A stretch of DNA of 64,000 nt from Pseudohongiella spirulinae (lineage in GTDB: Bacteria > Pseudomonadota > Gammaproteobacteria > Pseudomonadales > Pseudohongiellaceae). The notes below the pieces were generated by a model. It made no database searches. It was not told the origin of the DNA and was given only the letters and a program-made list of their open reading frames with translations. The DNA is taken from contig NZ_CP013189.1 of assembly GCF_001444425.1 (NCBI RefSeq), positions 992,001 through 1,056,000 of the forward strand. Direction: 5' to 3'. How positions within the stretch are numbered: position 1 is the stretch's first letter; each line of letters begins with the position of its first letter. Shown here in pieces: positions 1 through 64,000 of this stretch. The position numbers and the translations under genes are program-made.

Positions 1-344
1 CCGGCACGATCATTGCGAACGGTTCTGACTTTCCTGTAGAGCCGGCCAGCCCATTCTACGGTTTACATGCCGCGGTTACCCGACAGGATCGTAATAACGA
101 ACCGCCCGGTGGCTGGTTCCCAGAGGAGCGCATGACACATGAAGAGGCATTATTGAGCTTTACAGTTGATGCCGCGTTTGCTGCCCATCAAGAGGGTATT
201 CTGGGGACTCTGGAGCCCGGCAAACAAGCCGATTTTATTATTGTGGATCAGGATTATTTCGAAATACCGCCAGAAGATATCTGGACGATGAGTGCTGAAC
301 AAACCTGGGTAGGCGGTCGTCTGATTCATGAGACGGCGCAATGA
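1..344 (+). CDS. YtcJ-like amidohydrolase, C-terminal part (5' end outside window)
   Basis: The reading frame is open from the first bases (third base onward) and ends at 344, so only about 113 C-terminal residues are present. The visible part has GSDFPVEP, the C-terminal metal-ligand aspartate region of YtcJ-type (amidohydrolase_3) enzymes, followed by the composite-domain ending GTLEPGKQADFIIVD typical of metal-dependent hydrolases. It resembles the C-terminus of the amidohydrolase at 36132-37850 (GSDAPVEAG, VEVGKRADFSIFD), so the two are paralogues. Family members hydrolyse amide or ester bonds of mostly unknown substrates. Its stop overlaps the start of the next gene by ATGA, indicating translational coupling. 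Whether it carries a signal peptide cannot be seen. Confidence 0.88.
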   Translation, partial: GTIIANGSDFPVEPASPFYGLHAAVTRQDRNNEPPGGWFPEERMTHEEALLSFTVDAAFAAHQEGILGTLEPGKQADFIIVDQDYFEIPPEDIWTMSAEQTWVGGRLIHETAQ

Positions 345-1609
345 GCGGGCTCAGCAGGCGCAGCTTTCTGAATGCCTCGGTGGTTGCTGTTGCCAGCGCC
401 ACCGCACTCTCAGCCAGGTTTGCCAGGGCACAAACGGCGCTGGAACAGTTGATTGATCCGACATTGACGGGTGAGTCTTTCTGGAATCAGGTTCGACAGC
501 AGTTTCTGTTTACTGAAGAAAAAGTGCCGATGAACGCGGCGAATCTCTGTCCGTCTTTCAGCCGGGTTGCTGACGAAGTCAGTGCGCTGACGGTTGATAT
601 CGATCGTGATTGCTCGTTTAACAATCGCGCCAAATTTTCTTCATTGAAAGAGCTCGCGCGGGAGCGCATCGCCAGCCAGCTGAATGTGTCGGGAGACGAG
701 ATCGCCCTGGTCAGAAATACCAGTGAAGCCAACAATACCATCATCAGTGGTCTGGATCTGAAGGCTGGTGACGAGGTGGTGATCTGGCAGGAAAATCATC
801 CGACTAATCACGTTGCCTGGCAGGTGCGTGCGGCCAGACAAGGCTATACGGTACGAGTTGTTGAGACGCCGTCTCCGTTGCGCTCGCCGCAGGATCTGGT
901 TGACGCCTTCATGGCCAGGATTACTGACCGCACCCGGGTTCTCGCATTAACGCATGTGTCCAACGTGTCGGGTATCAAACTGCCGCTGGCAGAACTGGTA
1001 GCGGCTGCCCACGCGCGGGGTATTTACGTTCATGTTGATGGCGCGCAGACCTGGGGTGCCATGTCACTCGATTTGAGTGCACTGGCTGTGGATTCATTTA
1101 CGGCCAGTGCGCATAAATGGTACATGGGTCCCAAAGAAGTGGGTCTGCTGTTCGTGAAAGCCGAAAACATCGAGCGCATTTGGCCGCTTACCGTGGCTTC
1201 CGGTTGGGGTAGTGGTGTGCAGACCCGTCAGGCAGGTGCCCGCAAATTTGAATCGTTGGGGCAGCGTGATGATGCCGCTCTGGCAGCACTGGGTCTGACC
1301 GCTGCAATTCATGATGCAATTGGCCCTGAGCGTATTGAAAGACGGATTGTAGAATTGTCTCAAAAACTCAAGCAAGGTGTTGCAGGCTCGGGTTTGACCC
1401 TGGTTACGCCGATGGCCCAGGAGTTAAGTTTTGGTGTGTGCATTATTGCTGTGCCAGATGGGCGTGCTGGCGCTATTGCGGATCGACTTTACAATGACTT
1501 TGGCATTGCCGGTGCAGCAACAGGTGGGTTAAGACTTTGTCCCGGTATCTACAACATGCCTGACCATATTAACAGAGCTATTGTGGCGGCTGGCGCGCTT
1601 CTGGTTTAA
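341..1609 (+). CDS. Tat-exported aminotransferase class V / cysteine desulfurase-like protein
   Basis: A 422-residue protein with an N-terminal twin-arginine signal (SRRSFLNASVV, then a hydrophobic stretch ending in ARA). The body is a fold-type I PLP enzyme of the class V (NifS/CsdA-like) group: HVDGAQTWG holds the PLP-ring aspartate and TASAHKWYMGPKEVG holds the Schiff-base lysine, about residue 263. Substrate is unknown; related exported proteins are usually annotated only as aminotransferase class V or isopenicillin-N-epimerase-like. It starts within the stop codon of the upstream amidohydrolase (ATGA), so the two probably act together. Export through Tat fits a protein folded with its PLP cofactor before secretion. 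Confidence 0.9.
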   Translation: MSGLSRRSFLNASVVAVASATALSARFARAQTALEQLIDPTLTGESFWNQVRQQFLFTEEKVPMNAANLCPSFSRVADEVSALTVDIDRDCSFNNRAKFSSLKELARERIASQLNVSGDEIALVRNTSEANNTIISGLDLKAGDEVVIWQENHPTNHVAWQVRAARQGYTVRVVETPSPLRSPQDLVDAFMARITDRTRVLALTHVSNVSGIKLPLAELVAAAHARGIYVHVDGAQTWGAMSLDLSALAVDSFTASAHKWYMGPKEVGLLFVKAENIERIWPLTVASGWGSGVQTRQAGARKFESLGQRDDAALAALGLTAAIHDAIGPERIERRIVELSQKLKQGVAGSGLTLVTPMAQELSFGVCIIAVPDGRAGAIADRLYNDFGIAGAATGGLRLCPGIYNMPDHINRAIVAAGALLV

Positions 1610-1639
1610 AGCGGAAAATTTACTCGGGTTGGTCTTTGC

Positions 1640-3196
1640 ATGTTGTTAGAAGCGGTCTGGATTGGTTTTGCATTCAGCATTGGTTTGCTGGTGCGGGTTT
1701 TTGGTTTGCCTCCGCTGGTTGGCTACCTGGCTGCCGGTTTCGCCCTGTCAGTTTTTGCAGCTGATCTGGGTTTGCCGGTCGAATCCGGTGAAGTGCTTGA
1801 CCATGTAGCACATCTTGGTGTGCTGCTGCTGTTATTTTCTGTTGGTCTGAAGCTGAATCTGCGCAGTCTGGTCAAAGTCGAGGTGATTGGCAGTGGTCTG
1901 ATTCATTTTGCTGTGTCAGTGATGCTGCTGGCACCAGCCCTGTTCTGGGTCATGGATGTTGAACTGTACACTGCTGTCATGCTGGCAGTGGCGTTGGCGT
2001 TTTCCAGCACCGTACTGGCAGCCAAGGTGCTGGAAAACAAGCGCGAGTTGCGCGCTTTTCATGGCCGGATTGCTATAGGCATTCTGGTTGTTCAGGACTT
2101 GATTGCCCTGGTAGTGATGTCACTTGCCAGCGGTACAACACCGTCACCCTGGGCGTTGTTATTATTTTTGCTGCCATTAGCCCGACCTGTTTTGTACCGC
2201 CTGCTCGATGTCAGCGGTCATGACGAGCTACTGGTGCTTTTTGGCTTGCTGGTTGCGCTGGTGGTTGGCGGTTACGGTTTTGAGCTTGTAGGTCTGAGTT
2301 CCGAGTTGGGTGCGCTGGTGCTCGGTGCGCTGCTGGCCAAACACAGGCGAGCCGGCGAGTTGTCGAAATCCCTTTGGAGTATCAAAGAATTTTTCCTGGT
2401 TGGGTTCTTTCTGCAGATTGGCATCGGCGGTTTACCTGATCAACAGGCCTGGCTGTTTGCTGTGGTCATGACTGCATTGCTGCCGTTCAAATGGGTGTTG
2501 TTTTTTGCACTACTGGTGTTCTTCAAGTTGCGTGCCCGCAGCGCCTTCCTGAGCAGTCTGAGCCTGGCGAATTACAGTGAATTTGGCCTGATTGTTGCGA
2601 GCATTGTCCTGCCGGAGTGGCTGGTGCCATTAGCCCTGACTGCGGCATTGTCGTTTTTGTTCAGTGCGCCGCTTAATCGATTGGCCCATCCGCTCTATGA
2701 GCGTCTGGCGACGCGCCTGTTGCCATTTGAGCGAAACAGCCGTCATCCGGATGAACAGCCGGTATCGCTGGGCGACGCACAGGTGTTGATCATGGGGCTG
2801 GGCAGAACTGGCACGGCTGCCTACGATCATCTTAAGGATAAATGCCGTGTGATCGCGCTGGACTCCGACCCCGCTCGCGTAGAGATGCACGAACAGATGG
2901 GTCACAACGTCTTCTTTGCTGATGCTGAGGATCAGGTTTTCTGGCAAAGCCTGGACTTGGGCAAGGTGTCAGCAGTGATCCTGACAATCAATGATATGGA
3001 GGCCAAAATTATTGCCGCCAGGAAATTACGGTCAAGTGGATTCGAGGGTCAGATCGTCTCGCACAGTATGCACAGCGACGAGGCTGAAAAAATTATTGCA
3101 GCGGGTGCGGACCAGACCTATCTCACCATGTCAGAGGCAGGTGTCGGCCTGGCGGAGCATGTTTACCAGTCCGCGCTGGCGCCAACAGTTCGATGA
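1640..3196 (+). CDS. Kef/CPA2-type monovalent cation:proton antiporter with RCK domain
   Basis: 518 residues. The first ~370 are a run of about 12 hydrophobic segments typical of the CPA2 (Na+/H+ exchanger) domain. From about residue 380 a cytoplasmic Rossmann TrkA-N/RCK domain follows, with the dinucleotide-binding glycine motif GLGRTG and an acidic strand end (VIALDSD). KefB and KefC use this domain to gate K+ efflux with glutathione adducts and NADH. No KefF/KefG-type ancillary subunit is adjacent and the protein is shorter than E. coli KefB/C (about 600 residues), so the specific Kef name is not assigned. It is transcribed in the same direction as the aminotransferase, 30 bases downstream; the ribosome site is weak. 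Confidence 0.88.
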   Translation: MLLEAVWIGFAFSIGLLVRVFGLPPLVGYLAAGFALSVFAADLGLPVESGEVLDHVAHLGVLLLLFSVGLKLNLRSLVKVEVIGSGLIHFAVSVMLLAPALFWVMDVELYTAVMLAVALAFSSTVLAAKVLENKRELRAFHGRIAIGILVVQDLIALVVMSLASGTTPSPWALLLFLLPLARPVLYRLLDVSGHDELLVLFGLLVALVVGGYGFELVGLSSELGALVLGALLAKHRRAGELSKSLWSIKEFFLVGFFLQIGIGGLPDQQAWLFAVVMTALLPFKWVLFFALLVFFKLRARSAFLSSLSLANYSEFGLIVASIVLPEWLVPLALTAALSFLFSAPLNRLAHPLYERLATRLLPFERNSRHPDEQPVSLGDAQVLIMGLGRTGTAAYDHLKDKCRVIALDSDPARVEMHEQMGHNVFFADAEDQVFWQSLDLGKVSAVILTINDMEAKIIAARKLRSSGFEGQIVSHSMHSDEAEKIIAAGADQTYLTMSEAGVGLAEHVYQSALAPTVR

Positions 3197-3219
3197 AAGT
3201 CGCCTGCTGCTCAGTAAGA

Positions 3220-3873
3220 TTATCTCGCCGCCTTCAAAGAGACTTCCAATAAGCCGTCGCGTCTGAGTACGCTGTGGTTGACGGCAAAACCTTTCAGCAT
3301 GCCGGTGACACGCGCCTGCGGGCGTGGGAAGGAAGTTAATGCTGAATATGTTCCGGGTCTCACAGATATTTCGCCTGGACTGTGAATACCGTATTCCCTG
3401 TTCATGACATCGGGTGATGGTTTGAGCAGCAGGTAGGCATGAGCCAGAGTTTCCGGTTTTATAAATGGTCGTAGGGCTTCTGAAAACGCAGCCAGTGGGA
3501 TATCATCCAGATAGTTAAAGAAATCCCAGAACAGGCAGACATCAAACCGGGTGGATGCTTCAAAACTCATTGCTGACTGAAAAGTTTTCAGCCAGGCATC
3601 ATACAGTGATTGTTCCTCAGCTTTCTTGTCGATGACCTGCCCGACGGGCTGGGTGTTCTTTATTTTTGGGGGTGAAAACAGGGCCTCATGGAACGCGCTG
3701 AAGTGTAGGCGACATCGACGGGATCCGAAATAACTGACAGTCTCTTTGACGCCCATGCCGACGTCCAGCACCATCAGTGGTGACCTGTTTTCCAGGCGTT
3801 CAATGATGTCCGGCATCAGGCGTGACGGCAGTATCTCGGTTGACGTCATTGACAACTGCTCTGCAAGGTTCAC
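3220..3873 (-). CDS. Small methyltransferase-like protein, function unknown
   Basis: 217 residues. VLDVGMGVKETVSYFG resembles motif I of a Rossmann SAM-dependent methyltransferase and FDVCLFWDFFNYLDD resembles the later strand-4 region, but the glycine motif is imperfect, so catalytic activity is uncertain. No signal or membrane segment is visible. The GTG start at 3873 lies two bases after the bactofilin stop, so the pair is almost certainly one operon and this protein may act in envelope or cytoskeletal work with bactofilin. No strong ribosome-binding site precedes it; coupling to the upstream stop probably drives translation. It converges on the antiporter gene with only 23 bases between stops. 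Confidence 0.7.
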   Translation of the reverse strand: MNLAEQLSMTSTEILPSRLMPDIIERLENRSPLMVLDVGMGVKETVSYFGSRRCRLHFSAFHEALFSPPKIKNTQPVGQVIDKKAEEQSLYDAWLKTFQSAMSFEASTRFDVCLFWDFFNYLDDIPLAAFSEALRPFIKPETLAHAYLLLKPSPDVMNREYGIHSPGEISVRPGTYSALTSFPRPQARVTGMLKGFAVNHSVLRRDGLLEVSLKAAR

Positions 3874-3875
3874 TA

Positions 3876-4382
3876 TCAGGCGGGTTTGTCTGATTGACTC
3901 GTAGACTTGAGAGATGATGCGCTGACATTGCTGTTTGCATGGCTGGGATCAATGTCAATTGTACCCTTGAAGCGCGCGCCTTCTTCCAGTGTCATTTTAG
4001 GTGTGACAATATTGCCCTTGATTTTGCTGCTGCTGGTAACGATTACTTTTTCCTTGCCAGTAATATCGCCGTCAACTTCTCCGTCAATGCGAATGACTTT
4101 GGCTGTAATGTCAGCATTCAGTTTGCCTGTTTTGCCAACCGTCAGCTCATGAGCGGCCAGACTGACTGAGCCATCGACCTGGCCTTCAATGAGCAGATTC
4201 TCGTCGCCACTGATGTCGCCTTTAACCTTGATTGTCGCGCCAAGTACGGCAGATTTGCCTGAGCCGCCGACGGCAGGTGCCTGGTAGGAGCCGGCGGGAG
4301 CTGTGCTCTGCGGGGCCTGTGATGCGGGCGCGTCGTTTCTGTCCTGGGGTTTATCCTTGTTTCTGTCGAACATATTACTCAC
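3876..4382 (-). CDS. Bactofilin (polymer-forming cytoskeletal protein)
   Basis: 168 residues. A Gln/Pro/Ala-rich flexible N-terminus (about 1-45) precedes a bactofilin (DUF583) domain made of repeated short beta strands with the typical pattern IKGDISGDENLLIEGQVDG, IDGEVDGDITGKEKVIV, KIKGNIVTPKMTLEEGARF. Bactofilins polymerise without nucleotide into filaments that position cell-wall enzymes or other envelope machinery. A disordered Ser-rich tail follows. No M23 peptidase partner (the BacA/LmdC arrangement) is adjacent; the downstream partner is the methyltransferase-like gene. It is divergent from the EAL gene across a 203-base gap. Confidence 0.9.
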   Translation of the reverse strand: MSNMFDRNKDKPQDRNDAPASQAPQSTAPAGSYQAPAVGGSGKSAVLGATIKVKGDISGDENLLIEGQVDGSVSLAAHELTVGKTGKLNADITAKVIRIDGEVDGDITGKEKVIVTSSSKIKGNIVTPKMTLEEGARFKGTIDIDPSHANSNVSASSLKSTSQSDKPA

Positions 4383-4585
4383 CGCTGTGTGTTGTGGTTA
4401 TCGCGTTGAATGTAGCAAGTTACTCTATGGCTGACAATGCTGACATCAAAATTGTTAACTGCTTAACATTATTAAAAGCTGTAGCCTTCGTGGGGGTGAC
4501 AGTTGGCTAAGACTGTCCTAGGATGGTTTCATAAAATAATAAAGAGCACTTACCCGGAGTAATTGCCGCATGACTCATCGTTAAT

Positions 4586-6172
4586 ATGCGCCGATTCAGA
4601 GTTGTTCTGCTCATCTCTGTTCTTACTTTAATGACGGCCTTTGGGCCGCCACTGCTATCGTTGTATCTGGCCCGCCAGCAGGGACTCACTGCCGAGCAGG
4701 AGAGGGTTCGGGGTTATGCCGATGTGGTAGCCCAGCGCTCCGACCGGGCTGTTTCGCAAATGCAGGAGGCTATTGACACGCTGATTGCGGTTAATGCGGA
4801 TGATGTTTGTTCAGATGCCATGATATTGCGCATGCGGCAACTCAGTCTCCGGGGGGAATTCCTGAAGGCGGTTGGTGCTTCTTCTGATAATCGTTTGTTA
4901 TGTTCTTCCCTGGGCTTGCATCAGCCACCTATTGATCTGGGAGATCCTGCAGAAATTACCGTTCAGGGTACTGCTCTGCGTTATACAGCGCCTCTGCTTG
5001 AGGCCGAGGGCGTGCCGTATATCTCTATCGCCAGGAATGGATTTATCGCCATGGCGCATCGCAATCAGGCCGTTGATATGGCGCTTGGTATCGACGGTGC
5101 CATTCTGGCAACCTTTAATCCCCTCAACGGGGAATTACGAACTGCCAGTGGGGATGTGCCTGCAAGCTGGATTGACCGGATTGAGGGCAGACGTTCCACT
5201 GAGTTTGTTGATAATGGGTACGTAGTGGCTGCGTTGTTGTCTGATCAGGTAACTCTGACAGGTGCGATCGCCGCAGTGCCTTTAAGATATCTGGACGAGC
5301 GGGTGCGTCAGATTAATTGGCGATTACTCCCGTTTTCTCTGCTGGCGGCCTTGATTTTGACCCTGGGACTGCTTTATCTGGCCAGGCAGCAGGTGTCTAT
5401 GGCTTCGCAGATCCGTCAGGGTCTGCGGCGCAATGAATTCTATCTGGAGTACCAGCCGGTCATTGAGCTGGCGACCGGGCGCTGGACAGGTGCAGAGGCG
5501 CTGTTGCGCTGGCGCCGCCGCAATGGTGAAGTCATCTATCCTGATGTATTTATTCCTGTGGCCGAAAACAGCGGCCTGATCAGTCGACTGTCAGAGCAGG
5601 TCATTGCCATAATAGAAAAGGACATGGCCCAATTCCTCGGTGATCACCCGCTGATGATGATTGCCATGAATTTCTCTGCCAGCGATATCCAGGTAGACAC
5701 AACTGCCCGGCGTCTGTTCGACATGATTGAGCGCAATAAGCTGGGCTCGGGACAATTGATGGTCGAACTGACCGAGCGGATGCTGGTTGATCCGGACAAG
5801 GCGCGTCAGTTGATGGGGCAATTGAATGATCACAATATCCCGGTGGCGGTGGATGATTTTGGTACCGGCTACAGCAGTCTGTCCTATCTGGAATCCATGC
5901 CATTTGACTGCCTGAAGATAGACCGCTTGTTTGTAGAAGCGATTGATCGTCAGGCCGCTACCAGCCGCGTCGTACTGCATATTATTGAAATGGCGGCAGC
6001 CCTGGGCCTTAACGTAGTGGCCGAGGGGGTAGAGACTGAAGGTCAGGCCCAATTTTTGAGAGAACACGGTGTCCGGTATGCGCAAGGCTGGCTGTACAGT
6101 AAATCACTCCGTGCAGAAGACTTCATTGCAGGGTATTCTCAGCAGTTGAACTATCATCAGCTGAAGCAATAG
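4586..6172 (+). CDS. Membrane c-di-GMP phosphodiesterase with CSS sensor and EAL domain
   Basis: 528 residues. A first membrane segment (about 7-25) is followed by a periplasmic domain carrying the CSS signature (LLCSSLG, with a second cysteine in DDVCSDA); in E. coli PdeB/PdeC-type enzymes these cysteines form a redox-sensing disulfide controlled by DsbA/DsbB. A second membrane segment lies near 245-265, then an EAL domain. Catalytic elements are complete: EALLRW, MNFSASD, ELTERML, DDFGTGYSSL, LKIDRLFV, AEGVET. It should hydrolyse c-di-GMP to pGpG under control of periplasmic redox or envelope state. The ATG at 4586 lacks a good ribosome site. The pip gene follows after 15 bases. Confidence 0.92.
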   Translation: MRRFRVVLLISVLTLMTAFGPPLLSLYLARQQGLTAEQERVRGYADVVAQRSDRAVSQMQEAIDTLIAVNADDVCSDAMILRMRQLSLRGEFLKAVGASSDNRLLCSSLGLHQPPIDLGDPAEITVQGTALRYTAPLLEAEGVPYISIARNGFIAMAHRNQAVDMALGIDGAILATFNPLNGELRTASGDVPASWIDRIEGRRSTEFVDNGYVVAALLSDQVTLTGAIAAVPLRYLDERVRQINWRLLPFSLLAALILTLGLLYLARQQVSMASQIRQGLRRNEFYLEYQPVIELATGRWTGAEALLRWRRRNGEVIYPDVFIPVAENSGLISRLSEQVIAIIEKDMAQFLGDHPLMMIAMNFSASDIQVDTTARRLFDMIERNKLGSGQLMVELTERMLVDPDKARQLMGQLNDHNIPVAVDDFGTGYSSLSYLESMPFDCLKIDRLFVEAIDRQAATSRVVLHIIEMAAALGLNVVAEGVETEGQAQFLREHGVRYAQGWLYSKSLRAEDFIAGYSQQLNYHQLKQ

Positions 6173-6187
6173 CCGAACGGACCTGTC

Positions 6188-7129
6188 ATGACAAGCCTGT
6201 ATCCTCCTATCGAACCGTCCAACAGCGGTATGTTGGCTGTTTCCCCTTTACATACTCTGTATTTCGAAGAAGCCGGTAACCCTCAGGGTAAACCAGTCGT
6301 ATTTCTGCACGGGGGCCCAGGTGGCGGCTGTACCGCCGATCACCGACGTTATTTCGATCCGCAGAAATGGCGCATTGTGCTGTTTGATCAGCGTGGCTGC
6401 GGACGCAGTACGCCGTTTGCCGAATTGAGGGAAAACACCACCTGGGATCTGGTGGACGACATCGAGCGTCTGCGTGAACATTTACAAATACGCCGGTGGG
6501 CGGTGTTTGGCGGCTCCTGGGGGTCGACCCTGTCACTGGCATACGCCATCAAACACGCTCAGGTTTGCACCGAGCTGTTTCTTAGAGGCATATTTTTGCT
6601 TCGCAAACAGGAAATTGACTGGTTCTACCAGCAGGGGTGCTCACGCCTGTTTCCCGATTTGTGGGAGCAGTATCTGGCGCCGATTCCTGAAAATGAACGC
6701 TCCGATCTGGTCGCCGCCTATTATCGTCGCCTGACCTCGGATGATGCGCAGGTGCGACGGCAGGCAGCGCAGGCATGGTCGATCTGGGAAGGTTCTACGT
6801 CAAAGCTGATGTTTGATTCTGGTGCAGCACAACAATTTGGTGATGCGCATTTTGCTGAGGCCTTTGCCCGAATTGAGTGTCATTATTTCACTAACAAGGG
6901 CTTTTTCCCCACTGACAATTACCTGCTGGAGAATGCAGCTACAATCCGTCATATCCCCACAGTGATTGTGCATGGCCGGTACGATGTGATCTGCCCGGTG
7001 GAAAATGCCTGGCAGCTGCATAAAGCATTACCTGACTCGCATTTGCACATTGTTGCGGATGCCGGGCATTCGCTGTCTGAATCTGGGATCAGCGCCCGCA
7101 TGATTGAGTACACCGATCAATGGAGTTAA
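6188..7129 (+). CDS. pip: Proline iminopeptidase
   Basis: 313 residues, the usual length for the S33 family. It has the oxyanion motif HGGPGGG (41-47), the nucleophile elbow GGSWGS with Ser110, DQRGCGRS, and the Asp/His pair in VHGRYDVICP and DAGHSLSE. Proline iminopeptidase removes N-terminal proline from peptides in the cytoplasm; no signal peptide is present. The gene sits 15 bases after the EAL phosphodiesterase and its end overlaps the next flavoprotein gene by 10 bases, so the three are probably co-transcribed although functionally unrelated. Confidence 0.95.
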   Translation: MTSLYPPIEPSNSGMLAVSPLHTLYFEEAGNPQGKPVVFLHGGPGGGCTADHRRYFDPQKWRIVLFDQRGCGRSTPFAELRENTTWDLVDDIERLREHLQIRRWAVFGGSWGSTLSLAYAIKHAQVCTELFLRGIFLLRKQEIDWFYQQGCSRLFPDLWEQYLAPIPENERSDLVAAYYRRLTSDDAQVRRQAAQAWSIWEGSTSKLMFDSGAAQQFGDAHFAEAFARIECHYFTNKGFFPTDNYLLENAATIRHIPTVIVHGRYDVICPVENAWQLHKALPDSHLHIVADAGHSLSESGISARMIEYTDQWS

Positions 7130-8394
7130 CTGACAGCTTGAACGCGACTGAAATCAGTGTGCCGGCCCTTGTCATTGGCGGTGGTCCGGCCGGTTTAATG
7201 GCGGCGCAGCAGCTGGCCCGGGAACTCGGGCAGATTGTGGTATGTGACGCTATGCCTTCAATCGGGCGCAAATTCTTGCGGGCTGGTATCGGTGGCCTCA
7301 ATCTGACTCACAGTGAGTCGGAAGAAAAATTTCGCGCTCACTTCTCTGGTTCCGTGCCGGTGAACCCGTGGCTGGATGAATTTGGCACCCGGCAGGTTCT
7401 GGATTGGGCGACAGATCTCGGTATGGAGACGTTTGTGGGCAGTTCCGGTCGCATCTTCCCGACGCAGATGAAGGCGTCACCTCTGCTGCGCGCCTGGCTG
7501 GGACGGCTGCAGGACAATGGTGTGCAGTTCAGAACCCGGCACCGATGGACAGGGTTGCAACGTGACGGTGATGACTATCGATTTCACTTCACCACACCGG
7601 ATGGCGGGCTGACTGTTCGGACCGGTGTATGTGTGCTGGCACTGGGAGGTGGCAGCTGGTCCAGATTGGGTTCAGACGGTCAGTGGCGGGCACTGTTAAG
7701 CAAAGCAGGTATTGAGTCCCTGCCATTGCGTCCTGCCAATTGTGGATTTGATTTTAACTGGACAGAACATTTTAACGAGCGTTTCGCAGGTGCGGCATTG
7801 AAGGCGGTCAGGCTTTCTGTTGACGCGGGTGACAGTGTCAGACACCGCATCGGCGAAGCAACCATCAGCCGGCAGGGGATAGAAGGAAGTCTGGTCTATC
7901 ACTTTTCAGCATTAATCCGTGATCAAATTGATAGTCGCGGGCAATGTACTTTGCACTGGGATCTGTTGCCGGACTGGACTGATGAGAAGATCAGCCGTCA
8001 GATCAGTCTGCCTCAGGGCAAGATGTCCATGAGTAATTTTTTACGTAAACGTCTGGGACTGTCGGCAGTGAAAATAGCCCTGCTGAGGGAGCTGGCACCT
8101 GACTCCTTGCGTGATCGAGTATTGCTTGCTCAGGCGATTAAACACCTGCCGATGACGGTCAGGGCGACGCGCCCCGTGGACGAGGCGATCAGCACAGCCG
8201 GCGGTATTCCTGAGTCGGAAATGACCCGGCATTTGATGCTGCGACGGTTGCCGGGCGTATTCTGTGCCGGTGAAATGCTGGACTGGGAAGCGCCGACTGG
8301 CGGATACTTGTTGACTGCATGTCTGGCCAGTGGTCGTATTGCCGGGCTGGCTGCGCTAAACTTCACACGAGAAACTGCACCGGACGATACATAA
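7120..8394 (+). CDS. NAD(P)/FAD-dependent oxidoreductase, BaiN/HI0933 (YhiN-like) family
   Basis: 424 residues. The N-terminus has the FAD-binding Rossmann motif VIGGGPAGLMAAQQLARE, then GRKFLRAGIGGLNLTHSE and the family signature CVLALGGGSWSRLGSDG; the C-terminus has FCAGEMLDWEAPTGGYLLTACLASG, closing over the flavin. This matches the flavoproteins annotated as TIGR03862/HI0933-like. The physiological substrate of most members is unknown; BaiN in gut clostridia acts on bile-acid intermediates, which should not be transferred here. It overlaps pip by 10 bases, and the GGDEF gene starts six bases after its stop. Confidence 0.88.
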   Translation: MELTDSLNATEISVPALVIGGGPAGLMAAQQLARELGQIVVCDAMPSIGRKFLRAGIGGLNLTHSESEEKFRAHFSGSVPVNPWLDEFGTRQVLDWATDLGMETFVGSSGRIFPTQMKASPLLRAWLGRLQDNGVQFRTRHRWTGLQRDGDDYRFHFTTPDGGLTVRTGVCVLALGGGSWSRLGSDGQWRALLSKAGIESLPLRPANCGFDFNWTEHFNERFAGAALKAVRLSVDAGDSVRHRIGEATISRQGIEGSLVYHFSALIRDQIDSRGQCTLHWDLLPDWTDEKISRQISLPQGKMSMSNFLRKRLGLSAVKIALLRELAPDSLRDRVLLAQAIKHLPMTVRATRPVDEAISTAGGIPESEMTRHLMLRRLPGVFCAGEMLDWEAPTGGYLLTACLASGRIAGLAALNFTRETAPDDT

Positions 8395-8399
8395 CAACA

Positions 8400-9545
8400 A
8401 TGCAGCTTGATATCAGCACGCTATCATTATTGTTCATCACCCAGGGATTTACGTCATTTCTGGTGATTTACCTCATCTGGCGTATCAACAGCAAATTGCC
8501 CGGTGTCAAGTTCTGGATGTATGGCACGTTGTTGAATATTTTTTCGTCAATAACCCTGCTGCTCAATGCTCAGCTAAGTTGGGCTGAAGGCTGGGGACCG
8601 TTTGTCAGCAACAGTATCAGTCTGCCTGCCAATCTGCTGGTCATGGAAGGCTCCCTGCGTTTTATGGGTTACAGCTCGCGGCGGCGCTGGAACGCCATGT
8701 TGTTGCTGATACCTGTCTTTATCATCGGCTCCTGGATTAATCGACTGGATCCGGCACCGCGTTATATCTTCCACGATTCTTTTACGATGACCTTCTCGCT
8801 GGTTTCGGCCGTGGTTCTGCTTTGTGGTGCAAAATCCAGGGAGGAGCGCACGGCCAATCTGCTGGCCTCCGTTAGTGGGTTACTGCTGACGTTAACCATC
8901 GGCTGGCGCTGGCTATTGGCGGTGACCGGCAATCATCAGGTAATGCTGGGTGTGGAGTCTCCGGCAACCCAATGGTATCTGTTTGGTGGGGTGACGACTC
9001 ATGTGGCCTGGATTTTTGGCCTCAGTGTGGCCTGTTATTACCGCTCGCGCCTGCAGGTGCTGCAATTGGCGCGGGAGGATGCGCTAACCGGATTGCCTAA
9101 CCGGCGCAGTATCGATGAACTGATTGGTCAAAGTTTGACGGACCACAGGCGAAGCGAGGAGCGCTTTGCGGTGATCATGATCGATGTGAATGATTTCAAG
9201 CAGGTCAATGACAGTTTTGGTCACAGTGCGGGTGATTTTCTGCTGCGCGAGGTTGCGCTGCGATTGCAGAATGCGATTCGCGAGTCCGATTTTGCCGGTC
9301 GACTTGGTGGTGATGAGTTTGTCGTGCTGGCGCGCCATATTGACAACAATAACAGTCTGGATCTGTTGATTGAACGCATCCGCAGTCACCTGAATGGCCC
9401 TCTGACCATGCCCAGTGGCATTTACCATGTAGAGGTCAGCATTGGCGCGGCGCTTTGTCCTGACGACGGGGTGACAGCCGATCAGTTGCTGGGGGCAGCG
9501 GATACACGCATGTACAGGGACAAGAACAGACTTAAAAAACAATAA
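8400..9545 (+). CDS. Membrane-anchored diguanylate cyclase (GGDEF)
   Basis: 381 residues from the ATG at 8400; an earlier in-frame codon at 8319 would run through the flavoprotein gene and is unlikely. The first ~215 residues contain six or seven hydrophobic segments with no recognised sensor family. The C-terminal GGDEF domain begins at ARLQVLQLAREDALTGLPNRR. The active site is GRLGGDEF, preceded five residues earlier by RESD, an intact RxxD inhibitory site, so the enzyme should make c-di-GMP and be product-inhibited. Together with the EAL enzyme at 4586 it forms a local pair of opposing c-di-GMP enzymes. Confidence 0.92.
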   Translation: MQLDISTLSLLFITQGFTSFLVIYLIWRINSKLPGVKFWMYGTLLNIFSSITLLLNAQLSWAEGWGPFVSNSISLPANLLVMEGSLRFMGYSSRRRWNAMLLLIPVFIIGSWINRLDPAPRYIFHDSFTMTFSLVSAVVLLCGAKSREERTANLLASVSGLLLTLTIGWRWLLAVTGNHQVMLGVESPATQWYLFGGVTTHVAWIFGLSVACYYRSRLQVLQLAREDALTGLPNRRSIDELIGQSLTDHRRSEERFAVIMIDVNDFKQVNDSFGHSAGDFLLREVALRLQNAIRESDFAGRLGGDEFVVLARHIDNNNSLDLLIERIRSHLNGPLTMPSGIYHVEVSIGAALCPDDGVTADQLLGAADTRMYRDKNRLKKQ

Positions 9546-9574
9546 CTGATAGTCAGAGTGCAGAGGATGGACCA

Positions 9575-11272
9575 ATGGCATCACAAAAAAACCTGATCAT
9601 GCTGGGGAGTCTGTTGATTTTTCTAGGCTCACTGCTGGGACATCTGATTCAGACAGCAGGCGATGTCAGCATCAAGGATCTGCGGTTTACTGGCAGCAAT
9701 GGCCAAACCTTGAGCGGCCTGCTGTATGTTCCGCCGGGCGCAACGGCTGAAACGCCGGCACCTGGCGTCCTGGCGGTGCATGGTTATATCAATTCCCGTG
9801 AGGTACAGGCTGGTTTTGCCATTGAGCTGGCGCGGCGTGGTTATGTAGTGCTGGCGCTGGATCAGAGTGGTCACGGCTATTCAGACGGTCCGGCGTTTTC
9901 AAACGGCTTCGGTGGTCCGGCGGCATTGGCCTATCTTCGTTCGCTGGATATCGTGGATAACAACAATATTGGCCTTGAAGGCCATTCCATGGGCGGCTGG
10001 ACCATCCTGGCCGCAGCGGCTGCCATGCCGGATGCCTATAAGTCCATCGTCTTGCAGGGCTCCAGTACCGGCAGCGGATTTTCCGCCCCCGGCACTGCCG
10101 ACTGGCCACGCAATGTGGCGGTGGTGTTTGCTCAGTATGACGAATTTTCGCCATTAATGTGGGAAGTAGAGCGGGGCAGTCAGGCGGCTGACAGTGCCAA
10201 ACTACAGACTCTGTTTGGTACGGATCAGCGTATTGAGCAAGGCCGGCTTTATGGGAATATCGCACAGGGCACGGCCAGAATATTCCACAATCCCCCGGTG
10301 ACTCATCCGGGCAATCACCTGTCACATCAGTCTATCCGCCACACCATTGACTGGTTTGACAGGACCCTGGAGGGTGGTCGATCCGCTGTCGGGCAGATCT
10401 GGTTTTTTAAGGAGCTGGGTACTCTGACGGCGTTTATTGGTCTGGTTATTCTGCTGTGCGGTGTCATGACAGCTTTGCTGAACACCACAGCATTTACCGG
10501 CTTACGTGCATTGCCACAGGGCAATGCCTGGCCTGAGCGATCAGCCAGGTGGTGGGGAGCTGCTGTGCTCAGTGCAATCATTCCGGTGGCGACCTTTTAT
10601 CCGCTGTTCTCGCTGGCTGGCAACTGGCTACCGGCCAATAGCTGGCTGCCACAGCTTATCAGCAATCAGTTGATTGTCTGGGCAGTGGTTAACGGTCTGT
10701 TGTTGAGTGGTCTGGGCCTGGTCATCAAGACTGATAAAGTAGCATTTCAACAAATACCATTGATCAAGTCTGCCTTGTTGGCGGTGCTTGTTGTCAGTGC
10801 GGGTTACCTGACGCTATTGCTGGCTGACTTCTTTTTTAAAGTCGACTTCCGTTTCTGGTTTGTGGGTCTGAAATTGCTGAATTTGACACAGTTTCAGATT
10901 GCGCTTGTCTATCTGCCTCCGCTGTTTGTATTTTTTGTGCTGGCAGGTCGCGCCCTGCATGGTGGTATGTCTGTTGCGGGTGATTCTGTCACGCGGCAGT
11001 ATCTGAGTAATGCGGCGATCATGGCAGGCGGTTTCCTGATTTTTCTGTTGCTGCAATACGGTAGTCTGTTTCTGCGCGGGGTTTTGCTGACCCCGGCTGA
11101 ACCGCTCAATACCATCGTGATGATTCAGTTTGTGCCCCTGCTTTTGATCGTATCAGTGATTTCCACCTGCGCCTGGCGGCACACCGGCAGTTATCTGCCG
11201 GGTGCCCTGATCAATGCATTGTTTGTTGCTTGGTACCTTGTTGCCGGGCAAGCAACCCAGGCCGTGTGGTAA
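9575..11272 (+). CDS. Alpha/beta hydrolase with C-terminal membrane domain
   Basis: 565 residues. A membrane anchor (about 7-25) is followed by an alpha/beta-hydrolase domain: AVHGYINSRE as oxyanion region, LALDQSGHGYSDG, and the elbow GHSMGG with Ser138. A final histidine is probable in THPGNHLSHQS. From about residue 285 onward there are seven or eight hydrophobic segments. The combination of an exposed hydrolase with a multi-pass C-terminus is found in uncharacterised bacterial membrane hydrolases; substrate unknown, perhaps lipid or ester. An AGAGGA ribosome site lies seven bases before the ATG. It converges on the acylase gene with seven bases between them. Confidence 0.85.
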   Translation: MASQKNLIMLGSLLIFLGSLLGHLIQTAGDVSIKDLRFTGSNGQTLSGLLYVPPGATAETPAPGVLAVHGYINSREVQAGFAIELARRGYVVLALDQSGHGYSDGPAFSNGFGGPAALAYLRSLDIVDNNNIGLEGHSMGGWTILAAAAAMPDAYKSIVLQGSSTGSGFSAPGTADWPRNVAVVFAQYDEFSPLMWEVERGSQAADSAKLQTLFGTDQRIEQGRLYGNIAQGTARIFHNPPVTHPGNHLSHQSIRHTIDWFDRTLEGGRSAVGQIWFFKELGTLTAFIGLVILLCGVMTALLNTTAFTGLRALPQGNAWPERSARWWGAAVLSAIIPVATFYPLFSLAGNWLPANSWLPQLISNQLIVWAVVNGLLLSGLGLVIKTDKVAFQQIPLIKSALLAVLVVSAGYLTLLLADFFFKVDFRFWFVGLKLLNLTQFQIALVYLPPLFVFFVLAGRALHGGMSVAGDSVTRQYLSNAAIMAGGFLIFLLLQYGSLFLRGVLLTPAEPLNTIVMIQFVPLLLIVSVISTCAWRHTGSYLPGALINALFVAWYLVAGQATQAVW

Positions 11273-11279
11273 GTCTGGC

Positions 11280-13544
11280 TTATTCTCCCGGATGGTAGCG
11301 TCGCTGCGTGCGGCGCTCTACATCTTCCGGGTAAAAGGCAACGTCCTTGAAATCTCTGTCTACGTAACGCTGCGCCTGGTCATCAAAATGCGGTGACTGC
11401 GGATCATTGCTCTGTCCGCCCGCCAATATGGATTTGGCGCGCAGTCGCTCACCAAATTCCACCACAGCAACAAAGCTGTTGCCGGATGAACCATAAATAC
11501 GATTTGTGCCAGGGTAGGCGCGAGCCCCGAAAGAGGCCAGGGCACCCCAGCGTGATGATGCCATACCAACGGGCAGGCTGGGTTCGTTGTCATTGTAGGG
11601 GTGATTAATTTCACCGGTGAGACGCTGGAAGCGATTGACCTCACCCCACGCAGTGTTCCATGAGCCGAATTTGTCATCGAGCTCCGCCACGGTGTCGGCG
11701 AACACCTGAAGACGTTCAGATGCCGGGCTGTCAGTGCCCAGCCAGTTGATCTGCTGCATCTGGCTCAGTCCATCAGGTGTATCGATGCGTTGCGCTGCAT
11801 TCATGCCGTAAAAATGCGCCAGCGTCATCCCGACGGCTTCAGTGCTGACCCGAAAATCCCAATCGGCCAGTGCCTGTATCGGCTGCTCCAGTTGTGGCCA
11901 GTCTGCGGCATTTGCCTGCCAGGCGCTGATCAGTCCCGGAACAAGTTGTTCAAAGCCATTGATGTAGGGGTCATAGGCAAGGTCCAGTAATGACTCCAGG
12001 GTAAGATCTGAAGCCTGAGAGAGCAGGCGCACGGCCTGTACGCCACGGAAATTTTCCGCATCAGGGGCCATGTAAACAGGATAATCATCGGGGTCCGGAC
12101 TGTTTTCACCGGCAACTGAGAACGGTGTGTTGTTGGTATTCTGTAACCAGCCATTGGGCGGATTGACGACCATAATGGTTTCGTCAACCTCGTGCACACC
12201 GTTCCAGTCAGTGGCCGGATTGCTGCCGTCAACGGGTTGTGAATAGTCAATTTGCGGATTGCGGCGGGGCATAAAATTGCCATGGAAATAGGCAATATTG
12301 CCGTCAGCATCGGCATAGACCGTGTTGTTGGAGGAGTTTGTGCGAATGTCCATCATGTCCAGGAATTCATCCAGATTGCTGGTTTTCATTCGAAGATAGG
12401 ATTGTCGCAATGCATCAACCGGGTTCCAGTTAATTCGGGTGGTCACCCACTGACCATTGTTGAGGTGCGTGACCGGGCCCTGATGAGTGCGATAAACCGG
12501 GAATGAGCGCACTGACATCTGATCACCATCGCGGTATCGCAGATTGACACGTGATACTGACAACGGTCGCCATTCATCGCCGTAGCGGTATTTCAGCTCG
12601 CCATTGTCATTGGCCACCTGCTGTACGAACTCATCCATAAAGTCAGCGCCGGTGCTGGTGTGCATCCAGCCGTTGTGTTCGTTAAATCCCTGATAGATGA
12701 AGAACTGCCCCCAGGTTGATGCGCCGTAGGCGTTTAACCCTTCATCACTGACCAGGTGATACTCACCGCGAAAGAAGAAGCTGGTGTGCGGATTGACCAG
12801 CAGCAGGGCATTGCCGGTGGCGCTGACATCCCCGCTGATTGCAAACCCGTTGGAACCGGCGGGCTCATCAAAGATGGCGTTAGCCAGCGGCTCGTCGGCA
12901 TGATGCCGGATGATCAGATTTGGGTCAGGAACGCTGTCCTGTACAGGCGGTAGCACGGACTGCAGGCTCTCGGCCTGACTGTAAAACGCCTCGATACCAC
13001 GCAACGGGATCTGTTCAATATCGCCGCCGATGGAGCCTTCAAAAAAGTAGAACGGCATCCAGTTTTCAAAACGTGTCAACAGTTTTGGTTCGACCTGTGG
13101 ATTTGACATCAGGTAGTAGTTCAATCCGTCGGCAAAGGCATCCGCTAATTGTTGCAGCCATTCAGGTGCCTGTTCATAGGCCTGGCGGGCTTCTTCTTCA
13201 CTCATATAAAGACGTGCTCGAAGATCACTGTACAGGGCTGACTCACCTTCAACCTCTGCCAGCCGGCCGATCGCCCAGGTGTAATTGCGTTCAATGCGGG
13301 GGAAATCATCTTCAGCCTGAGCGTAGAGGAAACCAAACACAACATCGGCGTCGGTTGCGCCATAGATATGTGCCACGCCAAAGTCATCCCGCACAATCTC
13401 CACCCGCTCGGCCCGGGCCTGCAGACGTTGCTGCTCGGTCAATGGTGCCGGATTTGAGTCGTCCGTTTGCGGTAAGCAGGCTGCCAGAAATACAAGCAAC
13501 ACCGCCAGCGTAATAAAGTTAAAAAGCTGTCGTGTCAGTTGCAT
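11280..13544 (-). CDS. Penicillin acylase family lipoprotein (N-terminal nucleophile amidase)
   Basis: 754 residues. The N-terminus is a lipoprotein signal with LAAC (Cys23), so the protein should be membrane-anchored in the periplasm or outer membrane. RVEIVRDDFGVAHIYG begins the alpha-subunit region. AGSNGFAI places the autoproteolytic nucleophile at Ser231, separating alpha and beta chains as in penicillin G acylase and PvdQ/QuiP. Members cleave amides such as N-acyl-homoserine lactones, beta-lactam side chains or N-acyl amino acids; the substrate cannot be read from sequence. A GGAGC ribosome site sits just before the ATG. It lies between the membrane hydrolase (convergent) and a permease transcribed in the same direction upstream. 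Confidence 0.9.
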   Translation of the reverse strand: MQLTRQLFNFITLAVLLVFLAACLPQTDDSNPAPLTEQQRLQARAERVEIVRDDFGVAHIYGATDADVVFGFLYAQAEDDFPRIERNYTWAIGRLAEVEGESALYSDLRARLYMSEEEARQAYEQAPEWLQQLADAFADGLNYYLMSNPQVEPKLLTRFENWMPFYFFEGSIGGDIEQIPLRGIEAFYSQAESLQSVLPPVQDSVPDPNLIIRHHADEPLANAIFDEPAGSNGFAISGDVSATGNALLLVNPHTSFFFRGEYHLVSDEGLNAYGASTWGQFFIYQGFNEHNGWMHTSTGADFMDEFVQQVANDNGELKYRYGDEWRPLSVSRVNLRYRDGDQMSVRSFPVYRTHQGPVTHLNNGQWVTTRINWNPVDALRQSYLRMKTSNLDEFLDMMDIRTNSSNNTVYADADGNIAYFHGNFMPRRNPQIDYSQPVDGSNPATDWNGVHEVDETIMVVNPPNGWLQNTNNTPFSVAGENSPDPDDYPVYMAPDAENFRGVQAVRLLSQASDLTLESLLDLAYDPYINGFEQLVPGLISAWQANAADWPQLEQPIQALADWDFRVSTEAVGMTLAHFYGMNAAQRIDTPDGLSQMQQINWLGTDSPASERLQVFADTVAELDDKFGSWNTAWGEVNRFQRLTGEINHPYNDNEPSLPVGMASSRWGALASFGARAYPGTNRIYGSSGNSFVAVVEFGERLRAKSILAGGQSNDPQSPHFDDQAQRYVDRDFKDVAFYPEDVERRTQRRYHPGE

Positions 13545-13595
13545 AGGTGCTCCATGTTGTCATATGTGTTTTTATTTATGTCAGTTCAGTGTGCA

Positions 13596-14918
13596 TCAGC
13601 GAGAGACGCGTTCAGTAAGCCAGTAACTGATAAATCCCAGCACAATGACTGCCAATGCAATGGCGGCCTCCTGCGGCCGGTTCAGCGTAATGAAAGTCAG
13701 TGTCCAGATGACTATGGTACTGTAGATCAGTGGTGGCATGGGGTACAGCCATGTACGGTAGCCACTGTCGCCCTCCTGCTGATCTTTGCCTTGTCGGAAA
13801 CGCAGCACAAACACGCCCAGTACGGTTGCCAGTGAGCTCAGCCCCAGAATAAAGCCGGAGAAAACCAGGATTGATTCAAATGTTGAGGTGATAATGAATA
13901 ATACAGTCAGCGCTGCCTGAGTATAGATTGCGATTCGCGGCACACCATCGGCGTGACGAATAGACAGCCGATGGAACAAGCGGAAGTCCTCCCCCATGAC
14001 CTGCAGAACCCGCGGACCTGCCATCAGCATGGCACTGACCGTGGAAATCAGCAGCAACGACAAGACTCCGCCCATCACCAATGCGCCGGTCTGGCCGAAT
14101 GTCTGCTGCGCTACAATGACCCCGACCTCAATGCGTCCCTCCAGCATTTCCATGGGGACGGCGTACAGAAATGTGGCATTGAGGGCCAGATACAACACAA
14201 TAACAACACTCGTTCCGGCTATCAGCACCAGCGGCACCGAGCGCCCCGGGTTGTCGACTTCGCCGGTGATATAGGTCGCCGCATTCCAGCCCGTGTAAGC
14301 GTAGTTGACGTAGATCAGTGCGACGGCAAATGCGCCGCTGGTCAACAAGGCGCCATCGCCTGCGTCCGGCAGAAAGTGGACAGCCTGAGGCTCAGATACG
14401 GTAGCACTGACGATCAGCACAAAACCGATGATCAGTATTATCTTGATGAGGGTGAACCAGTTCTGAAGGCCGCCGCTGGCCTTGTGATTGCGCCCATGGG
14501 TATAGGCAACCACCAATACCAGCGCCAGGGCCAGCGCCATGCGATTGAGTTCAACACCGGTCAAAGCCGAGTCCAGGTAGGCGGCAAAGGTCATGGCGGC
14601 CAATGCGGTGGGTGCGGCAAATCCAACGGTCAGTGATACCCAGCCAGACACAAAGCCGATCGACGGATGATAGATGCGGCTGAGAAAATTATACTCGCCA
14701 CCCGAACGTGGCAGGCGCGCTGCCAGTTCCGCATAGGTCAGAGCTCCGCAAAGTGCTGCAATACCGCCGACCAGCCACAGCATAAGCAGCACGAATGTGG
14801 ACTTGATGTCGATGATCTGATAGCCAAGACTGGTGAAAACACCGGTGCCAATCATATTGGCGATCACCACGGCAATCGCGGTGCTGGCTTTATAGCTGCC
14901 CTGGCTGGTGTGTGTCAT
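13596..14918 (-). CDS. APC family amino acid permease
   Basis: 440 residues with about 12 membrane segments. The N-terminus (AIAVVIANMIGTGVFTSLGYQI) is the first helix of APC transporters with the unwound GTGVF substrate-binding segment; LPRSGGEYNFLSRIYHPSIGFVSGWVS is the helix 2-3 region with the conserved PRSGG(E/D)Y motif. The group resembles SteT/YfnA exchangers. The amino acid transported cannot be assigned. The gene starts back to back with fghA, 56 bases apart, and the acylase gene follows it after 51 bases, so the two could be co-transcribed; if the acylase releases amino acids, uptake by this permease would be a sensible link (inference). Confidence 0.9.
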   Translation of the reverse strand: MTHTSQGSYKASTAIAVVIANMIGTGVFTSLGYQIIDIKSTFVLLMLWLVGGIAALCGALTYAELAARLPRSGGEYNFLSRIYHPSIGFVSGWVSLTVGFAAPTALAAMTFAAYLDSALTGVELNRMALALALVLVVAYTHGRNHKASGGLQNWFTLIKIILIIGFVLIVSATVSEPQAVHFLPDAGDGALLTSGAFAVALIYVNYAYTGWNAATYITGEVDNPGRSVPLVLIAGTSVVIVLYLALNATFLYAVPMEMLEGRIEVGVIVAQQTFGQTGALVMGGVLSLLLISTVSAMLMAGPRVLQVMGEDFRLFHRLSIRHADGVPRIAIYTQAALTVLFIITSTFESILVFSGFILGLSSLATVLGVFVLRFRQGKDQQEGDSGYRTWLYPMPPLIYSTIVIWTLTFITLNRPQEAAIALAVIVLGFISYWLTERVSR

Positions 14919-14974
14919 TTTATGGCGCCATGGTTTATCTTGTAATGATTCGAAGTATGAGGGTATCCGAATTT

Positions 14975-15829
14975 ATGTCCAGTGAAAATTCCAGTCTTTT
15001 CGAACGTGTCAGCGACGTTAAAACCTTTGGTGGACGTCAGATTCGTGTGCGGCACCAATCTGCAGTATTGAACTGTGAGATGCATTTTTCAGTGTTCCTG
15101 CCGCCGGCGGCAACCGATGATACAAAGGTGCCAAGCGTGTATTTCCTCTCAGGTTTGACCTGCAGCGACGAGAACTTCAGCACCAAGGCGGGGGCGCAGC
15201 GCGTGGCGGCTGAGCTGGGGCTGGCACTGGTGATTCCGGACACCAGTCCGCGTGGAGATGCAGTGGCCGATGATGAGTCTTATGATCTGGGCCAGGGGGC
15301 CGGATTCTATTTGAACGCGACCCAGGCACCCTGGTCAGAACACTATCGCATGTATGACTATATCACCGAGGAGTTGCCAACCCTGGTCGACGCTCACTTT
15401 CCTGTGACAGAGCGGAAAGCCATCAGTGGTCACTCCATGGGCGGTCACGGCGCTATTTCGATTGCATGCAAGTTACCAAAGCAATACAGCTCAGTATCCG
15501 CGTTTTCGCCTATTGTTAACCCGATGGTCTGTCCCTGGGGCGAAAAGGCCTTTACGCACTATCTGGGTGCCGAGCGAAGCACCTGGGCAGAGTACGATAG
15601 TGTTGAGCTGCTTCGGTCGAGGGGACTGGATCTGCCTCTGCTGGTCGATCAGGGCAGCGCTGATGGTTTTTTAGAAGAGCAATTGTTGACGGACAATCTG
15701 GTCGCCGTCAGTAAACATCTGGATCATGTCCAGATTCGTATGCAGACTGGTTATGATCATAGCTATTATTTTATTGCCACCTTCATAGAAGCTCATTTGC
15801 GCTTTCATGCGCAGCATCTGTCTGCATAG
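14975..15829 (+). CDS. fghA: S-formylglutathione hydrolase
   Basis: 284 residues from the ATG at 14975, close to the usual ~280 for FrmB/FghA; an in-frame ATG at 14957 and codons nearer 14912 would overlap the divergent permease. GLTCSDENFSTKAGAQR and IPDTSPRG are signature stretches of esterase D/S-formylglutathione hydrolase. The nucleophile is Ser154 in GHSMGGHGA, with Asp in DQGSADGFL and His in GYDHSYYF. It hydrolyses S-formylglutathione to formate and glutathione, the second step of glutathione-dependent formaldehyde detoxification. The dehydrogenase of the first step follows after 62 bases. No frmR repressor gene is seen. Confidence 0.95.
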   Translation: MSSENSSLFERVSDVKTFGGRQIRVRHQSAVLNCEMHFSVFLPPAATDDTKVPSVYFLSGLTCSDENFSTKAGAQRVAAELGLALVIPDTSPRGDAVADDESYDLGQGAGFYLNATQAPWSEHYRMYDYITEELPTLVDAHFPVTERKAISGHSMGGHGAISIACKLPKQYSSVSAFSPIVNPMVCPWGEKAFTHYLGAERSTWAEYDSVELLRSRGLDLPLLVDQGSADGFLEEQLLTDNLVAVSKHLDHVQIRMQTGYDHSYYFIATFIEAHLRFHAQHLSA

Positions 15830-15891
15830 GTGGTAATTCGGCTTTGCTGAACTGAATGAAACTGAATTGAACGAGCTTGGGAGATATTGTC

Positions 15892-16998
15892 ATGAAAACA
15901 CGGGCAGCTGTGGCTTTTGCAGCCGGCAAACCTTTGGAAATCATCGAGGTTGATCTGGAGGGACCCCGGGCGGGTGAAGTCCTGGTGGAGTTAAAAGCCA
16001 CTGGCGTCTGTCACACCGACGCATTCACATTGTCCGGCGACGATCCCGAGGGTGCCTTTCCGGCCATTCTGGGACACGAAGGTGCGGGGGTTGTTGTAGA
16101 AGTCGGTCCTGGCGTCAAGTCACTGAAACCCGGCGATACGGTGATCCCGTTGTATACGCCAGAATGTCGGGAATGCGAGTACTGTCTGCATCCCAAAACC
16201 AATCTCTGTCAGTCGATTCGCAGCACCCAGGGTCAGGGCCTGATGCCTGATGGCACCAGTCGATTCTCGCTGGATGGTAAACCCATTCTGCATTACATGG
16301 GCTGTTCGACTTTCTCCAACTACACGGTACTGCCGGAGATTGCCCTGGCAAAAATTCGCAGCGATGCACCGCTGGACAAGGTGTGTTATATCGGTTGCGG
16401 CGTGACCACAGGGGTTGGCGCTGTCATTTTTGATGCCAAGGTGGAGCCTGGCTCGCGCGTTGTTGTATTCGGTTTGGGCGGAATAGGTCTCAATGTAATA
16501 CAGGCGGCACGTCTGGTGGGTGCCCGACAGATTATCGGCGTTGACATTAATCCGGCTAAAGTGGAGTTGGCGCGCAAGTTTGGCATGACTGATTTTATCA
16601 ATCCCAAAGAGGTCGACAATGTCGTAGAAGCCATCGTGGATCTGACTCATGGAGGCGCTGATTACACCTTCGAATGCATCGGTAACGTCAACACCATGCG
16701 CCAGGCGCTGGAAGCCTGCCACAAGGGCTGGGGCGAATCCATCATCATTGGTGTCGCCGGTGCAGGCCAGGAAATCTCCACCCGGCCGTTCCAGCTGGTA
16801 ACCGGTCGGGTCTGGCGCGGCAGCGCATTTGGTGGCGCACGCGGCCGTACGGATGTGCCCACAATCGTTGACTGGTACATGGAAGGGCGTCTCAACATTG
16901 ACGATCTGATCACGCATACCATGCCGCTGGAAAAGATCAATGACGCCTTCGATCTGATGCACGAAGGTAAGTCAATCCGCAGCGTCGTGTTGTATTGA
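15892..16998 (+). CDS. frmA: S-(hydroxymethyl)glutathione dehydrogenase / class III alcohol dehydrogenase
   Basis: 368 residues from the ATG at 15892, which has GGGAGA about eight bases upstream. Catalytic zinc ligands are in [12 protein letters not shown] and GHEGAG; the structural zinc site is the four-cysteine [19 protein letters not shown] binding is shown by [18 protein letters not shown]. The sequence is the classical glutathione-dependent formaldehyde dehydrogenase type (ADH3), which oxidises S-hydroxymethylglutathione to S-formylglutathione and can reduce S-nitrosoglutathione. It is paired with fghA just upstream. Also called adhC or adhIII. Confidence 0.96.
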
Positions 16999-17026
16999 CA
17001 GCCTGGCTTCACTGACAGCACTTGTC

Positions 17027-17094
17027 GGCGACGGGAGCAGCGGAGGCGTCCTCCTCAAGTTTTCGTCGCTCCTTTCTCCGCTGCTCCCGTCGCC
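17027..17094. repeat. Perfect 19-bp inverted repeat with 30-base loop (terminator candidate)
   Basis: 17027-17045 (GGCGACGGGAGCAGCGGAG) is exactly complementary to 17076-17094, with a 30-base pyrimidine-rich loop. It starts 28 bases after the frmA stop. The stem would be very stable, but no T-run follows, so it may be a processing or terminator-like structure, or a short palindromic repeat. A smaller imperfect hairpin (GTAGTGCC at 17106-17113 with GGCGCTAC at 17120-17127) follows. The gap 16999-17304 holds otherwise only the promoter candidate of the symporter. Confidence 0.7.
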
Positions 17095-17228
17095 TGGATT
17101 TGATTGTAGTGCCGCGCCCGGCGCTACGTCGGGAAGGCGCCAAAACCGGTAGGCACTGCGCTAGCGGGCAAACCGCAGTATTTCAACCGAACGATTGCTC
17201 CTCGTTTCGTATTGCTACACATTTTTGG

Positions 17229-17258
17229 TTAACTTCGAACAGCCGCTCAGGCTAGAAT
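17229..17258 (+). promoter_or_regulatory. Possible sigma-70 promoter of the sodium:solute symporter
   Basis: TTAACT at 17229-17234 and TAGAAT at 17253-17258 are separated by 18 bases and lie about 47 bases before the start codon. The -35 match is weak. Confidence 0.35.
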
Positions 17259-17304
17259 CCGCGCTCTGTTTTGAACACAAGAATTGTCCCGAGGGGGGAA
17301 CAGC

Positions 17305-18774
17305 ATGGATTCGGCAGGTATTACGATCATCGCCTACCTGGTTGTGGTTACATTGGTTGGCATGTATCTGACCAGGCGTAGCGACAGTTCGGATGACTGG
17401 GCAATTGGTGGCGGTGGCATGGGCTTGTGGCTTATCGCGGCGGGCATTGCCGGGACGCGTATCGGCGGTGCCGGCACATACGGGGTTGCCGGCGATACCA
17501 TGAGCACAGGCGTTTGGAATATGTGGTATGGCGTCAATTCCTTTCTGGCGTTGGCGCTGGTGGGGGTCTTTTTTGCGGTGCCATACCGGCGATTGCGCCT
17601 GACCACTATTGGCGAGCTGTTTGTGCGTCGTCATGGCAGCTTGCGTAATGGCAGGCTCACCAGTCTGTGCGTGCAAACCGAATATCTGATAATCAATATT
17701 CTGGAGCCCTTGTTGATAGGCATCATTATCAGCGCTGTGTTTGGTATAAACCGGGAAGTGGCCATCATGCTGGGTGCGCTGATTATTATCAGCTCCACAA
17801 CCCTTTCCGGGCTGCGCGGCGCCTCAGCCACCAATGTCATTCACGTTGTCGTGGTAACCTTCGGTCTGCTTTCCGTTGCGATTCTGGCCGGCGCTGAGCT
17901 GGGCGGTCCCAGCGGAATCAAACAGAAAGTAGACGCTGCTCTGATGAATTCGGACGTGGAACCAGCCAGTTGGTGGAGTTTTATTGGTCTGGGCTGGTTC
18001 CCCATTATCGCCATGTTCTTTTCGGCAGTGATTCATACGCCGGCTGCATCTGTTTACGTGAATTATTCAAGTTCGGCGCGCAAAGAAAGTTTGCTTGTTC
18101 CCGCGTTCCTGCTGGCCGGTCTGCTGGCCGCTTTGATGCCGGTATTGGCGTCCATTATCGGCATAGAAGCAGTGGCCAGGTACGGAACCGATAGTGGTAT
18201 TACAAGCTATGCCACCATAACCCGTATCGCAACCGACACCGGACCCATTGTGGGCGGCATTGCGTTGGCAGCGGTACTCGCGGCACTTATCTCCTCAGGA
18301 GGCCCGATTCTGCTGTCCAGCGCTACATTGTTTGTAAACGACTGGATTCCGGGCTCAAAGGACTATACTCCTGCCCGCAAATTGAAAAACTATCGTATCA
18401 CCAGCATCATTTACGGGCTGTTTGCCGGTGCGCTTGCCTGTGTGCTACCAATCAGTTCTGTGCTGGAGCTGCTGCTGCTTGGTTTCGCGATGGTTGTGCC
18501 TCCTGCATTAGCCATCGGCTTTATATTCTATTGGCGTAAAACGACAGAGCAGGGAGTGTTCTGGGGTATTGCCAGCGGATACGGTCTGGGCCTGGTCGGT
18601 TGGGCTGCCAATACTTTCATCTTTCATCTGGAAACAGATGTTGCTGCGTATTTCACGACACTGGTACCGATTGTTGTGATACCACTGGTGTCATTGATGA
18701 CGCAGTCAGACCAGAATGTGCATGGAGAGCATGTTGACGGTTTCTATCAGGCATTGAAGACGCCAGTACCTTGA
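17305..18774 (+). CDS. Sodium:solute symporter family protein
   Basis: 489 residues from the ATG at 17305, which is preceded by a strong GAGGGGGGAA ribosome site; an in-frame TTG at 17284 lies upstream of that site and is rejected. There are about 13 hydrophobic segments. LIAAGIAGTRIGGAGTYGVAGD fits helix 1-2 of SSS proteins and LISSGGPILLSSATLFVNDW fits the conserved helix 8 sodium-site region (serine-rich). Substrate class (amino acid, sugar, carboxylate) is not assignable. Monocistronic by layout; downstream is the convergent FleN-like gene. Confidence 0.88.
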   Translation: MDSAGITIIAYLVVVTLVGMYLTRRSDSSDDWAIGGGGMGLWLIAAGIAGTRIGGAGTYGVAGDTMSTGVWNMWYGVNSFLALALVGVFFAVPYRRLRLTTIGELFVRRHGSLRNGRLTSLCVQTEYLIINILEPLLIGIIISAVFGINREVAIMLGALIIISSTTLSGLRGASATNVIHVVVVTFGLLSVAILAGAELGGPSGIKQKVDAALMNSDVEPASWWSFIGLGWFPIIAMFFSAVIHTPAASVYVNYSSSARKESLLVPAFLLAGLLAALMPVLASIIGIEAVARYGTDSGITSYATITRIATDTGPIVGGIALAAVLAALISSGGPILLSSATLFVNDWIPGSKDYTPARKLKNYRITSIIYGLFAGALACVLPISSVLELLLLGFAMVVPPALAIGFIFYWRKTTEQGVFWGIASGYGLGLVGWAANTFIFHLETDVAAYFTTLVPIVVIPLVSLMTQSDQNVHGEHVDGFYQALKTPVP

Positions 18775-18827
18775 CGACCTGCTGCCCGGTCGCATCTGTC
18801 CGGGGCAGCTGCTGTGGCGTGCAGGTT

Positions 18828-19895
18828 TTAGTGCGTATCAGGAATCAGTTCGCTGATTGGTTTGTCCGGATTGGCGCGCAGGTGACTGATCAACTGCTGC
18901 TGGGATCCAAAGCGATGACTGTCAAAACGAGGAAGGTGCTTTTCGACGGGCGGCGCAAGGACCTTGTTTAGCTGATCACGTAACCGTGTCAGATCGTGTA
19001 CCGGGATTTTTCCCTGGCCGATCAGCTCGAGCAGTCGATCCTGCAGAACGTGGAAGGATAGATCGGTAGATTTGTTTGAGCGCGCGTTCTGAGACAGTCG
19101 GTACCAATAACGACTCAAAGCTGGCTGTGCGGGTGTCTCAGCCAGCTTTGCAGTCAGTGAGTCCGCCAGTCGCAAAAAGTGTCGGCATGACGGATCAGTC
19201 TCCGGAAACAGCGCGACCGGAGACTGCATGGTTACTGCGGCGCGCAGACTTTCGTCCTGCAATATGTAGCCCGCATAGCTGACATTGACGCCGATATATT
19301 TGCTGACAGCCCCGGCAAAACGCGTATAAACCTCCCGGGCCTGCTTAACATGACTGCACATATTCACGATAACATGATAGTTACGACGTCGGCCTTTCCG
19401 GCGCAGCACTTTGATCAGAGAAAAGGCATCAGTCAACGAAGTAGGTTCAGTGGTAATAACCAGCAGGGTGTGTTGAGCAGACAGAATGAAGCTTAAGGTA
19501 CTGTCAGCCATACCTGCGGCTGTGTCTATAAGCAGGTAATCAAACTGGCGTTCGATGTCTGCCAATTGTTTTGCCAGTTTTACTTGTGCCCTGCTGCTGA
19601 GATCTGCACATTGCTCAATGCCGTTAGCGCCAGGGATCACTTTAAGCCCGTGCGGTGCGGATAACATGATGTCGTTGACTTTCATGTCAGAAAGCACAAC
19701 ATGCTCCAATCCATAAGTCGGTTTCAGACCCATCAGGATGTTGACGTTAGCCATGCCGGCGTCGGCATCAAACAGGCAGACCCTGTGGTTGGCGCGCGAC
19801 AGGGCAAGGCCCAGATTCACGGCGATGCTGGACTTGCCTACACCACCTTTGCCGCTGCAGATGGCGATAACGTGAGAGGTATGCTCAGGGCGCAT
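18828..19895 (-). CDS. MinD/ParA-family ATPase, FleN/FlhG-like
   Basis: 355 residues. The deviant Walker A motif SGKGGVGKSS (14-23) with both signature lysines, FDADAGMANVNILMG and LIDTAAGMADSTLSF (Walker B region) are those of the FlhG/FleN/YlxH group of MinD-like ATPases. In polar flagellates FleN limits flagellar number by restraining FleQ and works with FlhF. Here no flhF, fliA or flagellar gene is nearby, and the protein has an extra C-terminal ~95 residues (from about 260), so the role may differ. It is divergent from the HDOD-kinase gene across 152 bases, suggesting a link to that signalling pair. Confidence 0.85.
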   Translation of the reverse strand: MRPEHTSHVIAICSGKGGVGKSSIAVNLGLALSRANHRVCLFDADAGMANVNILMGLKPTYGLEHVVLSDMKVNDIMLSAPHGLKVIPGANGIEQCADLSSRAQVKLAKQLADIERQFDYLLIDTAAGMADSTLSFILSAQHTLLVITTEPTSLTDAFSLIKVLRRKGRRRNYHVIVNMCSHVKQAREVYTRFAGAVSKYIGVNVSYAGYILQDESLRAAVTMQSPVALFPETDPSCRHFLRLADSLTAKLAETPAQPALSRYWYRLSQNARSNKSTDLSFHVLQDRLLELIGQGKIPVHDLTRLRDQLNKVLAPPVEKHLPRFDSHRFGSQQQLISHLRANPDKPISELIPDTH

Positions 19896-19980
19896 GGATT
19901 ACAAGTATCATATATTTATTCATTTTTGCCTATCATAACTGAATTTGTTCGATTTTATCGGGTTTCCTGACTTTTATCGT

Positions 19981-20010
19981 TTGGCATGATGCGCGTGCTT
20001 TAAGTATACT
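19981..20010 (+). promoter_or_regulatory. Probable sigma-70 promoter of the HDOD-kinase operon
   Basis: TTGGCA at 19981-19986 and TATACT at 20005-20010 with 18 bases between them, ending 37 bases before the start at 20048. Confidence 0.5.
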
Positions 20011-20047
20011 CAGGCCACATTTCGGACACTCTGCAGCGGCTGAATGT

Positions 20048-22048
20048 ATGACGGTGGTACAAAAACAAAGCCACACCCACAGAAATATCAGTAAACTGCC
20101 GGCTATGCCGCAGGCCTTGCTGCAAATTCTGGATGCCGTTTGTCAAGATGACACTGAGATCCAGGAGCTTGCCCGCCTGGTCCGTCAGGACGGTGTGATT
20201 ACCGCACGCCTTCTGGCCATGGCCAATTCCACACTTTACAACCCGGGACGCTACTGTAATACGGTTGAAAGAGCACTTATGTGCCTGGGTATCCACAATA
20301 TCCGGAAACTCTTGATTACCGCTGCTCTTCAGCAGCATTTCAGTGAACTGTCCGATAAGCAATATGAGTTTATGCAGGGCTTCTGGTTTCGGACTCTCAG
20401 ACTCGCTCAAAGTGCCCAAGTGGTCGCAACCCTGACAGGGTACCACTCCCCGGCAGAAGCTTACCTGGCAGGTATGCTGGCGGATATTGGTGAGCTGGTT
20501 TTGCGTATGAACGGGCAGGATGATCAATCCGGCAGACTGCACTGTGAGATCGGCGCGGACTTGCTGTCCGGCTGGCAATGGAATGATTTTATCGCCGACG
20601 CTATCCGCTACCACCACCACTCAGTCATTGAAATTGCCGGTGCCCATCATCTGGTCAAAATTGTCAATCTGGCCAGCGAGTTCAGACAGGGAGACATACT
20701 CACAGACACTGCTGTCGATAAGGCAGCACGGCTGTTTGAGCTCAACGCAGAACTGGTAAATGAGTTGTATCAGCGTATTGGGCGTGACGTAGATCGGCTG
20801 GCGCAGACTCTGAACATCAGTAAAGGACAGGGTCACAGTGACGCGAGCAGAGCGCTGAAGGATCGGCTGGCGGAGCTGACCCAGACTCAGTTTTTGTCGC
20901 AGCCGCCGGATTCGGTGATTCAGGACCCTGAGCACACCAGTCAATGCATATCCGCCGCGTTGTCTATGGGGCTGGGCATCGAAAGACATATGCTATTCAT
21001 TCACAACGCTGTCGACGAATCCCTTGAGGCCTTTGCTACAGCGGACGCTGAGCATCCTGCTTTCAAGGTGGCACTGAATCAGCACAATCTGCTGACTGAT
21101 TGTTTTCACCAGTCCGCTCCGTTGGCCGCGGCAGAGGGCTCTGAGAACACGCTGAGCGTTGTAGAGCAACAGCTGCTGCGCTATTGCGCCCAGCCTGGAT
21201 TGCTGGTTTTGCCATTCAGGACAAGCTTGCACAGCGGTGTATTGGTGGCCGGAGCCAGTCAGCCTCTGATCAGTGAGTGCCAGCGAAAATTCCGTTACTG
21301 GCAGTATTTCGTGAATGCTGTGATGACCTCAATGCTGCCGATATTAAGGCGCAAGGAAGACGAGTCAGTTGTGCAGGAACAGCTAAATCAGCGCATCAAA
21401 GAGGCGGTACACGAGATCAGTAATCCCCTGACGGTGGTAAATAACTATCTGGAGGTGCTTCGTCACAGGCTGGCTGAGCATGACGGGCTTGATAATGAGC
21501 TGACGCTTATCAAGGAAGAAATAGACCGTGCTGGAAGCCTATTGCTTAAGCTGAGTGATGCAGGACTGTCGGATCCTGTTGGTTTGACGGATATTAACTC
21601 GGTGATCGCAGATCAACTTGAGCTGTTTAACAGATCAATGTGTGAGTCACGTAATGTTCAGGTGACCTGGCGAGCAGATTCCACGCTGAAACCTTTGTCA
21701 GTGGAACGAGGCGCGTTCAAGCAGATCATGATCAATTTGATTAAAAACGCGATCGAAGCAATGCCTCAGGGTGGCACATTAACTGTGAGATCCTCTGCTC
21801 AGGTGCTGTTTAACGGCCGCGCGTATGCTGCCGTGACCGTTCAGGATACCGGCGGTGGCATGGATAAAGAAGTGCTGCAGAACTTGTTTCAACCTGGCCG
21901 GAGTACCAAAAAAACGGCTAATTCGGGCCTCGGTCTGAGTATTGTGAAAAAGCTGGTGGATGCAATGGGTGCACATATTGAATGCAGTCCGACTGATGAA
22001 GGCACACAGTTCAGAGTTCTTTTTAAAATGGAGTATTCGTCGGAATGA
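20048..22048 (+). CDS. HDOD domain-histidine kinase hybrid
   Basis: 666 residues, no membrane segment. The N-terminal ~200 residues are an HDOD domain (ISKLPAMPQALLQIL, then ELARLVRQDGVITARLLAMANS), a degenerate HD-like signalling module. The middle (about 290-420) looks GAF-like. The C-terminus is a histidine kinase: H-box HEISNPLTVV with His455, N-box NLIKNAIEAMPQGG, G-boxes DTGGGMD and SGLGLSIVKKL. It should autophosphorylate in response to a cytoplasmic cue. Its last four bases overlap the start of the response regulator gene (ATGA), so the two are a cognate pair. A sigma-70 promoter candidate lies at 19981-20010. Confidence 0.92.
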   Translation: MTVVQKQSHTHRNISKLPAMPQALLQILDAVCQDDTEIQELARLVRQDGVITARLLAMANSTLYNPGRYCNTVERALMCLGIHNIRKLLITAALQQHFSELSDKQYEFMQGFWFRTLRLAQSAQVVATLTGYHSPAEAYLAGMLADIGELVLRMNGQDDQSGRLHCEIGADLLSGWQWNDFIADAIRYHHHSVIEIAGAHHLVKIVNLASEFRQGDILTDTAVDKAARLFELNAELVNELYQRIGRDVDRLAQTLNISKGQGHSDASRALKDRLAELTQTQFLSQPPDSVIQDPEHTSQCISAALSMGLGIERHMLFIHNAVDESLEAFATADAEHPAFKVALNQHNLLTDCFHQSAPLAAAEGSENTLSVVEQQLLRYCAQPGLLVLPFRTSLHSGVLVAGASQPLISECQRKFRYWQYFVNAVMTSMLPILRRKEDESVVQEQLNQRIKEAVHEISNPLTVVNNYLEVLRHRLAEHDGLDNELTLIKEEIDRAGSLLLKLSDAGLSDPVGLTDINSVIADQLELFNRSMCESRNVQVTWRADSTLKPLSVERGAFKQIMINLIKNAIEAMPQGGTLTVRSSAQVLFNGRAYAAVTVQDTGGGMDKEVLQNLFQPGRSTKKTANSGLGLSIVKKLVDAMGAHIECSPTDEGTQFRVLFKMEYSSE

Positions 22049-24204
22049 GCGCCGTTTTACAGCCACAGCAAGTGAAGGCGTCTGGCTGCCGGATTCTGGT
22101 GGTTGATGATGATCAGCGCATGGCCGAAAGCCTGCAGAAACTTTTGCTCATGCACGGCCATGATGTTGATACCGTATTTGGGGGGCGGGCCGCTCTGCAC
22201 CAGCTCAGTCAGGATAACTACGACTTGGTGCTGCTGGATCTGGCCATGCCTGACCTGGACGGGCACACCGTGCTGCGTCATATGAATCAACACGGCAGCA
22301 ACGCACTGTGCATAGTGGTCAGCGGTGAGCGCTCCTTTAATGATGTGAGTCAGGCCTTGCGCAATGGTGCCTATGATTATCTGCGCAAACCGTTTGCTAC
22401 TGATGAGTTGCTGACAACTGTCAATAATGCCGCCAACAAGAAAAAATTGCAGGACAGTCATGACGTTGTGCAGCAGAAACTGATTCGCTCAGAGCAGTTG
22501 CATCGCTTCATGGTTGAGCACTCACCGGATATTATTTTTGTTCTGGATGCCGGTGGTAACTTCAGTTTCTTGAATCAGAAAATTGAAGGGTTGCTGGGAT
22601 ACTCAAGCGAGAGTCTCCTGGGAGAACCTTTTAGCTCAATAGTGCATCCGGACAGCCGTGAGAAAGCAATCTATTTTCTGGACGCCATGCATGCGCCAGG
22701 CGAATCAGAAAGGAGCATTGATCTGGTTTTGTGCGGGCGCTCAGCGCTGTCACGTCAGCGCCACTTTGAACTGACCGTGTCACGGATTGATGAAAATAGC
22801 GAGCTGGCGCGCCACTCAGAACACCGGTACGAGATTTACGGTACTGCACGGGATATCAGTGAGCAGGTCGAAGCAGAGGAATTTATCAACTTTCAGGCCT
22901 ACCACGACATCCTGACCCGCCTGCCCAATCGTTCCTTATTCAAAGATCGCCTGAGTGTGGCGATTACTCAGGCCCAGCGCAATAACGAAAAGCTGGCGGT
23001 GATGTTTATTGATCTGGACCGCTTCAAGCTGATCAATGATTCGCTGGGTCACACTATGGGCGACCGCCTGTTGCAGGCAGTGTCCCAAAGGTTGCTCAAG
23101 TGCGTCAGAAAGGGCGACACACTGTCGCGCTTTGGTGGAGATGAATTTACTTTGCTGCTGCCCGATATTGCGCATGATGATGCAGCAAGTCAGGTTGCCG
23201 AAAAAATACTCGATGCGATCAAGTCGCCATTCATGATAGCGGATCATGAAATTTACATCGGTGCGAGCATAGGCATTGCTGTTTACCCGGATGCCGGTGA
23301 CAATCTGGAAGCGTTGATTAAAAACGCTGATATTGCCATGTATCGCATAAAAAACAGCGGTAAGAACGGGTCAATATTATTCAATGCAGAGATGAATGGC
23401 AGCGTGAATAGGCGGCATGCGCTGGAGCAGGATTTGCGACGTGCTCTGCAGAATAACGAGATGGAGATCTGTTACCAACCGTTGGTTAATACAGAAAGCA
23501 CGGCGCTGCATGGGGTAGAGGCCCTGATTCGCTGGAATCACCCGCGATACGGACGATTGTCGCCCGCTGAATTTATACCAATAGCAGAAGATAATCGATT
23601 GATAATAGATATTGACCGACAGACTTTGCGCGATGCCTGTCTGCACGTTAAAGCCTTGCATGATGCAGGCCACCCGGGTCTTAAGTTATCAGTTAATCTG
23701 TCGCCGGTCATGGTTGAACGCGATGACTTTGTTGACCACGTTGCGGCAACACTTGAAATAACCGGTTTTCCGTCCGACTGCCTGCAACTGGAGATCACTG
23801 AAGGTTTGCTGCTCAACGACCGCAGCGATATCGTAGAGAAACTGGAAAGTCTCACGAGAATGGGACTCAGTCTGGCCATCGATGATTTCGGAACCGGTTT
23901 TTCTTCGCTTAGCTATCTGCAGAAATTCCCGATCAGCACATTGAAAATCGATCGCAGCTTTGTACAGAAGCTGCATCAAAAGAATGATGATGCCTGTATT
24001 GTCGGAGCGATTGTATCCATGGCCCAGGGCCTGCGCCTGCAGATCGTGGCCGAGGGCGTCGAACATGTGTCGCAATTTAACTATCTGCGCTCTCTGGGTT
24101 GCGATGTCGTGCAAGGCTACCTTTTCGGGGCACCCGGCACCATGGAGGAATTGCTTGGACGTTATCCGGGGCTGGTGTCAAGCGGCACAGCCGCCCCGGA
24201 GTAG
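22045..24204 (+). CDS. Response regulator with PAS, GGDEF and EAL domains
   Basis: 719 residues. Receiver domain 14-130: VVDDD, phospho-acceptor Asp65 in LLDLAMP, VVSGE, and KPF. PAS domain about 150-270 (FMVEHSPDIIFVLDAGGNFSF). GGDEF domain about 285-445 with SRFGGDEF and an upstream RKGD (RxxD inhibitory site). EAL domain about 455-710 with EALIRW, SVNLSP, DDFGTGFSSL, LKIDRSFV and AEGVEH. Both output sites look intact, so the protein could make or degrade c-di-GMP, switched by phosphorylation from the coupled HDOD-kinase. The stop is two bases from the convergent M3 peptidase stop. Confidence 0.94.
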   Translation: MSAVLQPQQVKASGCRILVVDDDQRMAESLQKLLLMHGHDVDTVFGGRAALHQLSQDNYDLVLLDLAMPDLDGHTVLRHMNQHGSNALCIVVSGERSFNDVSQALRNGAYDYLRKPFATDELLTTVNNAANKKKLQDSHDVVQQKLIRSEQLHRFMVEHSPDIIFVLDAGGNFSFLNQKIEGLLGYSSESLLGEPFSSIVHPDSREKAIYFLDAMHAPGESERSIDLVLCGRSALSRQRHFELTVSRIDENSELARHSEHRYEIYGTARDISEQVEAEEFINFQAYHDILTRLPNRSLFKDRLSVAITQAQRNNEKLAVMFIDLDRFKLINDSLGHTMGDRLLQAVSQRLLKCVRKGDTLSRFGGDEFTLLLPDIAHDDAASQVAEKILDAIKSPFMIADHEIYIGASIGIAVYPDAGDNLEALIKNADIAMYRIKNSGKNGSILFNAEMNGSVNRRHALEQDLRRALQNNEMEICYQPLVNTESTALHGVEALIRWNHPRYGRLSPAEFIPIAEDNRLIIDIDRQTLRDACLHVKALHDAGHPGLKLSVNLSPVMVERDDFVDHVAATLEITGFPSDCLQLEITEGLLLNDRSDIVEKLESLTRMGLSLAIDDFGTGFSSLSYLQKFPISTLKIDRSFVQKLHQKNDDACIVGAIVSMAQGLRLQIVAEGVEHVSQFNYLRSLGCDVVQGYLFGAPGTMEELLGRYPGLVSSGTAAPE

Positions 24205-24206
24205 CT

Positions 24207-26387
24207 TCAGTCAGCCAGGCCTCGTCGGCGTAACATGTGTGCCGGGTCGGGCTGACGGTCAGCGAAATCGAGATATAACTGCATGGCATCGGCGCTGCCG
24301 CCGCGCGAGAGCAAAGTATCCCGGAAATGCTGACCATTTTCACGACGCATGCCACCGTTTTCACGGAACCACTCCACGGCATCAGCGTCGAGCACTTCTG
24401 ACCAGATATAAGAGTAATAGCCGGCAGAGTACCCCCCCATGATGTGAGAAAAGTATGCTGTGCGGTAACGAGGTGGAACCGGGGCGTAGTCCAGACCCTG
24501 CTCACGTAAAACCTGCTGTTCAAAGTTGATCAGTTCATCGGCTTCCGGCAGCCGTTCCAGAGGTAACTGGTGTAATGCCTGGTCGAGTACTGAGGCGGCG
24601 ATGTATTCTGTCGTGCCGTAGCCCTGGTTGAACTGCTCCGCGTCCAGAACCTTATCCAATAGCTCCAGGGGTATCTGCTCTCCGGTTTTATAGTGCCGGG
24701 CATAGTTTTGCAGGACTTGCGGCCAGGAAGCCCACATTTCATTGACTTGTGAAGGGAATTCAACGAAGTCGCGTGGTACTGCCGTGCCGGCAAAAAACGG
24801 GTAATTCACCCGTGTCATAATGCCGTGTAAGACATGTCCGAACTCGTGGAACATCGTGGTGACTTCGTCAAAAGTAAGCAAGGTTGGTTCGCCGACCGGT
24901 GGCTTGGTGATATTTTGATGCATGGCAATCACCGGATGTCCGCCGCTCAGTTCGCTGGGCAGATCATAGCTGTTCATCCAGGCGCCGCCGCGTTTGCTGG
25001 ACCGTGCGTAGAAGTCAGTTAACATCAGTCCCAGCGGAGATCCATCAGTATCGAATACTTCCCAGACAGTGACGTCGTCGTGGTAGGCGGGCAGATCATC
25101 TCGATGCTTGAAGGTCAAACCATAAACCTGCTCGGCAGCGTAGAATACCCCGTTGGTCAAGACGTTAGTCAGTTCAAAGTAGGGGCGTACTTCTGATTCG
25201 TCAAAGGCGTAGCGCTCTGCCCGAACTTTTTCTGCATAATAGGACCAGTCCCAGGCCGCCAGCTCAAAAGGCTCAGACTCTGATGCATTGATCATCTCCT
25301 GAATGGCTTCGCCTTCGGCGCGGGCGTTGGCAACGGCAACAGGCACTATGTCATTGAGCATTTCGTTGACCGCAGCTGCACTGCCGGCCGTCTGCTCAGA
25401 CAGGATATAGTCGGCGTGCGTATCGTAACCTAGCAGCCGTGCCCGTTCGGCGCGCAACCTGAGCGTGCGGGCAACGATTTTGCGTGTATCATAGTCGTTG
25501 CCGCGAATGCCGCGTTGCAGGGACGCTGTGTGAATCTGTTCTCGCAGGTCGCGATTGCTGAGAGAGCTCAGGATCGGCTGATTGCTGGTGTTAAGCAGAG
25601 TAATCAGATATTGACCGTCATGACCGCGCATCTGCGCTGCCTGAGCAGCCGACTGAATTTGCGATTCAGACAACCCGGCCAGTTGTTCTCTAGAATTGAC
25701 CAGCAAAGCTGAGTCATTCACTTCAGCAAGCACGTTCTGACTGAACGCAGTGCCCAGAGAAGCCAGTTCGGAGTTGATGTCTCTGAGCTGGGTCTTTTGT
25801 TCTTCGGTCAGCAATGCACCCGAGCGGACAAATCTTGTATGGTAGCGCTCCAGCAGTCGCATAGATTCGGCATCCAGGTTTAATTCATTGCGCTGCTGGT
25901 AGACATGTTGCAGACGGGAAAACAATTCTGCATTCAGATTGATGGTGTCATTATGCGCGGACAGGCGCGGCGAGATTTCACGCTGAATCTGCTGCAGTTC
26001 GGCACTGGTGTTGGCACCGACCAGATTAAAGAAAACCCGCCTGACACGATCCATATCCCGACCGCTGCGCTCCATCGCCACAATGGTGTTTTCAAAACTT
26101 GCAGTTTCCTGATTGTTCGCAATACGCTCTATTTCCTGAAGTTCAATCTGCATGGCACGTTCAAAAGCTGGCAGGAAATGTTCCGCGCGGATCTGATCAA
26201 ATGGCGGCAGCCCATAGGGCAGGGTGCTTTCTGCAAAAAAAGGATTGCTTTGATTAGGGGCTTGCTCAGAAGCCTGTAGATTGTTGTCAGTCATGGTGTT
26301 GTCAGTTGCAGTGCTGCTGCTATTGTCAGAGCATGCTGCCATTGCGGCACTGATACCGACGGCCAGGCCCAGTTTGCGAAATTTCAC
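24207..26387 (-). CDS. M3 family metallopeptidase lipoprotein (Dcp/OpdA-like)
   Basis: 726 residues from a GTG start with GGAG six bases upstream. The N-terminus is a lipoprotein signal ending AMAAC (Cys19), followed by a Ser/Thr/Asn/Gln-rich linker, so the enzyme should be anchored in the cell envelope. The zinc site is FHEFGHVLHG (HExxH, near residue 517) with a third ligand expected in SQVNEMW, as in thimet-type peptidases. E. coli Dcp is a peptidyl-dipeptidase; OpdA degrades signal peptides. Directly upstream in the same direction is a peptide transporter, so the pair fits peptide degradation and uptake. Confidence 0.92.
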   Translation of the reverse strand: MKFRKLGLAVGISAAMAACSDNSSSTATDNTMTDNNLQASEQAPNQSNPFFAESTLPYGLPPFDQIRAEHFLPAFERAMQIELQEIERIANNQETASFENTIVAMERSGRDMDRVRRVFFNLVGANTSAELQQIQREISPRLSAHNDTINLNAELFSRLQHVYQQRNELNLDAESMRLLERYHTRFVRSGALLTEEQKTQLRDINSELASLGTAFSQNVLAEVNDSALLVNSREQLAGLSESQIQSAAQAAQMRGHDGQYLITLLNTSNQPILSSLSNRDLREQIHTASLQRGIRGNDYDTRKIVARTLRLRAERARLLGYDTHADYILSEQTAGSAAAVNEMLNDIVPVAVANARAEGEAIQEMINASESEPFELAAWDWSYYAEKVRAERYAFDESEVRPYFELTNVLTNGVFYAAEQVYGLTFKHRDDLPAYHDDVTVWEVFDTDGSPLGLMLTDFYARSSKRGGAWMNSYDLPSELSGGHPVIAMHQNITKPPVGEPTLLTFDEVTTMFHEFGHVLHGIMTRVNYPFFAGTAVPRDFVEFPSQVNEMWASWPQVLQNYARHYKTGEQIPLELLDKVLDAEQFNQGYGTTEYIAASVLDQALHQLPLERLPEADELINFEQQVLREQGLDYAPVPPRYRTAYFSHIMGGYSAGYYSYIWSEVLDADAVEWFRENGGMRRENGQHFRDTLLSRGGSADAMQLYLDFADRQPDPAHMLRRRGLAD

Positions 26388-26423
26388 GAGTACTCCGATA
26401 TGTAGAATTGTGTTTAGGCGGAC

Positions 26424-28130
26424 TTACTCCGCATCGTGCATCAATCTCTTGATGATTGGGGCGATCAGCAACATTACAAGCGCAATGACCATGGCGACAT
26501 TGCCAACATTGGTGTAGACCTCAACGTAGGTTGCTTTGGCGGCAGCGGAATTGGTCAACTGGCCACCAATCGTTTCGGCACCTGTTCCGGCGGCAATGAT
26601 GCCCGCCAGATAATTCGACAGGCCACTATACAGAAACCATGCGCCCATGGTCATGCCAACCGCCCTGACCGGGGCCAGTTTTGTCACTACCGACAGGCCG
26701 ACGGGCGAAATCATCAGTTCTCCCATTGTGTGGATCCAGTAAATCAGAAAGATGAAATAGACGGCTGTCATTCCGGCGTCCCCGGAGAGTTTCATGCCGG
26801 CAACCAGGGCCAGAAATCCCAGACCGGCCAGGAAAACACCCATTGCAAATTTGACTGGTGTAGATGGGTTAAGATTGCGCCTGGCCAGGGCGACCCATAG
26901 CCACGCCAGCAGAGGCGCAAAAATCACGATGAAAGCGGCATTTAAAGACTGAAAAACCGGAGCGGGTACCGTCATGCCCCACATGGTCCGGTCGACCAGG
27001 CGGTCCGTGAACAGATTGAGCGACGAGCCCGCCTGTTCAAACAATGCCCAGAAGGGGATTTGTGCCAGAATAAAGTACAAGGCTGCAAACATTTTGCTGC
27101 GCTCAGTGCCCTGACAAGCCAGTAGCGCATAGCCGATCATTACTGCCAGAATAATCAGTCCCAGCAGACCAACATATCCCTGTTCGACCAGGTGAGCGTT
27201 CATGACAATGATCATGGAAACAGCAATGATGCCTATGCCGGTCAGATAGCATGTCCATTCCAGGTTCACCGGACCAAGCACTTTGTCTTTCAGACGTTTC
27301 GCATCGGGCGGTTCTCCTCTGCCCTCCAGCCAGCTCTGATAGCGTATAAAAATGGCCAGCCCTGCGAGCATGCCGATGCCAGCCAGACCAAAGCCGTACT
27401 TCCAGCCATACACAATGCCCAGATAGCCGCAGGCAATTGAAGACAGAAATGAGCCCAGATTAATGCCCATGTAAAAAATCGTGAAACCGGAATCCCGGCG
27501 GGTGTCACCCACGCCATACAAGTCCCCAACCATGGCAGAGATATTAGCTTTCAGGAAACCAACGCCGGTGATAATCAGAGCCAATGAGAGGTAAAGGATG
27601 TTGATGTATAGTGGTTCGGACTCAATACGTGTTGAATAATCCTGGACTGCAATCAGTTCCGGCAGTCCGACAGCGGCCGGGTCAGCAATTTGCATAAAGC
27701 GGGCATCATCAATAAAACTGATGCGGGAACTGCCGTCGTCGGACAGCAGTATCTGATTGGCTTCGCCTCCGCGACCGTCCAGTGTCAATTGGTATTCGGC
27801 ACCATTGTACGACATAATCTGACGGGATCCGTTGCCCTCAAACGCCATGCCCGTGTGCCCCAATACCAGCAATATAGCGCCAAATGTCACAGCTTTTCGA
27901 GTGCCCAGATAGCGATCGGCGAGTATGCCGCCGATAATTGTCATCACAAACACAAGGGCCGTGTAGGCACCGTAGAGGACGGTAGATCTTTCATCGGAAA
28001 ACAGAAAATGCTGGGTCAGGTAGATGATCAGCAGGGCGCGCATTCCATAATACGAAAAGCGCTCCCACATCTCTGTCAGGAAAAGTATGGCCAACCCGCG
28101 GGGATGGCCAAGCAGGGTATTGTTATTCAA
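26424..28130 (-). CDS. POT family proton:oligopeptide symporter
   Basis: 568 residues from a TTG start. The proton-coupling signature ExxERFxYY is present as EMWERFSYYG (residues 20-29), and helix 4 has GVGFLKANISAMVGDLY, typical of POT/PTR2. About 14 hydrophobic segments are visible. Odd feature: roughly 80 mostly polar residues (about 107-185) sit between helices 3 and 4, in what should be a periplasmic loop; this makes the protein longer than DtpA (500). It should import di- and tripeptides with protons. The M3 peptidase gene follows 36 bases downstream, so peptide hydrolysis and uptake are probably co-expressed. Confidence 0.92.
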   Translation of the reverse strand: MNNNTLLGHPRGLAILFLTEMWERFSYYGMRALLIIYLTQHFLFSDERSTVLYGAYTALVFVMTIIGGILADRYLGTRKAVTFGAILLVLGHTGMAFEGNGSRQIMSYNGAEYQLTLDGRGGEANQILLSDDGSSRISFIDDARFMQIADPAAVGLPELIAVQDYSTRIESEPLYINILYLSLALIITGVGFLKANISAMVGDLYGVGDTRRDSGFTIFYMGINLGSFLSSIACGYLGIVYGWKYGFGLAGIGMLAGLAIFIRYQSWLEGRGEPPDAKRLKDKVLGPVNLEWTCYLTGIGIIAVSMIIVMNAHLVEQGYVGLLGLIILAVMIGYALLACQGTERSKMFAALYFILAQIPFWALFEQAGSSLNLFTDRLVDRTMWGMTVPAPVFQSLNAAFIVIFAPLLAWLWVALARRNLNPSTPVKFAMGVFLAGLGFLALVAGMKLSGDAGMTAVYFIFLIYWIHTMGELMISPVGLSVVTKLAPVRAVGMTMGAWFLYSGLSNYLAGIIAAGTGAETIGGQLTNSAAAKATYVEVYTNVGNVAMVIALVMLLIAPIIKRLMHDAE

Positions 28131-28166
28131 AGAATCATGTCCCTGAAAAGTGATGAGCCTGTCCTG

Positions 28167-29045
28167 TTATTTTTCATTCATCATTGGTCGCTGAGCATCC
28201 ATAGCCCACTCCGTAATGCTTTCTGCATACAGGCGGGTATTCTGGTAGCCCCCCAGTTCACTGATGACAAACCAGTTGATGGAGCCCAGGTGACCGGTAT
28301 TGCAGAAGGTCAGAGTGAGCTCTGCATCAGGGTTGGCCTGCGCATTCAGCATGGCTGTCAGGTCACTGACCGGTTGCATGCGATTGCCCTGAAACCAGTT
28401 TTCAAAGCTCAGGTTACTGGCGCCGGGCAGGGTGCCGGCACGGGCTGCTGCAGTTTGGTCGCCAGTAAAAAATGCCGCCGGTCGAGCATCAATGATCTGA
28501 GCGTCGCCATTGGACACCAGCTGTTCAATTTGTTCTGTGCTGAGACGATACTCATCGCTCCATTGCGGTCGAAAGTCTGAGCGCTCCACCTGAACCGTCT
28601 CCGTGCTCAAGGAGAATCCGGCAGCCTGCCAGGCCGCTAACCCACCGTTGAGTACAGCCAGATCTTTGACGCCCAGTGATTTGAGAGTCCAGTACACACG
28701 GGTGGCCGCTCCCATGTCGGCGGCATTGGCGCCGCCATGAACCAGTACAACCGGTGTCTCTTCATCGATACCCAGTTGCTGGACAATGTCAGTCAGCACA
28801 TCCAGTGACGGCAGTTCGCCGGCATTCTGCTGAGGACCTCGGAATCTCGGGTAGGGTACATGCACCGAGCCGGGTATGTGTCCTGAGGCATAGTCACCTG
28901 TGAGTTGGACAATCCTGATACTTTTATCTGTTGAGCTGATGTTAAGTAGCTGAGCGGGTTCCAGCAGCGGTGACCAGCCGGCGGGCGCCGCCAGGGCGAC
29001 AGAGGAACTAAACAGATATACAAACAGCCAGGCCAGGCGCTTCAT
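28167..29045 (-). CDS. Periplasmic rhodanese-like sulfurtransferase
   Basis: 292 residues from the ATG at 29045, which has GGAGAA eight bases upstream; longer readings add non-coding-like residues. A Sec signal peptide (LAWLFVYLFSSSVALA) is followed by two rhodanese domains. The second contains the active-site loop TFCNTGHLGSINWF with the catalytic cysteine and DARPAAFF; the first lacks a cysteine at the equivalent loop (VLVHGGANAADMG). Tandem rhodaneses of this type transfer sulfane sulfur from thiosulfate or mercaptopyruvate; CNTGH-type periplasmic members are often linked to sulfur-compound transport. The POT transporter lies downstream after 36 bases. Confidence 0.88.
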   Translation of the reverse strand: MKRLAWLFVYLFSSSVALAAPAGWSPLLEPAQLLNISSTDKSIRIVQLTGDYASGHIPGSVHVPYPRFRGPQQNAGELPSLDVLTDIVQQLGIDEETPVVLVHGGANAADMGAATRVYWTLKSLGVKDLAVLNGGLAAWQAAGFSLSTETVQVERSDFRPQWSDEYRLSTEQIEQLVSNGDAQIIDARPAAFFTGDQTAAARAGTLPGASNLSFENWFQGNRMQPVSDLTAMLNAQANPDAELTLTFCNTGHLGSINWFVISELGGYQNTRLYAESITEWAMDAQRPMMNEK

Positions 29046-29136
29046 GATCAAATTCTCCATTGCATCAATAAAACAGGTCGATGTGACGGAAGTATACGCT
29101 TTACAATGTTGACCGGCCAGAATTCGGAGGTAGGCA

Positions 29137-29538
29137 GTGACGGTCCCCGGTAAACAACGTGAATGTCTCAATTGCGGTATGCAGCACCGGCTGACACCTG
29201 GCAGTATTCTTGACCGTTGCCATGAGCAGTTCTGCAGCAAATGTGACGCGTCACTTTGGGAGCTGTCAGATGGCTCAACAGTGACTGTGGATATTGCACA
29301 CAACAAGGAGACTGTCGCGGAAGCACTCGCCAAGTGTAATCTGGCACTGGAAGACGCCTGGCAGGGCTCCTATGCTTCAGAGCTGCGAATCATCGTGGGA
29401 GGCGGCCTTATACGTGATGCCGTCCTGGCGGAGTTGTACTTCCGGCACCAAAGTGGCGTGGTGCGCGGTTACCGGGAGGAGAATCGCGGCGCCATTCTGG
29501 TCACAATTCGTGACTTACCGGGTCACGGAGCGTTTTAG
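29137..29538 (+). CDS. Zinc-ribbon protein with a degenerate Smr domain
   Basis: 133 residues from a GTG with GGAGG six bases upstream. Residues 10-36 hold Cys10-x2-Cys13 and Cys33-x2-Cys36 (with Cys28 between), a zinc-ribbon-like arrangement. Residues 50-125 follow the Smr fold pattern: VDIAHNKETVAEALAKCN in place of LDLHGxxxxEA, ELRIIVGGGLIRDAV in place of the HGxG loop, and VVRGYREENRGAILVTI as the closing strands. Smr domains nick or cleave nucleic acid; here the LDxH and HGxG residues are altered, so cleavage is doubtful and RNA or DNA binding is more likely. Not matched to a named family with certainty. It overlaps the next gene tail to tail by 24 bases. Confidence 0.7.
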   Translation: MTVPGKQRECLNCGMQHRLTPGSILDRCHEQFCSKCDASLWELSDGSTVTVDIAHNKETVAEALAKCNLALEDAWQGSYASELRIIVGGGLIRDAVLAELYFRHQSGVVRGYREENRGAILVTIRDLPGHGAF

Positions 29539-29865
29539 TAGGCCAGCAGCTGCGCGCACGGCGCTGAGCATGCCCTTGACAAGCAACAGGCCCGACAAAG
29601 CCAGCTTGCGTCCCAGAGGCAGTCTGGAGGAGGTCTGCCAGGTATGCATGTGCTGCCGGAACCAGGCACTGGAATGGGCGGCCTGTGACGCCCGCCGGGA
29701 TACTCGCGTTGTCAACAATACAGCCAGAAAGAGGAACAGCACACCCGGGATTACTGGCAGTATCAGGCCAATCACACCTATCACCAGGAATGCTCCGATT
29801 ATAAAGATGGATGCGATTTTGGCGTACAGTGGTAATGGTCGGAAGTGCGGTGTGGGCAAATGCAC
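29515..29865 (-). CDS. Small membrane protein, DUF454 (YbaN)-like
   Basis: 116 residues from a GTG at 29865, chosen because AGAGGA lies eight bases upstream; an ATG at 29907 has no ribosome site. Two adjoining hydrophobic segments (ASIFIIGAFLVIGVIGLILP, VIPGVLFLFLAVLL) are followed by a basic amphipathic region with WFRQHMHTWQ and RLPLGRKLAL, the layout of DUF454 proteins, although the usual PTTPF is VIPGV here. Function unknown. The upstream gap to 30079 is AT-rich. Confidence 0.6.
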   Translation of the reverse strand: MHLPTPHFRPLPLYAKIASIFIIGAFLVIGVIGLILPVIPGVLFLFLAVLLTTRVSRRASQAAHSSAWFRQHMHTWQTSSRLPLGRKLALSGLLLVKGMLSAVRAAAGLLKRSVTR

Positions 29866-30043
29866 GATAACTGTCCTCTCAGCGTGTGTACAGGTTAAGA
29901 CCGACATTTTGCGGGAAATAATCCAGCGTTTTGTCGATCGTCGGAAAAACAATCCGTATAAACAATATACTGACATCATGCAGACATCGTGCCGATTTTA
30001 GTTTATTGATATTATTATAAAAAATATTGGCCAAATGGCTTTC

Positions 30044-30061
30044 TGGTGATCGTTTTCACCA
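30044..30061. terminator. Weak hairpin after the ECF sigma operon
   Basis: TGGTGA at 30044-30049 pairs with TCACCA at 30056-30061. On the minus strand it follows the last gene of the sigma operon by 18 bases, and a T-run comes about 16 bases later. Only a weak terminator candidate. Confidence 0.3.
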
Positions 30062-30078
30062 AATGCTGGTGTATTACG

Positions 30079-30411
30079 TTAATTGTAATAGTGGAAAAGT
30101 CGCTGTAGCAGCAGAGCACAGACACCAACTGCGAGTGCGAGGAGCGTACTGCTGATTAACGCTGGTGACAGATGGAATGTCAGGCTTTGCCATTGAATGG
30201 CAAACGGGGCATAAAGCTGTGACAGTTTAAACGCGGGAGCCAACAGCAGGGCAATGGAACACAGAGCCAGACAGGCTATCAGAATGGATTGCCGCCGTTG
30301 TTGTCGCTGAATACGGCCCAGCACAAGCGGTACAAATTGCTCGTCTGCAGCCGACCCTTCTGGTCTGAGAAGTTGTTTCAGTGCAACGTCCAGATCATCG
30401 GTATCAGTCAT
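30079..30411 (-). CDS. Putative membrane anti-sigma or accessory protein of the ECF operon
   Basis: 110 residues from the ATG at 30411, preceded by TGGAG six bases upstream. The N-terminal ~40 residues are cytoplasmic (DDLDVALKQLLRPEG), followed by two membrane segments (SILIACLALCSIALLLAP and LISSTLLALAVGVCALLLQ). It overlaps the end of the sigma factor gene by eight bases. Position and topology fit a membrane partner that could hold the sigma factor, but no zinc HxxxCxxC anti-sigma motif is present, so the role is inferred from context only. Confidence 0.6.
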   Translation of the reverse strand: MTDTDDLDVALKQLLRPEGSAADEQFVPLVLGRIQRQQRRQSILIACLALCSIALLLAPAFKLSQLYAPFAIQWQSLTFHLSPALISSTLLALAVGVCALLLQRLFHYYN

Positions 30412-30952
30412 TGTGAACTCCACCAAGCAGGGATTTTAGTTTTTCTCTGCTCCGTTTGATACGGGATTTTATTGTGCCCAGAGGCAGTTCAGTCAGCGAC
30501 GCAATATCTGCATGAGAGAACTCTGCGACATAGTTTAACACCAACAGTTCACGATCATCTGCTGGCAGGCAGTTGAGTGCCTGCTGCAGATCCATCTGAT
30601 CAATAAGCGATGTGGCTGTATCCATGTTGTCAGCATCTTGAATATTATCATTCAGTTCCAGAGATTGGTGATCGTGCCGGTTTTGTCGTCGGTACATCAG
30701 CCATTCCCTGTATGCGACCGCACAGATCCAGCTACGAAAGCTACCGGTGCCGCTGTACTGACTGATCCTCGTAAATCCTCGCACGAAGCTGTCCTGGGCA
30801 ATATCTTCAGCGACGGCGCGATGTCGAGTTAGCTGTATCAGCATGCCTAAAACGGCGGACTGATAGTGCCTTACCAGTTCACCGTAGGCATTGATGTCGC
30901 CGACGGCGGTCAATGCTGCCAATCTGACATCTTCATCGTGACTTTCTGGCAA
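30404..30952 (-). CDS. ECF-type RNA polymerase sigma factor
   Basis: 182 residues from a TTG start. Region 2 is visible in YGELVRHYQSAVLGMLIQL and AEDIAQDSFVRGF; region 4 in SHADIASLTELPLGTIKSRI with the helix-turn-helix and the RSREKLKSLL end. It belongs to the RpoE-like ECF group. It starts six bases after the DUF6249 gene and overlaps the putative membrane partner downstream, making a three-gene operon starting at 31330. The signal it responds to is unknown, probably envelope stress given its membrane partners. Confidence 0.9.
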   Translation of the reverse strand: MPESHDEDVRLAALTAVGDINAYGELVRHYQSAVLGMLIQLTRHRAVAEDIAQDSFVRGFTRISQYSGTGSFRSWICAVAYREWLMYRRQNRHDHQSLELNDNIQDADNMDTATSLIDQMDLQQALNCLPADDRELLVLNYVAEFSHADIASLTELPLGTIKSRIKRSREKLKSLLGGVHND

Positions 30953-30958
30953 AAGAGC

Positions 30959-31330
30959 TCAGTCCTGTGCAGGTTTCCGCTTTTTTGCGAGCCAGCATAA
31001 CACAGCACCGACCAGCCCCGGAAAGCTCGCCACGCCAGTCATGATAAGAGCTACTTCAGGCTGATCCTGTACTATGAAAATGACCAGCCCCAATATGATG
31101 AAAGCGGCGGCAATTGCGATCAGCACCGCGCCAACGGTCATATCGCGATCATCATTCCGCACCGGTGCGCCCAGCGCTTTGATCGTTTCCGGTGTTAACT
31201 GCTGACCGCTGTTAATCGCGGTCCTCAAGGTTTCCTGAACCTGTTTACGGTTGCCTGCGTTAAACCAGTAGGCTATCCAGACAATGCCGAACAGGGTTAA
31301 AAAGGGTGCAAGTGGTATCAACAGCTCCAT
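30959..31330 (-). CDS. DUF6249-like membrane protein
   Basis: 123 residues. An N-terminal membrane segment (LAPFLTLFGIVWIAYWF) is followed by a short charged region (RKQVQETLRTAINSGQQLTPETIKAL) and two further membrane segments (VGAVLIAIAAAFIILGLVIF and LIMTGVASFPGLVGAVLCWL). This is the layout of DUF6249 proteins, which I know to accompany ECF sigma operons in proteobacteria. It is the first gene of the sigma operon, six bases before the sigma start. Confidence 0.75.
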   Translation of the reverse strand: MELLIPLAPFLTLFGIVWIAYWFNAGNRKQVQETLRTAINSGQQLTPETIKALGAPVRNDDRDMTVGAVLIAIAAAFIILGLVIFIVQDQPEVALIMTGVASFPGLVGAVLCWLAKKRKPAQD

Positions 31331-31362
31331 ATTGTTTCCTTATATTGTGTTAATGACTCTGT

Positions 31363-31406
31363 ATGGATGCAGGCAATAGACCAAATGGATGCAAATTTCG
31401 CGAAAT
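31363..31406. promoter_or_regulatory. Possible regulatory sites upstream of the ECF operon
   Basis: ATGGATGCA occurs at 31363-31371 and again at 31385-31393, 22 bases apart (two helical turns). A perfect 12-base palindrome, ATTTCGCGAAAT, follows at 31395-31406. Both lie 33-76 bases upstream of the DUF6249 start and also in front of the divergent DUF5715 gene. An AT-only inverted repeat (31414-31421 with 31430-31437) follows. Confidence 0.35.
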
Positions 31407-31560
31407 ATGAAAAATTTTATTTTTTTACCAATAAAATCATGGTAGTGCTGGACAAATCGAATAAATAACGTGAGAATCATCGTCGACTGCAAGAAAAAAT
31501 GGCGCAAACAAGCCAGCAAAATAAGCCGTAAATCGGATTTAAAGCGGTGAGGCAGAGATT

Positions 31561-32487
31561 ATGAGGCATCTGACAGCATCTTTTGTGGCAGCGATTATCT
31601 TTTTTTCTGTTGCCCAGACCGTTGTGGCTCAAAGCAGCCTCAGAGGGTCAAGATCTTCTATTGAGTACCAGCACACCCATGCCGTGGTGAATGGTTATGG
31701 ATTTGCCCACACCTCGCGTGATGTCAGTCAACTGGTGAGTGCCGGGGAGTTGGTGAAAGTCAATGAAAGCCGCACCATGGTTATTCATAATGTTTCTTAC
31801 CCTTATCTTCGTCCACAGGTAAAAACCCTGCTGGAAAGGCTCAGTAACCAGTATCACAATGCCTGTGGCGAGAAATTGACCGTCACCAGTATGACGCGAC
31901 CCATCGCCCGCCAGCCGGTCAATGCCTCAGAAGAATCTGTTCATCCCACGGGCATGGCCTTTGATCTGCGAGTGCCGTCCAACGGACGTTGCCGGTCCTG
32001 GCTGGAACGAACGTTGCTGACACTCGAAGACTACAATGTGCTGGATGTGACCCGTGAGCGACGTCCTCCGCACTATCATGTGGCCGTATTTCCGGAGCCC
32101 TATCAGCAATATCTGGCAGGTATTATGGGACAACAGCGCGATTATACCGTTCGTCGGGGAGATACTCTGGTGGCGATCGCTTCGCGAATGGATACTACCG
32201 TGGCACAGATTCGCGCTGCCAATGGCATCAGGGGTGATCTGATCCGTGTTGGCCAGACTTTAACAATCCCCGGTTCAGGCAGCGCTTCGGCATCGGCCCC
32301 TGTGATGATGCAGGCCCAGGCCAGCACGCCGCGTGAAATTGAGCATCGTGTGCGTCCCGGTGAAACGTTGTGGCGCATTGCCAATCGATACCAGACCAGT
32401 GTTGATGCCTTGCGCAACGAAAACGGACTGGCAGGAGATCTGCTGAATGTGGGTCAGGTCTTGCGTGTTGTGCTGGATGAGTCCTGA
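31561..32487 (+). CDS. DUF5715 family secreted protein with two LysM domains
   Basis: 308 residues with a Sec signal (cut near AVVAQ/SS at about 24). The central domain (about 60-185) has VTSMTRP, SVHPTGMAFDLR and HYHVAVFP, which place His128, Asp135, His171 and His173 in the same pattern as zinc ligands of LAS/M15 peptidoglycan peptidases; DUF5715 is probably such a peptidase. Two LysM repeats follow (YTVRRGDTLVAIASRM about 195-238 and HRVRPGETLWRIANRY about 261-305), so it should bind and act on peptidoglycan. A GAGGCAGAG ribosome site precedes the ATG. Its end overlaps the convergent DUF1853 gene by 34 bases. Confidence 0.85.
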   Translation: MRHLTASFVAAIIFFSVAQTVVAQSSLRGSRSSIEYQHTHAVVNGYGFAHTSRDVSQLVSAGELVKVNESRTMVIHNVSYPYLRPQVKTLLERLSNQYHNACGEKLTVTSMTRPIARQPVNASEESVHPTGMAFDLRVPSNGRCRSWLERTLLTLEDYNVLDVTRERRPPHYHVAVFPEPYQQYLAGIMGQQRDYTVRRGDTLVAIASRMDTTVAQIRAANGIRGDLIRVGQTLTIPGSGSASASAPVMMQAQASTPREIEHRVRPGETLWRIANRYQTSVDALRNENGLAGDLLNVGQVLRVVLDES

Positions 32488-33365
32488 CCCGGCCAACTGT
32501 CCGGAACGACAAAGCAGCGCCTGGTTTCCGTCCAGAATCCAGTGTCAGGATGCTGCTGTAGCTGAGCAAACAAACGGACCTGCTGCCGTGAGCTCACCAG
32601 CTCAAGTGCGGCGTGGGTTTCTGCCGCATCTGGTGGTACTGTTTGAACCATCGGGCCAAGCCAGTGCGGCTTGACCAGCGGCACCCAGTTTATCCAGTCA
32701 TCTCTGAGTTCACTACTGTATTGCCAGCTGCCACGGGCATGATTTAGTGCCACCGACTCAGGCGCAGAAACTGGTGTATCAAGTGGGTAAAACAGATATC
32801 CCGGCAAAAAAATTCGGCGTTTATGTGGTGGCGGAATACCCATGTTCGCAAGAGCGGCGTGAGTTTGCGCAAGGCAGCTCATCTGTAATTGACGTTCAAG
32901 CAGGTGAGTGGTTTTCAAGTCCAGGCGATCATCCGGATTCGGCCCGTACCAGGGTGTGTGCTCTGCTTTGCTGTCGGGATAAGCCATATAGAATTTGACA
33001 GCAATTTCATGGTGCTCAATGTCTCCCGTTCCCGGATTCAGCAGCACAAAGTCCAGCTCTCCGAGCGTACTGCCATTTTCCCTGACCGGTAAATTACGGG
33101 TTAAAAGCGTCCACCCAAGCAACTCAGTCATCATGCACTCATAAAGGCTTTCAAAATAAATGCCCAGCCGATAATGAGGTGTTTCCCGCAGAATTGACGG
33201 ACCCGTCAGCGGTTCTGCCTCCCAGGCAGCAAGCTTGTCCATGGCCGATGTGTGACACCATTGTGATGGCTGGAACACCACAGCACCACTGTGTAATTGT
33301 GCCGCCTGCAGCATCCAGGCAAGGTGCCGGATCTGAGGCAGCAAAAAGGTTTCCGGCGCTCTCAT
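32454..33365 (-). CDS. DUF1853 family protein
   Basis: 303 residues, no signal peptide. Family features are visible: RHLAWMLQAAQL near the start, YRLGIYFESLYECMMTELL, then LGELDFVLLN...IEHHEIAVKFYM, an acidic/lysine pattern (D..E.K) like a restriction-endonuclease-type fold, and DRLDLKTTHLLERQL. Function is unknown; a PD-(D/E)xK-like nuclease fold is an inference from the E-x-K motif. It is translationally coupled (ATGA overlap) to the DUF2835 gene upstream, and its 3' end runs 34 bases into the convergent LysM gene. Confidence 0.85.
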   Translation of the reverse strand: MRAPETFLLPQIRHLAWMLQAAQLHSGAVVFQPSQWCHTSAMDKLAAWEAEPLTGPSILRETPHYRLGIYFESLYECMMTELLGWTLLTRNLPVRENGSTLGELDFVLLNPGTGDIEHHEIAVKFYMAYPDSKAEHTPWYGPNPDDRLDLKTTHLLERQLQMSCLAQTHAALANMGIPPPHKRRIFLPGYLFYPLDTPVSAPESVALNHARGSWQYSSELRDDWINWVPLVKPHWLGPMVQTVPPDAAETHAALELVSSRQQVRLFAQLQQHPDTGFWTETRRCFVVPDSWPGQDSSSTTRKT

Positions 33366-33586
33366 GCCATGCGTTTGATGTCAGTCAGTTTATGATTGTC
33401 ATCAAAACTGATTGCAAATGTGCCCATTACGCCGTCATGGGTAACGAAGCGCTGCAGAACCGAGGAGGGGAAGCGAATACGCCGGCCGTCGCGGGTACTG
33501 CAGACAACTTGATTGACCTGTCCCTGGTAATGTCGCAGATATTGATCGGCGGTTATGTTCAGGTCGAAAATTAAACACTGTGCCAT
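33362..33586 (-). CDS. DUF2835 family protein
   Basis: 74 residues from the ATG at 33586. It matches the family along its length: IFDLNITADQYLRHYQG, VVCSTRDGRRIRFPSSVLQRFVTHDGVMGTF, ISFDDNHKLTDIKR. The fold is probably a small beta-barrel similar to PilZ. No function is known. Its last codons overlap the DUF1853 start, so the two are co-translated. Confidence 0.88.
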   Translation of the reverse strand: MAQCLIFDLNITADQYLRHYQGQVNQVVCSTRDGRRIRFPSSVLQRFVTHDGVMGTFAISFDDNHKLTDIKRMA

Positions 33587-33604
33587 GTGTATGTGATCAT
33601 ATGT

Positions 33605-33644
33605 GTGCAGCCCGGCGTTCACTTGATCGAGTGCCGGGCTGCAC
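33605..33644 (-). terminator. 12-bp inverted repeat after the secreted-protein gene
   Basis: GTGCAGCCCGGC at 33605-33616 is perfectly complementary to 33633-33644 with a 16-base loop. It lies between the stop of the gene ending at 33656 and the start of the DUF2835 gene, so it probably ends the upstream transcript. No T-run follows on the minus strand, so it is not a classical intrinsic terminator. Confidence 0.5.
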
Positions 33645-33655
33645 GCCGTGCGGTA

Positions 33656-34693
33656 TTACTGATTGGCAGCCTGTTCAGCTTCCAGGCGTCGCGCGCCGGC
33701 CAGAATGCCCGGCATGGCGTAGTTACCTTCGTGACAGGCATATTCGTACATCGGGCCTTCTGTGGCGTGGTAGCTCAACTCCGCTGTCCAGGGCTGGCTG
33801 TACAGATTGTCGTCGTCCACCGTGAACTGATAAACAATCTCAGTATCCGAGTAACGCATAAAACGTTCGGTAATTTTGCCGCTTTGCGTGATCGGCACCG
33901 AGCTTTCTGCCATCTGCTGCGGGTTAATGTTAACAGTTTCAACGACCAGCCAGCCATCTTCGTACCAGCCACGTGAATCACCAAACCACTGGTCAAGCTC
34001 TTCTGGACGTGTATTGGCACGAGCCTCTGCGGCGTTGTCGTAGATTGGGATGATGCGGGCATCGTGGTTCATTTCCACCAGAATCACGACGTAGTCATCT
34101 GTCTGCACAAACTGATAGGTGCTGTTATACAGGGTGCCCATCATGCCCGGACCCGCTGTGTTACCGAAACCGATGAAGCAGCGCTCAGCCAATGGCAGGG
34201 CTTCGGGGCCATCTGCATTGCCTTCGCCTGTCACATAGCGAGCACCAAAACTGCGCTGAATCCGCACTTTGGGCTCTTCCAGACGCGGAATTCTGCCTTC
34301 CGGGGGATCGATAATGTAAGAGCTGCGGAACTCACCCTTGACCAGCGCCAGATTGGAACCCGGATCAATCCAGAAATCATTATAGCCACGCAGGCCGAAG
34401 TCAAAGCTGCCGGCGGGTGGCGCCTGACCGGGCGTGCTCGCCTCGGGTGCATCCACTTCATTGATCGGCAGACCGGCAACAGAGGTGTTGGCCACAATCT
34501 GCGCGGCTTCTTCAGGCGTCACCACCAGTTTGTCGACATTCTGCGGACGCTGCAGGTTGGTCAGCGAGGCGTTGGTCCACAACCCTTCAAGGTCAGGACG
34601 TTCATTGCTCTGTGCCACGCCCATGGTAGAGGCGATGGCCAGAGACAGTCCCACTGTGGCTGACTTCAATGTCAGCGATAATGCCGTTTTCAT
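33656..34693 (-). CDS. Secreted protein of unknown function (paralogue of 38017-39051)
   Basis: 345 residues with a Sec signal (LSLAIASTMGVAQS) and AGGAGA six bases before the ATG. It is clearly homologous to the protein encoded at 38017-39051. Shared landmarks in order are GLW near the mature N-terminus, GYNDFWI, SYIIDPPEGRIP, ERCFIGF, WFGDSRGW, LVVETVN, ERFMRYSD and YEYACHEGNY near the C-terminus. The conserved Cys pair (ERC and ACHEGNY) may form a disulfide. No catalytic family is recognised. It is probably periplasmic or extracellular. Confidence 0.8.
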   Translation of the reverse strand: MKTALSLTLKSATVGLSLAIASTMGVAQSNERPDLEGLWTNASLTNLQRPQNVDKLVVTPEEAAQIVANTSVAGLPINEVDAPEASTPGQAPPAGSFDFGLRGYNDFWIDPGSNLALVKGEFRSSYIIDPPEGRIPRLEEPKVRIQRSFGARYVTGEGNADGPEALPLAERCFIGFGNTAGPGMMGTLYNSTYQFVQTDDYVVILVEMNHDARIIPIYDNAAEARANTRPEELDQWFGDSRGWYEDGWLVVETVNINPQQMAESSVPITQSGKITERFMRYSDTEIVYQFTVDDDNLYSQPWTAELSYHATEGPMYEYACHEGNYAMPGILAGARRLEAEQAANQ

Positions 34694-34771
34694 GACAGGT
34701 CTCCTGATTTTAACCGGTATTTACTGTACCTAACGGTAGCCTTGTTCAATTCACTTGTAAAGTGAATGTAT

Positions 34772-35983
34772 TCACAGGCCGTCTCGATCGCGAAATCCCA
34801 GCAGATAGAGAATGCCGTCCAATCCGAGATTTGAGATTGATTGCTTGGCTGATTGTTTCACCAATGGCTTGGCCCTGAATGCCACACCAAGACCGGCAAT
34901 AGAGAGCATGGGCAGGTCATTGGCGCCGTCACCGACAGCGATAGTCTGTTCCAGGCTGATGCCTTCGCGCTGCGCCAGTTCGCGCAGGAGATCCGCTTTG
35001 CGCTGCCCGTCGACAATGGGTTCCTGAACCTCGCCGGTGATAATCCCGTCGTTAATTGGCAGGGCATTGGCAAACACGTAGTCGATTCCCAGCCGCTGCT
35101 GAAGTTTCTCGGCGAAATAGTTGAATCCGCCGGATACGATGGCGGTTTTGTAACCATGCCGCCTCAGTTGGCTGATCAGGGTTTCGGCCCCTTCGTTAAG
35201 TTGCAGCCTGGCAGCTATTTGCTCGAGAGTTGATTCCGGTAGCCCTTTCAGCAAGGCAACTCGCTCGCGGAAACTGGCCTTGAAATCAAGTTCGCCACGC
35301 ATGGCGCGCTCTGTGATATCGGCCACCTGATCACCTACGCCGGCCGCTTTGGCCAGCTCATCAATCACTTCGGCGTCGATCAGTGTGGAATCCATGTCGA
35401 AGACAACCAGTCGCCTGGTGCGGCGAAAGACACTGTCCTGCTGGAATGCTATATCAACGTTCAACTCCTGGGCAATGGTCAGGAATTCGGCGCGCAGCGC
35501 CTCGGCATCGGTCGGCTCACCACGCACAGAAAACTCGATGCAGGCCTTGCTCTGGTTATCCGGCAGGCCTTCCGGAATGCGTCCCGAGAGCCTGTCTATA
35601 TGATCAATGTTCAGGCCATGGCGGGCAGTGATTGTGCTGACTCGGGCGATGTGTTCAGCGGTAATGCGGCGCGCCAACAGAGTCACAATATGACGGGCCT
35701 TGCCCTGTCCGTTAACCCACTGGGTATATTCGTCCGCGCTGACTGGTGTGAATTTAAGCTGCTGATCCATTTCAGAGGCTTTAAACAGCAGATCCTTCAG
35801 TACATCCGCCTTGCCCGATGCATCTCCCAACTCGACCAGAATGCCAAAGGAGAGAGTGTCGTGTATTACAGCTTGCCCGATGTCCAGGATATTGACATCA
35901 GAGCGAGCCAGTATTCCGGTGATGGCGGCCGTCAGACCCGGACAGTCAGGTCCGGTAATGTTGATCAGAATGATTTCCTTCAA
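34772..35983 (-). CDS. serB: Phosphoserine phosphatase
   Basis: 403 residues from a TTG start with GGAGC seven bases upstream. The N-terminal ~180 residues contain ACT domains (IILINITGPDCPGLTAAITG and a second from about 97). The HAD domain has VFDMDSTLID (Asp196 nucleophile, Asp198), the serine in IVSGGFNYF, and VGDGANDLPML for Mg binding. It dephosphorylates phosphoserine in the last step of serine synthesis. The long ACT-containing form (about 400 residues) is found in many gammaproteobacteria such as Pseudomonas; E. coli SerB is shorter. It is divergent from the amidohydrolase. Confidence 0.95.
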   Translation of the reverse strand: MKEIILINITGPDCPGLTAAITGILARSDVNILDIGQAVIHDTLSFGILVELGDASGKADVLKDLLFKASEMDQQLKFTPVSADEYTQWVNGQGKARHIVTLLARRITAEHIARVSTITARHGLNIDHIDRLSGRIPEGLPDNQSKACIEFSVRGEPTDAEALRAEFLTIAQELNVDIAFQQDSVFRRTRRLVVFDMDSTLIDAEVIDELAKAAGVGDQVADITERAMRGELDFKASFRERVALLKGLPESTLEQIAARLQLNEGAETLISQLRRHGYKTAIVSGGFNYFAEKLQQRLGIDYVFANALPINDGIITGEVQEPIVDGQRKADLLRELAQREGISLEQTIAVGDGANDLPMLSIAGLGVAFRAKPLVKQSAKQSISNLGLDGILYLLGFRDRDGL

Positions 35984-36131
35984 AGTCTTGCTCCGGGTCT
36001 GGTATTGGATATTGAGTCTGCCCTCAGGCAGCGTGCGTATTGTACTTGGAAATCGCGTCTGCAGACAGTTCGCACAGGCATCGCCTGATTGGTTAGAATG
36101 CGTCTATTACAAAACACAAGAAGGGCTACTC

Positions 36132-37850
36132 ATGAAACACCTCACACTTCTGCTGAGTCTTGGTATGCTGGCCAGCGCCTGTTCGGATCAGCCGCAATCC
36201 TCGCCAACGTCGGCCAGCCAATCCCCGGCAGAAGCTGCCTGTCTGGAAGCGGATCTGGTGATTCACAATACGACTGTCTATACCGCCGACGATAATCAGT
36301 GGCAGGCTGAGGCGGTCGCCATAAAGGATGGTTTGATCAGTTACGTCGGAGACAATGACGGTATCGAGCCCTATCTGTGTGGTGCCGCTCAGGTGCTGGA
36401 TATGAGCGGAAACGCTGTTTACGCCGGGTTCACTGACAGTCATCAGCACCTTGAAGGCGTGGGGCGACGCACAAAAACGCTGAGCCTTTTTGGCATTCCC
36501 ACGCTGCAGGAGACTGTTGCGCGAATTGAACAATGGGCTGCTGATATTCCGGAAGGCGACTGGGTGCTGGGTCGAGGCTGGATTGAGCGCGAATGGACCG
36601 ATCAGCAACGTTTTCTGAACAAGGGCGACGTCGATCGTTTTACCGCCAACAAACCCTTGTATATGCCCAGAGCCGACGGGGTGTCGGCACTGGCCAATTC
36701 GCGCGCGCTGGAGCTGGCCGGTATTACCCGGGAAACGCCGGATCCGGAAGGCGGGCGCATTGAGAGGGATATCGACGGTAACCCGACGGGTTATCTGCTG
36801 GCGAATGCCATGAACCTGGTGCGTGACTTCTTACCGCCGGAAACGGATGATTATCTGAAAGACAATCTGCTGCGGGGCATGCAGGCTAATGCGGCTCTAG
36901 GCTGGACGCAGACTCAGGACATGGGCATGTCCTATCGCCTGGTTGACCTGATGAAGGAGCTGCACAGCGAAGGACAGATGCTGCAGCGGGTTTATGCCGG
37001 TATTCCGATTGCTGAAGCCGATGAGATGATCAGGCGCGGCACGGAGTCGACCGCAGACGGCATGTTCGAAGTGCAGGGTATCAAAGTGTATATCGACGGT
37101 ACGCTGGGTTCGCGCGGTGCTGCCTTGATCGAAAATTATTCTGATGCCGATCATAATGGTTTTATGAATCGCACCAGCAAAGAAGTGCTGATGCCAGTGA
37201 TGCATGAATCACTGCGACGTGGTTTCCAGATTTTTACGCATGTCATTGGCGATCGGGCTGTCAGGACCCTGCTGGACTGGTACCAGGAAGCCTGGGATGC
37301 CGTGCCGCAAAGAGAATGGGCGACGACGGATCTGCGCTGGCGCATGGAGCACGCACAGATTATTCCGCCGAGTGACCAGCAACGGTTTGTGGCCATGAAC
37401 GTGCTGCCGTCCATGCAGCCCAGCCATGGTATCGGAGATCTGAATTTTGCGCCGGATCGTTTGGGTGCAGACCGGCTCGGGTATGCTTATCCCTGGCAGC
37501 AACTGGTTGATCGCGGCCTGATGATCCTGGGTGGCTCGGATGCGCCGGTTGAGGCGGGGGACCCGCGTATTGAGTTCTACGCTGCAATCACGCGTAAACG
37601 TCTGGACGGTACAGACGACGCCGGATGGCACCCGGAACTGGCCGTGTCTCGCGAAACGGCACTGAAAATGTTTACCATCTGGCCGGCCTGGGGCGCATTT
37701 CAGGAGAATGAGCGTGGTTCTGTTGAAGTGGGCAAGCGCGCTGATTTCAGTATTTTTGATACTGACTTCATGACAGCTGATCCGGCGGATATTCTGACTG
37801 CCAATAATATGATGACCATCGTGGGTGGGCGGATTACCTACGAGCGTTGA
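36132..37850 (+). CDS. Amidohydrolase lipoprotein, YtcJ-like
   Basis: 572 residues from the ATG at 36132, with AAGGG eight bases upstream; the frame is open further upstream but overlaps serB. The N-terminus is a lipoprotein signal (LGMLASAC, Cys17). The amidohydrolase_3 body follows: ADLVIHNTTVYTADDNQW, metal-binding AGFTDSHQHLEGVG, EGDWVLGRGWIE, the later histidines in FTHVIGDRAV and MEHAQII, and GGSDAPVEAGDP for the last Asp ligand. YtcJ-type enzymes act on unknown amides. Element A, a palindromic repeat, begins 12 bases after its stop. Confidence 0.9.
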   Translation: MKHLTLLLSLGMLASACSDQPQSSPTSASQSPAEAACLEADLVIHNTTVYTADDNQWQAEAVAIKDGLISYVGDNDGIEPYLCGAAQVLDMSGNAVYAGFTDSHQHLEGVGRRTKTLSLFGIPTLQETVARIEQWAADIPEGDWVLGRGWIEREWTDQQRFLNKGDVDRFTANKPLYMPRADGVSALANSRALELAGITRETPDPEGGRIERDIDGNPTGYLLANAMNLVRDFLPPETDDYLKDNLLRGMQANAALGWTQTQDMGMSYRLVDLMKELHSEGQMLQRVYAGIPIAEADEMIRRGTESTADGMFEVQGIKVYIDGTLGSRGAALIENYSDADHNGFMNRTSKEVLMPVMHESLRRGFQIFTHVIGDRAVRTLLDWYQEAWDAVPQREWATTDLRWRMEHAQIIPPSDQQRFVAMNVLPSMQPSHGIGDLNFAPDRLGADRLGYAYPWQQLVDRGLMILGGSDAPVEAGDPRIEFYAAITRKRLDGTDDAGWHPELAVSRETALKMFTIWPAWGAFQENERGSVEVGKRADFSIFDTDFMTADPADILTANNMMTIVGGRITYER

Positions 37851-37862
37851 TGGTTTGAGTGA

Positions 37863-38010
37863 CGCTGGGGACGGAGGCGGTCTACATCCCCATTTTAGCG
37901 ATTGGTTCGTCGCGTCTTGGCGGGGAGCGGGTCGACCGTTGTCCCGCTCTCCGCCAAGACGCTTTATCACTACCTGTGGATGGGGACGTAGACCGCCTCC
38001 GTCCCCAGCG
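37863..38010. repeat. REP/MITE-like palindromic element A
   Basis: 148 bases. The outer 30-base arms (37863-37892 and 37981-38010) are inverted repeats matching at 29 of 30 positions; each arm can itself fold as a hairpin (GGGGACG and CGTCCCC around 11 bases). An inner inverted repeat (37912-37931 with 37943-37962) matches at 19 of 20. The element fills the gap between two convergent genes and ends six bases before the stop of the second. No flanking duplication and no transposase is seen, so a REP/BIME-like or miniature element is likely; it may also serve as a bidirectional terminator. Confidence 0.85.
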
Positions 38011-38016
38011 CATGCC

Positions 38017-39051
38017 CTACTGGCTGACCGCTCGATGGTTGTCGTAGTCCCAGGTACCCTCCTCTACGCGGGCGCCTTGCAGCACATTGACCAGGCCGTA
38101 GTTGCCTTCATGGCAGGCGTACTCGTAGAGGATGCCATCAACGCTGAACATCGGAATCTCTGCAGTCACTGGAGCACTGAAGGCTTTGGGGTCATTAACT
38201 GTAAATTGATAATCAACCCGATCGTCTGACACTCGAGTGAAACGCTCGGTCAGCATTTTGTCTGCGCTGACCCCTACGCCTGAGAAGCTTTGAGTTTTAT
38301 CGTTGAAGTTGCGTGTTTCCACGACCAGCGTTTCTCCATCCCAGTAACCGCGCGAGTCGCCATTCCACTGCCTGATCTGGTCCGGAATATGCGGGCTGTT
38401 ATCCAGTTTGACGATGCGTGCTTCGTGGATCATCTCGTTGAAAATAACAACGTGATCTTCTGTCTGAAAGAACTGCACATTGTTGTTATAGAGGCTTGGT
38501 TCAAACGGCGGAACTGAGTTGAATCCCATGATACATCGTTCAGACAGGCCCCGATCCTCTGGACCATCCTTGCCGACGCCGCCTACTGTGAAGCGAACAG
38601 GGCGTTCGCCGGGAGAATCCGGACCCAGTCCACCATAAGCCATCGGGGCACCGGGGACTACAGGAGGCAAACGTCCGTTGGGTGGGTCGATTATGAGCGA
38701 TGTGCGCAGGTTGTAATTCAGTGGATTGGTTTCAATCCAGAAATCATTGTATCCGCCGATGGTGCCGCCAATAATATCGGTCAGCTCAATACCGGCGGCT
38801 TCACGCTGGATTCTGGCCTGCTCCTGAGCCTGCACTTCCTCCAACGTATAGTGGGTTTTGTCGCCCAGTGCTTCCGGCCTTTGCATAGGCACTGACGAGC
38901 TGAAATTCCAGACACCCCTCAGCTCGGGGTGACCCCATTCTGTGCGGGGTGCAGTGTAATCATTTGCCAGGACTGGCAGGCTGATCAGCGGCAGGCTGAG
39001 CGCGATCAGTGTTTTTTTAAGAACAGGTGGTGCAAAAGAACGGGACTGCAT
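38017..39051 (-). CDS. Secreted protein of unknown function (paralogue of 33656-34693)
   Basis: 344 residues from the ATG at 39051; an ATG six bases upstream is too close to the GAAGGAG ribosome site. A Sec signal (TLIALSLPLISLPVLA) is present. It shares with its paralogue GVW, GYNDFWI, LIIDPPNGRLP, ERCIMGF, DHVVIFNEMIHEARI, WNGDSRGY, LVVETRNF, ERFTRVSDD, YQFTVND and YEYACHEGNYG. No enzyme family is recognised. The gene is bracketed by palindromic elements A (downstream) and B (upstream), which may mark an inserted or rearranged segment. Confidence 0.8.
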   Translation of the reverse strand: MQSRSFAPPVLKKTLIALSLPLISLPVLANDYTAPRTEWGHPELRGVWNFSSSVPMQRPEALGDKTHYTLEEVQAQEQARIQREAAGIELTDIIGGTIGGYNDFWIETNPLNYNLRTSLIIDPPNGRLPPVVPGAPMAYGGLGPDSPGERPVRFTVGGVGKDGPEDRGLSERCIMGFNSVPPFEPSLYNNNVQFFQTEDHVVIFNEMIHEARIVKLDNSPHIPDQIRQWNGDSRGYWDGETLVVETRNFNDKTQSFSGVGVSADKMLTERFTRVSDDRVDYQFTVNDPKAFSAPVTAEIPMFSVDGILYEYACHEGNYGLVNVLQGARVEEGTWDYDNHRAVSQ

Positions 39052-39145
39052 GGTCATACTCCTTCGCAATGGTCCGATTATCGATTAGTTTTTTTGGCCA
39101 TTTCACAGGGTTGATTGCAGCACAGCTGGAATGATTAGGCAAGTA

Positions 39146-39424
39146 CGCCGGGGACGGAGGCGGTCTACGTCCCCATTTAAGCAATTGGGTTGCGCGTCTT
39201 GATGGTACACGACATTACGGTCGGCCACATCCCTTACGGGAAATTCCGGCGCTGCAGAATCTCGACGTCGCGGCTGCGCCGCTCCGGACTCAGACAGGCT
39301 TCGCGCTTTATCGGAATTTCCCGTAAGGGATAAACGTGGCCTGATTGACCGTAATGCCGTTCTCCACCAAGACGCTTGATCACCGCCAGTGCACTGGGGA
39401 CGTAGACCGCCTCCGTCCCCGGCG
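39146..39424. repeat. REP/MITE-like palindromic element B, with a second palindrome nested inside
   Basis: 279 bases. The outer 30-base arms (39146-39175 and 39395-39424) are perfect inverted repeats and nearly identical to those of element A. The inner GCGTCTTG and CAAGACGC arms are also shared with A. Between them sits an unrelated palindromic block (39213-39356): CATTACGGTC at 39213-39222 pairs with 39347-39356 and a perfect 20-base arm at 39229-39248 pairs with 39312-39331. The element ends one base before the TonB receptor stop codon. No protein is encoded. It fills most of the 39052-39425 gap. Confidence 0.85.
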
Positions 39425-39425
39425 C

Positions 39426-41615
39426 TCAGAAGGTAAAGTCCAGCGCCAGGCGGGCATTGATGCCGGCGGCCTGGTTGTTGGCCAACAGTTGTGTGTCACT
39501 CTGAGTCAGCCCTGCGATGCGGTTCCAGGGGGCGTATTGTTCGTCCAGCAGGTTGAAGATGCCGAATCGCAGACTGGCGGATGACAGCAGTTGGTAGCTG
39601 CCTACCAGGTCCAGTACCTGGTAGGCTTTGCCGCGTACCTGATCATCTGATTCGACGCGGGTTTTGGCCGCGACCAGGGTGGCAATGCCCTCCACGGAAA
39701 GGCGGTCGTTCATCCTGTAGCGCAAGCCGGTGACGACAGTAAACGGATCCACGGAATTCAGCTCCTTACTAGAAACCTGGTTGCGGCCACGGCTCCATGA
39801 CAGGGCGCTTTGCCATGACAGCTGATCGGACAGTTGCCATTCGCTGCTGGCTTCCAGACCATAAATGCGTGCCTTGCCGATATTGCTGTCCTGGAACAGC
39901 ATAATGCCGTTCTGGACTCTCAGCAGACTGCTTTCAATGAAGTCTTTGTAGTGATTGTCAAAAGCGGCAACACTCAGACTGCCGTTATTCAGACTCACAC
40001 GCAGGCCAGCTTCGTAAGCCTGGCTGGTCTCGGCACGGACGTCGGGGTTGGGGATGGTCGCGTAGCCGTGACCCAGGTTTACAAAGGCCTGATTGGCTTC
40101 ATCGAAGTTTGGTGGACGAAAGCCTTCGGCATATTGTGCGAACAATGACAGTGACGAATTGATGTCATAGAGCACGCCAAGGTTGGCAGAGATATTATCT
40201 TCTGAGAAACGCTGAACGCTGAAGCCGCCCCAGTCGCTGATATTGCCACTGTTGCTAAAAGTGCTGTCGGCATCAGGATCCATACGATAGTGGTCATAAC
40301 GCAGTCCCGGCATAATCATCAGCCGATCGTCCAGTAACGTTATCTCATATTGCGCAAACACGCCCTGGCGCCTTGTTCGCGTATCGGGGAAAGTTTTGTT
40401 CGGAAACACTTCCGGGGCGGCCATCGGATAGCTGGCAATTTGTTGGCTGATGGCGCCGGTATCGGTGCGGGTATCGAAACGGTCGCGTGGTCGTTCGGTA
40501 TCCGTCTGCTCCAGGCTGGCTCCATAAATCAGATTCTGCCGACGTGCCAGTACCATGGCGCTGCGGGTGGTCTGGTTAAATTCCAGACTTGTGTAGCGTT
40601 CGGCCTGTGTGCCGCGGAAGCTGGCCGGGCTGCGCGGGTCCACAAACGAGAAACTGGTGCGTAACTGCGTGGTTTGCTGATCGGCATCGCTGCGTTGCCA
40701 GTTTAAATGTGTATTTAACGAGTCCGCCAGCCAGTGATTCAACTGCCAGTCATGTCGCAGACTGATGCGTTGCCGCTCAGTCATATCGCGACCCATTGAC
40801 AGAGTGACCGAGCTGCTCAGCTCGTCTTCAAGAACCGTGTTGATGTTTTCGTCGAAATTTTCTGCCGACAAGGTCAATGCGTGTCTGTCATTAATGTCCC
40901 AGCGGCTTTTTGCGAACAGGTTCTGATTATCACCCTTCTGCGGGTTTCGTTGTCCCGGGCCGTTAATGTCAGTTTCTTCAAAATCACGACGAGTCAGTTG
41001 TAATACATTGCCAAAATTGCCTGTTTGATTGGCAAGCGTAAAACCGGCCTTGAGCTGATTGTTGATACTGCTGCCGGATGTTCGCAGTGCGCTGTAAAAC
41101 GTGTCGGAACCGGCAAGATAATCGCTGGCATCTTTGGTGCGCAGCGCGACAACGCCCCCCAGAGCATCTGCACCATAAAGAACCGAGGCCGGCCCGCGAA
41201 TGATTTCGACAGCTTTAAGATCATCCACTTCGTAGCTGTCTTTACCGTATGAAGATGGCCCCGCCGCGTACATATCGGCGCTGCGTATGCCATCGATCAC
41301 GGTCAGCACACGGTTACCACCTATACCGCGGATGCGCATGCCTTCATTACCGCCGCGATTGGCTGTATCCATCACGATGCCAGGCTGATAGCGAATCGCG
41401 TCGCCCAGGTCATCGGACAGTGTGCGGGTTAATTGTTCGGCCGATATGACAGAAACGGTGCCGGCAATCTCGTCGGCGCGCCGGTCCTGATAGGTTGCAG
41501 TGACGATTACTTCACTCATCGCAGGTGCGCCTGAGATCTCATTGGCTATGGCAGCCTGGCCGAGAAAAGCTGTCACAGCAGAAAGCATGGTTACAGCTGG
41601 ATGTATTCTGTTCAT
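39426..41615 (-). CDS. TonB-dependent haem/haemoglobin-type receptor
   Basis: 729 residues from the ATG at 41615, with AGGAGA nine bases upstream. A signal peptide ends at AIANE. The TonB box region SEVIVTATYQDRRADEIAG is followed by the plug (VSVISAEQLTRTLSDDL, GMRIRGIGGNRVLTVIDGIR, VEIIRGPASVLYGADALGGVV), the pattern of the TonB-haemoglobin/transferrin family. The rest is a 22-strand outer-membrane barrel ending in aromatic LALDFTF. HemP is encoded just upstream under a Fur box, which supports a haem substrate. Uptake genes for haem transport (hemTUV) are not in the window. Confidence 0.9.
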   Translation of the reverse strand: MNRIHPAVTMLSAVTAFLGQAAIANEISGAPAMSEVIVTATYQDRRADEIAGTVSVISAEQLTRTLSDDLGDAIRYQPGIVMDTANRGGNEGMRIRGIGGNRVLTVIDGIRSADMYAAGPSSYGKDSYEVDDLKAVEIIRGPASVLYGADALGGVVALRTKDASDYLAGSDTFYSALRTSGSSINNQLKAGFTLANQTGNFGNVLQLTRRDFEETDINGPGQRNPQKGDNQNLFAKSRWDINDRHALTLSAENFDENINTVLEDELSSSVTLSMGRDMTERQRISLRHDWQLNHWLADSLNTHLNWQRSDADQQTTQLRTSFSFVDPRSPASFRGTQAERYTSLEFNQTTRSAMVLARRQNLIYGASLEQTDTERPRDRFDTRTDTGAISQQIASYPMAAPEVFPNKTFPDTRTRRQGVFAQYEITLLDDRLMIMPGLRYDHYRMDPDADSTFSNSGNISDWGGFSVQRFSEDNISANLGVLYDINSSLSLFAQYAEGFRPPNFDEANQAFVNLGHGYATIPNPDVRAETSQAYEAGLRVSLNNGSLSVAAFDNHYKDFIESSLLRVQNGIMLFQDSNIGKARIYGLEASSEWQLSDQLSWQSALSWSRGRNQVSSKELNSVDPFTVVTGLRYRMNDRLSVEGIATLVAAKTRVESDDQVRGKAYQVLDLVGSYQLLSSASLRFGIFNLLDEQYAPWNRIAGLTQSDTQLLANNQAAGINARLALDFTF

Positions 41616-41704
41616 GGATGCGTCTCTCCTTATTGCAAAGAGAGTCGGGCTGGCAACCACAACAAGTGGTCATCTGGCTGGCTGGACTCGATGATTTCGT
41701 GGGT

Positions 41705-41872
41705 CTATTTGGTCAGTATCAATTTGCCCTGCGATGTTATTCGCAGCGTGTATCGCTCCCCATTATGATCAATGCAGATGGTTTTCCGACCCTTAAACAG
41801 GTGTTCCGAGATCAGCGGCTGATCCGCGGCGAGCTGTTTATTGGCAATCGGCCGGGAGCTGTCTCCTGCCAT
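41705..41872 (-). CDS. hemP: Hemin uptake protein HemP
   Basis: 55 residues from the ATG at 41872, which has AGGAGG eight bases upstream; a longer reading to 41947 would start inside the promoter. The C-terminal half LFKGRKTICIDHNGERYTLR and the ending ITSQGKLILTK are the HemP signature. HemP/HmuP is a small protein that is needed for full expression of haem receptor genes in several proteobacteria. It precedes the TonB receptor in the same direction (89 bases) and sits directly behind the Fur box and promoter at 41916-41964. Confidence 0.9.
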   Translation of the reverse strand: MAGDSSRPIANKQLAADQPLISEHLFKGRKTICIDHNGERYTLRITSQGKLILTK

Positions 41873-41915
41873 CAGTATTCCTCCTGCCGTGGGCTTAAGT
41901 GCAATGTTGCGAAGC

Positions 41916-41964
41916 ATGATAGCCAAGTTTACCAGCGATGTAAACAAGAATCATTATCATTACT
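41916..41964 (-). promoter_or_regulatory. Fur box and sigma-70 promoter of hemP-receptor unit
   Basis: On the minus strand, TTTACA (41944-41939) and TATCAT (41921-41916) are 17 bases apart. Immediately upstream, 41946-41964 reads AGTAATGATAATGATTCTT, matching the 19-base Fur consensus (GATAATGATAATCATTATC) at most positions. Fur with iron bound here would block the -35 region, so haem uptake should be induced by iron limitation. Confidence 0.75.
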
Positions 41965-42053
41965 ATTTGGGAGGTTTTGTTGGAAGGTATTCTGATACAG
42001 GCATCGCTGATATCAGGGGTAATTAACTGGCTGCTATTGTTCGGCGGAGGCTT

Positions 42054-42686
42054 TCATGACTGCCATTCGGCGCTTGCCAGCTTGTCCGGATCAATAGCCG
42101 CCTTCACCCAGAAATCAAAGGCGGCAAAGACTGATTGTTCGCGGGTCATGCCCACGTTTTCGAAAGTTTTGCGGCGTGCTGCATCCGTCATCAGTGTGAA
42201 ATAACACGACCAGGCAAACTCCACATTCACGTCGTCGCGCAGATAGGGTGACAGATGTTCGCGCATGGCGCGCATACTCTCGTAGAGTGAATCGATGTAA
42301 ACCTTGTACAGCTCGGGATAACCGGTTTTCAGATCCAGCCAGAAAGCGGTGGAGTATTGTGCATCGTTTTCAACCCAGACCCCGATGCGGTAGCGCAGAA
42401 TCTCCATCAGGTCGTTGGTGCCATACGCCGTGATCGGTTTATGTACCCGGGCCTCCCAACGCACGATCAACTCGTGGACCAGGGCTTCTTTGGTATCAAA
42501 ATATTTGTACAGGGTTTTAGTGCTCATGCGCAGGCTGCGAGCCAGGTCGCTCATTGATATGGAGCGTATACCCAGAACACGGGCCTTGCGCGCAAAGGCT
42601 TCCACAATGCGATTGGCCATACGGGCATTGTCGTCATCCTGGATGCGGCTGCTGAGCTTTTGTGAGAACGCGAGGTTGGTCGACAT
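42054..42686 (-). CDS. TetR family transcriptional regulator
   Basis: 210 residues. The N-terminal helix-turn-helix is clear: RIVEAFARKARVLGIRSISM, then SDLARSLRMSTKTLYKYFDTKEALV. The C-terminal ligand-binding domain has no recognisable subclass. The ATG at 42686 is only seven bases after a TATAAT (minus strand, 42699-42694), so a leaderless transcript is possible. It lies downstream of the DUF1592-DUF1552 secreted unit in the same direction, separated by a GC-rich hairpin, and upstream of hemP. Its target is unknown; the neighbouring secreted unit is one candidate. Confidence 0.88.
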   Translation of the reverse strand: MSTNLAFSQKLSSRIQDDDNARMANRIVEAFARKARVLGIRSISMSDLARSLRMSTKTLYKYFDTKEALVHELIVRWEARVHKPITAYGTNDLMEILRYRIGVWVENDAQYSTAFWLDLKTGYPELYKVYIDSLYESMRAMREHLSPYLRDDVNVEFAWSCYFTLMTDAARRKTFENVGMTREQSVFAAFDFWVKAAIDPDKLASAEWQS

Positions 42687-42706
42687 GGCATTGATTATAG
42701 TCCAGT

Positions 42707-42730
42707 CTGCCCCCTTTAACGAGGGGGCAG
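42707..42730 (-). terminator. GC-rich hairpin at the end of the secreted unit
   Basis: CTGCCCCC at 42707-42714 pairs perfectly with GGGGGCAG at 42723-42730 around an eight-base loop that contains the stop codon of the 42716 gene. It separates the secreted unit from tetR. The downstream side has no T-run on the minus strand, so it may attenuate rather than fully stop transcription. Confidence 0.5.
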
Positions 42731-44026
42731 GATCACCGCATCAGGCCCGGCCTGGTAGTCGGCATTGGGATCAATGACAATGCCGCCCACAATGCGTGAG
42801 CGGCCGATCATCGGCCCTGATCCTTCCGGCAGCGGTGGCGCCAGATCCTTGTAGGACACCACCTGACTGGCAATCTCACTGGTATCGGGTGTGACTACAA
42901 AGGCAGGCAGGGCATCTACGCGCAGGGCGTATGAGATGTGCGTGTTGCCCTGGATGTTGTCACCGGACTGCTGACCACGTTCCGGGTGATAGTCGGCACT
43001 ACGCTTCAAAGCGTAATACACGGCGGGCAGTTCCACCCAGGTCAGTGATTCAATCACAGGGCCGCGCGCGTTTACCCAGCCATCATAGACAGCACGCCAG
43101 GGCCGGTATCCGCCTACATATCCGCGCAGACTGCCATCTTCCTTCATTTCCAGACGAATCTGCGCCTCCAGCAGTTCAAGGTCACGTGTGTAGCCGGGGT
43201 CACGCAATGTCGCCGTTACCGCCTCACGTGATTCGATCACGCCATCGACGGTGCGGGCCGGAAACAGACCTTCATATTTGGCATGCGGGGCAATGCGATA
43301 GGTGTAGTCGGGCGAAATACTGCCGTCGCCGCCTTTGACCATATTGTCGTCACTCATGTAAAAGCCGACCATGACGTTGTTATCGTTGCGCGGGTCATCG
43401 CCCTCGCCGGACACAACAATCACCATGGTCCAGGAGCCGTTGCGCATACCATCATTGAACTGCATGGCACCGCTGGACAGGCGCTCTGGTCCCCGGTAGG
43501 TCTTCCAGCAACCCAGCGCCTTGTAAAAGGTGTTGTCGATGCCCGGCTCGCCTGTGGGGCTGGTAAAACCGGTATCGGGGTTGCCGTCCAGGTTCAGGCC
43601 CTCAGCAATTGAACCGGTCATCGGATACAGGCCAGGATCGGGATAAGACTCCGGGTTGGTATAGATATTCGCCCGGTCCTTGCCGCGGAAGGCCATCTGA
43701 TTTTGCCCATGCACCGGGCTTCGGGTCGGGTTGGCCGGATTGCGTAGCCATTCGGCTTCTGCGCGCGTGTAGCCGGCCCGGACGAGCACTTCGACCCAGT
43801 CCTGCTCAGGGTTGACACCTTGCGGGCAGTCGCTGCCCGGTCCCTCGATACCGCTTTCGCCACCGAAATACATGGCCGGTTCATTCCATTCGATGACATA
43901 GGAGCGTTGCCAGTCCGCCTGCGCAGTCGCTGTCAGGCCGGTCAGGGCCATTGCCAGTGTTGCTGCACGCAGACATCGGTGAAAGCCAGTTCGGGAGCCT
44001 TTAGGAGAAGATCGATAGTCAGTCAT
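42716..44026 (-). CDS. Secreted protein of unknown function in DUF1592/DUF1552 operon
   Basis: 436 residues with an extended N-terminus and Sec signal (LAMALTGLTATAQA, cut near 37). AAGGGGA sits seven bases before the ATG. The mature protein is rich in Asp, Gly, Pro and Trp (GGESGIEGPGSDCPQG, GFYMSDDNMVKGGDG) and has two regularly spaced cysteines, in GSDCPQG and KALGCWKTY. No known domain is recognised. It is the third gene of the unit, 12 bases downstream of the DUF1552 gene, so it is probably exported and acts with it. Confidence 0.75.
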   Translation of the reverse strand: MTDYRSSPKGSRTGFHRCLRAATLAMALTGLTATAQADWQRSYVIEWNEPAMYFGGESGIEGPGSDCPQGVNPEQDWVEVLVRAGYTRAEAEWLRNPANPTRSPVHGQNQMAFRGKDRANIYTNPESYPDPGLYPMTGSIAEGLNLDGNPDTGFTSPTGEPGIDNTFYKALGCWKTYRGPERLSSGAMQFNDGMRNGSWTMVIVVSGEGDDPRNDNNVMVGFYMSDDNMVKGGDGSISPDYTYRIAPHAKYEGLFPARTVDGVIESREAVTATLRDPGYTRDLELLEAQIRLEMKEDGSLRGYVGGYRPWRAVYDGWVNARGPVIESLTWVELPAVYYALKRSADYHPERGQQSGDNIQGNTHISYALRVDALPAFVVTPDTSEIASQVVSYKDLAPPLPEGSGPMIGRSRIVGGIVIDPNADYQAGPDAVILPPR

Positions 44027-44038
44027 GTTTTATCCCCT

Positions 44039-45397
44039 TCAGGATGCCATCACATCGGTGAGAGGGCGGGCTGTGCGCATTGATCCACTGCCAAACTCAC
44101 CAACCGGTGCGCCGGCCAGTTGCATGGCCGTCAAAGAAACCCGCGTTACTGACTCGCCGGGCGCATGCACATGGTGGCCTGCCTTGTGTCGGCCACCAGC
44201 ACCCCCGGCCAGCATCATGGGGATATTCTCGAGTGAGTGAATTTTGGCGTACCCGGTATCACTGAGCGCAAACACCAGACAGTTATCGAGCAGAGTGCCG
44301 TTACCTTCCTGAATGGCGTCCAGCTCTTCCAGAAAGGCACCAAAACCTTCCATTACCAGTCCTGCCAGTTTGCTGGTCTCTGGCTGATAACCCAATTGAG
44401 CATCAGTGGGTTCGTCGTGCGTAATCTGATGGTAGATTTTGCTCTGTCCCGGCACGTAGGTCTCTGACGTGCCGCCAGTGTGCACAAAGTTGAAGACACG
44501 GGATTGATCACAGGCCAGACCCATGGCCAGTAGTCTCGCCATAACACGCGTGTTGTTGTTAACGACATCGACCGAACCGGCACGTGCCAGCTCCGGCGGC
44601 ATATCCGGGATCATACAGGCTTCGCGAGGTTCGGGACGCTGCAGTTGCACGGCCAGTTGATTTTCCATTTCCCGCAACGAGGTGAAATACTGTTCCAGCT
44701 TGATCTGATCCTCGTGACCAACGCTGCGCATCAGCGCCTGACGCTGTTCAGTGACAGCCGACAACACGCTTTGTCTCAGCATGATAGACGGGTCGGGTGC
44801 CCAATGTTCACTATTGGGGTCCTGAAAGCCTTCACCAAAAAGACGCTGGTAGAGTGCCAGCGGCGACTGGTCCGGCGACGCAAACGTGGTGCCAGTCCGT
44901 GTGGAGTAGCTGATAGGGCGTCTTGAGATGGAGGCATCAATGTCCAGCACTTTGAAACGTGTGGCGCCACCGATGGTGTCGGCAATGCGCGTGTCCAGCG
45001 TCGGGGCGTCGAAGCTGCCGCTGGCGGCCGGGGCAACGCCAGACAGAATAGAGGCATGACCGCTCCAGTGCACCAGGTTCGGGCTGGTGTCAGGGATCGC
45101 GCGGAAACCGGAGAACACCGACACCTTGTGCTTGAACGCGGCGATGGCCTGTAGTTCGGGTGTGATCTCATAATCGAGCCCGACAGTTTCCGGTACCCAG
45201 CGCGTGCCGCCGGTGGGCGTATCGGTCAGCCCCAAACCCCAGAAATAGGTGCCAAAACGGGTGGGAATAGTGCTGCCATCGGCGTAGGCGTTGCCATTCT
45301 CGTTCAAAAACAAGTTCAACATTGGCAGCCCGACGCCAACTGTTGCACCACCCAGCATGCCTTTCAGAACCGAGCGACGATCAATTTTCTGTTTCAT
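44039..45397 (-). CDS. DUF1552 domain protein with Tat signal
   Basis: 452 residues. DRRSVLKGMLGGATVGVGLP is a twin-arginine signal. The mature region has FGTYFWGLGLTDTP, SVFSGFRAIPDTSPNLVHWSGHASILSGVAP, and TGTTFASPDQSPLALYQRLFG, matching DUF1552; the FSG...HW.GH...L.G pattern and FALSDTGYAKIHSLENIPMMLAGGAGG resemble the sulfatase/alkaline phosphatase-like (DUF1501-type) fold, so a hydrolase is possible. DUF1552 genes regularly sit beside DUF1592 genes, as here (21 bases apart). Substrate unknown. A GGGAGA ribosome site precedes the ATG. Confidence 0.85.
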   Translation of the reverse strand: MKQKIDRRSVLKGMLGGATVGVGLPMLNLFLNENGNAYADGSTIPTRFGTYFWGLGLTDTPTGGTRWVPETVGLDYEITPELQAIAAFKHKVSVFSGFRAIPDTSPNLVHWSGHASILSGVAPAASGSFDAPTLDTRIADTIGGATRFKVLDIDASISRRPISYSTRTGTTFASPDQSPLALYQRLFGEGFQDPNSEHWAPDPSIMLRQSVLSAVTEQRQALMRSVGHEDQIKLEQYFTSLREMENQLAVQLQRPEPREACMIPDMPPELARAGSVDVVNNNTRVMARLLAMGLACDQSRVFNFVHTGGTSETYVPGQSKIYHQITHDEPTDAQLGYQPETSKLAGLVMEGFGAFLEELDAIQEGNGTLLDNCLVFALSDTGYAKIHSLENIPMMLAGGAGGRHKAGHHVHAPGESVTRVSLTAMQLAGAPVGEFGSGSMRTARPLTDVMAS

Positions 45398-45418
45398 GAG
45401 TGTATCTCCCAGATTCGG

Positions 45419-47110
45419 TTAAGGCGCGGCTGAGCCGCTGGCCAGTTGTGTCGGCTGCGAAGGCAGTCCTTCGGGCAGAGTGACCGCAAAGAATGCGGGC
45501 GTACTGGCGATCTGCTTGAATAACGCCGGTACTTTATGACCGTTCTCCGCAAACTGTGCGACCTGGTCGTTGATATAGGCGCGTTGTGAGCCGCCGGGCA
45601 TCCGCGCGGTCCCATAAGCATAAACATTTCTGACCAGGCAGGAGGAGGCACGCGGATCGTTATATAAAAACTCACCAAGACCCTGCGCACCCACAAATTT
45701 ATTACCAAACAGATCCGCGCTGACGTCTATCAGTTGACCATTTTCATACTTGCGAATCTGTCCCAGACCATCAAAGTGTTCCAGCGCCAGGCCGGGCGGG
45801 TCACTGCGCTGATGGCAAACGATGCAGCCTGGATTACTCATGTGATCCAGCAGCCTTTCCCGTGAAGTGGCTGCATCACTGTCAACGACCGCAGAAAAAT
45901 CCACATCGGCGGGTGGTTCAGGCGTGTGCTCACACAGGAATATCTCATGCAGCTTGATACCCCGTAATGTCGGAGAGGAGCTGCCGGGGTGGGCGTATTG
46001 GGATAAAAAACCGACCTGGGAGAAAATGCCAGAGCGCTCGGCAGAATCCGGAAACGTATAGGGCGCCCATTCTTCGCTAGAGGTAAACGGCACCTGATAG
46101 ACTGCAGCCAGTGGCCGGTTCAGGAAGGTATCATTAGAGGTGAAAATTTCTCGATAGTCGCGCTCGCGGGTCACCAGCAGCTCCACCAGCGTTTTCACCA
46201 TTTGCTCTCGTGCACTATCGGCGACAAGCTGATTGAATTTGGGGTAGATGGACGCGTCCTTGACCATGCTGTCAAAACCGTCAATCTGCATCATGTCGAC
46301 CAGAAACGCCGTGATGCCATCCTCCACACGCGGTGATGAGCTCAGCCGCTCTACCTGGGCCTGCAGACCCTGTTCGGTGAACAGTTCACCGCTGCGCGCG
46401 GCTGCCAGCAGGGCGGCATCCGGGGTCGAATTCCAGAATAAAAATGACAGGCGCGCCGCCCGCGTATAGGCGTCCAGTCGCCATTGTCCGGCCTGCTGCG
46501 GATCTGGCTCCGCACGCTCCATTCGGAACAGGAACTCCGGTGCGGTCAGCAGACTGGCCAGTGCCAGTTGCAGCCCGGTGTGGAAGTCGCCGGTCTGTCG
46601 GGTTCCTGTGGCAGCTGTTGTCAGACGAGCATCCAGTTCAGCCGGCGTCACGGGGCGGCGGAACAGCAGTTCACCGTATTGGTTGATAAAGGTCGCCGCA
46701 CAGGCTTCATCAAAGTCAGTATTGGCCGCAGGGGTGCAGGGCATTAGCTCATCGCGCCTGGCCTCCGTCAGCGCCTGCGCAGCAATGTCCTGGGACAGGC
46801 TGAAAAATTGTTCAAAGCCCGCGGCGGTCATTGACAGCGTGGCGCTGCCCAGGGCCAGCAGACCCTGCTCGCGGCGTTCAGGTTCAAAGCGGGCATTGAT
46901 CACGATATCGTCACCGAAGATGTCGGCAATGCTCTGGCGATATTGCGCTTCGGAAAGCCGGCGAGTGGCAACAACCAGGGTGTTGTCGGTCGGCTGCGTG
47001 GCGGTGTTTGCCTCTGTGTCCGCGGCAAGCGAGGGCGCTGTCAATGCGGTCGACGCGAGCAAACTGAAGGTCAGTGGCCGGGCCAGCCACGACAGGATTG
47101 ATGTTTTCAT
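45419..47110 (-). CDS. DUF1592/DUF1588-type secreted protein with CxxCH motif
   Basis: 563 residues with a Sec signal (LLASTALTAPSLAA). RRLSEAQYRQSIADIFGDD is the DUF1587 region, ATFINQYGELLFRRPVTPAE the DUF1595 region, ARLSFLFWNSTPDAAL the DUF1592 region, and LRGIKLHEIFLCEH...CIVCHQRSDPPG the DUF1588 region, with DUF1585 at the end. CIVCH is a canonical haem-c attachment motif, so the protein may bind one c-type haem or use the cysteines as a metal or redox site. Proteins of this group are abundant in planctomycetes and some gammaproteobacteria; function is unknown. First gene of the unit. Confidence 0.88.
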   Translation of the reverse strand: MKTSILSWLARPLTFSLLASTALTAPSLAADTEANTATQPTDNTLVVATRRLSEAQYRQSIADIFGDDIVINARFEPERREQGLLALGSATLSMTAAGFEQFFSLSQDIAAQALTEARRDELMPCTPAANTDFDEACAATFINQYGELLFRRPVTPAELDARLTTAATGTRQTGDFHTGLQLALASLLTAPEFLFRMERAEPDPQQAGQWRLDAYTRAARLSFLFWNSTPDAALLAAARSGELFTEQGLQAQVERLSSSPRVEDGITAFLVDMMQIDGFDSMVKDASIYPKFNQLVADSAREQMVKTLVELLVTRERDYREIFTSNDTFLNRPLAAVYQVPFTSSEEWAPYTFPDSAERSGIFSQVGFLSQYAHPGSSSPTLRGIKLHEIFLCEHTPEPPADVDFSAVVDSDAATSRERLLDHMSNPGCIVCHQRSDPPGLALEHFDGLGQIRKYENGQLIDVSADLFGNKFVGAQGLGEFLYNDPRASSCLVRNVYAYGTARMPGGSQRAYINDQVAQFAENGHKVPALFKQIASTPAFFAVTLPEGLPSQPTQLASGSAAP

Positions 47111-47125
47111 TGTGTACCGACCTTT

Positions 47126-47155
47126 TTATGCGTTCTTATAAGTTCTTATGCGTTT
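47126..47155. repeat. Three tandem 10-bp repeats upstream of the DUF1592 operon
   Basis: 47126-47155 reads as TTATGCGTTC, TTATAAGTTC, TTATGCGTTT: three near-identical 10-mers in register, starting 15 bases upstream of the start codon at 47110. A 10-bp period equals one helical turn. It may be a regulator-binding array or chance; the rest of 47156-47386 is AT-rich leader and promoter-like sequence with no gene. Confidence 0.6.
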
Positions 47156-47386
47156 TTTTTTATCTGTTTTGGGTGTCGTGCCGGGTTTTTGATCTTGTCT
47201 CGTTAATCTATACAGGATCCGTATTGCTGAGATTATTTGGAAAATATCAGAAAAACTAAATTTTCCTGATAATCGTCAGTCTACCGGCTGGTGGGGGGAT
47301 GTCAATATGTGTGTCGAGGGTATTTAGTCCTGGGGATCGTGCCGTGAAGGCGGGTGATGCAAGTGGATGTTTTTCCCGGGTCCAAA

Positions 47387-47845
47387 TTATGAAATGGCTT
47401 CGTATCCATCTCTCGCCAATGCCTGCCACTTGCGCTGCCGGTGCCAATAAAACCCCTGAGCATACAGCCAGATCAGGGGCGTCAGTATGCCGGCATCAAT
47501 ATCCACGGTATCGCGATAGTGCACACCGTTTTCTTTCTGTGAGATGGTGATGCGGTGATCCCAGGTTTTAATCAGACCGCTGTAACCATTGTCGCGTACA
47601 ACAAAGGCGTCGTCCGAGGGGATCAGCGAGATGACAATGGCCTGGCGTCCAAACGGAATCAGGCCGAACAGTTTCAGCTTGACCCAGTATGTACCTTCAG
47701 ACCAGGTGTCGGGAAAGGTGGGCGGGTCGACCGCAGTGAAGGTGATCATTGGGGTGGAGATGTGCCTGAACAAGCGTGGCGTGCGCACCGCTGCAATGGC
47801 CTGCTCCACTGTGCCGCTCAGCACGCACTGACGGTCGACTCTCAT
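47387..47845 (-). CDS. SRPBCC-like protein of unknown function
   Basis: 152 residues, no signal peptide. The start VDRQCVLSGTVEQAIAAVRTPRLFRHISTP and the pattern TWSEGTYWVKLKLFGLIPFG...HYRDTVDIDAGILTPLIWLYAQGFYWHRQRKWQALAR match the helix-grip (START/SRPBCC) fold, which binds a hydrophobic ligand in a cavity. The ligand is unknown. A short 57-codon open frame ends six bases upstream in the same direction. Confidence 0.75.
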   Translation of the reverse strand: MRVDRQCVLSGTVEQAIAAVRTPRLFRHISTPMITFTAVDPPTFPDTWSEGTYWVKLKLFGLIPFGRQAIVISLIPSDDAFVVRDNGYSGLIKTWDHRITISQKENGVHYRDTVDIDAGILTPLIWLYAQGFYWHRQRKWQALARDGYEAIS

Positions 47846-47851
47846 ACGTTC

Positions 47852-48025
47852 TCATTCCAGACCAAACCAGACACTGCCGATTGTCACGGTAATACCGTTC
47901 ACAGGCAATACCTGTGGAGAGTTGTTCAGCAGAAAGCGCGTTTGCGACACGTCTGTCCTGCGATGCTCGGCACAAACTCGAAACGCTGCTGCGCCATCAT
48001 TAACGACCAGCAGCCAATATGTCAT
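47852..48025 (-). CDS. Possible 57-residue small protein upstream of the SRPBCC gene
   Basis: An ATG at 48025 opens a frame to the TGA at 47852: it begins MTYWLLVVNDGAAAFRVCAE and ends in IGSVWFGLE. It is six bases before the SRPBCC start, as in an operon. An AAGGT lies 12 bases before the ATG, rather far. No family is recognised and it may be non-coding. Confidence 0.4.
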   Translation of the reverse strand: MTYWLLVVNDGAAAFRVCAEHRRTDVSQTRFLLNNSPQVLPVNGITVTIGSVWFGLE

Positions 48026-48044
48026 CAATAAAACTTTACCTTAA

Positions 48045-48084
48045 GTCAAATATACTTGACATCAGTTGCGCGCCTGAATACAGT
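48045..48084 (+). promoter_or_regulatory. Promoter with overlapping palindrome before the membrane protein/XRE pair
   Basis: TTGACA at 48056-48061 and TACAGT at 48079-48084, 17 bases apart, form a plausible sigma-70 promoter for the gene at 48128. GTCAA at 48045-48049 and TTGAC at 48056-48060 form a palindrome around six bases (GTCAAATATACTTGAC) that overlaps the -35 element. It is a natural operator for the XRE repressor encoded in the same operon. Confidence 0.5.
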
Positions 48085-48127
48085 CTCAATGTAAAGGTTG
48101 TTTTACATCAAGGCAAAGGATGATGAC

Positions 48128-48544
48128 ATGAATTCAAATCAGAATAGTTCCTATGAATCTCGCATCGCAACAATGACCCGCACCCTGGCTGTCTGGACGG
48201 GCATCTGGGTGGCAAGCTGTGCCGTTCTGGCTTTTGGCCCCAGATTCCTCTGGGCAGAAAGCACTGCAATCACTCTGGCCGCTGTATTGCTGAATGGTCT
48301 GGCTGGCATCGCCATGGTGCTTGCCAACAAAAAGCACATTGCCAGTCTGGATGAAATGCACAAGCAAATTACTCTGGAGTCAATGGGTATCACGCTGGGG
48401 GTGGGTCTTATTGTCAGCATTCCGTATTCACTGATGGATGCCTACGACGTGATCGCGTTTGATGCGGAAATTGCCCATCTGGTCATTATCATGGGACTTA
48501 CCTATCTGGTCTCAACGATCTGGCGTGTCGGGAGTTTTCGATGA
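48128..48544 (+). CDS. Small membrane protein, partner of XRE regulator
   Basis: 138 residues from the ATG at 48128, with AAAGGA just upstream; a TTG at 48098 is rejected. Four hydrophobic segments are visible (VWTGIWVASCAVLAFGP, AITLAAVLLNGLAGIAMVLA, MGITLGVGLIVSIPYSLM, HLVIIMGLTYLVSTIW). No family recognised. Its stop overlaps the XRE gene start (ATGA), a layout common to small membrane proteins controlled by YozG-type regulators. Confidence 0.75.
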   Translation: MNSNQNSSYESRIATMTRTLAVWTGIWVASCAVLAFGPRFLWAESTAITLAAVLLNGLAGIAMVLANKKHIASLDEMHKQITLESMGITLGVGLIVSIPYSLMDAYDVIAFDAEIAHLVIIMGLTYLVSTIWRVGSFR

Positions 48545-48762
48545 AAAATCGGCTGAAAGTGTTGCGCGCGGAACGGGACTGGACCCAGGCGCAACTGGCG
48601 GAAGCTTTGCAGGTATCACGTCAGACCGTCAACGCCATCGAAAAGGGCAAGTTCGATCCCAGTCTGCCGCTGGCATTCCGGGCCGCGCGGTTGTTCGGCC
48701 TGCCGATTGAGCAGATATTCAGTGACGACCGTGCTGACGTCGGCGACGATGTCGATTTGTAG
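48541..48762 (+). CDS. XRE/Cro-family small transcriptional regulator (YozG-like)
   Basis: 73 residues. The whole protein is a helix-turn-helix: RLKVLRAERDWTQAQLAEAL followed by QVSRQTVNAIEKGKFDPSLPLAFRAARLFGLPIEQIF. It is typical of short YozG-like regulators that pair with membrane proteins. The start overlaps the membrane gene stop by four bases. It probably represses its own operon through the palindrome at 48045-48060. Confidence 0.9.
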   Translation: MKNRLKVLRAERDWTQAQLAEALQVSRQTVNAIEKGKFDPSLPLAFRAARLFGLPIEQIFSDDRADVGDDVDL

Positions 48763-49005
48763 TTTGTTAATGGTGGGTCCTGTAGTGCCTTGAAGTAACG
48801 ATCAGTCTAAATCATTATGCTCCAGGTTTCGCTCTTGAATCACAGTCGATTGGAAGGGTTTCTTACAAGTTGCCGGTTTGACCAGACAGTTGACTGCCTT
48901 GTATTCAGCCGCGCATCAGTTGCTTTGTTGGCGCCCGGTTGCCACCATGAGTGCCCAACAGAGTCGAGATTAGATACTGTTCGAACGAGAGATGGCTTAA
49001 CTTAG

Positions 49006-49035
49006 TTGTTAGGTTATTGACTTTAAGGTTATATT
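49006..49035 (+). promoter_or_regulatory. Possible promoter of the 49072 membrane protein gene
   Basis: TTGTTA at 49006-49011 and TATATT at 49030-49035 are 18 bases apart, 37 bases before the start codon. The preceding stretch 48763-49005 shows no convincing gene or structure. Confidence 0.35.
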
Positions 49036-49071
49036 CAGCACTCTCTGAACAAGAATAAAAAGGAGATGGCT

Positions 49072-49833
49072 ATGGATACTTCGGATACAGTCGCGCCGGA
49101 AATGGTTCCTCCTGCCCATCGCGATGGTAACTCCGGCGGCAGGCATAAACCGGAGCGTCGTTTTTACATGGGCGTCGCACTGGCGCTTTTTATGATGGTG
49201 CTGGTGGGGTTCTGGCCCAGCTATTTTTCTCTGATCTTCGGCGAGCCTGTCGCGAGACCCCTGATTATGCATGTACATGGTGTCATTTTTACTGGCTGGA
49301 TGCTGCTTTTGCTGCTTCAGGTCGGGTTGGTGGCTATGGGAAGGGTTGATCTCCATCGCAATGTCGGTACATTCGGCATAGCTTATGGTATTGCAGTACT
49401 ATTGCTGGGAGTTGCCGTCAGTTTTATTGCGCCGGCTCTGCACGTTCAGTCTGGTAACTGGTCACTGGATCAGGCTGCCGGATTTCTGATCTTTCCGTTG
49501 GGCGATATGATTCTGTTTGCAGGATTTTTCGGCGCTGCCGTTGTCAGGCGCAGCCAGCGTGAGGCACATAAACGCCTGATGCTGGCGGCAACCATAGCAC
49601 TGGCATTCGCCGCTGTTGCGCGCATGGAAATTCAGGCGCCGTGGCTGTTTTTCTTCGTCTGGGTATCGCCGTTGTTGGCGGGAATGGCATTCGACCTCTA
49701 TCGTCGCCGTCATGTTCATAGGGTTTACCTGATCAGTTTTGCCGTCTTCCTGGTATTTTTTCTGCGTCTGTTTATGGTGGAGTCCGAAATCTGGTTACGC
49801 ATTGGCAGGCCGATGTTGTCGCCGTTTCTGTAA
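49072..49833 (+). CDS. Multi-pass membrane protein of unknown function with conserved histidines
   Basis: 253 residues from the ATG at 49072, six bases after AGGAG; an in-frame ATG at 49066 is too close to that site. About seven hydrophobic segments start near residue 33. Histidines sit at segment edges: MHVHGVIFTGW, GRVDLHRNVGT and EAHKRLMLAAT. This spacing is reminiscent of haem-b membrane cytochromes, but binding is only a guess. Related proteins are annotated as hypothetical. It stands alone; the convergent metallopeptidase operon ends 112 bases downstream. Confidence 0.75.
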   Translation: MDTSDTVAPEMVPPAHRDGNSGGRHKPERRFYMGVALALFMMVLVGFWPSYFSLIFGEPVARPLIMHVHGVIFTGWMLLLLLQVGLVAMGRVDLHRNVGTFGIAYGIAVLLLGVAVSFIAPALHVQSGNWSLDQAAGFLIFPLGDMILFAGFFGAAVVRRSQREAHKRLMLAATIALAFAAVARMEIQAPWLFFFVWVSPLLAGMAFDLYRRRHVHRVYLISFAVFLVFFLRLFMVESEIWLRIGRPMLSPFL

Positions 49834-49945
49834 TTTTTGTTGATGCTCGAAGGTTAAGGTTGTCAATGAAAAGGGTTGGCTTTGTGACCTTTTATCACAT
49901 ACATGGGTGTCTTAGGGTTGCGTCAAAGGGGAGTGTTTCATAAGC

Positions 49946-51067
49946 CTACTCAATGACCCGATGCACCATATACATTTTGCGAAGCGAGTCTACGGTCAGC
50001 ACGAAGGGATAGCTGTCCGGCTGTCCCATGCTGCGGGCCAGTACGTTCAGCACACTGCTGAGTCTGACCCATTGGTTTGCGCGTTCCAGAAACGTCAACA
50101 TTGATTGTGGATTGGCAGAGTGAAAAGGGCAGTTCGCAAGATCACGGGCCGTAAAGGGATCGGTCTGAATACTGAGCGCCGCGGCGTCAATGCCAAACTG
50201 TTCAGCTGCGCTCAGGGTGTCCGTCATATGCAGGTAGTGCGCCCAGGTTTCTGCCCAGTCCTCCCAGGGGTGGGATGCGGCATAACTGCTGATGTAGTGG
50301 CTTTGCCAGTCTGACGGCGGTCCGGCGTTGTAGTGATTCTGCAGAGCCTCCGTATAATCCATGCGTTCATCGCCGAACAGGTTTCGATAAATGGGCAGCC
50401 AATCAGTATGCAGCACCAGCCTGTCCCAGTAATAGTGGCCTGACTCGTGGCGAAAATGACCGAGCAGTGTTCTATAGGGTTCACGCATCTGCTGACGAAT
50501 CTGTTCACGGAAAGCAGGATCGGCTTCTGCGATATCGAGCGTGATGATTCCGCCCTGATGACCCGTGACGGGCACATCCTGGCCTGGCTGCCAGCGCAAT
50601 AATTCAAATCCAAGCCCATGGGCCGGATCCATCTGGCGCGTCTGCACCGGCAGCCCCAGGATCAAGAGCTGTGCAATCAGGCGGCGCTTGGCTATCTCGC
50701 ACAAGCGCCAATAATCTGCGTTACCCGCTTGAGTCAGGTCAGGGATGGTCACATTGGTGGCGCAGGCCAGACACAGGTCAACCGCACTGTTCTGGTCAAG
50801 GCTGCCGGTAACCAGCCAGTTGCACTGTGCAGGTGAATCGACGTTGGCACAACGCCGATAAGTATCAATTATTCTAAGGCTGCTGCTTTTGTCATCATGC
50901 AGAATCCAGCGCCCGGCTTCCTCGGCAGGCAACAGGCTGTGAATACGTCCGTGTTCCGGATGGAAAGCCAGTGCTGAGCCACAGCGCAGGCAGACACTGT
51001 TATCAAAGAAAACCACTTGTCCGCACTGGCAGTGCTGGCGGTGACTGTATGAGCTGAAATGGGTCAT
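49946..51067 (-). CDS. Zinc-ribbon putative metallopeptidase (Peptidase_Mx-like)
   Basis: 373 residues, no signal peptide. A zinc ribbon lies at the N-terminus (CQCGQVVFFDNSVCLRCG, with Cys13, 15, 26 and 29) with more cysteines near 100-130. FRHESGHYYWD (near residue 207) gives an HExxH zinc-protease site, and EDWAETWAHYLHMTDTL supplies the likely third ligand. This matches the family called putative zinc-binding metallopeptidase. It begins three bases after the alpha-E gene, so the operon is ATP-grasp, alpha-E, peptidase. The peptidase may trim or release the product made by the other enzymes (inference). Confidence 0.88.
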   Translation of the reverse strand: MTHFSSYSHRQHCQCGQVVFFDNSVCLRCGSALAFHPEHGRIHSLLPAEEAGRWILHDDKSSSLRIIDTYRRCANVDSPAQCNWLVTGSLDQNSAVDLCLACATNVTIPDLTQAGNADYWRLCEIAKRRLIAQLLILGLPVQTRQMDPAHGLGFELLRWQPGQDVPVTGHQGGIITLDIAEADPAFREQIRQQMREPYRTLLGHFRHESGHYYWDRLVLHTDWLPIYRNLFGDERMDYTEALQNHYNAGPPSDWQSHYISSYAASHPWEDWAETWAHYLHMTDTLSAAEQFGIDAAALSIQTDPFTARDLANCPFHSANPQSMLTFLERANQWVRLSSVLNVLARSMGQPDSYPFVLTVDSLRKMYMVHRVIE

Positions 51068-51070
51068 CGC

Positions 51071-52045
51071 TTATGCTGTTTGACTTTGTGAATTGTCGGC
51101 CGGGCTCTCATGAACGCTTGCGAAATAAGTTGCAGCCAACGCATCATGCAGTTCAATAAAGTCCAGTTGAATGTCATCAACAAAGGCGTGCAGCCGTTCC
51201 GGCTCGCTGGCAAGCAAGGGGATGTCGGCGGCCGCTAGATGCTGACGGCAGGTCTCCACTTCATTTAACACGCGATCATGACGCGGCAGTGTCAACAGGG
51301 CATTGGCAAAACGTTCCAGACAGGTGCCGACTGCGCGCGGGAACTGCCGATCCTGTAGCAGGAAACTCAATACATCCGGTCCGCGAATACGCAGGCGAAC
51401 GTGCTGGCGATACATCTGATAACCGCTGAGTGATTTCAGTACACTCATCCACTGGATGTTCTCAAAAGGAGTCAGTTCTCCCGGACTACGGGGTAGCAGG
51501 TTGCCGGAGCGCACATCGATGATTCGGGTAATCATGTCGGCGCGTTCCAGTTGGCGACCCAGCATCAGAAAGGTGCGTGCCTGGGTGTAACTCAGTGTGC
51601 CTTCGATCAGCCCGTTGACGGTCTGGCAACTGCGAATGACTCGTGTCAAAAACGCGTCTCGCTTGCGAGGTGTGATGCCGGATTCAACCTGATCACGTAC
51701 GGACAGGTAGAGTTGATTGATTTCTTCCCAGATTTCTCTGGGAATCACATCCCGCGTGGTGCGCAGATTCTCGCGAGCCGCGGCCAGTGACCGAATGATA
51801 GAGCCAGGATAGCGTTGATCACCGCAGATAAAGGACAGCACACTGCTTTCATCATGATTGCTGTAAAGCTCATCAAACAGGTCGGCATTGCCGGTGATGG
51901 CGATAATTTCTGTCCAGCCCAGCTTTGTGGATCTCGGCAAATCCAGCAGCAGGTTACTGTTAACGCTGAGCAGTCGAGCCGTGCCTTCTGCCCGTTCAAT
52001 GTAGCGCGCCAGCCAGTATATATTTTCGGCGACTCTGGATAACAT
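51071..52045 (-). CDS. Alpha-E domain protein (DUF403)
   Basis: 324 residues, all predicted helical. The start MLSRVAENIYWLARYIERAE is the alpha-E signature with conserved Glu and Arg; TRVIRSCQTVNGLIEGTLSY and FLMLGRQLERADMITRIIDV follow. Alpha-E proteins are known only from their tight linkage or fusion with circularly permuted ATP-grasp enzymes and are thought to be helical partners in the same pathway. It starts two bases after the ATP-grasp stop and is followed three bases later by the metallopeptidase. Confidence 0.92.
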   Translation of the reverse strand: MLSRVAENIYWLARYIERAEGTARLLSVNSNLLLDLPRSTKLGWTEIIAITGNADLFDELYSNHDESSVLSFICGDQRYPGSIIRSLAAARENLRTTRDVIPREIWEEINQLYLSVRDQVESGITPRKRDAFLTRVIRSCQTVNGLIEGTLSYTQARTFLMLGRQLERADMITRIIDVRSGNLLPRSPGELTPFENIQWMSVLKSLSGYQMYRQHVRLRIRGPDVLSFLLQDRQFPRAVGTCLERFANALLTLPRHDRVLNEVETCRQHLAAADIPLLASEPERLHAFVDDIQLDFIELHDALAATYFASVHESPADNSQSQTA

Positions 52046-52047
52046 GG

Positions 52048-53502
52048 CTACTGGCCCTCCAGATCAACAATCCAGGTGTCTTTGCTGCCGCCGCCTTGAG
52101 AGGAGTTGACGACCAGAGAGCCTTTGACCAGAGCAACGCGGGTCAGGCCACCTGTGGTGACATAGGTTGACTCGCCGGACAGGATAAAGGGCCGTAAATC
52201 GACGTGCCGGGGCTCCATGTCATTGCCAATCAGGGTGGGCGAGGTCGACAGCGCCAGTGTTGGCTGGGCCATATAGTTGCGCGGGTCAGCCTTGATCAGT
52301 TCGGCAAATTTCTTGCGCTCTTTTTTGTTGACGTGCGGGCCGATCATCATGCCGTAGCCGCCCGATTCATTGGCAGGTTTGACAACCAGTTTGTCCAGAT
52401 TCTCCAGAACGTAATTGCGGTCGTCTTCGAACATGCACAGATAGCTTGGCACATTGGGGATCAGTGGTTCCTGATCGAGATAGTATTTGATGATTTTGGG
52501 CACAAAGGCGTAGACAACCTTGTCATCTGCCACGCCGGCACCGGGCGCATTGGCCAGTGCAACATTGCCTTTGCGCCAGGCGCGCATCAGACCACGTGCA
52601 CCCAGCGCTGACTCGGGATTAAAGACTTCCGGATCCAGGAACATATCGTCGACCCGACGATAAATCACATCCACCCGCTGCAGTCCGTTTACCATTCTCA
52701 TGTAAACACAATCATCATCCCCGACGACCAGGTCAGAGCCCTCCACCAGCTGCACGCCCATCTGTTGGGCCAGGTAGGCGTGTTCATAATAGGCGCTGTT
52801 ATAGATGCCGGGGGTCAGAATCACAATTGAAGGATCGTCACCCGGGCGCGGGCTCATTGAGGCCAGCATATCGTATAGCTGCGACGTATAGTCGTCGACC
52901 GGCTGGATGAATCCGGTGGCAAACAGATCTGGCATGACGCGTTTGGTGACGTTGCGGTTTTCCAGCATATAGGAAACGCCCGATGGCACCCGCAGGTTGT
53001 CTTCCAGCACGTACAGAGTGCCGTCCTTGTCGCGCACCAGATCGGAGCCACAGATATGCGCCCAGACATTGTGCGGCGTGTTGATGCCCACACACTGTGG
53101 CCGAAAATTGACCGAGTGGGCCAGCAGCTCTGCCGGAAAGACCCCGTCTTTGACTATTTTTTGGTCATGATACAAGTCATTGATGAACATATTGAGCGCC
53201 TGGACCCGCTGTTTGAGTCCGGCTTCTGTCTTCTGCCACTCTTTCAGGGGAATAATGCGCGGCACAATGTCGAAGGGCCAGGCACGGTCAATCATGCTGC
53301 CCTCGGTATAAACCGTGAACGTAATACCCATCAGTTGAATGGCCAGTTCGGCAGCCGCCTTGTGCTCTGTGAGCTCTTTGGCGTCCAGTCGGGCCAGGTA
53401 GTCACACAGCATGGCCGCTTCCCGGCGAGGCTTGCCTGGCGAGGCAATCAACTCATCATAGAATCCGTCAAAATTATAAGCGTCCCAGTTAACATTACTC
53501 AT
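52048..53502 (-). CDS. Circularly permuted type 2 ATP-grasp protein
   Basis: 484 residues. YVLEDNLRVPSGVSYMLENR and DDVYMRMVNGLQRVDVIYRR-type regions (here DDCVYMRMVNGLQRVDVIYR) are the acidic and basic core; LVVKPANESGGYGMMIGP is the ATP-binding lysine plus glycine-rich loop, followed by RNYMAQPTLALSTSPTL. The order of these parts is permuted compared with classical ATP-grasp ligases (DUF404/DUF407 families). Such enzymes are predicted to form amide bonds using ATP. It is the first gene of the minus-strand operon and lies divergent from the transglutaminase operon across 232 bases. Confidence 0.93.
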   Translation of the reverse strand: MSNVNWDAYNFDGFYDELIASPGKPRREAAMLCDYLARLDAKELTEHKAAAELAIQLMGITFTVYTEGSMIDRAWPFDIVPRIIPLKEWQKTEAGLKQRVQALNMFINDLYHDQKIVKDGVFPAELLAHSVNFRPQCVGINTPHNVWAHICGSDLVRDKDGTLYVLEDNLRVPSGVSYMLENRNVTKRVMPDLFATGFIQPVDDYTSQLYDMLASMSPRPGDDPSIVILTPGIYNSAYYEHAYLAQQMGVQLVEGSDLVVGDDDCVYMRMVNGLQRVDVIYRRVDDMFLDPEVFNPESALGARGLMRAWRKGNVALANAPGAGVADDKVVYAFVPKIIKYYLDQEPLIPNVPSYLCMFEDDRNYVLENLDKLVVKPANESGGYGMMIGPHVNKKERKKFAELIKADPRNYMAQPTLALSTSPTLIGNDMEPRHVDLRPFILSGESTYVTTGGLTRVALVKGSLVVNSSQGGGSKDTWIVDLEGQ

Positions 53503-53542
53503 TCAGTGTCAGGTATCCATCATTGGTGAGTGTGCCCGCCCT

Positions 53543-53557
53543 AAGGCTGCCAGCCTT
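53543..53557. promoter_or_regulatory. Perfect 15-bp palindrome between the two divergent operons
   Basis: AAGGCTG, C, CAGCCTT is a perfect dyad, centred about 160 bases upstream of the start site expected from the sigma-54 element and about 48 bases upstream of the minus-strand operon start codon. Two direct repeats TTGTATCA (53612-53619 and 53631-53638) lie between it and the promoter. The position suits an enhancer-binding activator site, possibly shared by both operons. Confidence 0.5.
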
Positions 53558-53683
53558 GCCAGTATGCCCAAAACAGACAACGGTGCAACGGCCATAAATC
53601 AGCAGCAATCCTTGTATCAGTGTTACCTGTTTGTATCATGCGCCTGAACATTCGGCAACTGGCCCGTGAAAAGCTATTGCAAT

Positions 53684-53699
53684 TGGCACTCCCCTTGCT
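53684..53699 (+). promoter_or_regulatory. Sigma-54 (-24/-12) promoter of the transglutaminase operon
   Basis: TGGCAC at 53684-53689, five bases, TTGCT at 53695-53699: an exact match to the -24/-12 consensus (TGGCACNNNNNTTGCW), with GG and GC twelve bases apart. Transcription would begin near 53711, about 24 bases before the ATG at 53735. Confidence 0.75.
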
Positions 53700-53734
53700 A
53701 TGCTCCAAGCACTATCCCGTGCCGGAACTCTGTT

Positions 53735-56700
53735 ATGACGATTCGTGTTGCACTGAGACATTCAACCCGTTATCAGTTTGATAAACCCGTTCAGGTTTTT
53801 CCTCACCACATTCGCCTGAAACCCGCGCCTCATTGCCGTACGCCCGTCGAGGCCTACAGCATGAAGATCACGGGTGGTGAGTACTTCATCAACTGGCAAC
53901 AGGATCCGTTTGGCAATCACGTTGCGCGGCTGGTGTTTCCGGAGAAAATCTCCAGTCTGCAGGTGGATGTTGAAGTCATCGCGCCGATGACGGTGATAAA
54001 CCCCTTCGATTTTTTTGTGGAAGAGTACGCAGAGCATTTCCCCTTCAATTATCCGGAGGCTTTAAAGAAGGATCTGGCACCCTATCTGGAAACTGGCCAG
54101 CCGGACTCGCAGGGACAGGACGGGCCATTGCTGCAGGCCTGGTTGGAGCGCGCCCGTAAGGAGCTGCTGAGCGGCGACAAGCTGTTAATCGCCAGTGCTC
54201 TGGTGGTTCTGAATCAGCAATTGAGTCAGGATATTGAGTACCTTATCCGCATGGAGCCGGGTGTGCAGACGCCCGAAGAGACACTGGCGCGGGCCAAAGG
54301 CTCCTGCCGTGATTCGGCCTGGTTGCTGGTGCACATTCTGCGCCGCCTGGGGCTGGCGGCACGTTTTGTGTCCGGTTATCTGGTGCAGTTGACCGCCGAT
54401 GTCAAAGCACTGGATGGGCCTTCCGGCACTGAAGTGGATTTCACCGATCTGCATGCCTGGACTGAAGTTTTTATTCCGGGAGCTGGCTGGATCGGTCTGG
54501 ATCCGACCTCCGGCCTGTTTGCCGGGGAAGGGCACCTGCCGCTGGCGGCAACGCCGGAGCCGTCAACGGCGGCGGCTATAACCGGGACGACAGCACCCTG
54601 TGAAGTTGAATTTGACTTCTCCATGAGTGTCACGCGTATCCATGAGGATCCGCGGGTCACCAAACCTTATACCGAAGCGCAATGGCAGCAGATTGACGCG
54701 CTGGGTCAGCAGGTTGATGAGCAACTGCAGGCGCTGGATGTGCGGCTGACCATGGGCGGTGAGCCCACTTTTGTATCCATCGATGATATGGATGCACCAG
54801 AATGGACCATCGCCGCGCAGGGGCCTACCAAACGAAAACTGGCGGAATCACTTTTACATCGATTGCGCCCGCATTACGCACCGAATTCACTGCTTCACTA
54901 TCAACAGGGCAAATGGTATCCGGGAGAACCACTGCCGCGCTGGGCGCTGGCCTGCTACTGGCGGACTGATGGCAAGCCCATGTGGCACGATGAGCGCTGG
55001 TTGGCGAAGATGGATGAGCATCATGCGGTCGGAGAAACCGAATTGCAGGCATTTGCGAGGTCGCTGGTCAAACGGCTGGCGGTGGATGAGAAGTATCTGA
55101 TTCCCTGCTACGAGGATGCTTATTACTATCTGTGGCTGGAGCGTCAGCAGCCCGTCGATATCGATCTGCGCGGCGAGGATTTGGGCAAGGATGAAGATCG
55201 TGTTCGCCTGGCCAGGTTGCTGGAGCGCGGCATGGATAAACTGGTGGGCCTGGCCTTGCCGCTGACTGCACAGTCGCTGTCTGTCGCTGGTGGCAAGAAG
55301 GCGGAGAATGGCCGCAAAGACATCAGAGGCTGGTTGAGCGGTCGCTGGCCGGTGCGGCGCGATCATCTGTATCTTATCCCGGGCGATTCTCCCATGGGAC
55401 TGCGATTGCCGTTGAGCGCCTTGCCGGTTAATAAACGCGAAGAAGAACAGCCTCCATCCTGGTTTGAAGAGCTTCCGCCGTTGGCTGAGGATAATGGCCA
55501 GGTCGCTCAATGGTACAGCGAGGTGCCGCGCCTGCAGCCTGGTGTTACTCCCGGTGGGCTGCATGTGCATGGGCGCAGTCAGGAGTGGCAGGAACAGTTC
55601 GCCGAGCCTGACAAGGAAGAGGCGATCGGGACGGCGCTTTGCCTAGAGCCACGTGATGGAAAATTATTCGTTTTTATGCCGCCGCTGCCAAAACTGGAAG
55701 ACTATCTGGCATTGCTGGGCGCTATTGAACAGACTGCAGCGGACAGACAACTGCCAGTCTGTGTAGAGGGCTACCCGCCCCCTTCTGATCCGCGCCTGCA
55801 GAAATTCATGATTACACCGGATCCGGGTGTGATTGAAGTCAATGTGATGCCGGCGTCCAGCTGGAATGATCTGGTGTCCAATACGCGAATTCTTTATGAG
55901 GAGGCGCGGCAAAGCCGGCTGGGCACAGAGAAATTTATGCTCGATGGCCGTCACACCGGCACCGGCGGTGGCAATCACGTCACGCTGGGCGGCGCCACTC
56001 CCTCAGATTCACCCTTTTTGCGCCGACCCGATTTACTGGCCAGTATGCTGATTTTCTGGCAACACCATCCCAGTCTGTCGTATCTGTTTTCCGGTATGTT
56101 TCTGGGGCCGACCAGTCAGGCACCCAGAGTTGATGAAGCAAGACATGAGGCTCTCTATGAGCTGGAGATCGCGCTGTCCCAGATGCCTGTTGGCGAGGTT
56201 CCGGAGCCCTGGCTGGTCGATCGCCTGCTCAGGCATTTGCTGACTGACATTACGGGCAATACCCACCGGGCAGAGTTCTGCATTGATAAGCTGTACTCGC
56301 CGGATTCAGCCACGGGGCGGTTGGGATTGCTGGAGCTGAGAGGTTTTGAAATGCCGCCTCATGCCGAGATGAGTCTGATGCAGCAACTACTGATTCGTGC
56401 ATTGGTCGCGCGTTTCTACGCCTCGCCCTACCGCAAGCCGCTGGTGCGCTGGGGCACGGCCCTGCACGATAAATGGATGATGCCACACTTCATTTGGCAG
56501 GACTTGTGTGATGTGCTGGCAGACCTGCGTGACCATGGTTTTCAATTCGAGCCAGAGTGGTTTGCGCCGTTTCAGGAGTTCAGATTCCCACTGGCCGGCG
56601 AGGTGCGCTACAACGGCGTGCATCTTCAGCTGCGTCAGGCTATCGAACCCTGGCATGTATTGGGGGAGGAAGCCAGCGGGGGTGGCACGGCACGTTATGT

Positions 56701-57145
56701 TGACTCCTCCGTTGAGCGGATAGAAGTCAAACTGATCGATTACAATCCGGCCCGTCACTTGCTGAGTTGTAACGGTTATCGAGTGCCTTTACAGCCCACC
56801 GGCGTGCCGGGAGAGGCCGTGGCGGCAGTGCGTTTTCGAGCCTGGCAACCACCCTCGGCCCTGCATCCGATGATCAAAGTGCATGCGCCCCTGGTTTTTG
56901 ATCTGATCGATACCTGGAATGCGCGATCGCTGGGCGGCTGTACCTACCATGTTTCGCACCCGGCGGGGCGCAACTACGAAACATTCCCTGTCAATGCCAA
57001 TGAAGCCGAGGCCCGACGAATGGCCAGGTTCTGGGCACATGGTCATACTCAGGGCGACGTTTGTCGCATTGAAAATGCTCCCGGGCAGGAATACCCCCAT
57101 ACACTGGATCTGCGGCGTGCCGATGTGCCTGCGGGAGGCCTGTGA
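53735..57145 (+). CDS. Transglutaminase-like protein with DUF2126
   Basis: 1136 residues from the ATG at 53735, chosen because homologous sequence begins with TIRVALRHSTRYQFDKPVQV and the sigma-54 element lies just upstream; the longer reading from 53666 would begin inside the promoter. Order of domains: bacterial transglutaminase N-terminal domain (1-100), transglutaminase core with Cys191 in GSCRDSAW, His in DLHAWTEVF and Asp in GLDPTSG, then a long DUF2126 region with LDVRLTMGGEPTF, VIEVNVMPASSWNDL and RRPDLLASMLIFWQHHPSLSYLF. DUF2126 resembles a glutamine-synthetase-like or amidoligase fold in some analyses. It is followed by the ATP-grasp/alpha-E fusion after 75 bases. Confidence 0.92.
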   Translation: MTIRVALRHSTRYQFDKPVQVFPHHIRLKPAPHCRTPVEAYSMKITGGEYFINWQQDPFGNHVARLVFPEKISSLQVDVEVIAPMTVINPFDFFVEEYAEHFPFNYPEALKKDLAPYLETGQPDSQGQDGPLLQAWLERARKELLSGDKLLIASALVVLNQQLSQDIEYLIRMEPGVQTPEETLARAKGSCRDSAWLLVHILRRLGLAARFVSGYLVQLTADVKALDGPSGTEVDFTDLHAWTEVFIPGAGWIGLDPTSGLFAGEGHLPLAATPEPSTAAAITGTTAPCEVEFDFSMSVTRIHEDPRVTKPYTEAQWQQIDALGQQVDEQLQALDVRLTMGGEPTFVSIDDMDAPEWTIAAQGPTKRKLAESLLHRLRPHYAPNSLLHYQQGKWYPGEPLPRWALACYWRTDGKPMWHDERWLAKMDEHHAVGETELQAFARSLVKRLAVDEKYLIPCYEDAYYYLWLERQQPVDIDLRGEDLGKDEDRVRLARLLERGMDKLVGLALPLTAQSLSVAGGKKAENGRKDIRGWLSGRWPVRRDHLYLIPGDSPMGLRLPLSALPVNKREEEQPPSWFEELPPLAEDNGQVAQWYSEVPRLQPGVTPGGLHVHGRSQEWQEQFAEPDKEEAIGTALCLEPRDGKLFVFMPPLPKLEDYLALLGAIEQTAADRQLPVCVEGYPPPSDPRLQKFMITPDPGVIEVNVMPASSWNDLVSNTRILYEEARQSRLGTEKFMLDGRHTGTGGGNHVTLGGATPSDSPFLRRPDLLASMLIFWQHHPSLSYLFSGMFLGPTSQAPRVDEARHEALYELEIALSQMPVGEVPEPWLVDRLLRHLLTDITGNTHRAEFCIDKLYSPDSATGRLGLLELRGFEMPPHAEMSLMQQLLIRALVARFYASPYRKPLVRWGTALHDKWMMPHFIWQDLCDVLADLRDHGFQFEPEWFAPFQEFRFPLAGEVRYNGVHLQLRQAIEPWHVLGEEASGGGTARYVDSSVERIEVKLIDYNPARHLLSCNGYRVPLQPTGVPGEAVAAVRFRAWQPPSALHPMIKVHAPLVFDLIDTWNARSLGGCTYHVSHPAGRNYETFPVNANEAEARRMARFWAHGHTQGDVCRIENAPGQEYPHTLDLRRADVPAGGL

Positions 57146-57220
57146 TGGTTCGGGCTTGTTTCAATTGAGCGGGCATGACAAGATCAGCGGCCTCTTTCAT
57201 CGCAACTGAATTCGACATCC

Positions 57221-59845
57221 ATGCAAGCTGATTCATCGCCAGATTCCGTTAAAGCCCTGCTGCGGGACTATGCCGGCAGCCAAAGCTTTGATGAGCTTTT
57301 TGATGAGGGCCGACCGCGAGCCCACTGGCAACATCTGCTGAGTGAATATGCCGCGCTGGGTCCGGAAATCCTTGTGCAGCGCAGCGATGAAGCACAAAGT
57401 CGACTGCATGAAAACGGCGTGACTTTTAATCCTTATGAAGATGATCCCGGGCAGCTGCGCTCCTGGCGACTCGATTGTGTGCCCTGGGTCATCAATACCC
57501 AGGAGTGGGCGAGTCTGGAGCAGGGGCTACAGCAGCGCAGCCGCCTGCTGGCTCATCTGCTGGATGATCTGTATGGGGAGCGTCGCCTGATCCGTGAAGG
57601 ATGGCTGCCACCTGAATTGGTCTACACGCATCCGGGTTTCCTGTTTTCTGCAGCTGATTCGCCATCGCTGATCGAACGGCCTCTGCTGATTTTCCATGGC
57701 ACCGATGTTGTGCGCGATGAAGCCGGGCAGTGGCAAGCGCTGGCTGACTGGACACAATCGCCTTCTGGCGTTGGTTATGCTCTGGAAAACCGCATCACTT
57801 TGTCCCGGGCATTGCCGGGCTTATATCGTGACGCTCCTTTGCAGCGCCTGGCCGGTTTCCTGCAGGCGCAGCATCGCTGTCTGGCCAGCCTGGCGCCCAA
57901 GCAGCGGGATCAGGCCAATATCGTCTTGCTGACTCCCGGCCCGGGCAGTGCGGGTTATTTTGAACATGCCTGGCTGGCCAATTACATGAATATTCCACTG
58001 GTGGAGGGTGATGACCTGCTGGTTCGGGAAGGGCAAGTGTCTGTGCGGACGCTTGGCGGCCTGGATAAAGTTGATGTGATCCTCAGACAGATCAACGACC
58101 CCTGGTGTGATCCGCTTGAGCTGCGCCCGGACTCTCTATTGGGTGTGCCGGGCCTGCTGCAGGCCGCTCGTAATGGCGAGGTGCACATTGTTAATGCGCT
58201 GGGTGCCGGTGTGCTTGAACATCCTGCCTTGATGGCATTTTTACCACAACTGTGTGAACGCTTACTGGGCGAGTCATTGCGGTTACCATGCCGCGAAACA
58301 CTCTGGTGCGGTGATGATGCATCGTTAAAGAGGGTTCGACAGGCACCAGAGGAGTGGGTAATCAAAGACATTACCAAACCTGGCAAAGTGTTTCATGTGG
58401 ATCAGATGGGGCTTGAACCTGCCCGGCATCTGCGGATGGATCTTGACGCCCGACCGCATCTGTTTACGGCCCAGAGACCGCTAAAAGCCGCCACGACGCC
58501 CGGTTTCAGTCCGCAGACCGGGTTATTTGAGAAGCAACAGGTCTCCATGCGATTTTTCAGTCTCCTGGAACCGGACGACTGTCAACGTCCGGTTACCGAG
58601 CAGCACTATCGGACCATGCCGGGTGGCGTGGCATGGGTTGGCGAGCCGGGTTCGGCACTGATGAAAAGCCCGGTGGTCAAAGATATCTGGGTCCTGGCGC
58701 CAGTGCCGCAGCCACATATCAGTATGCTGCGACAGGCCGGCGGGCCCATATTGTTTACCCGTGACGGCAAGGATCTGCCCTGCCGTGTTGCAGAAAGTCT
58801 GTTCTGGTTGGGACGGTACGGTGAGCGTCTGGATATCCGCGCGCGCCTGCTGCGCGAGTCACTGAGCAAATTGTTGCAGGAAGACCCACAAACGGAAACC
58901 AGCAGTCTATTGCCTGACCTGTTGACGGCGCTTGGCATTGCGCCAGAAGAAAAGAAGCTGGCCGCTGCTCTTCAAGACATTGCGGAACATCCGCGCTTTT
59001 CCAGGTATCACGTGCTGGCGCGGGATCGATTGCTGAATCTTCTGAGTGATCAGGGGCAGGGCGGCATGCCCGGAATTTTCGCCAGCTTCCAGCGTAACAG
59101 TCGCGCGGTGCGTGATCACCTGGGTGATGATAGCTGGCGTGCGATCAGCAAGGTACGACAGCGTTGCAATGCCATGTCACGCAGCAAAGGCGTTGTTGCC
59201 GGGCAGAGAGAACTGGAAGCCGTTGTGCTGGATCTGGCAGCGTTTTTCAGTTTATGCAACGAGACCATGCCGCATCATTACGGCTGGCGATTTCTGGACA
59301 TCGGCCGGTTTATTGAGCGGGTGCTGGCGACACTTGAGCTTCTGAAGCTGGCGTTGTTGACGGCCCGTCAACCCGGCGTTGCCCTATGGGAAGTGGTGCT
59401 GGCAACAACGGATAATTTTACTGTCTATCGCCGACGCTTCCGCTCGCAGTTGCATCCCTCGGCCATCCTGGATCTGTTGTTGTTTGATGAAACCAATCCG
59501 CGTTCAGTTGGTTATATGCTGAAACGTATTGGGCGCCAGGTGGCCCGCTTACCGGATCAGGATAATACATCGTACAGGAACCAGGAGAATCGACTGATTA
59601 TCGAGGCCAGCAGTACACTGCACCTGGCTGACATCGATTCATTGGCAGGCCTGGAGAATTCTGAATCAGCTCGTGAGGCTCTCAATGACTTGCTGGACAG
59701 GCTGATTGCGCCAATGTCGGCATTGTCAAATGCTGTCTCCCATAGTCATTTCAGTCACGTGGAGGCGCCCAGACAGTTGGTGACCATGCAGATCAGTCCG
59801 GGCCTGGATGATGGCAGGGTGCCTGGTCGGGGGGAGCGTCGATGA
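57221..59845 (+). CDS. Fused circularly permuted ATP-grasp and alpha-E protein
   Basis: 874 residues. The first ~510 residues are a second permuted ATP-grasp: PSGVGYALENRITLSRALPG, NIVLLTPGPGSAGYFEHAWL, VEGDDLLVREGQVSVRTLGG, EEWVIKDITKPGKV. The glycine-rich ESGGYGM loop found in the stand-alone copy is absent here, so nucleotide binding may differ. From LPCRVAESLFWLGRYGERLD (about 525) to the C-terminus are alpha-E repeats, including HHYGWRFLDIGRFIERVLA. Fusion mirrors the separate genes on the other operon. No good ribosome site is seen; the stop overlaps the next gene (ATGA). Confidence 0.92.
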   Translation: MQADSSPDSVKALLRDYAGSQSFDELFDEGRPRAHWQHLLSEYAALGPEILVQRSDEAQSRLHENGVTFNPYEDDPGQLRSWRLDCVPWVINTQEWASLEQGLQQRSRLLAHLLDDLYGERRLIREGWLPPELVYTHPGFLFSAADSPSLIERPLLIFHGTDVVRDEAGQWQALADWTQSPSGVGYALENRITLSRALPGLYRDAPLQRLAGFLQAQHRCLASLAPKQRDQANIVLLTPGPGSAGYFEHAWLANYMNIPLVEGDDLLVREGQVSVRTLGGLDKVDVILRQINDPWCDPLELRPDSLLGVPGLLQAARNGEVHIVNALGAGVLEHPALMAFLPQLCERLLGESLRLPCRETLWCGDDASLKRVRQAPEEWVIKDITKPGKVFHVDQMGLEPARHLRMDLDARPHLFTAQRPLKAATTPGFSPQTGLFEKQQVSMRFFSLLEPDDCQRPVTEQHYRTMPGGVAWVGEPGSALMKSPVVKDIWVLAPVPQPHISMLRQAGGPILFTRDGKDLPCRVAESLFWLGRYGERLDIRARLLRESLSKLLQEDPQTETSSLLPDLLTALGIAPEEKKLAAALQDIAEHPRFSRYHVLARDRLLNLLSDQGQGGMPGIFASFQRNSRAVRDHLGDDSWRAISKVRQRCNAMSRSKGVVAGQRELEAVVLDLAAFFSLCNETMPHHYGWRFLDIGRFIERVLATLELLKLALLTARQPGVALWEVVLATTDNFTVYRRRFRSQLHPSAILDLLLFDETNPRSVGYMLKRIGRQVARLPDQDNTSYRNQENRLIIEASSTLHLADIDSLAGLENSESAREALNDLLDRLIAPMSALSNAVSHSHFSHVEAPRQLVTMQISPGLDDGRVPGRGERR

Positions 59846-60723
59846 AGTATCAGATCCGGCACCTTACTCGCTATGACTATAGCGGGCAGGCTACGCTCAG
59901 TCACAATGAAGCACGTATGCTGCCGCGCAACCTTCCCTGGCAATTTAATCTGAGTAACCAGTGGCAGATCACTCCGGCCCCGGTGCGCATGCGTGAACGT
60001 ACGGATTTTTTTGGCAATCGGGTTGTATATTTTGCAACCGAGACAATTCATGACAGTCTGGAGGTGCTTGTGCAGAGCGAGGTGGATATTCAGCCGCGTC
60101 CTGTACAGGATATTTTTTCCAGTATCAGTTGGGAGGCGGCTGTATCAGAGATAAAGGCCGGGATGATCAGGGGCGATGAGGAGTGTATTGAAGCCCGGTT
60201 GTTTGCCCTGGAGTCTCCGTTCATTCGTCATCAACACTCGCTGCTGGAATTTGCTCACGAAAGTTTTTCAGTCAGCTGCGATCTGGTGACGGCACTAACA
60301 GACCTTAATCAGCGCATTTTTACAGACTTTACCTATGACCCTGATGTGACCACAGTAGCCACTCCGGTCCATGAGGTGCTGGCAGATAAACGTGGCGTGT
60401 GCCAGGACTTTGCTCACTTGATGATTGCCAGTTTACGGACTCTGGGGCTGCCGGCCCGATATGTCAGTGGTTACATGGAAACCCTGCCACCGCCGGGGCA
60501 GAGTAAACTACTTGGTGCTGATGCCACTCACGCCTGGGTGGCCGCTTTTATACCGGGTTGGGGCTGGCTGGAGCTGGATCCGACCAATGGCTGTATGGCC
60601 GATGAGCGCTATATCGTATTGGGCTGGGGTCGGGACTATGCCGATGTGACACCGCTGAAAGGTGTTATGACCGGTGGTGGCGAGCATGAGCTCACTGTGG
60701 CCGTTGATGTTGTCGGCGTCTGA
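59842..60723 (+). CDS. Transglutaminase family protein (short form)
   Basis: 293 residues. The N-terminal domain begins MKYQIRHLTRYDYSGQATLS, the bacterial transglutaminase N region. The core has Cys187 in RGVCQDFAHLMIASLRTLG, ARYVSGYME, His in DATHAWVAAFIPGWGW and Asp in LDPTNG, so the catalytic triad is intact. These papain-fold enzymes may act as peptidases or transamidases. It is translationally coupled to the fused ATP-grasp/alpha-E gene and closes the operon, which faces tamB tail to tail with 33 bases between. Confidence 0.94.
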   Translation: MKYQIRHLTRYDYSGQATLSHNEARMLPRNLPWQFNLSNQWQITPAPVRMRERTDFFGNRVVYFATETIHDSLEVLVQSEVDIQPRPVQDIFSSISWEAAVSEIKAGMIRGDEECIEARLFALESPFIRHQHSLLEFAHESFSVSCDLVTALTDLNQRIFTDFTYDPDVTTVATPVHEVLADKRGVCQDFAHLMIASLRTLGLPARYVSGYMETLPPPGQSKLLGADATHAWVAAFIPGWGWLELDPTNGCMADERYIVLGWGRDYADVTPLKGVMTGGGEHELTVAVDVVGV

Positions 60724-60756
60724 TTCCAGGTCGACAGCGTGTTGCTCCTGACGGCT

Positions 60757-63700
60757 TTATTGTTCAACCGTGTAGGTCAGATCAATGCTCTGGCTCTGGC
60801 CCGAGGTGGCGTGTAATTTGACACGATCATTAACACTGTAATCAATGGCCAGGCTATTTTCAGTCTCAAACAATCCGACCGCGTAGCGCACAAAAATCCG
60901 TGGTGTGATGTATTTTCCCAGCATCAGGCTGCTGTCATTAACATCGCCGCGACTGTCTATACTCAAAGTGTCCAGACCGAGCTGTCCCTGAATCTGATTA
61001 ACAATCCCCTCGCTTTGGCTGATACCCAGCGATGTTGCCGCACCCACCAGAGCATTGCCATCCTGTTGCGTACCGATTTCTGACAAGGGACGGCCAGTGA
61101 TCATCACAGACAGAATGTCTCCATCAGCGAGGCTGGGTGTTGAAAACAGGCTGCTGCGCATATTGCGGACTGTGCCGTTCATCTGCACACCGACGCGCAT
61201 ATTCTCAACCTCGCGCACTGCTCGGATATCGATAGCCGGGTTGTCATAGCTGCCCATAAACAACAATTTGCCTTGCTCAATGGTCAGTACCCGGCCATAG
61301 ATTTCAAAGTTTCCTTCGGCGACTTCCAGCTCGCCATAACTGAGCGGTGTTGCGCCTGGTCGTTGTGTTATGTCGAGTTCACCGCGCAATCGTGCATTCA
61401 GCCCGAAGCCGGCAATGCGCACCTGCTCACCCAGACTGATCGTCAGATCCCCGGATAGCGGTATATTCCCTAATGGGCCGGCATCACGGATAGCGGCGTT
61501 ACGCACGGTGTTTTCTGAACCGGGCTCAGTAATCAGAATGGTGTCGCTGGATACGTCAACCGCTGATTCAGGCAGTGTGCTGATTGTGGCGCTGACCAAC
61601 GGGATATGAAGCTGCCCGTTTAAGTCGATGCCCTGTTGACTGCCTTGCAGTTGCAGATCCGGAGAGATAGCGACTTGCAGTTCTGGCAGGTCAGCAATGG
61701 TAAACTCACTGCCTGCCAGGCGTACATTAAATGACGGATCCCCAGAGAACGGGTCCGATATACGGCTGATAAAATTCAGACTGCCCGCACCTGATTCGGC
61801 ATAACCGGACAGCTCCAGCAGGTCGCTGTTTTCGCTGGTGAGGGTAAGCTCTATCCCGGACAGTGAGAGATTCAGTGCCGGCATGTTAAACGCCGCCTGA
61901 CTCAGCATGATGTCTCCACCAACTTGAGGCGACTGCAGTGTGCCCGCCAGCGATAAGCGACCCGTCAGTCCGCCACTGACCTGTGTCAACTGCGGTGTAA
62001 GAGCCTCCAGCCAGCCAAGATTGTCGAAGTCGATACGTAAACCACCCGCCAGCTCCCGGTCCGGGTTAACGGTAGCGGCCAGCATCGCAGTGCCCTGCAT
62101 GGTAGATGGTGTCTCGTCATATTGCTGGGCAAACTGCAATTCGCCATCCACAGCCCAGCTGCCGGCCGACTGATTCGCCGTCAGACGTAATACGGGCCAG
62201 GTGAAATGGTTGATGACCGGTTCCAGAGTCATGGAGCCCGGGTCATTGATATCGGCATCATCGCCAAGTGCTTCACCTATGTAATAAAGGTTGCCGGCCG
62301 TGCTCTGAACCGAGGCCTGGACATCCATCAGCTCAGGTGTCGTAATGGGACCATTGATAGTGGCGCTGGCAGACAGCAAGCCAGACAACGCCACGTCTGC
62401 CGGCAAGGTCTGAGGAAGTCTGAAGGAGTTATTGTCCGGGAACCGGATATCCGAGTCCCGACTGATCAGAGCCTCGGTCTGAGGCAGATTGCCACTGTCG
62501 AGAGGAAAGTTTTGGACAGATATGGATGCTGCAAGCAGCTCTTGATTGTCCAGACTTGCGTCAAGGCACAAGCGAGTGTCAACCATCATCCAGCACACCG
62601 GCGAGATTGACAGTGTCTCGGCAGAAAAATTCATATTGCCGGACTGTTCCTGAACCCAGTTTCCATAGGCAGAGTTGACTTCGCTGCTGAGCAGTCTGCC
62701 TCGCCATCCACCAGCGTCGAGAGCACCGTCGGCGTTAATGCGCAGGGCACCCGGCGTGCCGTCGGCGAGCAGCAGCAGATTATGAGCGTCGGGTTGACCA
62801 CGCAGCCTCAATTGGATGGACTTGATGGTCTCCTCGCTGCCGGCAATAGGCAGAACGATGTTCCCACTGAGCAGTTCCAGCTCATTCATGCCGGCGCGAT
62901 TCTGACCGGTGACGGTCAGTTCCGGAATGACATAGTCTCCATAGCTGATTTGCTGAGCTGACAGATCCATATCGATAACAGGTTCACTAAAGCTCCCGGA
63001 AATGGAGGCGTCAGCATGCAGCCTTCCTTCCAGGCCCGGATAGAGGACACTCAAAGTCGGCGCATCAATTGACAGTGCTGCCTCAATTACCTGCTCTGCT
63101 GTCACTGTAGCGGTGGCGGCAAGACTATTGTTGCCATTGCGCAGTTGTAAATTTTCCAGATGCCAGGTGTTGTCGATAAATCTCACCCCGCCTGCGCCGT
63201 TGACAGGAAAATCATTCAACATGGCAGTCAGTGAGTTCATGTTGAAATTGATGGACTGTAATTGTCCTTCTGTCAAAGCCAATGACAGCGATCCGTCAGA
63301 ACTCAGGTCCTGTAAGCGAAGACTGTCCGGTACGCCTGCCAGGTAGCTGTCAGGAGCCGGATCTGTCAGCTGATAGTCCAGATTCAGTTCTAGCTCATCG
63401 GTCCAGTCCACCAGGCCCTGCAAAACGATCTGGCCTTCGCCGGTGCGGAATGCCAGTTCCCGTACATCGAGAACCGATCCTCTGAGATAGGCGCGCAGGT
63501 TTAGATCCGCATCCAGACGAATTTGATGTGATAGCGCCATATCCAGTTGCGCGGCAGCAAACAGGCCCAGATCATCGGGCGTACCCTGAGTTCGAAGTCG
63601 CAGAGCAAGAACCTCGTAATTCTCCATGCCAGGCAGGGGCTGGGTTGCCAGCGTGTGCTCCAGATTAAATTGCGGTTCAAGTGCATTGATGTCGGCGTTC

Positions 63701-64000
63701 AGGAGCTGGGCGAGCTTGAGTGTTATCTCGCCTGCGCTGCTCAGTTCCGCCAGGCCATGCAGACTGTGCTGCAGATTAAATTGATCCAGACTGCCATCAA
63801 GGCTGAGTTGTCCATGCGGTGCCTCGGTGCCTTCCAGCAGAATTTCGTCATAGCGCCAGTCAGCGGTCAACTGGAGTGGGTAGGGGCGTTGCAATTGCAT
63901 TTGCAGCGAAGCATTCAGGCTCAGCGGAGTGCTGCCAAATTCCAGTTGGTCGATGACCAGCGAACGTCCCTGCAGTCGGGCGCTCAGTGCCAGGAGGTCG
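60757..64000 (-). CDS. tamB: TamB (translocation and assembly module), C-terminal part; N-terminus outside window
   Basis: At least 1080 residues are visible and the frame stays open to the window edge, so the 5' end is missing. It is a long repetitive beta-rich protein with many short amphipathic strands, ending in the TamB/DUF490 domain: LRGELDITQRPGATPLSYGE, VLTIEQGKLLFMGSYDNP, DIRAVREVENMRVGVQMNG, SLFSTPSLADGDILSVMITG, PRIFVRYAVGLFE. TamB is an inner-membrane-anchored periplasm-spanning protein that works with TamA and in phospholipid transfer to the outer membrane. tamA would be expected upstream, beyond 64000. It converges on the transglutaminase operon. Confidence 0.92.
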   Translation of the reverse strand, partial: DLLALSARLQGRSLVIDQLEFGSTPLSLNASLQMQLQRPYPLQLTADWRYDEILLEGTEAPHGQLSLDGSLDQFNLQHSLHGLAELSSAGEITLKLAQLLNADINALEPQFNLEHTLATQPLPGMENYEVLALRLRTQGTPDDLGLFAAAQLDMALSHQIRLDADLNLRAYLRGSVLDVRELAFRTGEGQIVLQGLVDWTDELELNLDYQLTDPAPDSYLAGVPDSLRLQDLSSDGSLSLALTEGQLQSINFNMNSLTAMLNDFPVNGAGGVRFIDNTWHLENLQLRNGNNSLAATATVTAEQVIEAALSIDAPTLSVLYPGLEGRLHADASISGSFSEPVIDMDLSAQQISYGDYVIPELTVTGQNRAGMNELELLSGNIVLPIAGSEETIKSIQLRLRGQPDAHNLLLLADGTPGALRINADGALDAGGWRGRLLSSEVNSAYGNWVQEQSGNMNFSAETLSISPVCWMMVDTRLCLDASLDNQELLAASISVQNFPLDSGNLPQTEALISRDSDIRFPDNNSFRLPQTLPADVALSGLLSASATINGPITTPELMDVQASVQSTAGNLYYIGEALGDDADINDPGSMTLEPVINHFTWPVLRLTANQSAGSWAVDGELQFAQQYDETPSTMQGTAMLAATVNPDRELAGGLRIDFDNLGWLEALTPQLTQVSGGLTGRLSLAGTLQSPQVGGDIMLSQAAFNMPALNLSLSGIELTLTSENSDLLELSGYAESGAGSLNFISRISDPFSGDPSFNVRLAGSEFTIADLPELQVAISPDLQLQGSQQGIDLNGQLHIPLVSATISTLPESAVDVSSDTILITEPGSENTVRNAAIRDAGPLGNIPLSGDLTISLGEQVRIAGFGLNARLRGELDITQRPGATPLSYGELEVAEGNFEIYGRVLTIEQGKLLFMGSYDNPAIDIRAVREVENMRVGVQMNGTVRNMRSSLFSTPSLADGDILSVMITGRPLSEIGTQQDGNALVGAATSLGISQSEGIVNQIQGQLGLDTLSIDSRGDVNDSSLMLGKYITPRIFVRYAVGLFETENSLAIDYSVNDRVKLHATSGQSQSIDLTYTVEQ

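Follow-up and report, generated by a model that had tools for sequence, protein, structure and literature searches.

In Burkholderia cenocepacia H111, the four-gene cluster I35_5080-83, which includes genes for transglutaminase-like proteins, is among the common NtrC/sigma-54 targets under nitrogen limitation set out in the available part of a published survey, with log2 values of -9.4 for I35_5082 and -6.0 for I35_5083 in an ntrC mutant (PMC5491218). In the accessible text of two further studies, PP_2686-PP_2688 of Pseudomonas putida respond to nitrogen limitation with induction (PMC7801951, PMC8050072), which has been ascribed to NtrB/NtrC (PMC7801951). The original prediction held that activator control of this family of loci was undescribed; such control is already in print, to judge from these partial sources (PMC5491218, also PMC7801951 and PMC8050072). 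The P. putida evidence is not uniform. Induction of PP_2686 was approximately equal in the wild type (12.61) and an rpoN mutant (14.16), as was that of the urt genes (PMC7801951), a pattern that fits badly with simple sigma-54 dependence. The PP_2688 promoter is nitrogen-responsive (3.7-fold) and the PP_2685 promoter nitrogen-agnostic, again from the available sections of the report (PMC8050072). The available portions of two other papers describe induction of Anbu in nitrogen-limited P. putida (PMC5666114) and, in marine metagenomes, co-occurrence of these domains with urea metabolism (PMC3597751). DUF2126 itself appears in none of the papers found.

The locus considered here lies in a 64,000-nucleotide stretch of the Pseudohongiella spirulinae chromosome, referred to below as the window. 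Gene assignments were taken from the open reading frame list and Pfam, and for the first gene also from relatives. The forward-strand operon begins with a 1136-aa transglutaminase and DUF2126 putative amidoligase (53735..57145), followed by an 874-aa circularly permuted ATP-grasp protein fused to Alpha-E (57221..59845) and a 293-aa transglutaminase-like protein (59842..60723) whose gene overlaps the preceding one by 4 bp. Transcribed divergently on the reverse strand are genes for a 484-aa circularly permuted ATP-grasp protein (52048..53502), a 324-aa Alpha-E protein (51071..52045), and a 373-aa protein with a zinc-ribbon and a putative zinc metallopeptidase (Peptidase_Mx; 49946..51067). Translation of the transglutaminase-DUF2126 gene most likely starts at ATG 53735, the point at which the conserved protein also starts in relatives; the reading frame listed from GTG 53666 is a mechanical extension.

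The forward sigma-54 element and its conservation

The sequence TGGCACTCCCCTTGCT (53684..53699, + strand) reads TGGCAC-N5-TTGCT, exactly as predicted, and its start 51 bp upstream of ATG 53735 agrees with the original view that the element stands at the right distance from the start codon. The -24 GG occupies positions 53685-53686 and the -12 GC positions 53697-53698, ten bases apart within an exact TGGCAC-N5-TTGCW. Sigma-54 promoters initiate approximately 12 bases past the GC, which would place the transcript start near 53710. The usual sigma-54 -24 form is TGGCACG, and the seventh letter of the window element is T rather than G.

The exact TGGCAC-N5-TTGCT occurs once in the window, where 0.07 occurrences are expected. 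When two mismatches are allowed the window holds 50 matches versus 53 expected, a chance frequency that deprives loose matches of weight and leaves only exact fit and conservation to count. Genome-wide there are six exact TGGCAC-N5-TTGCW sites, the window site included; one lies 176 bp 5′ of a glutamine-synthetase-like ORF (a type recognized by eye), others lie 67 bp (also inside an antisense ORF) and 239 bp before ORFs, and two of the six fall within ORFs. With one mismatch, TGGCAC-N5-TTGCW has 181 genome matches versus 73 for the reversed pattern. The genome encodes RpoN (PF04552, 240.7 bits) and contains 11 matches to the enhancer-binding ATPase domain, seven of them strong.

Conservation was assessed at 93 orthologous loci, a box being defined as a GG-N10-GC element that lies 30-95 bp 5′ of the start and matches at least 9 of 11 positions. 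The loci derive from the best 30 matches of a search in which 48 of 99 genomes matched and from the best 80 of 120 relatives; of the 15 genus genomes searched, one (G011) had no match. Near-copies of a retained contig or upstream region (L044-L050, L052-L054, L071, and L132) were left out of the 93, as were L055, which lacks its start and shares a contig with L078, and L066, L072, L084, and L105, which have too little upstream sequence. A box was found in 46 of the 93 loci, against approximately 1.75 expected from dinucleotide shuffles; controls with the spacer one base shorter or longer gave one match and none, respectively, over all groups, and the reverse strand gave three. It could be argued that the exact match arose by chance, given that 7 of 100 shuffled versions of the window contain at least one such match and that two of the exact genome sites lie within ORFs, but the recurrence of the box at the orthologous position contradicts this reading and makes it very improbable.

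The box is present in 10/13 Pseudohongiella loci, 9/9 Halopseudomonas/Pseudomonas-like loci, 7/7 Nitrincola loci, 5/6 loci from other gammaproteobacteria, 11/13 from betaproteobacteria, and 4/24 from alphaproteobacteria. It was found in none of seven loci of a mixed group (Acidihalobacter, Acidithiobacillus, Thiotrichales, Magnetococcales, Nitrospinae, and one unplaced) and in none of 14 from other genera of the Pseudohongiella family. These groups were drawn after the sites had been looked at; the total of 46 spans all of them and is unaffected by the grouping. RpoN was found in all 27 relatives searched, including family genomes lacking the box, and at orthologous loci boxes are kept while the flanking sequence diverges. 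The -24 GG is retained in all 13 genus loci, and the -12 GC is changed to GT in three (L073, L077, and L078). Thus, the anticipated conservation of the GG/GC pair in related genomes extends far beyond the genus, but fails for the GC in three of 13 genus loci and for the entire site in the family's other genera. In the loci of those genera designated L056-L068, the divergent genes are only ∼25-80 bp apart, the sigma-54 boxes are gone, and RpoN is kept. The L073 contig is labeled Rhodoferax, and the grouping of its locus with Pseudohongiella suggests that it is probably a mislabeled metagenome bin.

The proposed sigma-54 promoter before the transglutaminase/amidoligase operon is upheld by its distance from the gene, by GG/GC conservation beyond the genus, and by the presence of RpoN; the site very probably represents a true sigma-54 promoter, one that many related bacteria have retained, and its position and conservation suggest sigma-54 dependence in vivo. 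The best overall explanation, to which we assign a probability of about 0.8, is an RpoN promoter for the transglutaminase-DUF2126 operon that is opened by an activator and most likely triggered by a shortage of nitrogen.

A sigma-70-like motif (53677..53704, + strand) overlaps the sigma-54 box; it reads TTGCAA-N16-TATGCT, the second hexamer being preceded by TG. The functional Pseudohongiella promoter could be of the sigma-70 type, its -10 extended (TTGCAA-N16-TG-C-TATGCT), the sigma-54 match being a remnant or part of a dual promoter. The extended -10-like TGNTATNNT overlaps the box in all 13 genus loci, TTGC is retained at the -35-like position across the genus alignment, and the GC to GT change that breaks the sigma-54 -12 element in three loci leaves TGN-TAT intact. 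However, TGNTATNNT occurs in only two of the 32 non-genus loci compared, which were all chosen for having a sigma-54 box, the -35-like hexamer is poor, a stricter sigma-70 scan returned no site in 53400-53800, and the -24 GG, letters that a sigma-70 spacer does not require, persists in 13/13 genus loci. A dual or sigma-70 promoter is therefore quite unlikely, and it is retained as the leading alternative within the genus on account of the GC loss within it, the boxless loci of the family, and the conserved TGNTATNNT. The original prediction held that the operon is silent until an enhancer protein is triggered; the overlapping motif could provide a basal level of expression.

A second box facing the divergent operon

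Alignment with relatives identifies a second sigma-54 box, absent from the original prediction, on the opposite strand of the intergenic region (TGATACAAGGATTGCT; 53604..53619, - strand). It faces the divergent operon and is damaged in the window, where its -24 GG is changed to GA and no GG-N10-GC box remains on that side. Of the 13 genus loci, the window alone has no intact box (TGGTAY-N5-TTGCW); the other 12 keep it. In relatives with the divergent layout TGGTAY-N5-TTGCW is found on the opposite strand, 54-134 bp 5′ of the ATP-grasp start; L091 has TGGCATGCCGGTTGCT. At a stringency of at least 10 of 11 positions the divergent box is detected in 29 of the 31 loci with this layout, for which shuffles would give 0.11. 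The two failures are L095 and the window, and the forward box is detected at the same level in 27 of those 31.

The locus is therefore typically a sigma-54 divergon, one side of which seems to be damaged in the window's species, as judged from the aligned sequences. With one -24 G missing from the second box, expression of the divergent operon may be weaker here or may need another promoter. Among the papers listed by the literature searches, none described divergent sigma-54 promoters at this locus.

It is proposed that RNA polymerase with RpoN would be held waiting at the -24/-12 box and that the promoter would be opened by an AAA+ enhancer-binding protein attached to intergenic DNA. For most relatives that share the layout, one activator bound between the two boxes would switch on both operons together. 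The trigger would most likely be a shortage of nitrogen, or of carbon or nitrogen in relation to each other, and in Nitrincola it would act through NtrC.

Candidate activators

NtrC is encoded in the genome (TIGR01818, 749.4 bits versus a cut-off of 558.6), one protein passing the equivalog cut-off, and is above cut-off in 24 of 27 relatives. NtrC-type palindromes were scored against TGCACYA-N3-TRGTGCA, with a maximum of 14. In Nitrincola, a palindrome scoring 12-13 (p ≤ 0.004) lies between the promoters in 7/7 loci. Its distance is 102-131 bp to the forward box and 70-93 bp to the reverse box, which suits a single enhancer shared by both promoters. Of the eight loci tested from the Halopseudomonas group, two (L086 and L099) score 11/14 (p ∼0.01). 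Among 20 further loci, from betaproteobacteria and others, a clear NtrC-type site is seen in L123 (P. mendocina) alone, and L091 has p 0.03.

The window's genus presents a different picture. Between the boxes, no above-chance palindrome was detected in any of the 11 loci tested from the genus (scores of 7-9, p 0.3 to 1), the near-copies L077 and L078 having been left out of the 13, and none scoring above 11 was found within 1.5 kb upstream in 13/13. In L073 and L077, a score of 12 is reached at +89, inside the coding sequence. Allowing one mismatch, the own genome contains 30 matches in all, which include glnA-like and glnK-like genes and none near the locus; upstream of these two genes the palindrome scores 13/14, providing positive controls. 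Another of the own-genome one-mismatch matches is followed at a distance of 149 bp by the sigma-54 site TGGCACGAAACCTGCT, which itself has one mismatch (G000:C1:1875101-1875265), and marks a further candidate NtrC target. The proposal that NtrC activates the locus in the window's genus through weak or unusual sites draws on the presence of the gene here and in most relatives, on NtrC control of the related B. cenocepacia cluster, and on the palindromes in Nitrincola, L123, and part of the Halopseudomonas group; set against the failure to find such palindromes at the genus loci and their occurrence at glnA-like and glnK-like genes instead, its likelihood falls slightly short of even.

Between the two boxes, the genus alignment contains a partly conserved stretch (GTATCA ... 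GGCAAC; 53630..53661), picked out by eye, that represents a candidate activator site. Dyad enumeration for an enriched palindrome in the genus gaps gave at best 6/11 versus 3.1 expected, and the palindrome lead was dropped. Another potential activator in the genus is a CbrB-like regulator sensing carbon/nitrogen balance. The enhancer-binding protein L004 (G000:C1:2565142-2567100) resembles CbrB. CbrB recognizes the subsites TGTTAC and GTAACA (PMC6296734). Both precede a sigma-54 box, TGGCACACTAAGTGCA, located 126 bp downstream of L004, and when one mismatch is tolerated the subsites are in slight excess in the genus gaps (17 versus 10.1, p 0.027), as they are in the Halopseudomonas group (17 versus 9.1, p 0.013); in Nitrincola they are not over-represented (6 versus 15.3). 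The sequences counted are related, however, so the subsite counts are not independent; in addition, scans revealed no consistent fixed spacing of TGTTAC/GTAACA pairs, the NCBIfam families listed for L004 include no CbrB model, and a literature search for CbrB with transglutaminase found nothing. A CbrB-like activator in the genus is accordingly unlikely.

Past TGGCACACTAAGTGCA are an A/C-rich stretch with AACAATAA repeats and a G/C-rich inverted repeat, and the region downstream of L004 has the look of a non-Pseudomonas locus for a CrcZ-type small RNA; Rfam gave no match at E 0.1 for L004, L043, or L013, and the resemblance thus depends on features recognized by eye. Elsewhere in the genome (G000:C1), the one-mismatch sigma-54 site TGGCACGATGCTTGAT (458236-458251) adjoins the L006 enhancer-binding protein and precedes a small exported-looking ORF (458807-459307).

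A broader reading, somewhat unlikely as a whole, is that the locus carries an ancient back-to-back sigma-54 switch that fires two amidoligase/peptide-pathway operons simultaneously, in which the promoters have been kept and the activator exchanged, and in which the window's species is losing one promoter. NtrC would then act in Nitrincola and some Pseudomonas, and another enhancer-binding protein, perhaps CbrB-like, in Pseudohongiella and Halopseudomonas. The apparent loss of NtrC sites with retention of the promoters provides a testable case of activator turnover.

Comparison with characterized loci

Within the same genome, the glnA and glnK promoters possess sigma-54 boxes (TGGCACGACTCTTGCT and TGGCACGCCCCGTGCA) as at this locus, but each has a strong NtrC-type palindrome ∼100 bp upstream of the box, whereas the transglutaminase locus is without one. 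The promoter is ordinary in kind; the transglutaminase/ATP-grasp/Alpha-E/DUF2126 system that it precedes is uncharacterized.

The P. putida cluster PP_2685-PP_2688 encodes protein types related to those of the window, namely the transglutaminase PP_2686 and the circularly permuted ATP-grasp protein PP_2688, and differs in having an Anbu-type peptidase, according to the accessible part of the literature on it; none was present in the six window proteins scanned. As far as the available text of the B. cenocepacia account extends (PMC5491218), I35_5080-83 contain a large "transglutaminase-like domain" protein and a smaller one, and share with the reading preferred here, an RpoN promoter opened by an activator, a link to nitrogen limitation; I35_5083 would correspond to a DUF2126 orthologue, judging by its label alone. 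Divergent boxes do not feature in that part of the account. The divergent partner box and the difference between lineages in NtrC sites are what the present analysis adds to earlier knowledge of such clusters. Both divergent operons probably act together, and the conserved sigma-54 switch, the NtrC-type sites of Nitrincola, and the published nitrogen-limitation data together point to a condition under which the product of the system could be sought.
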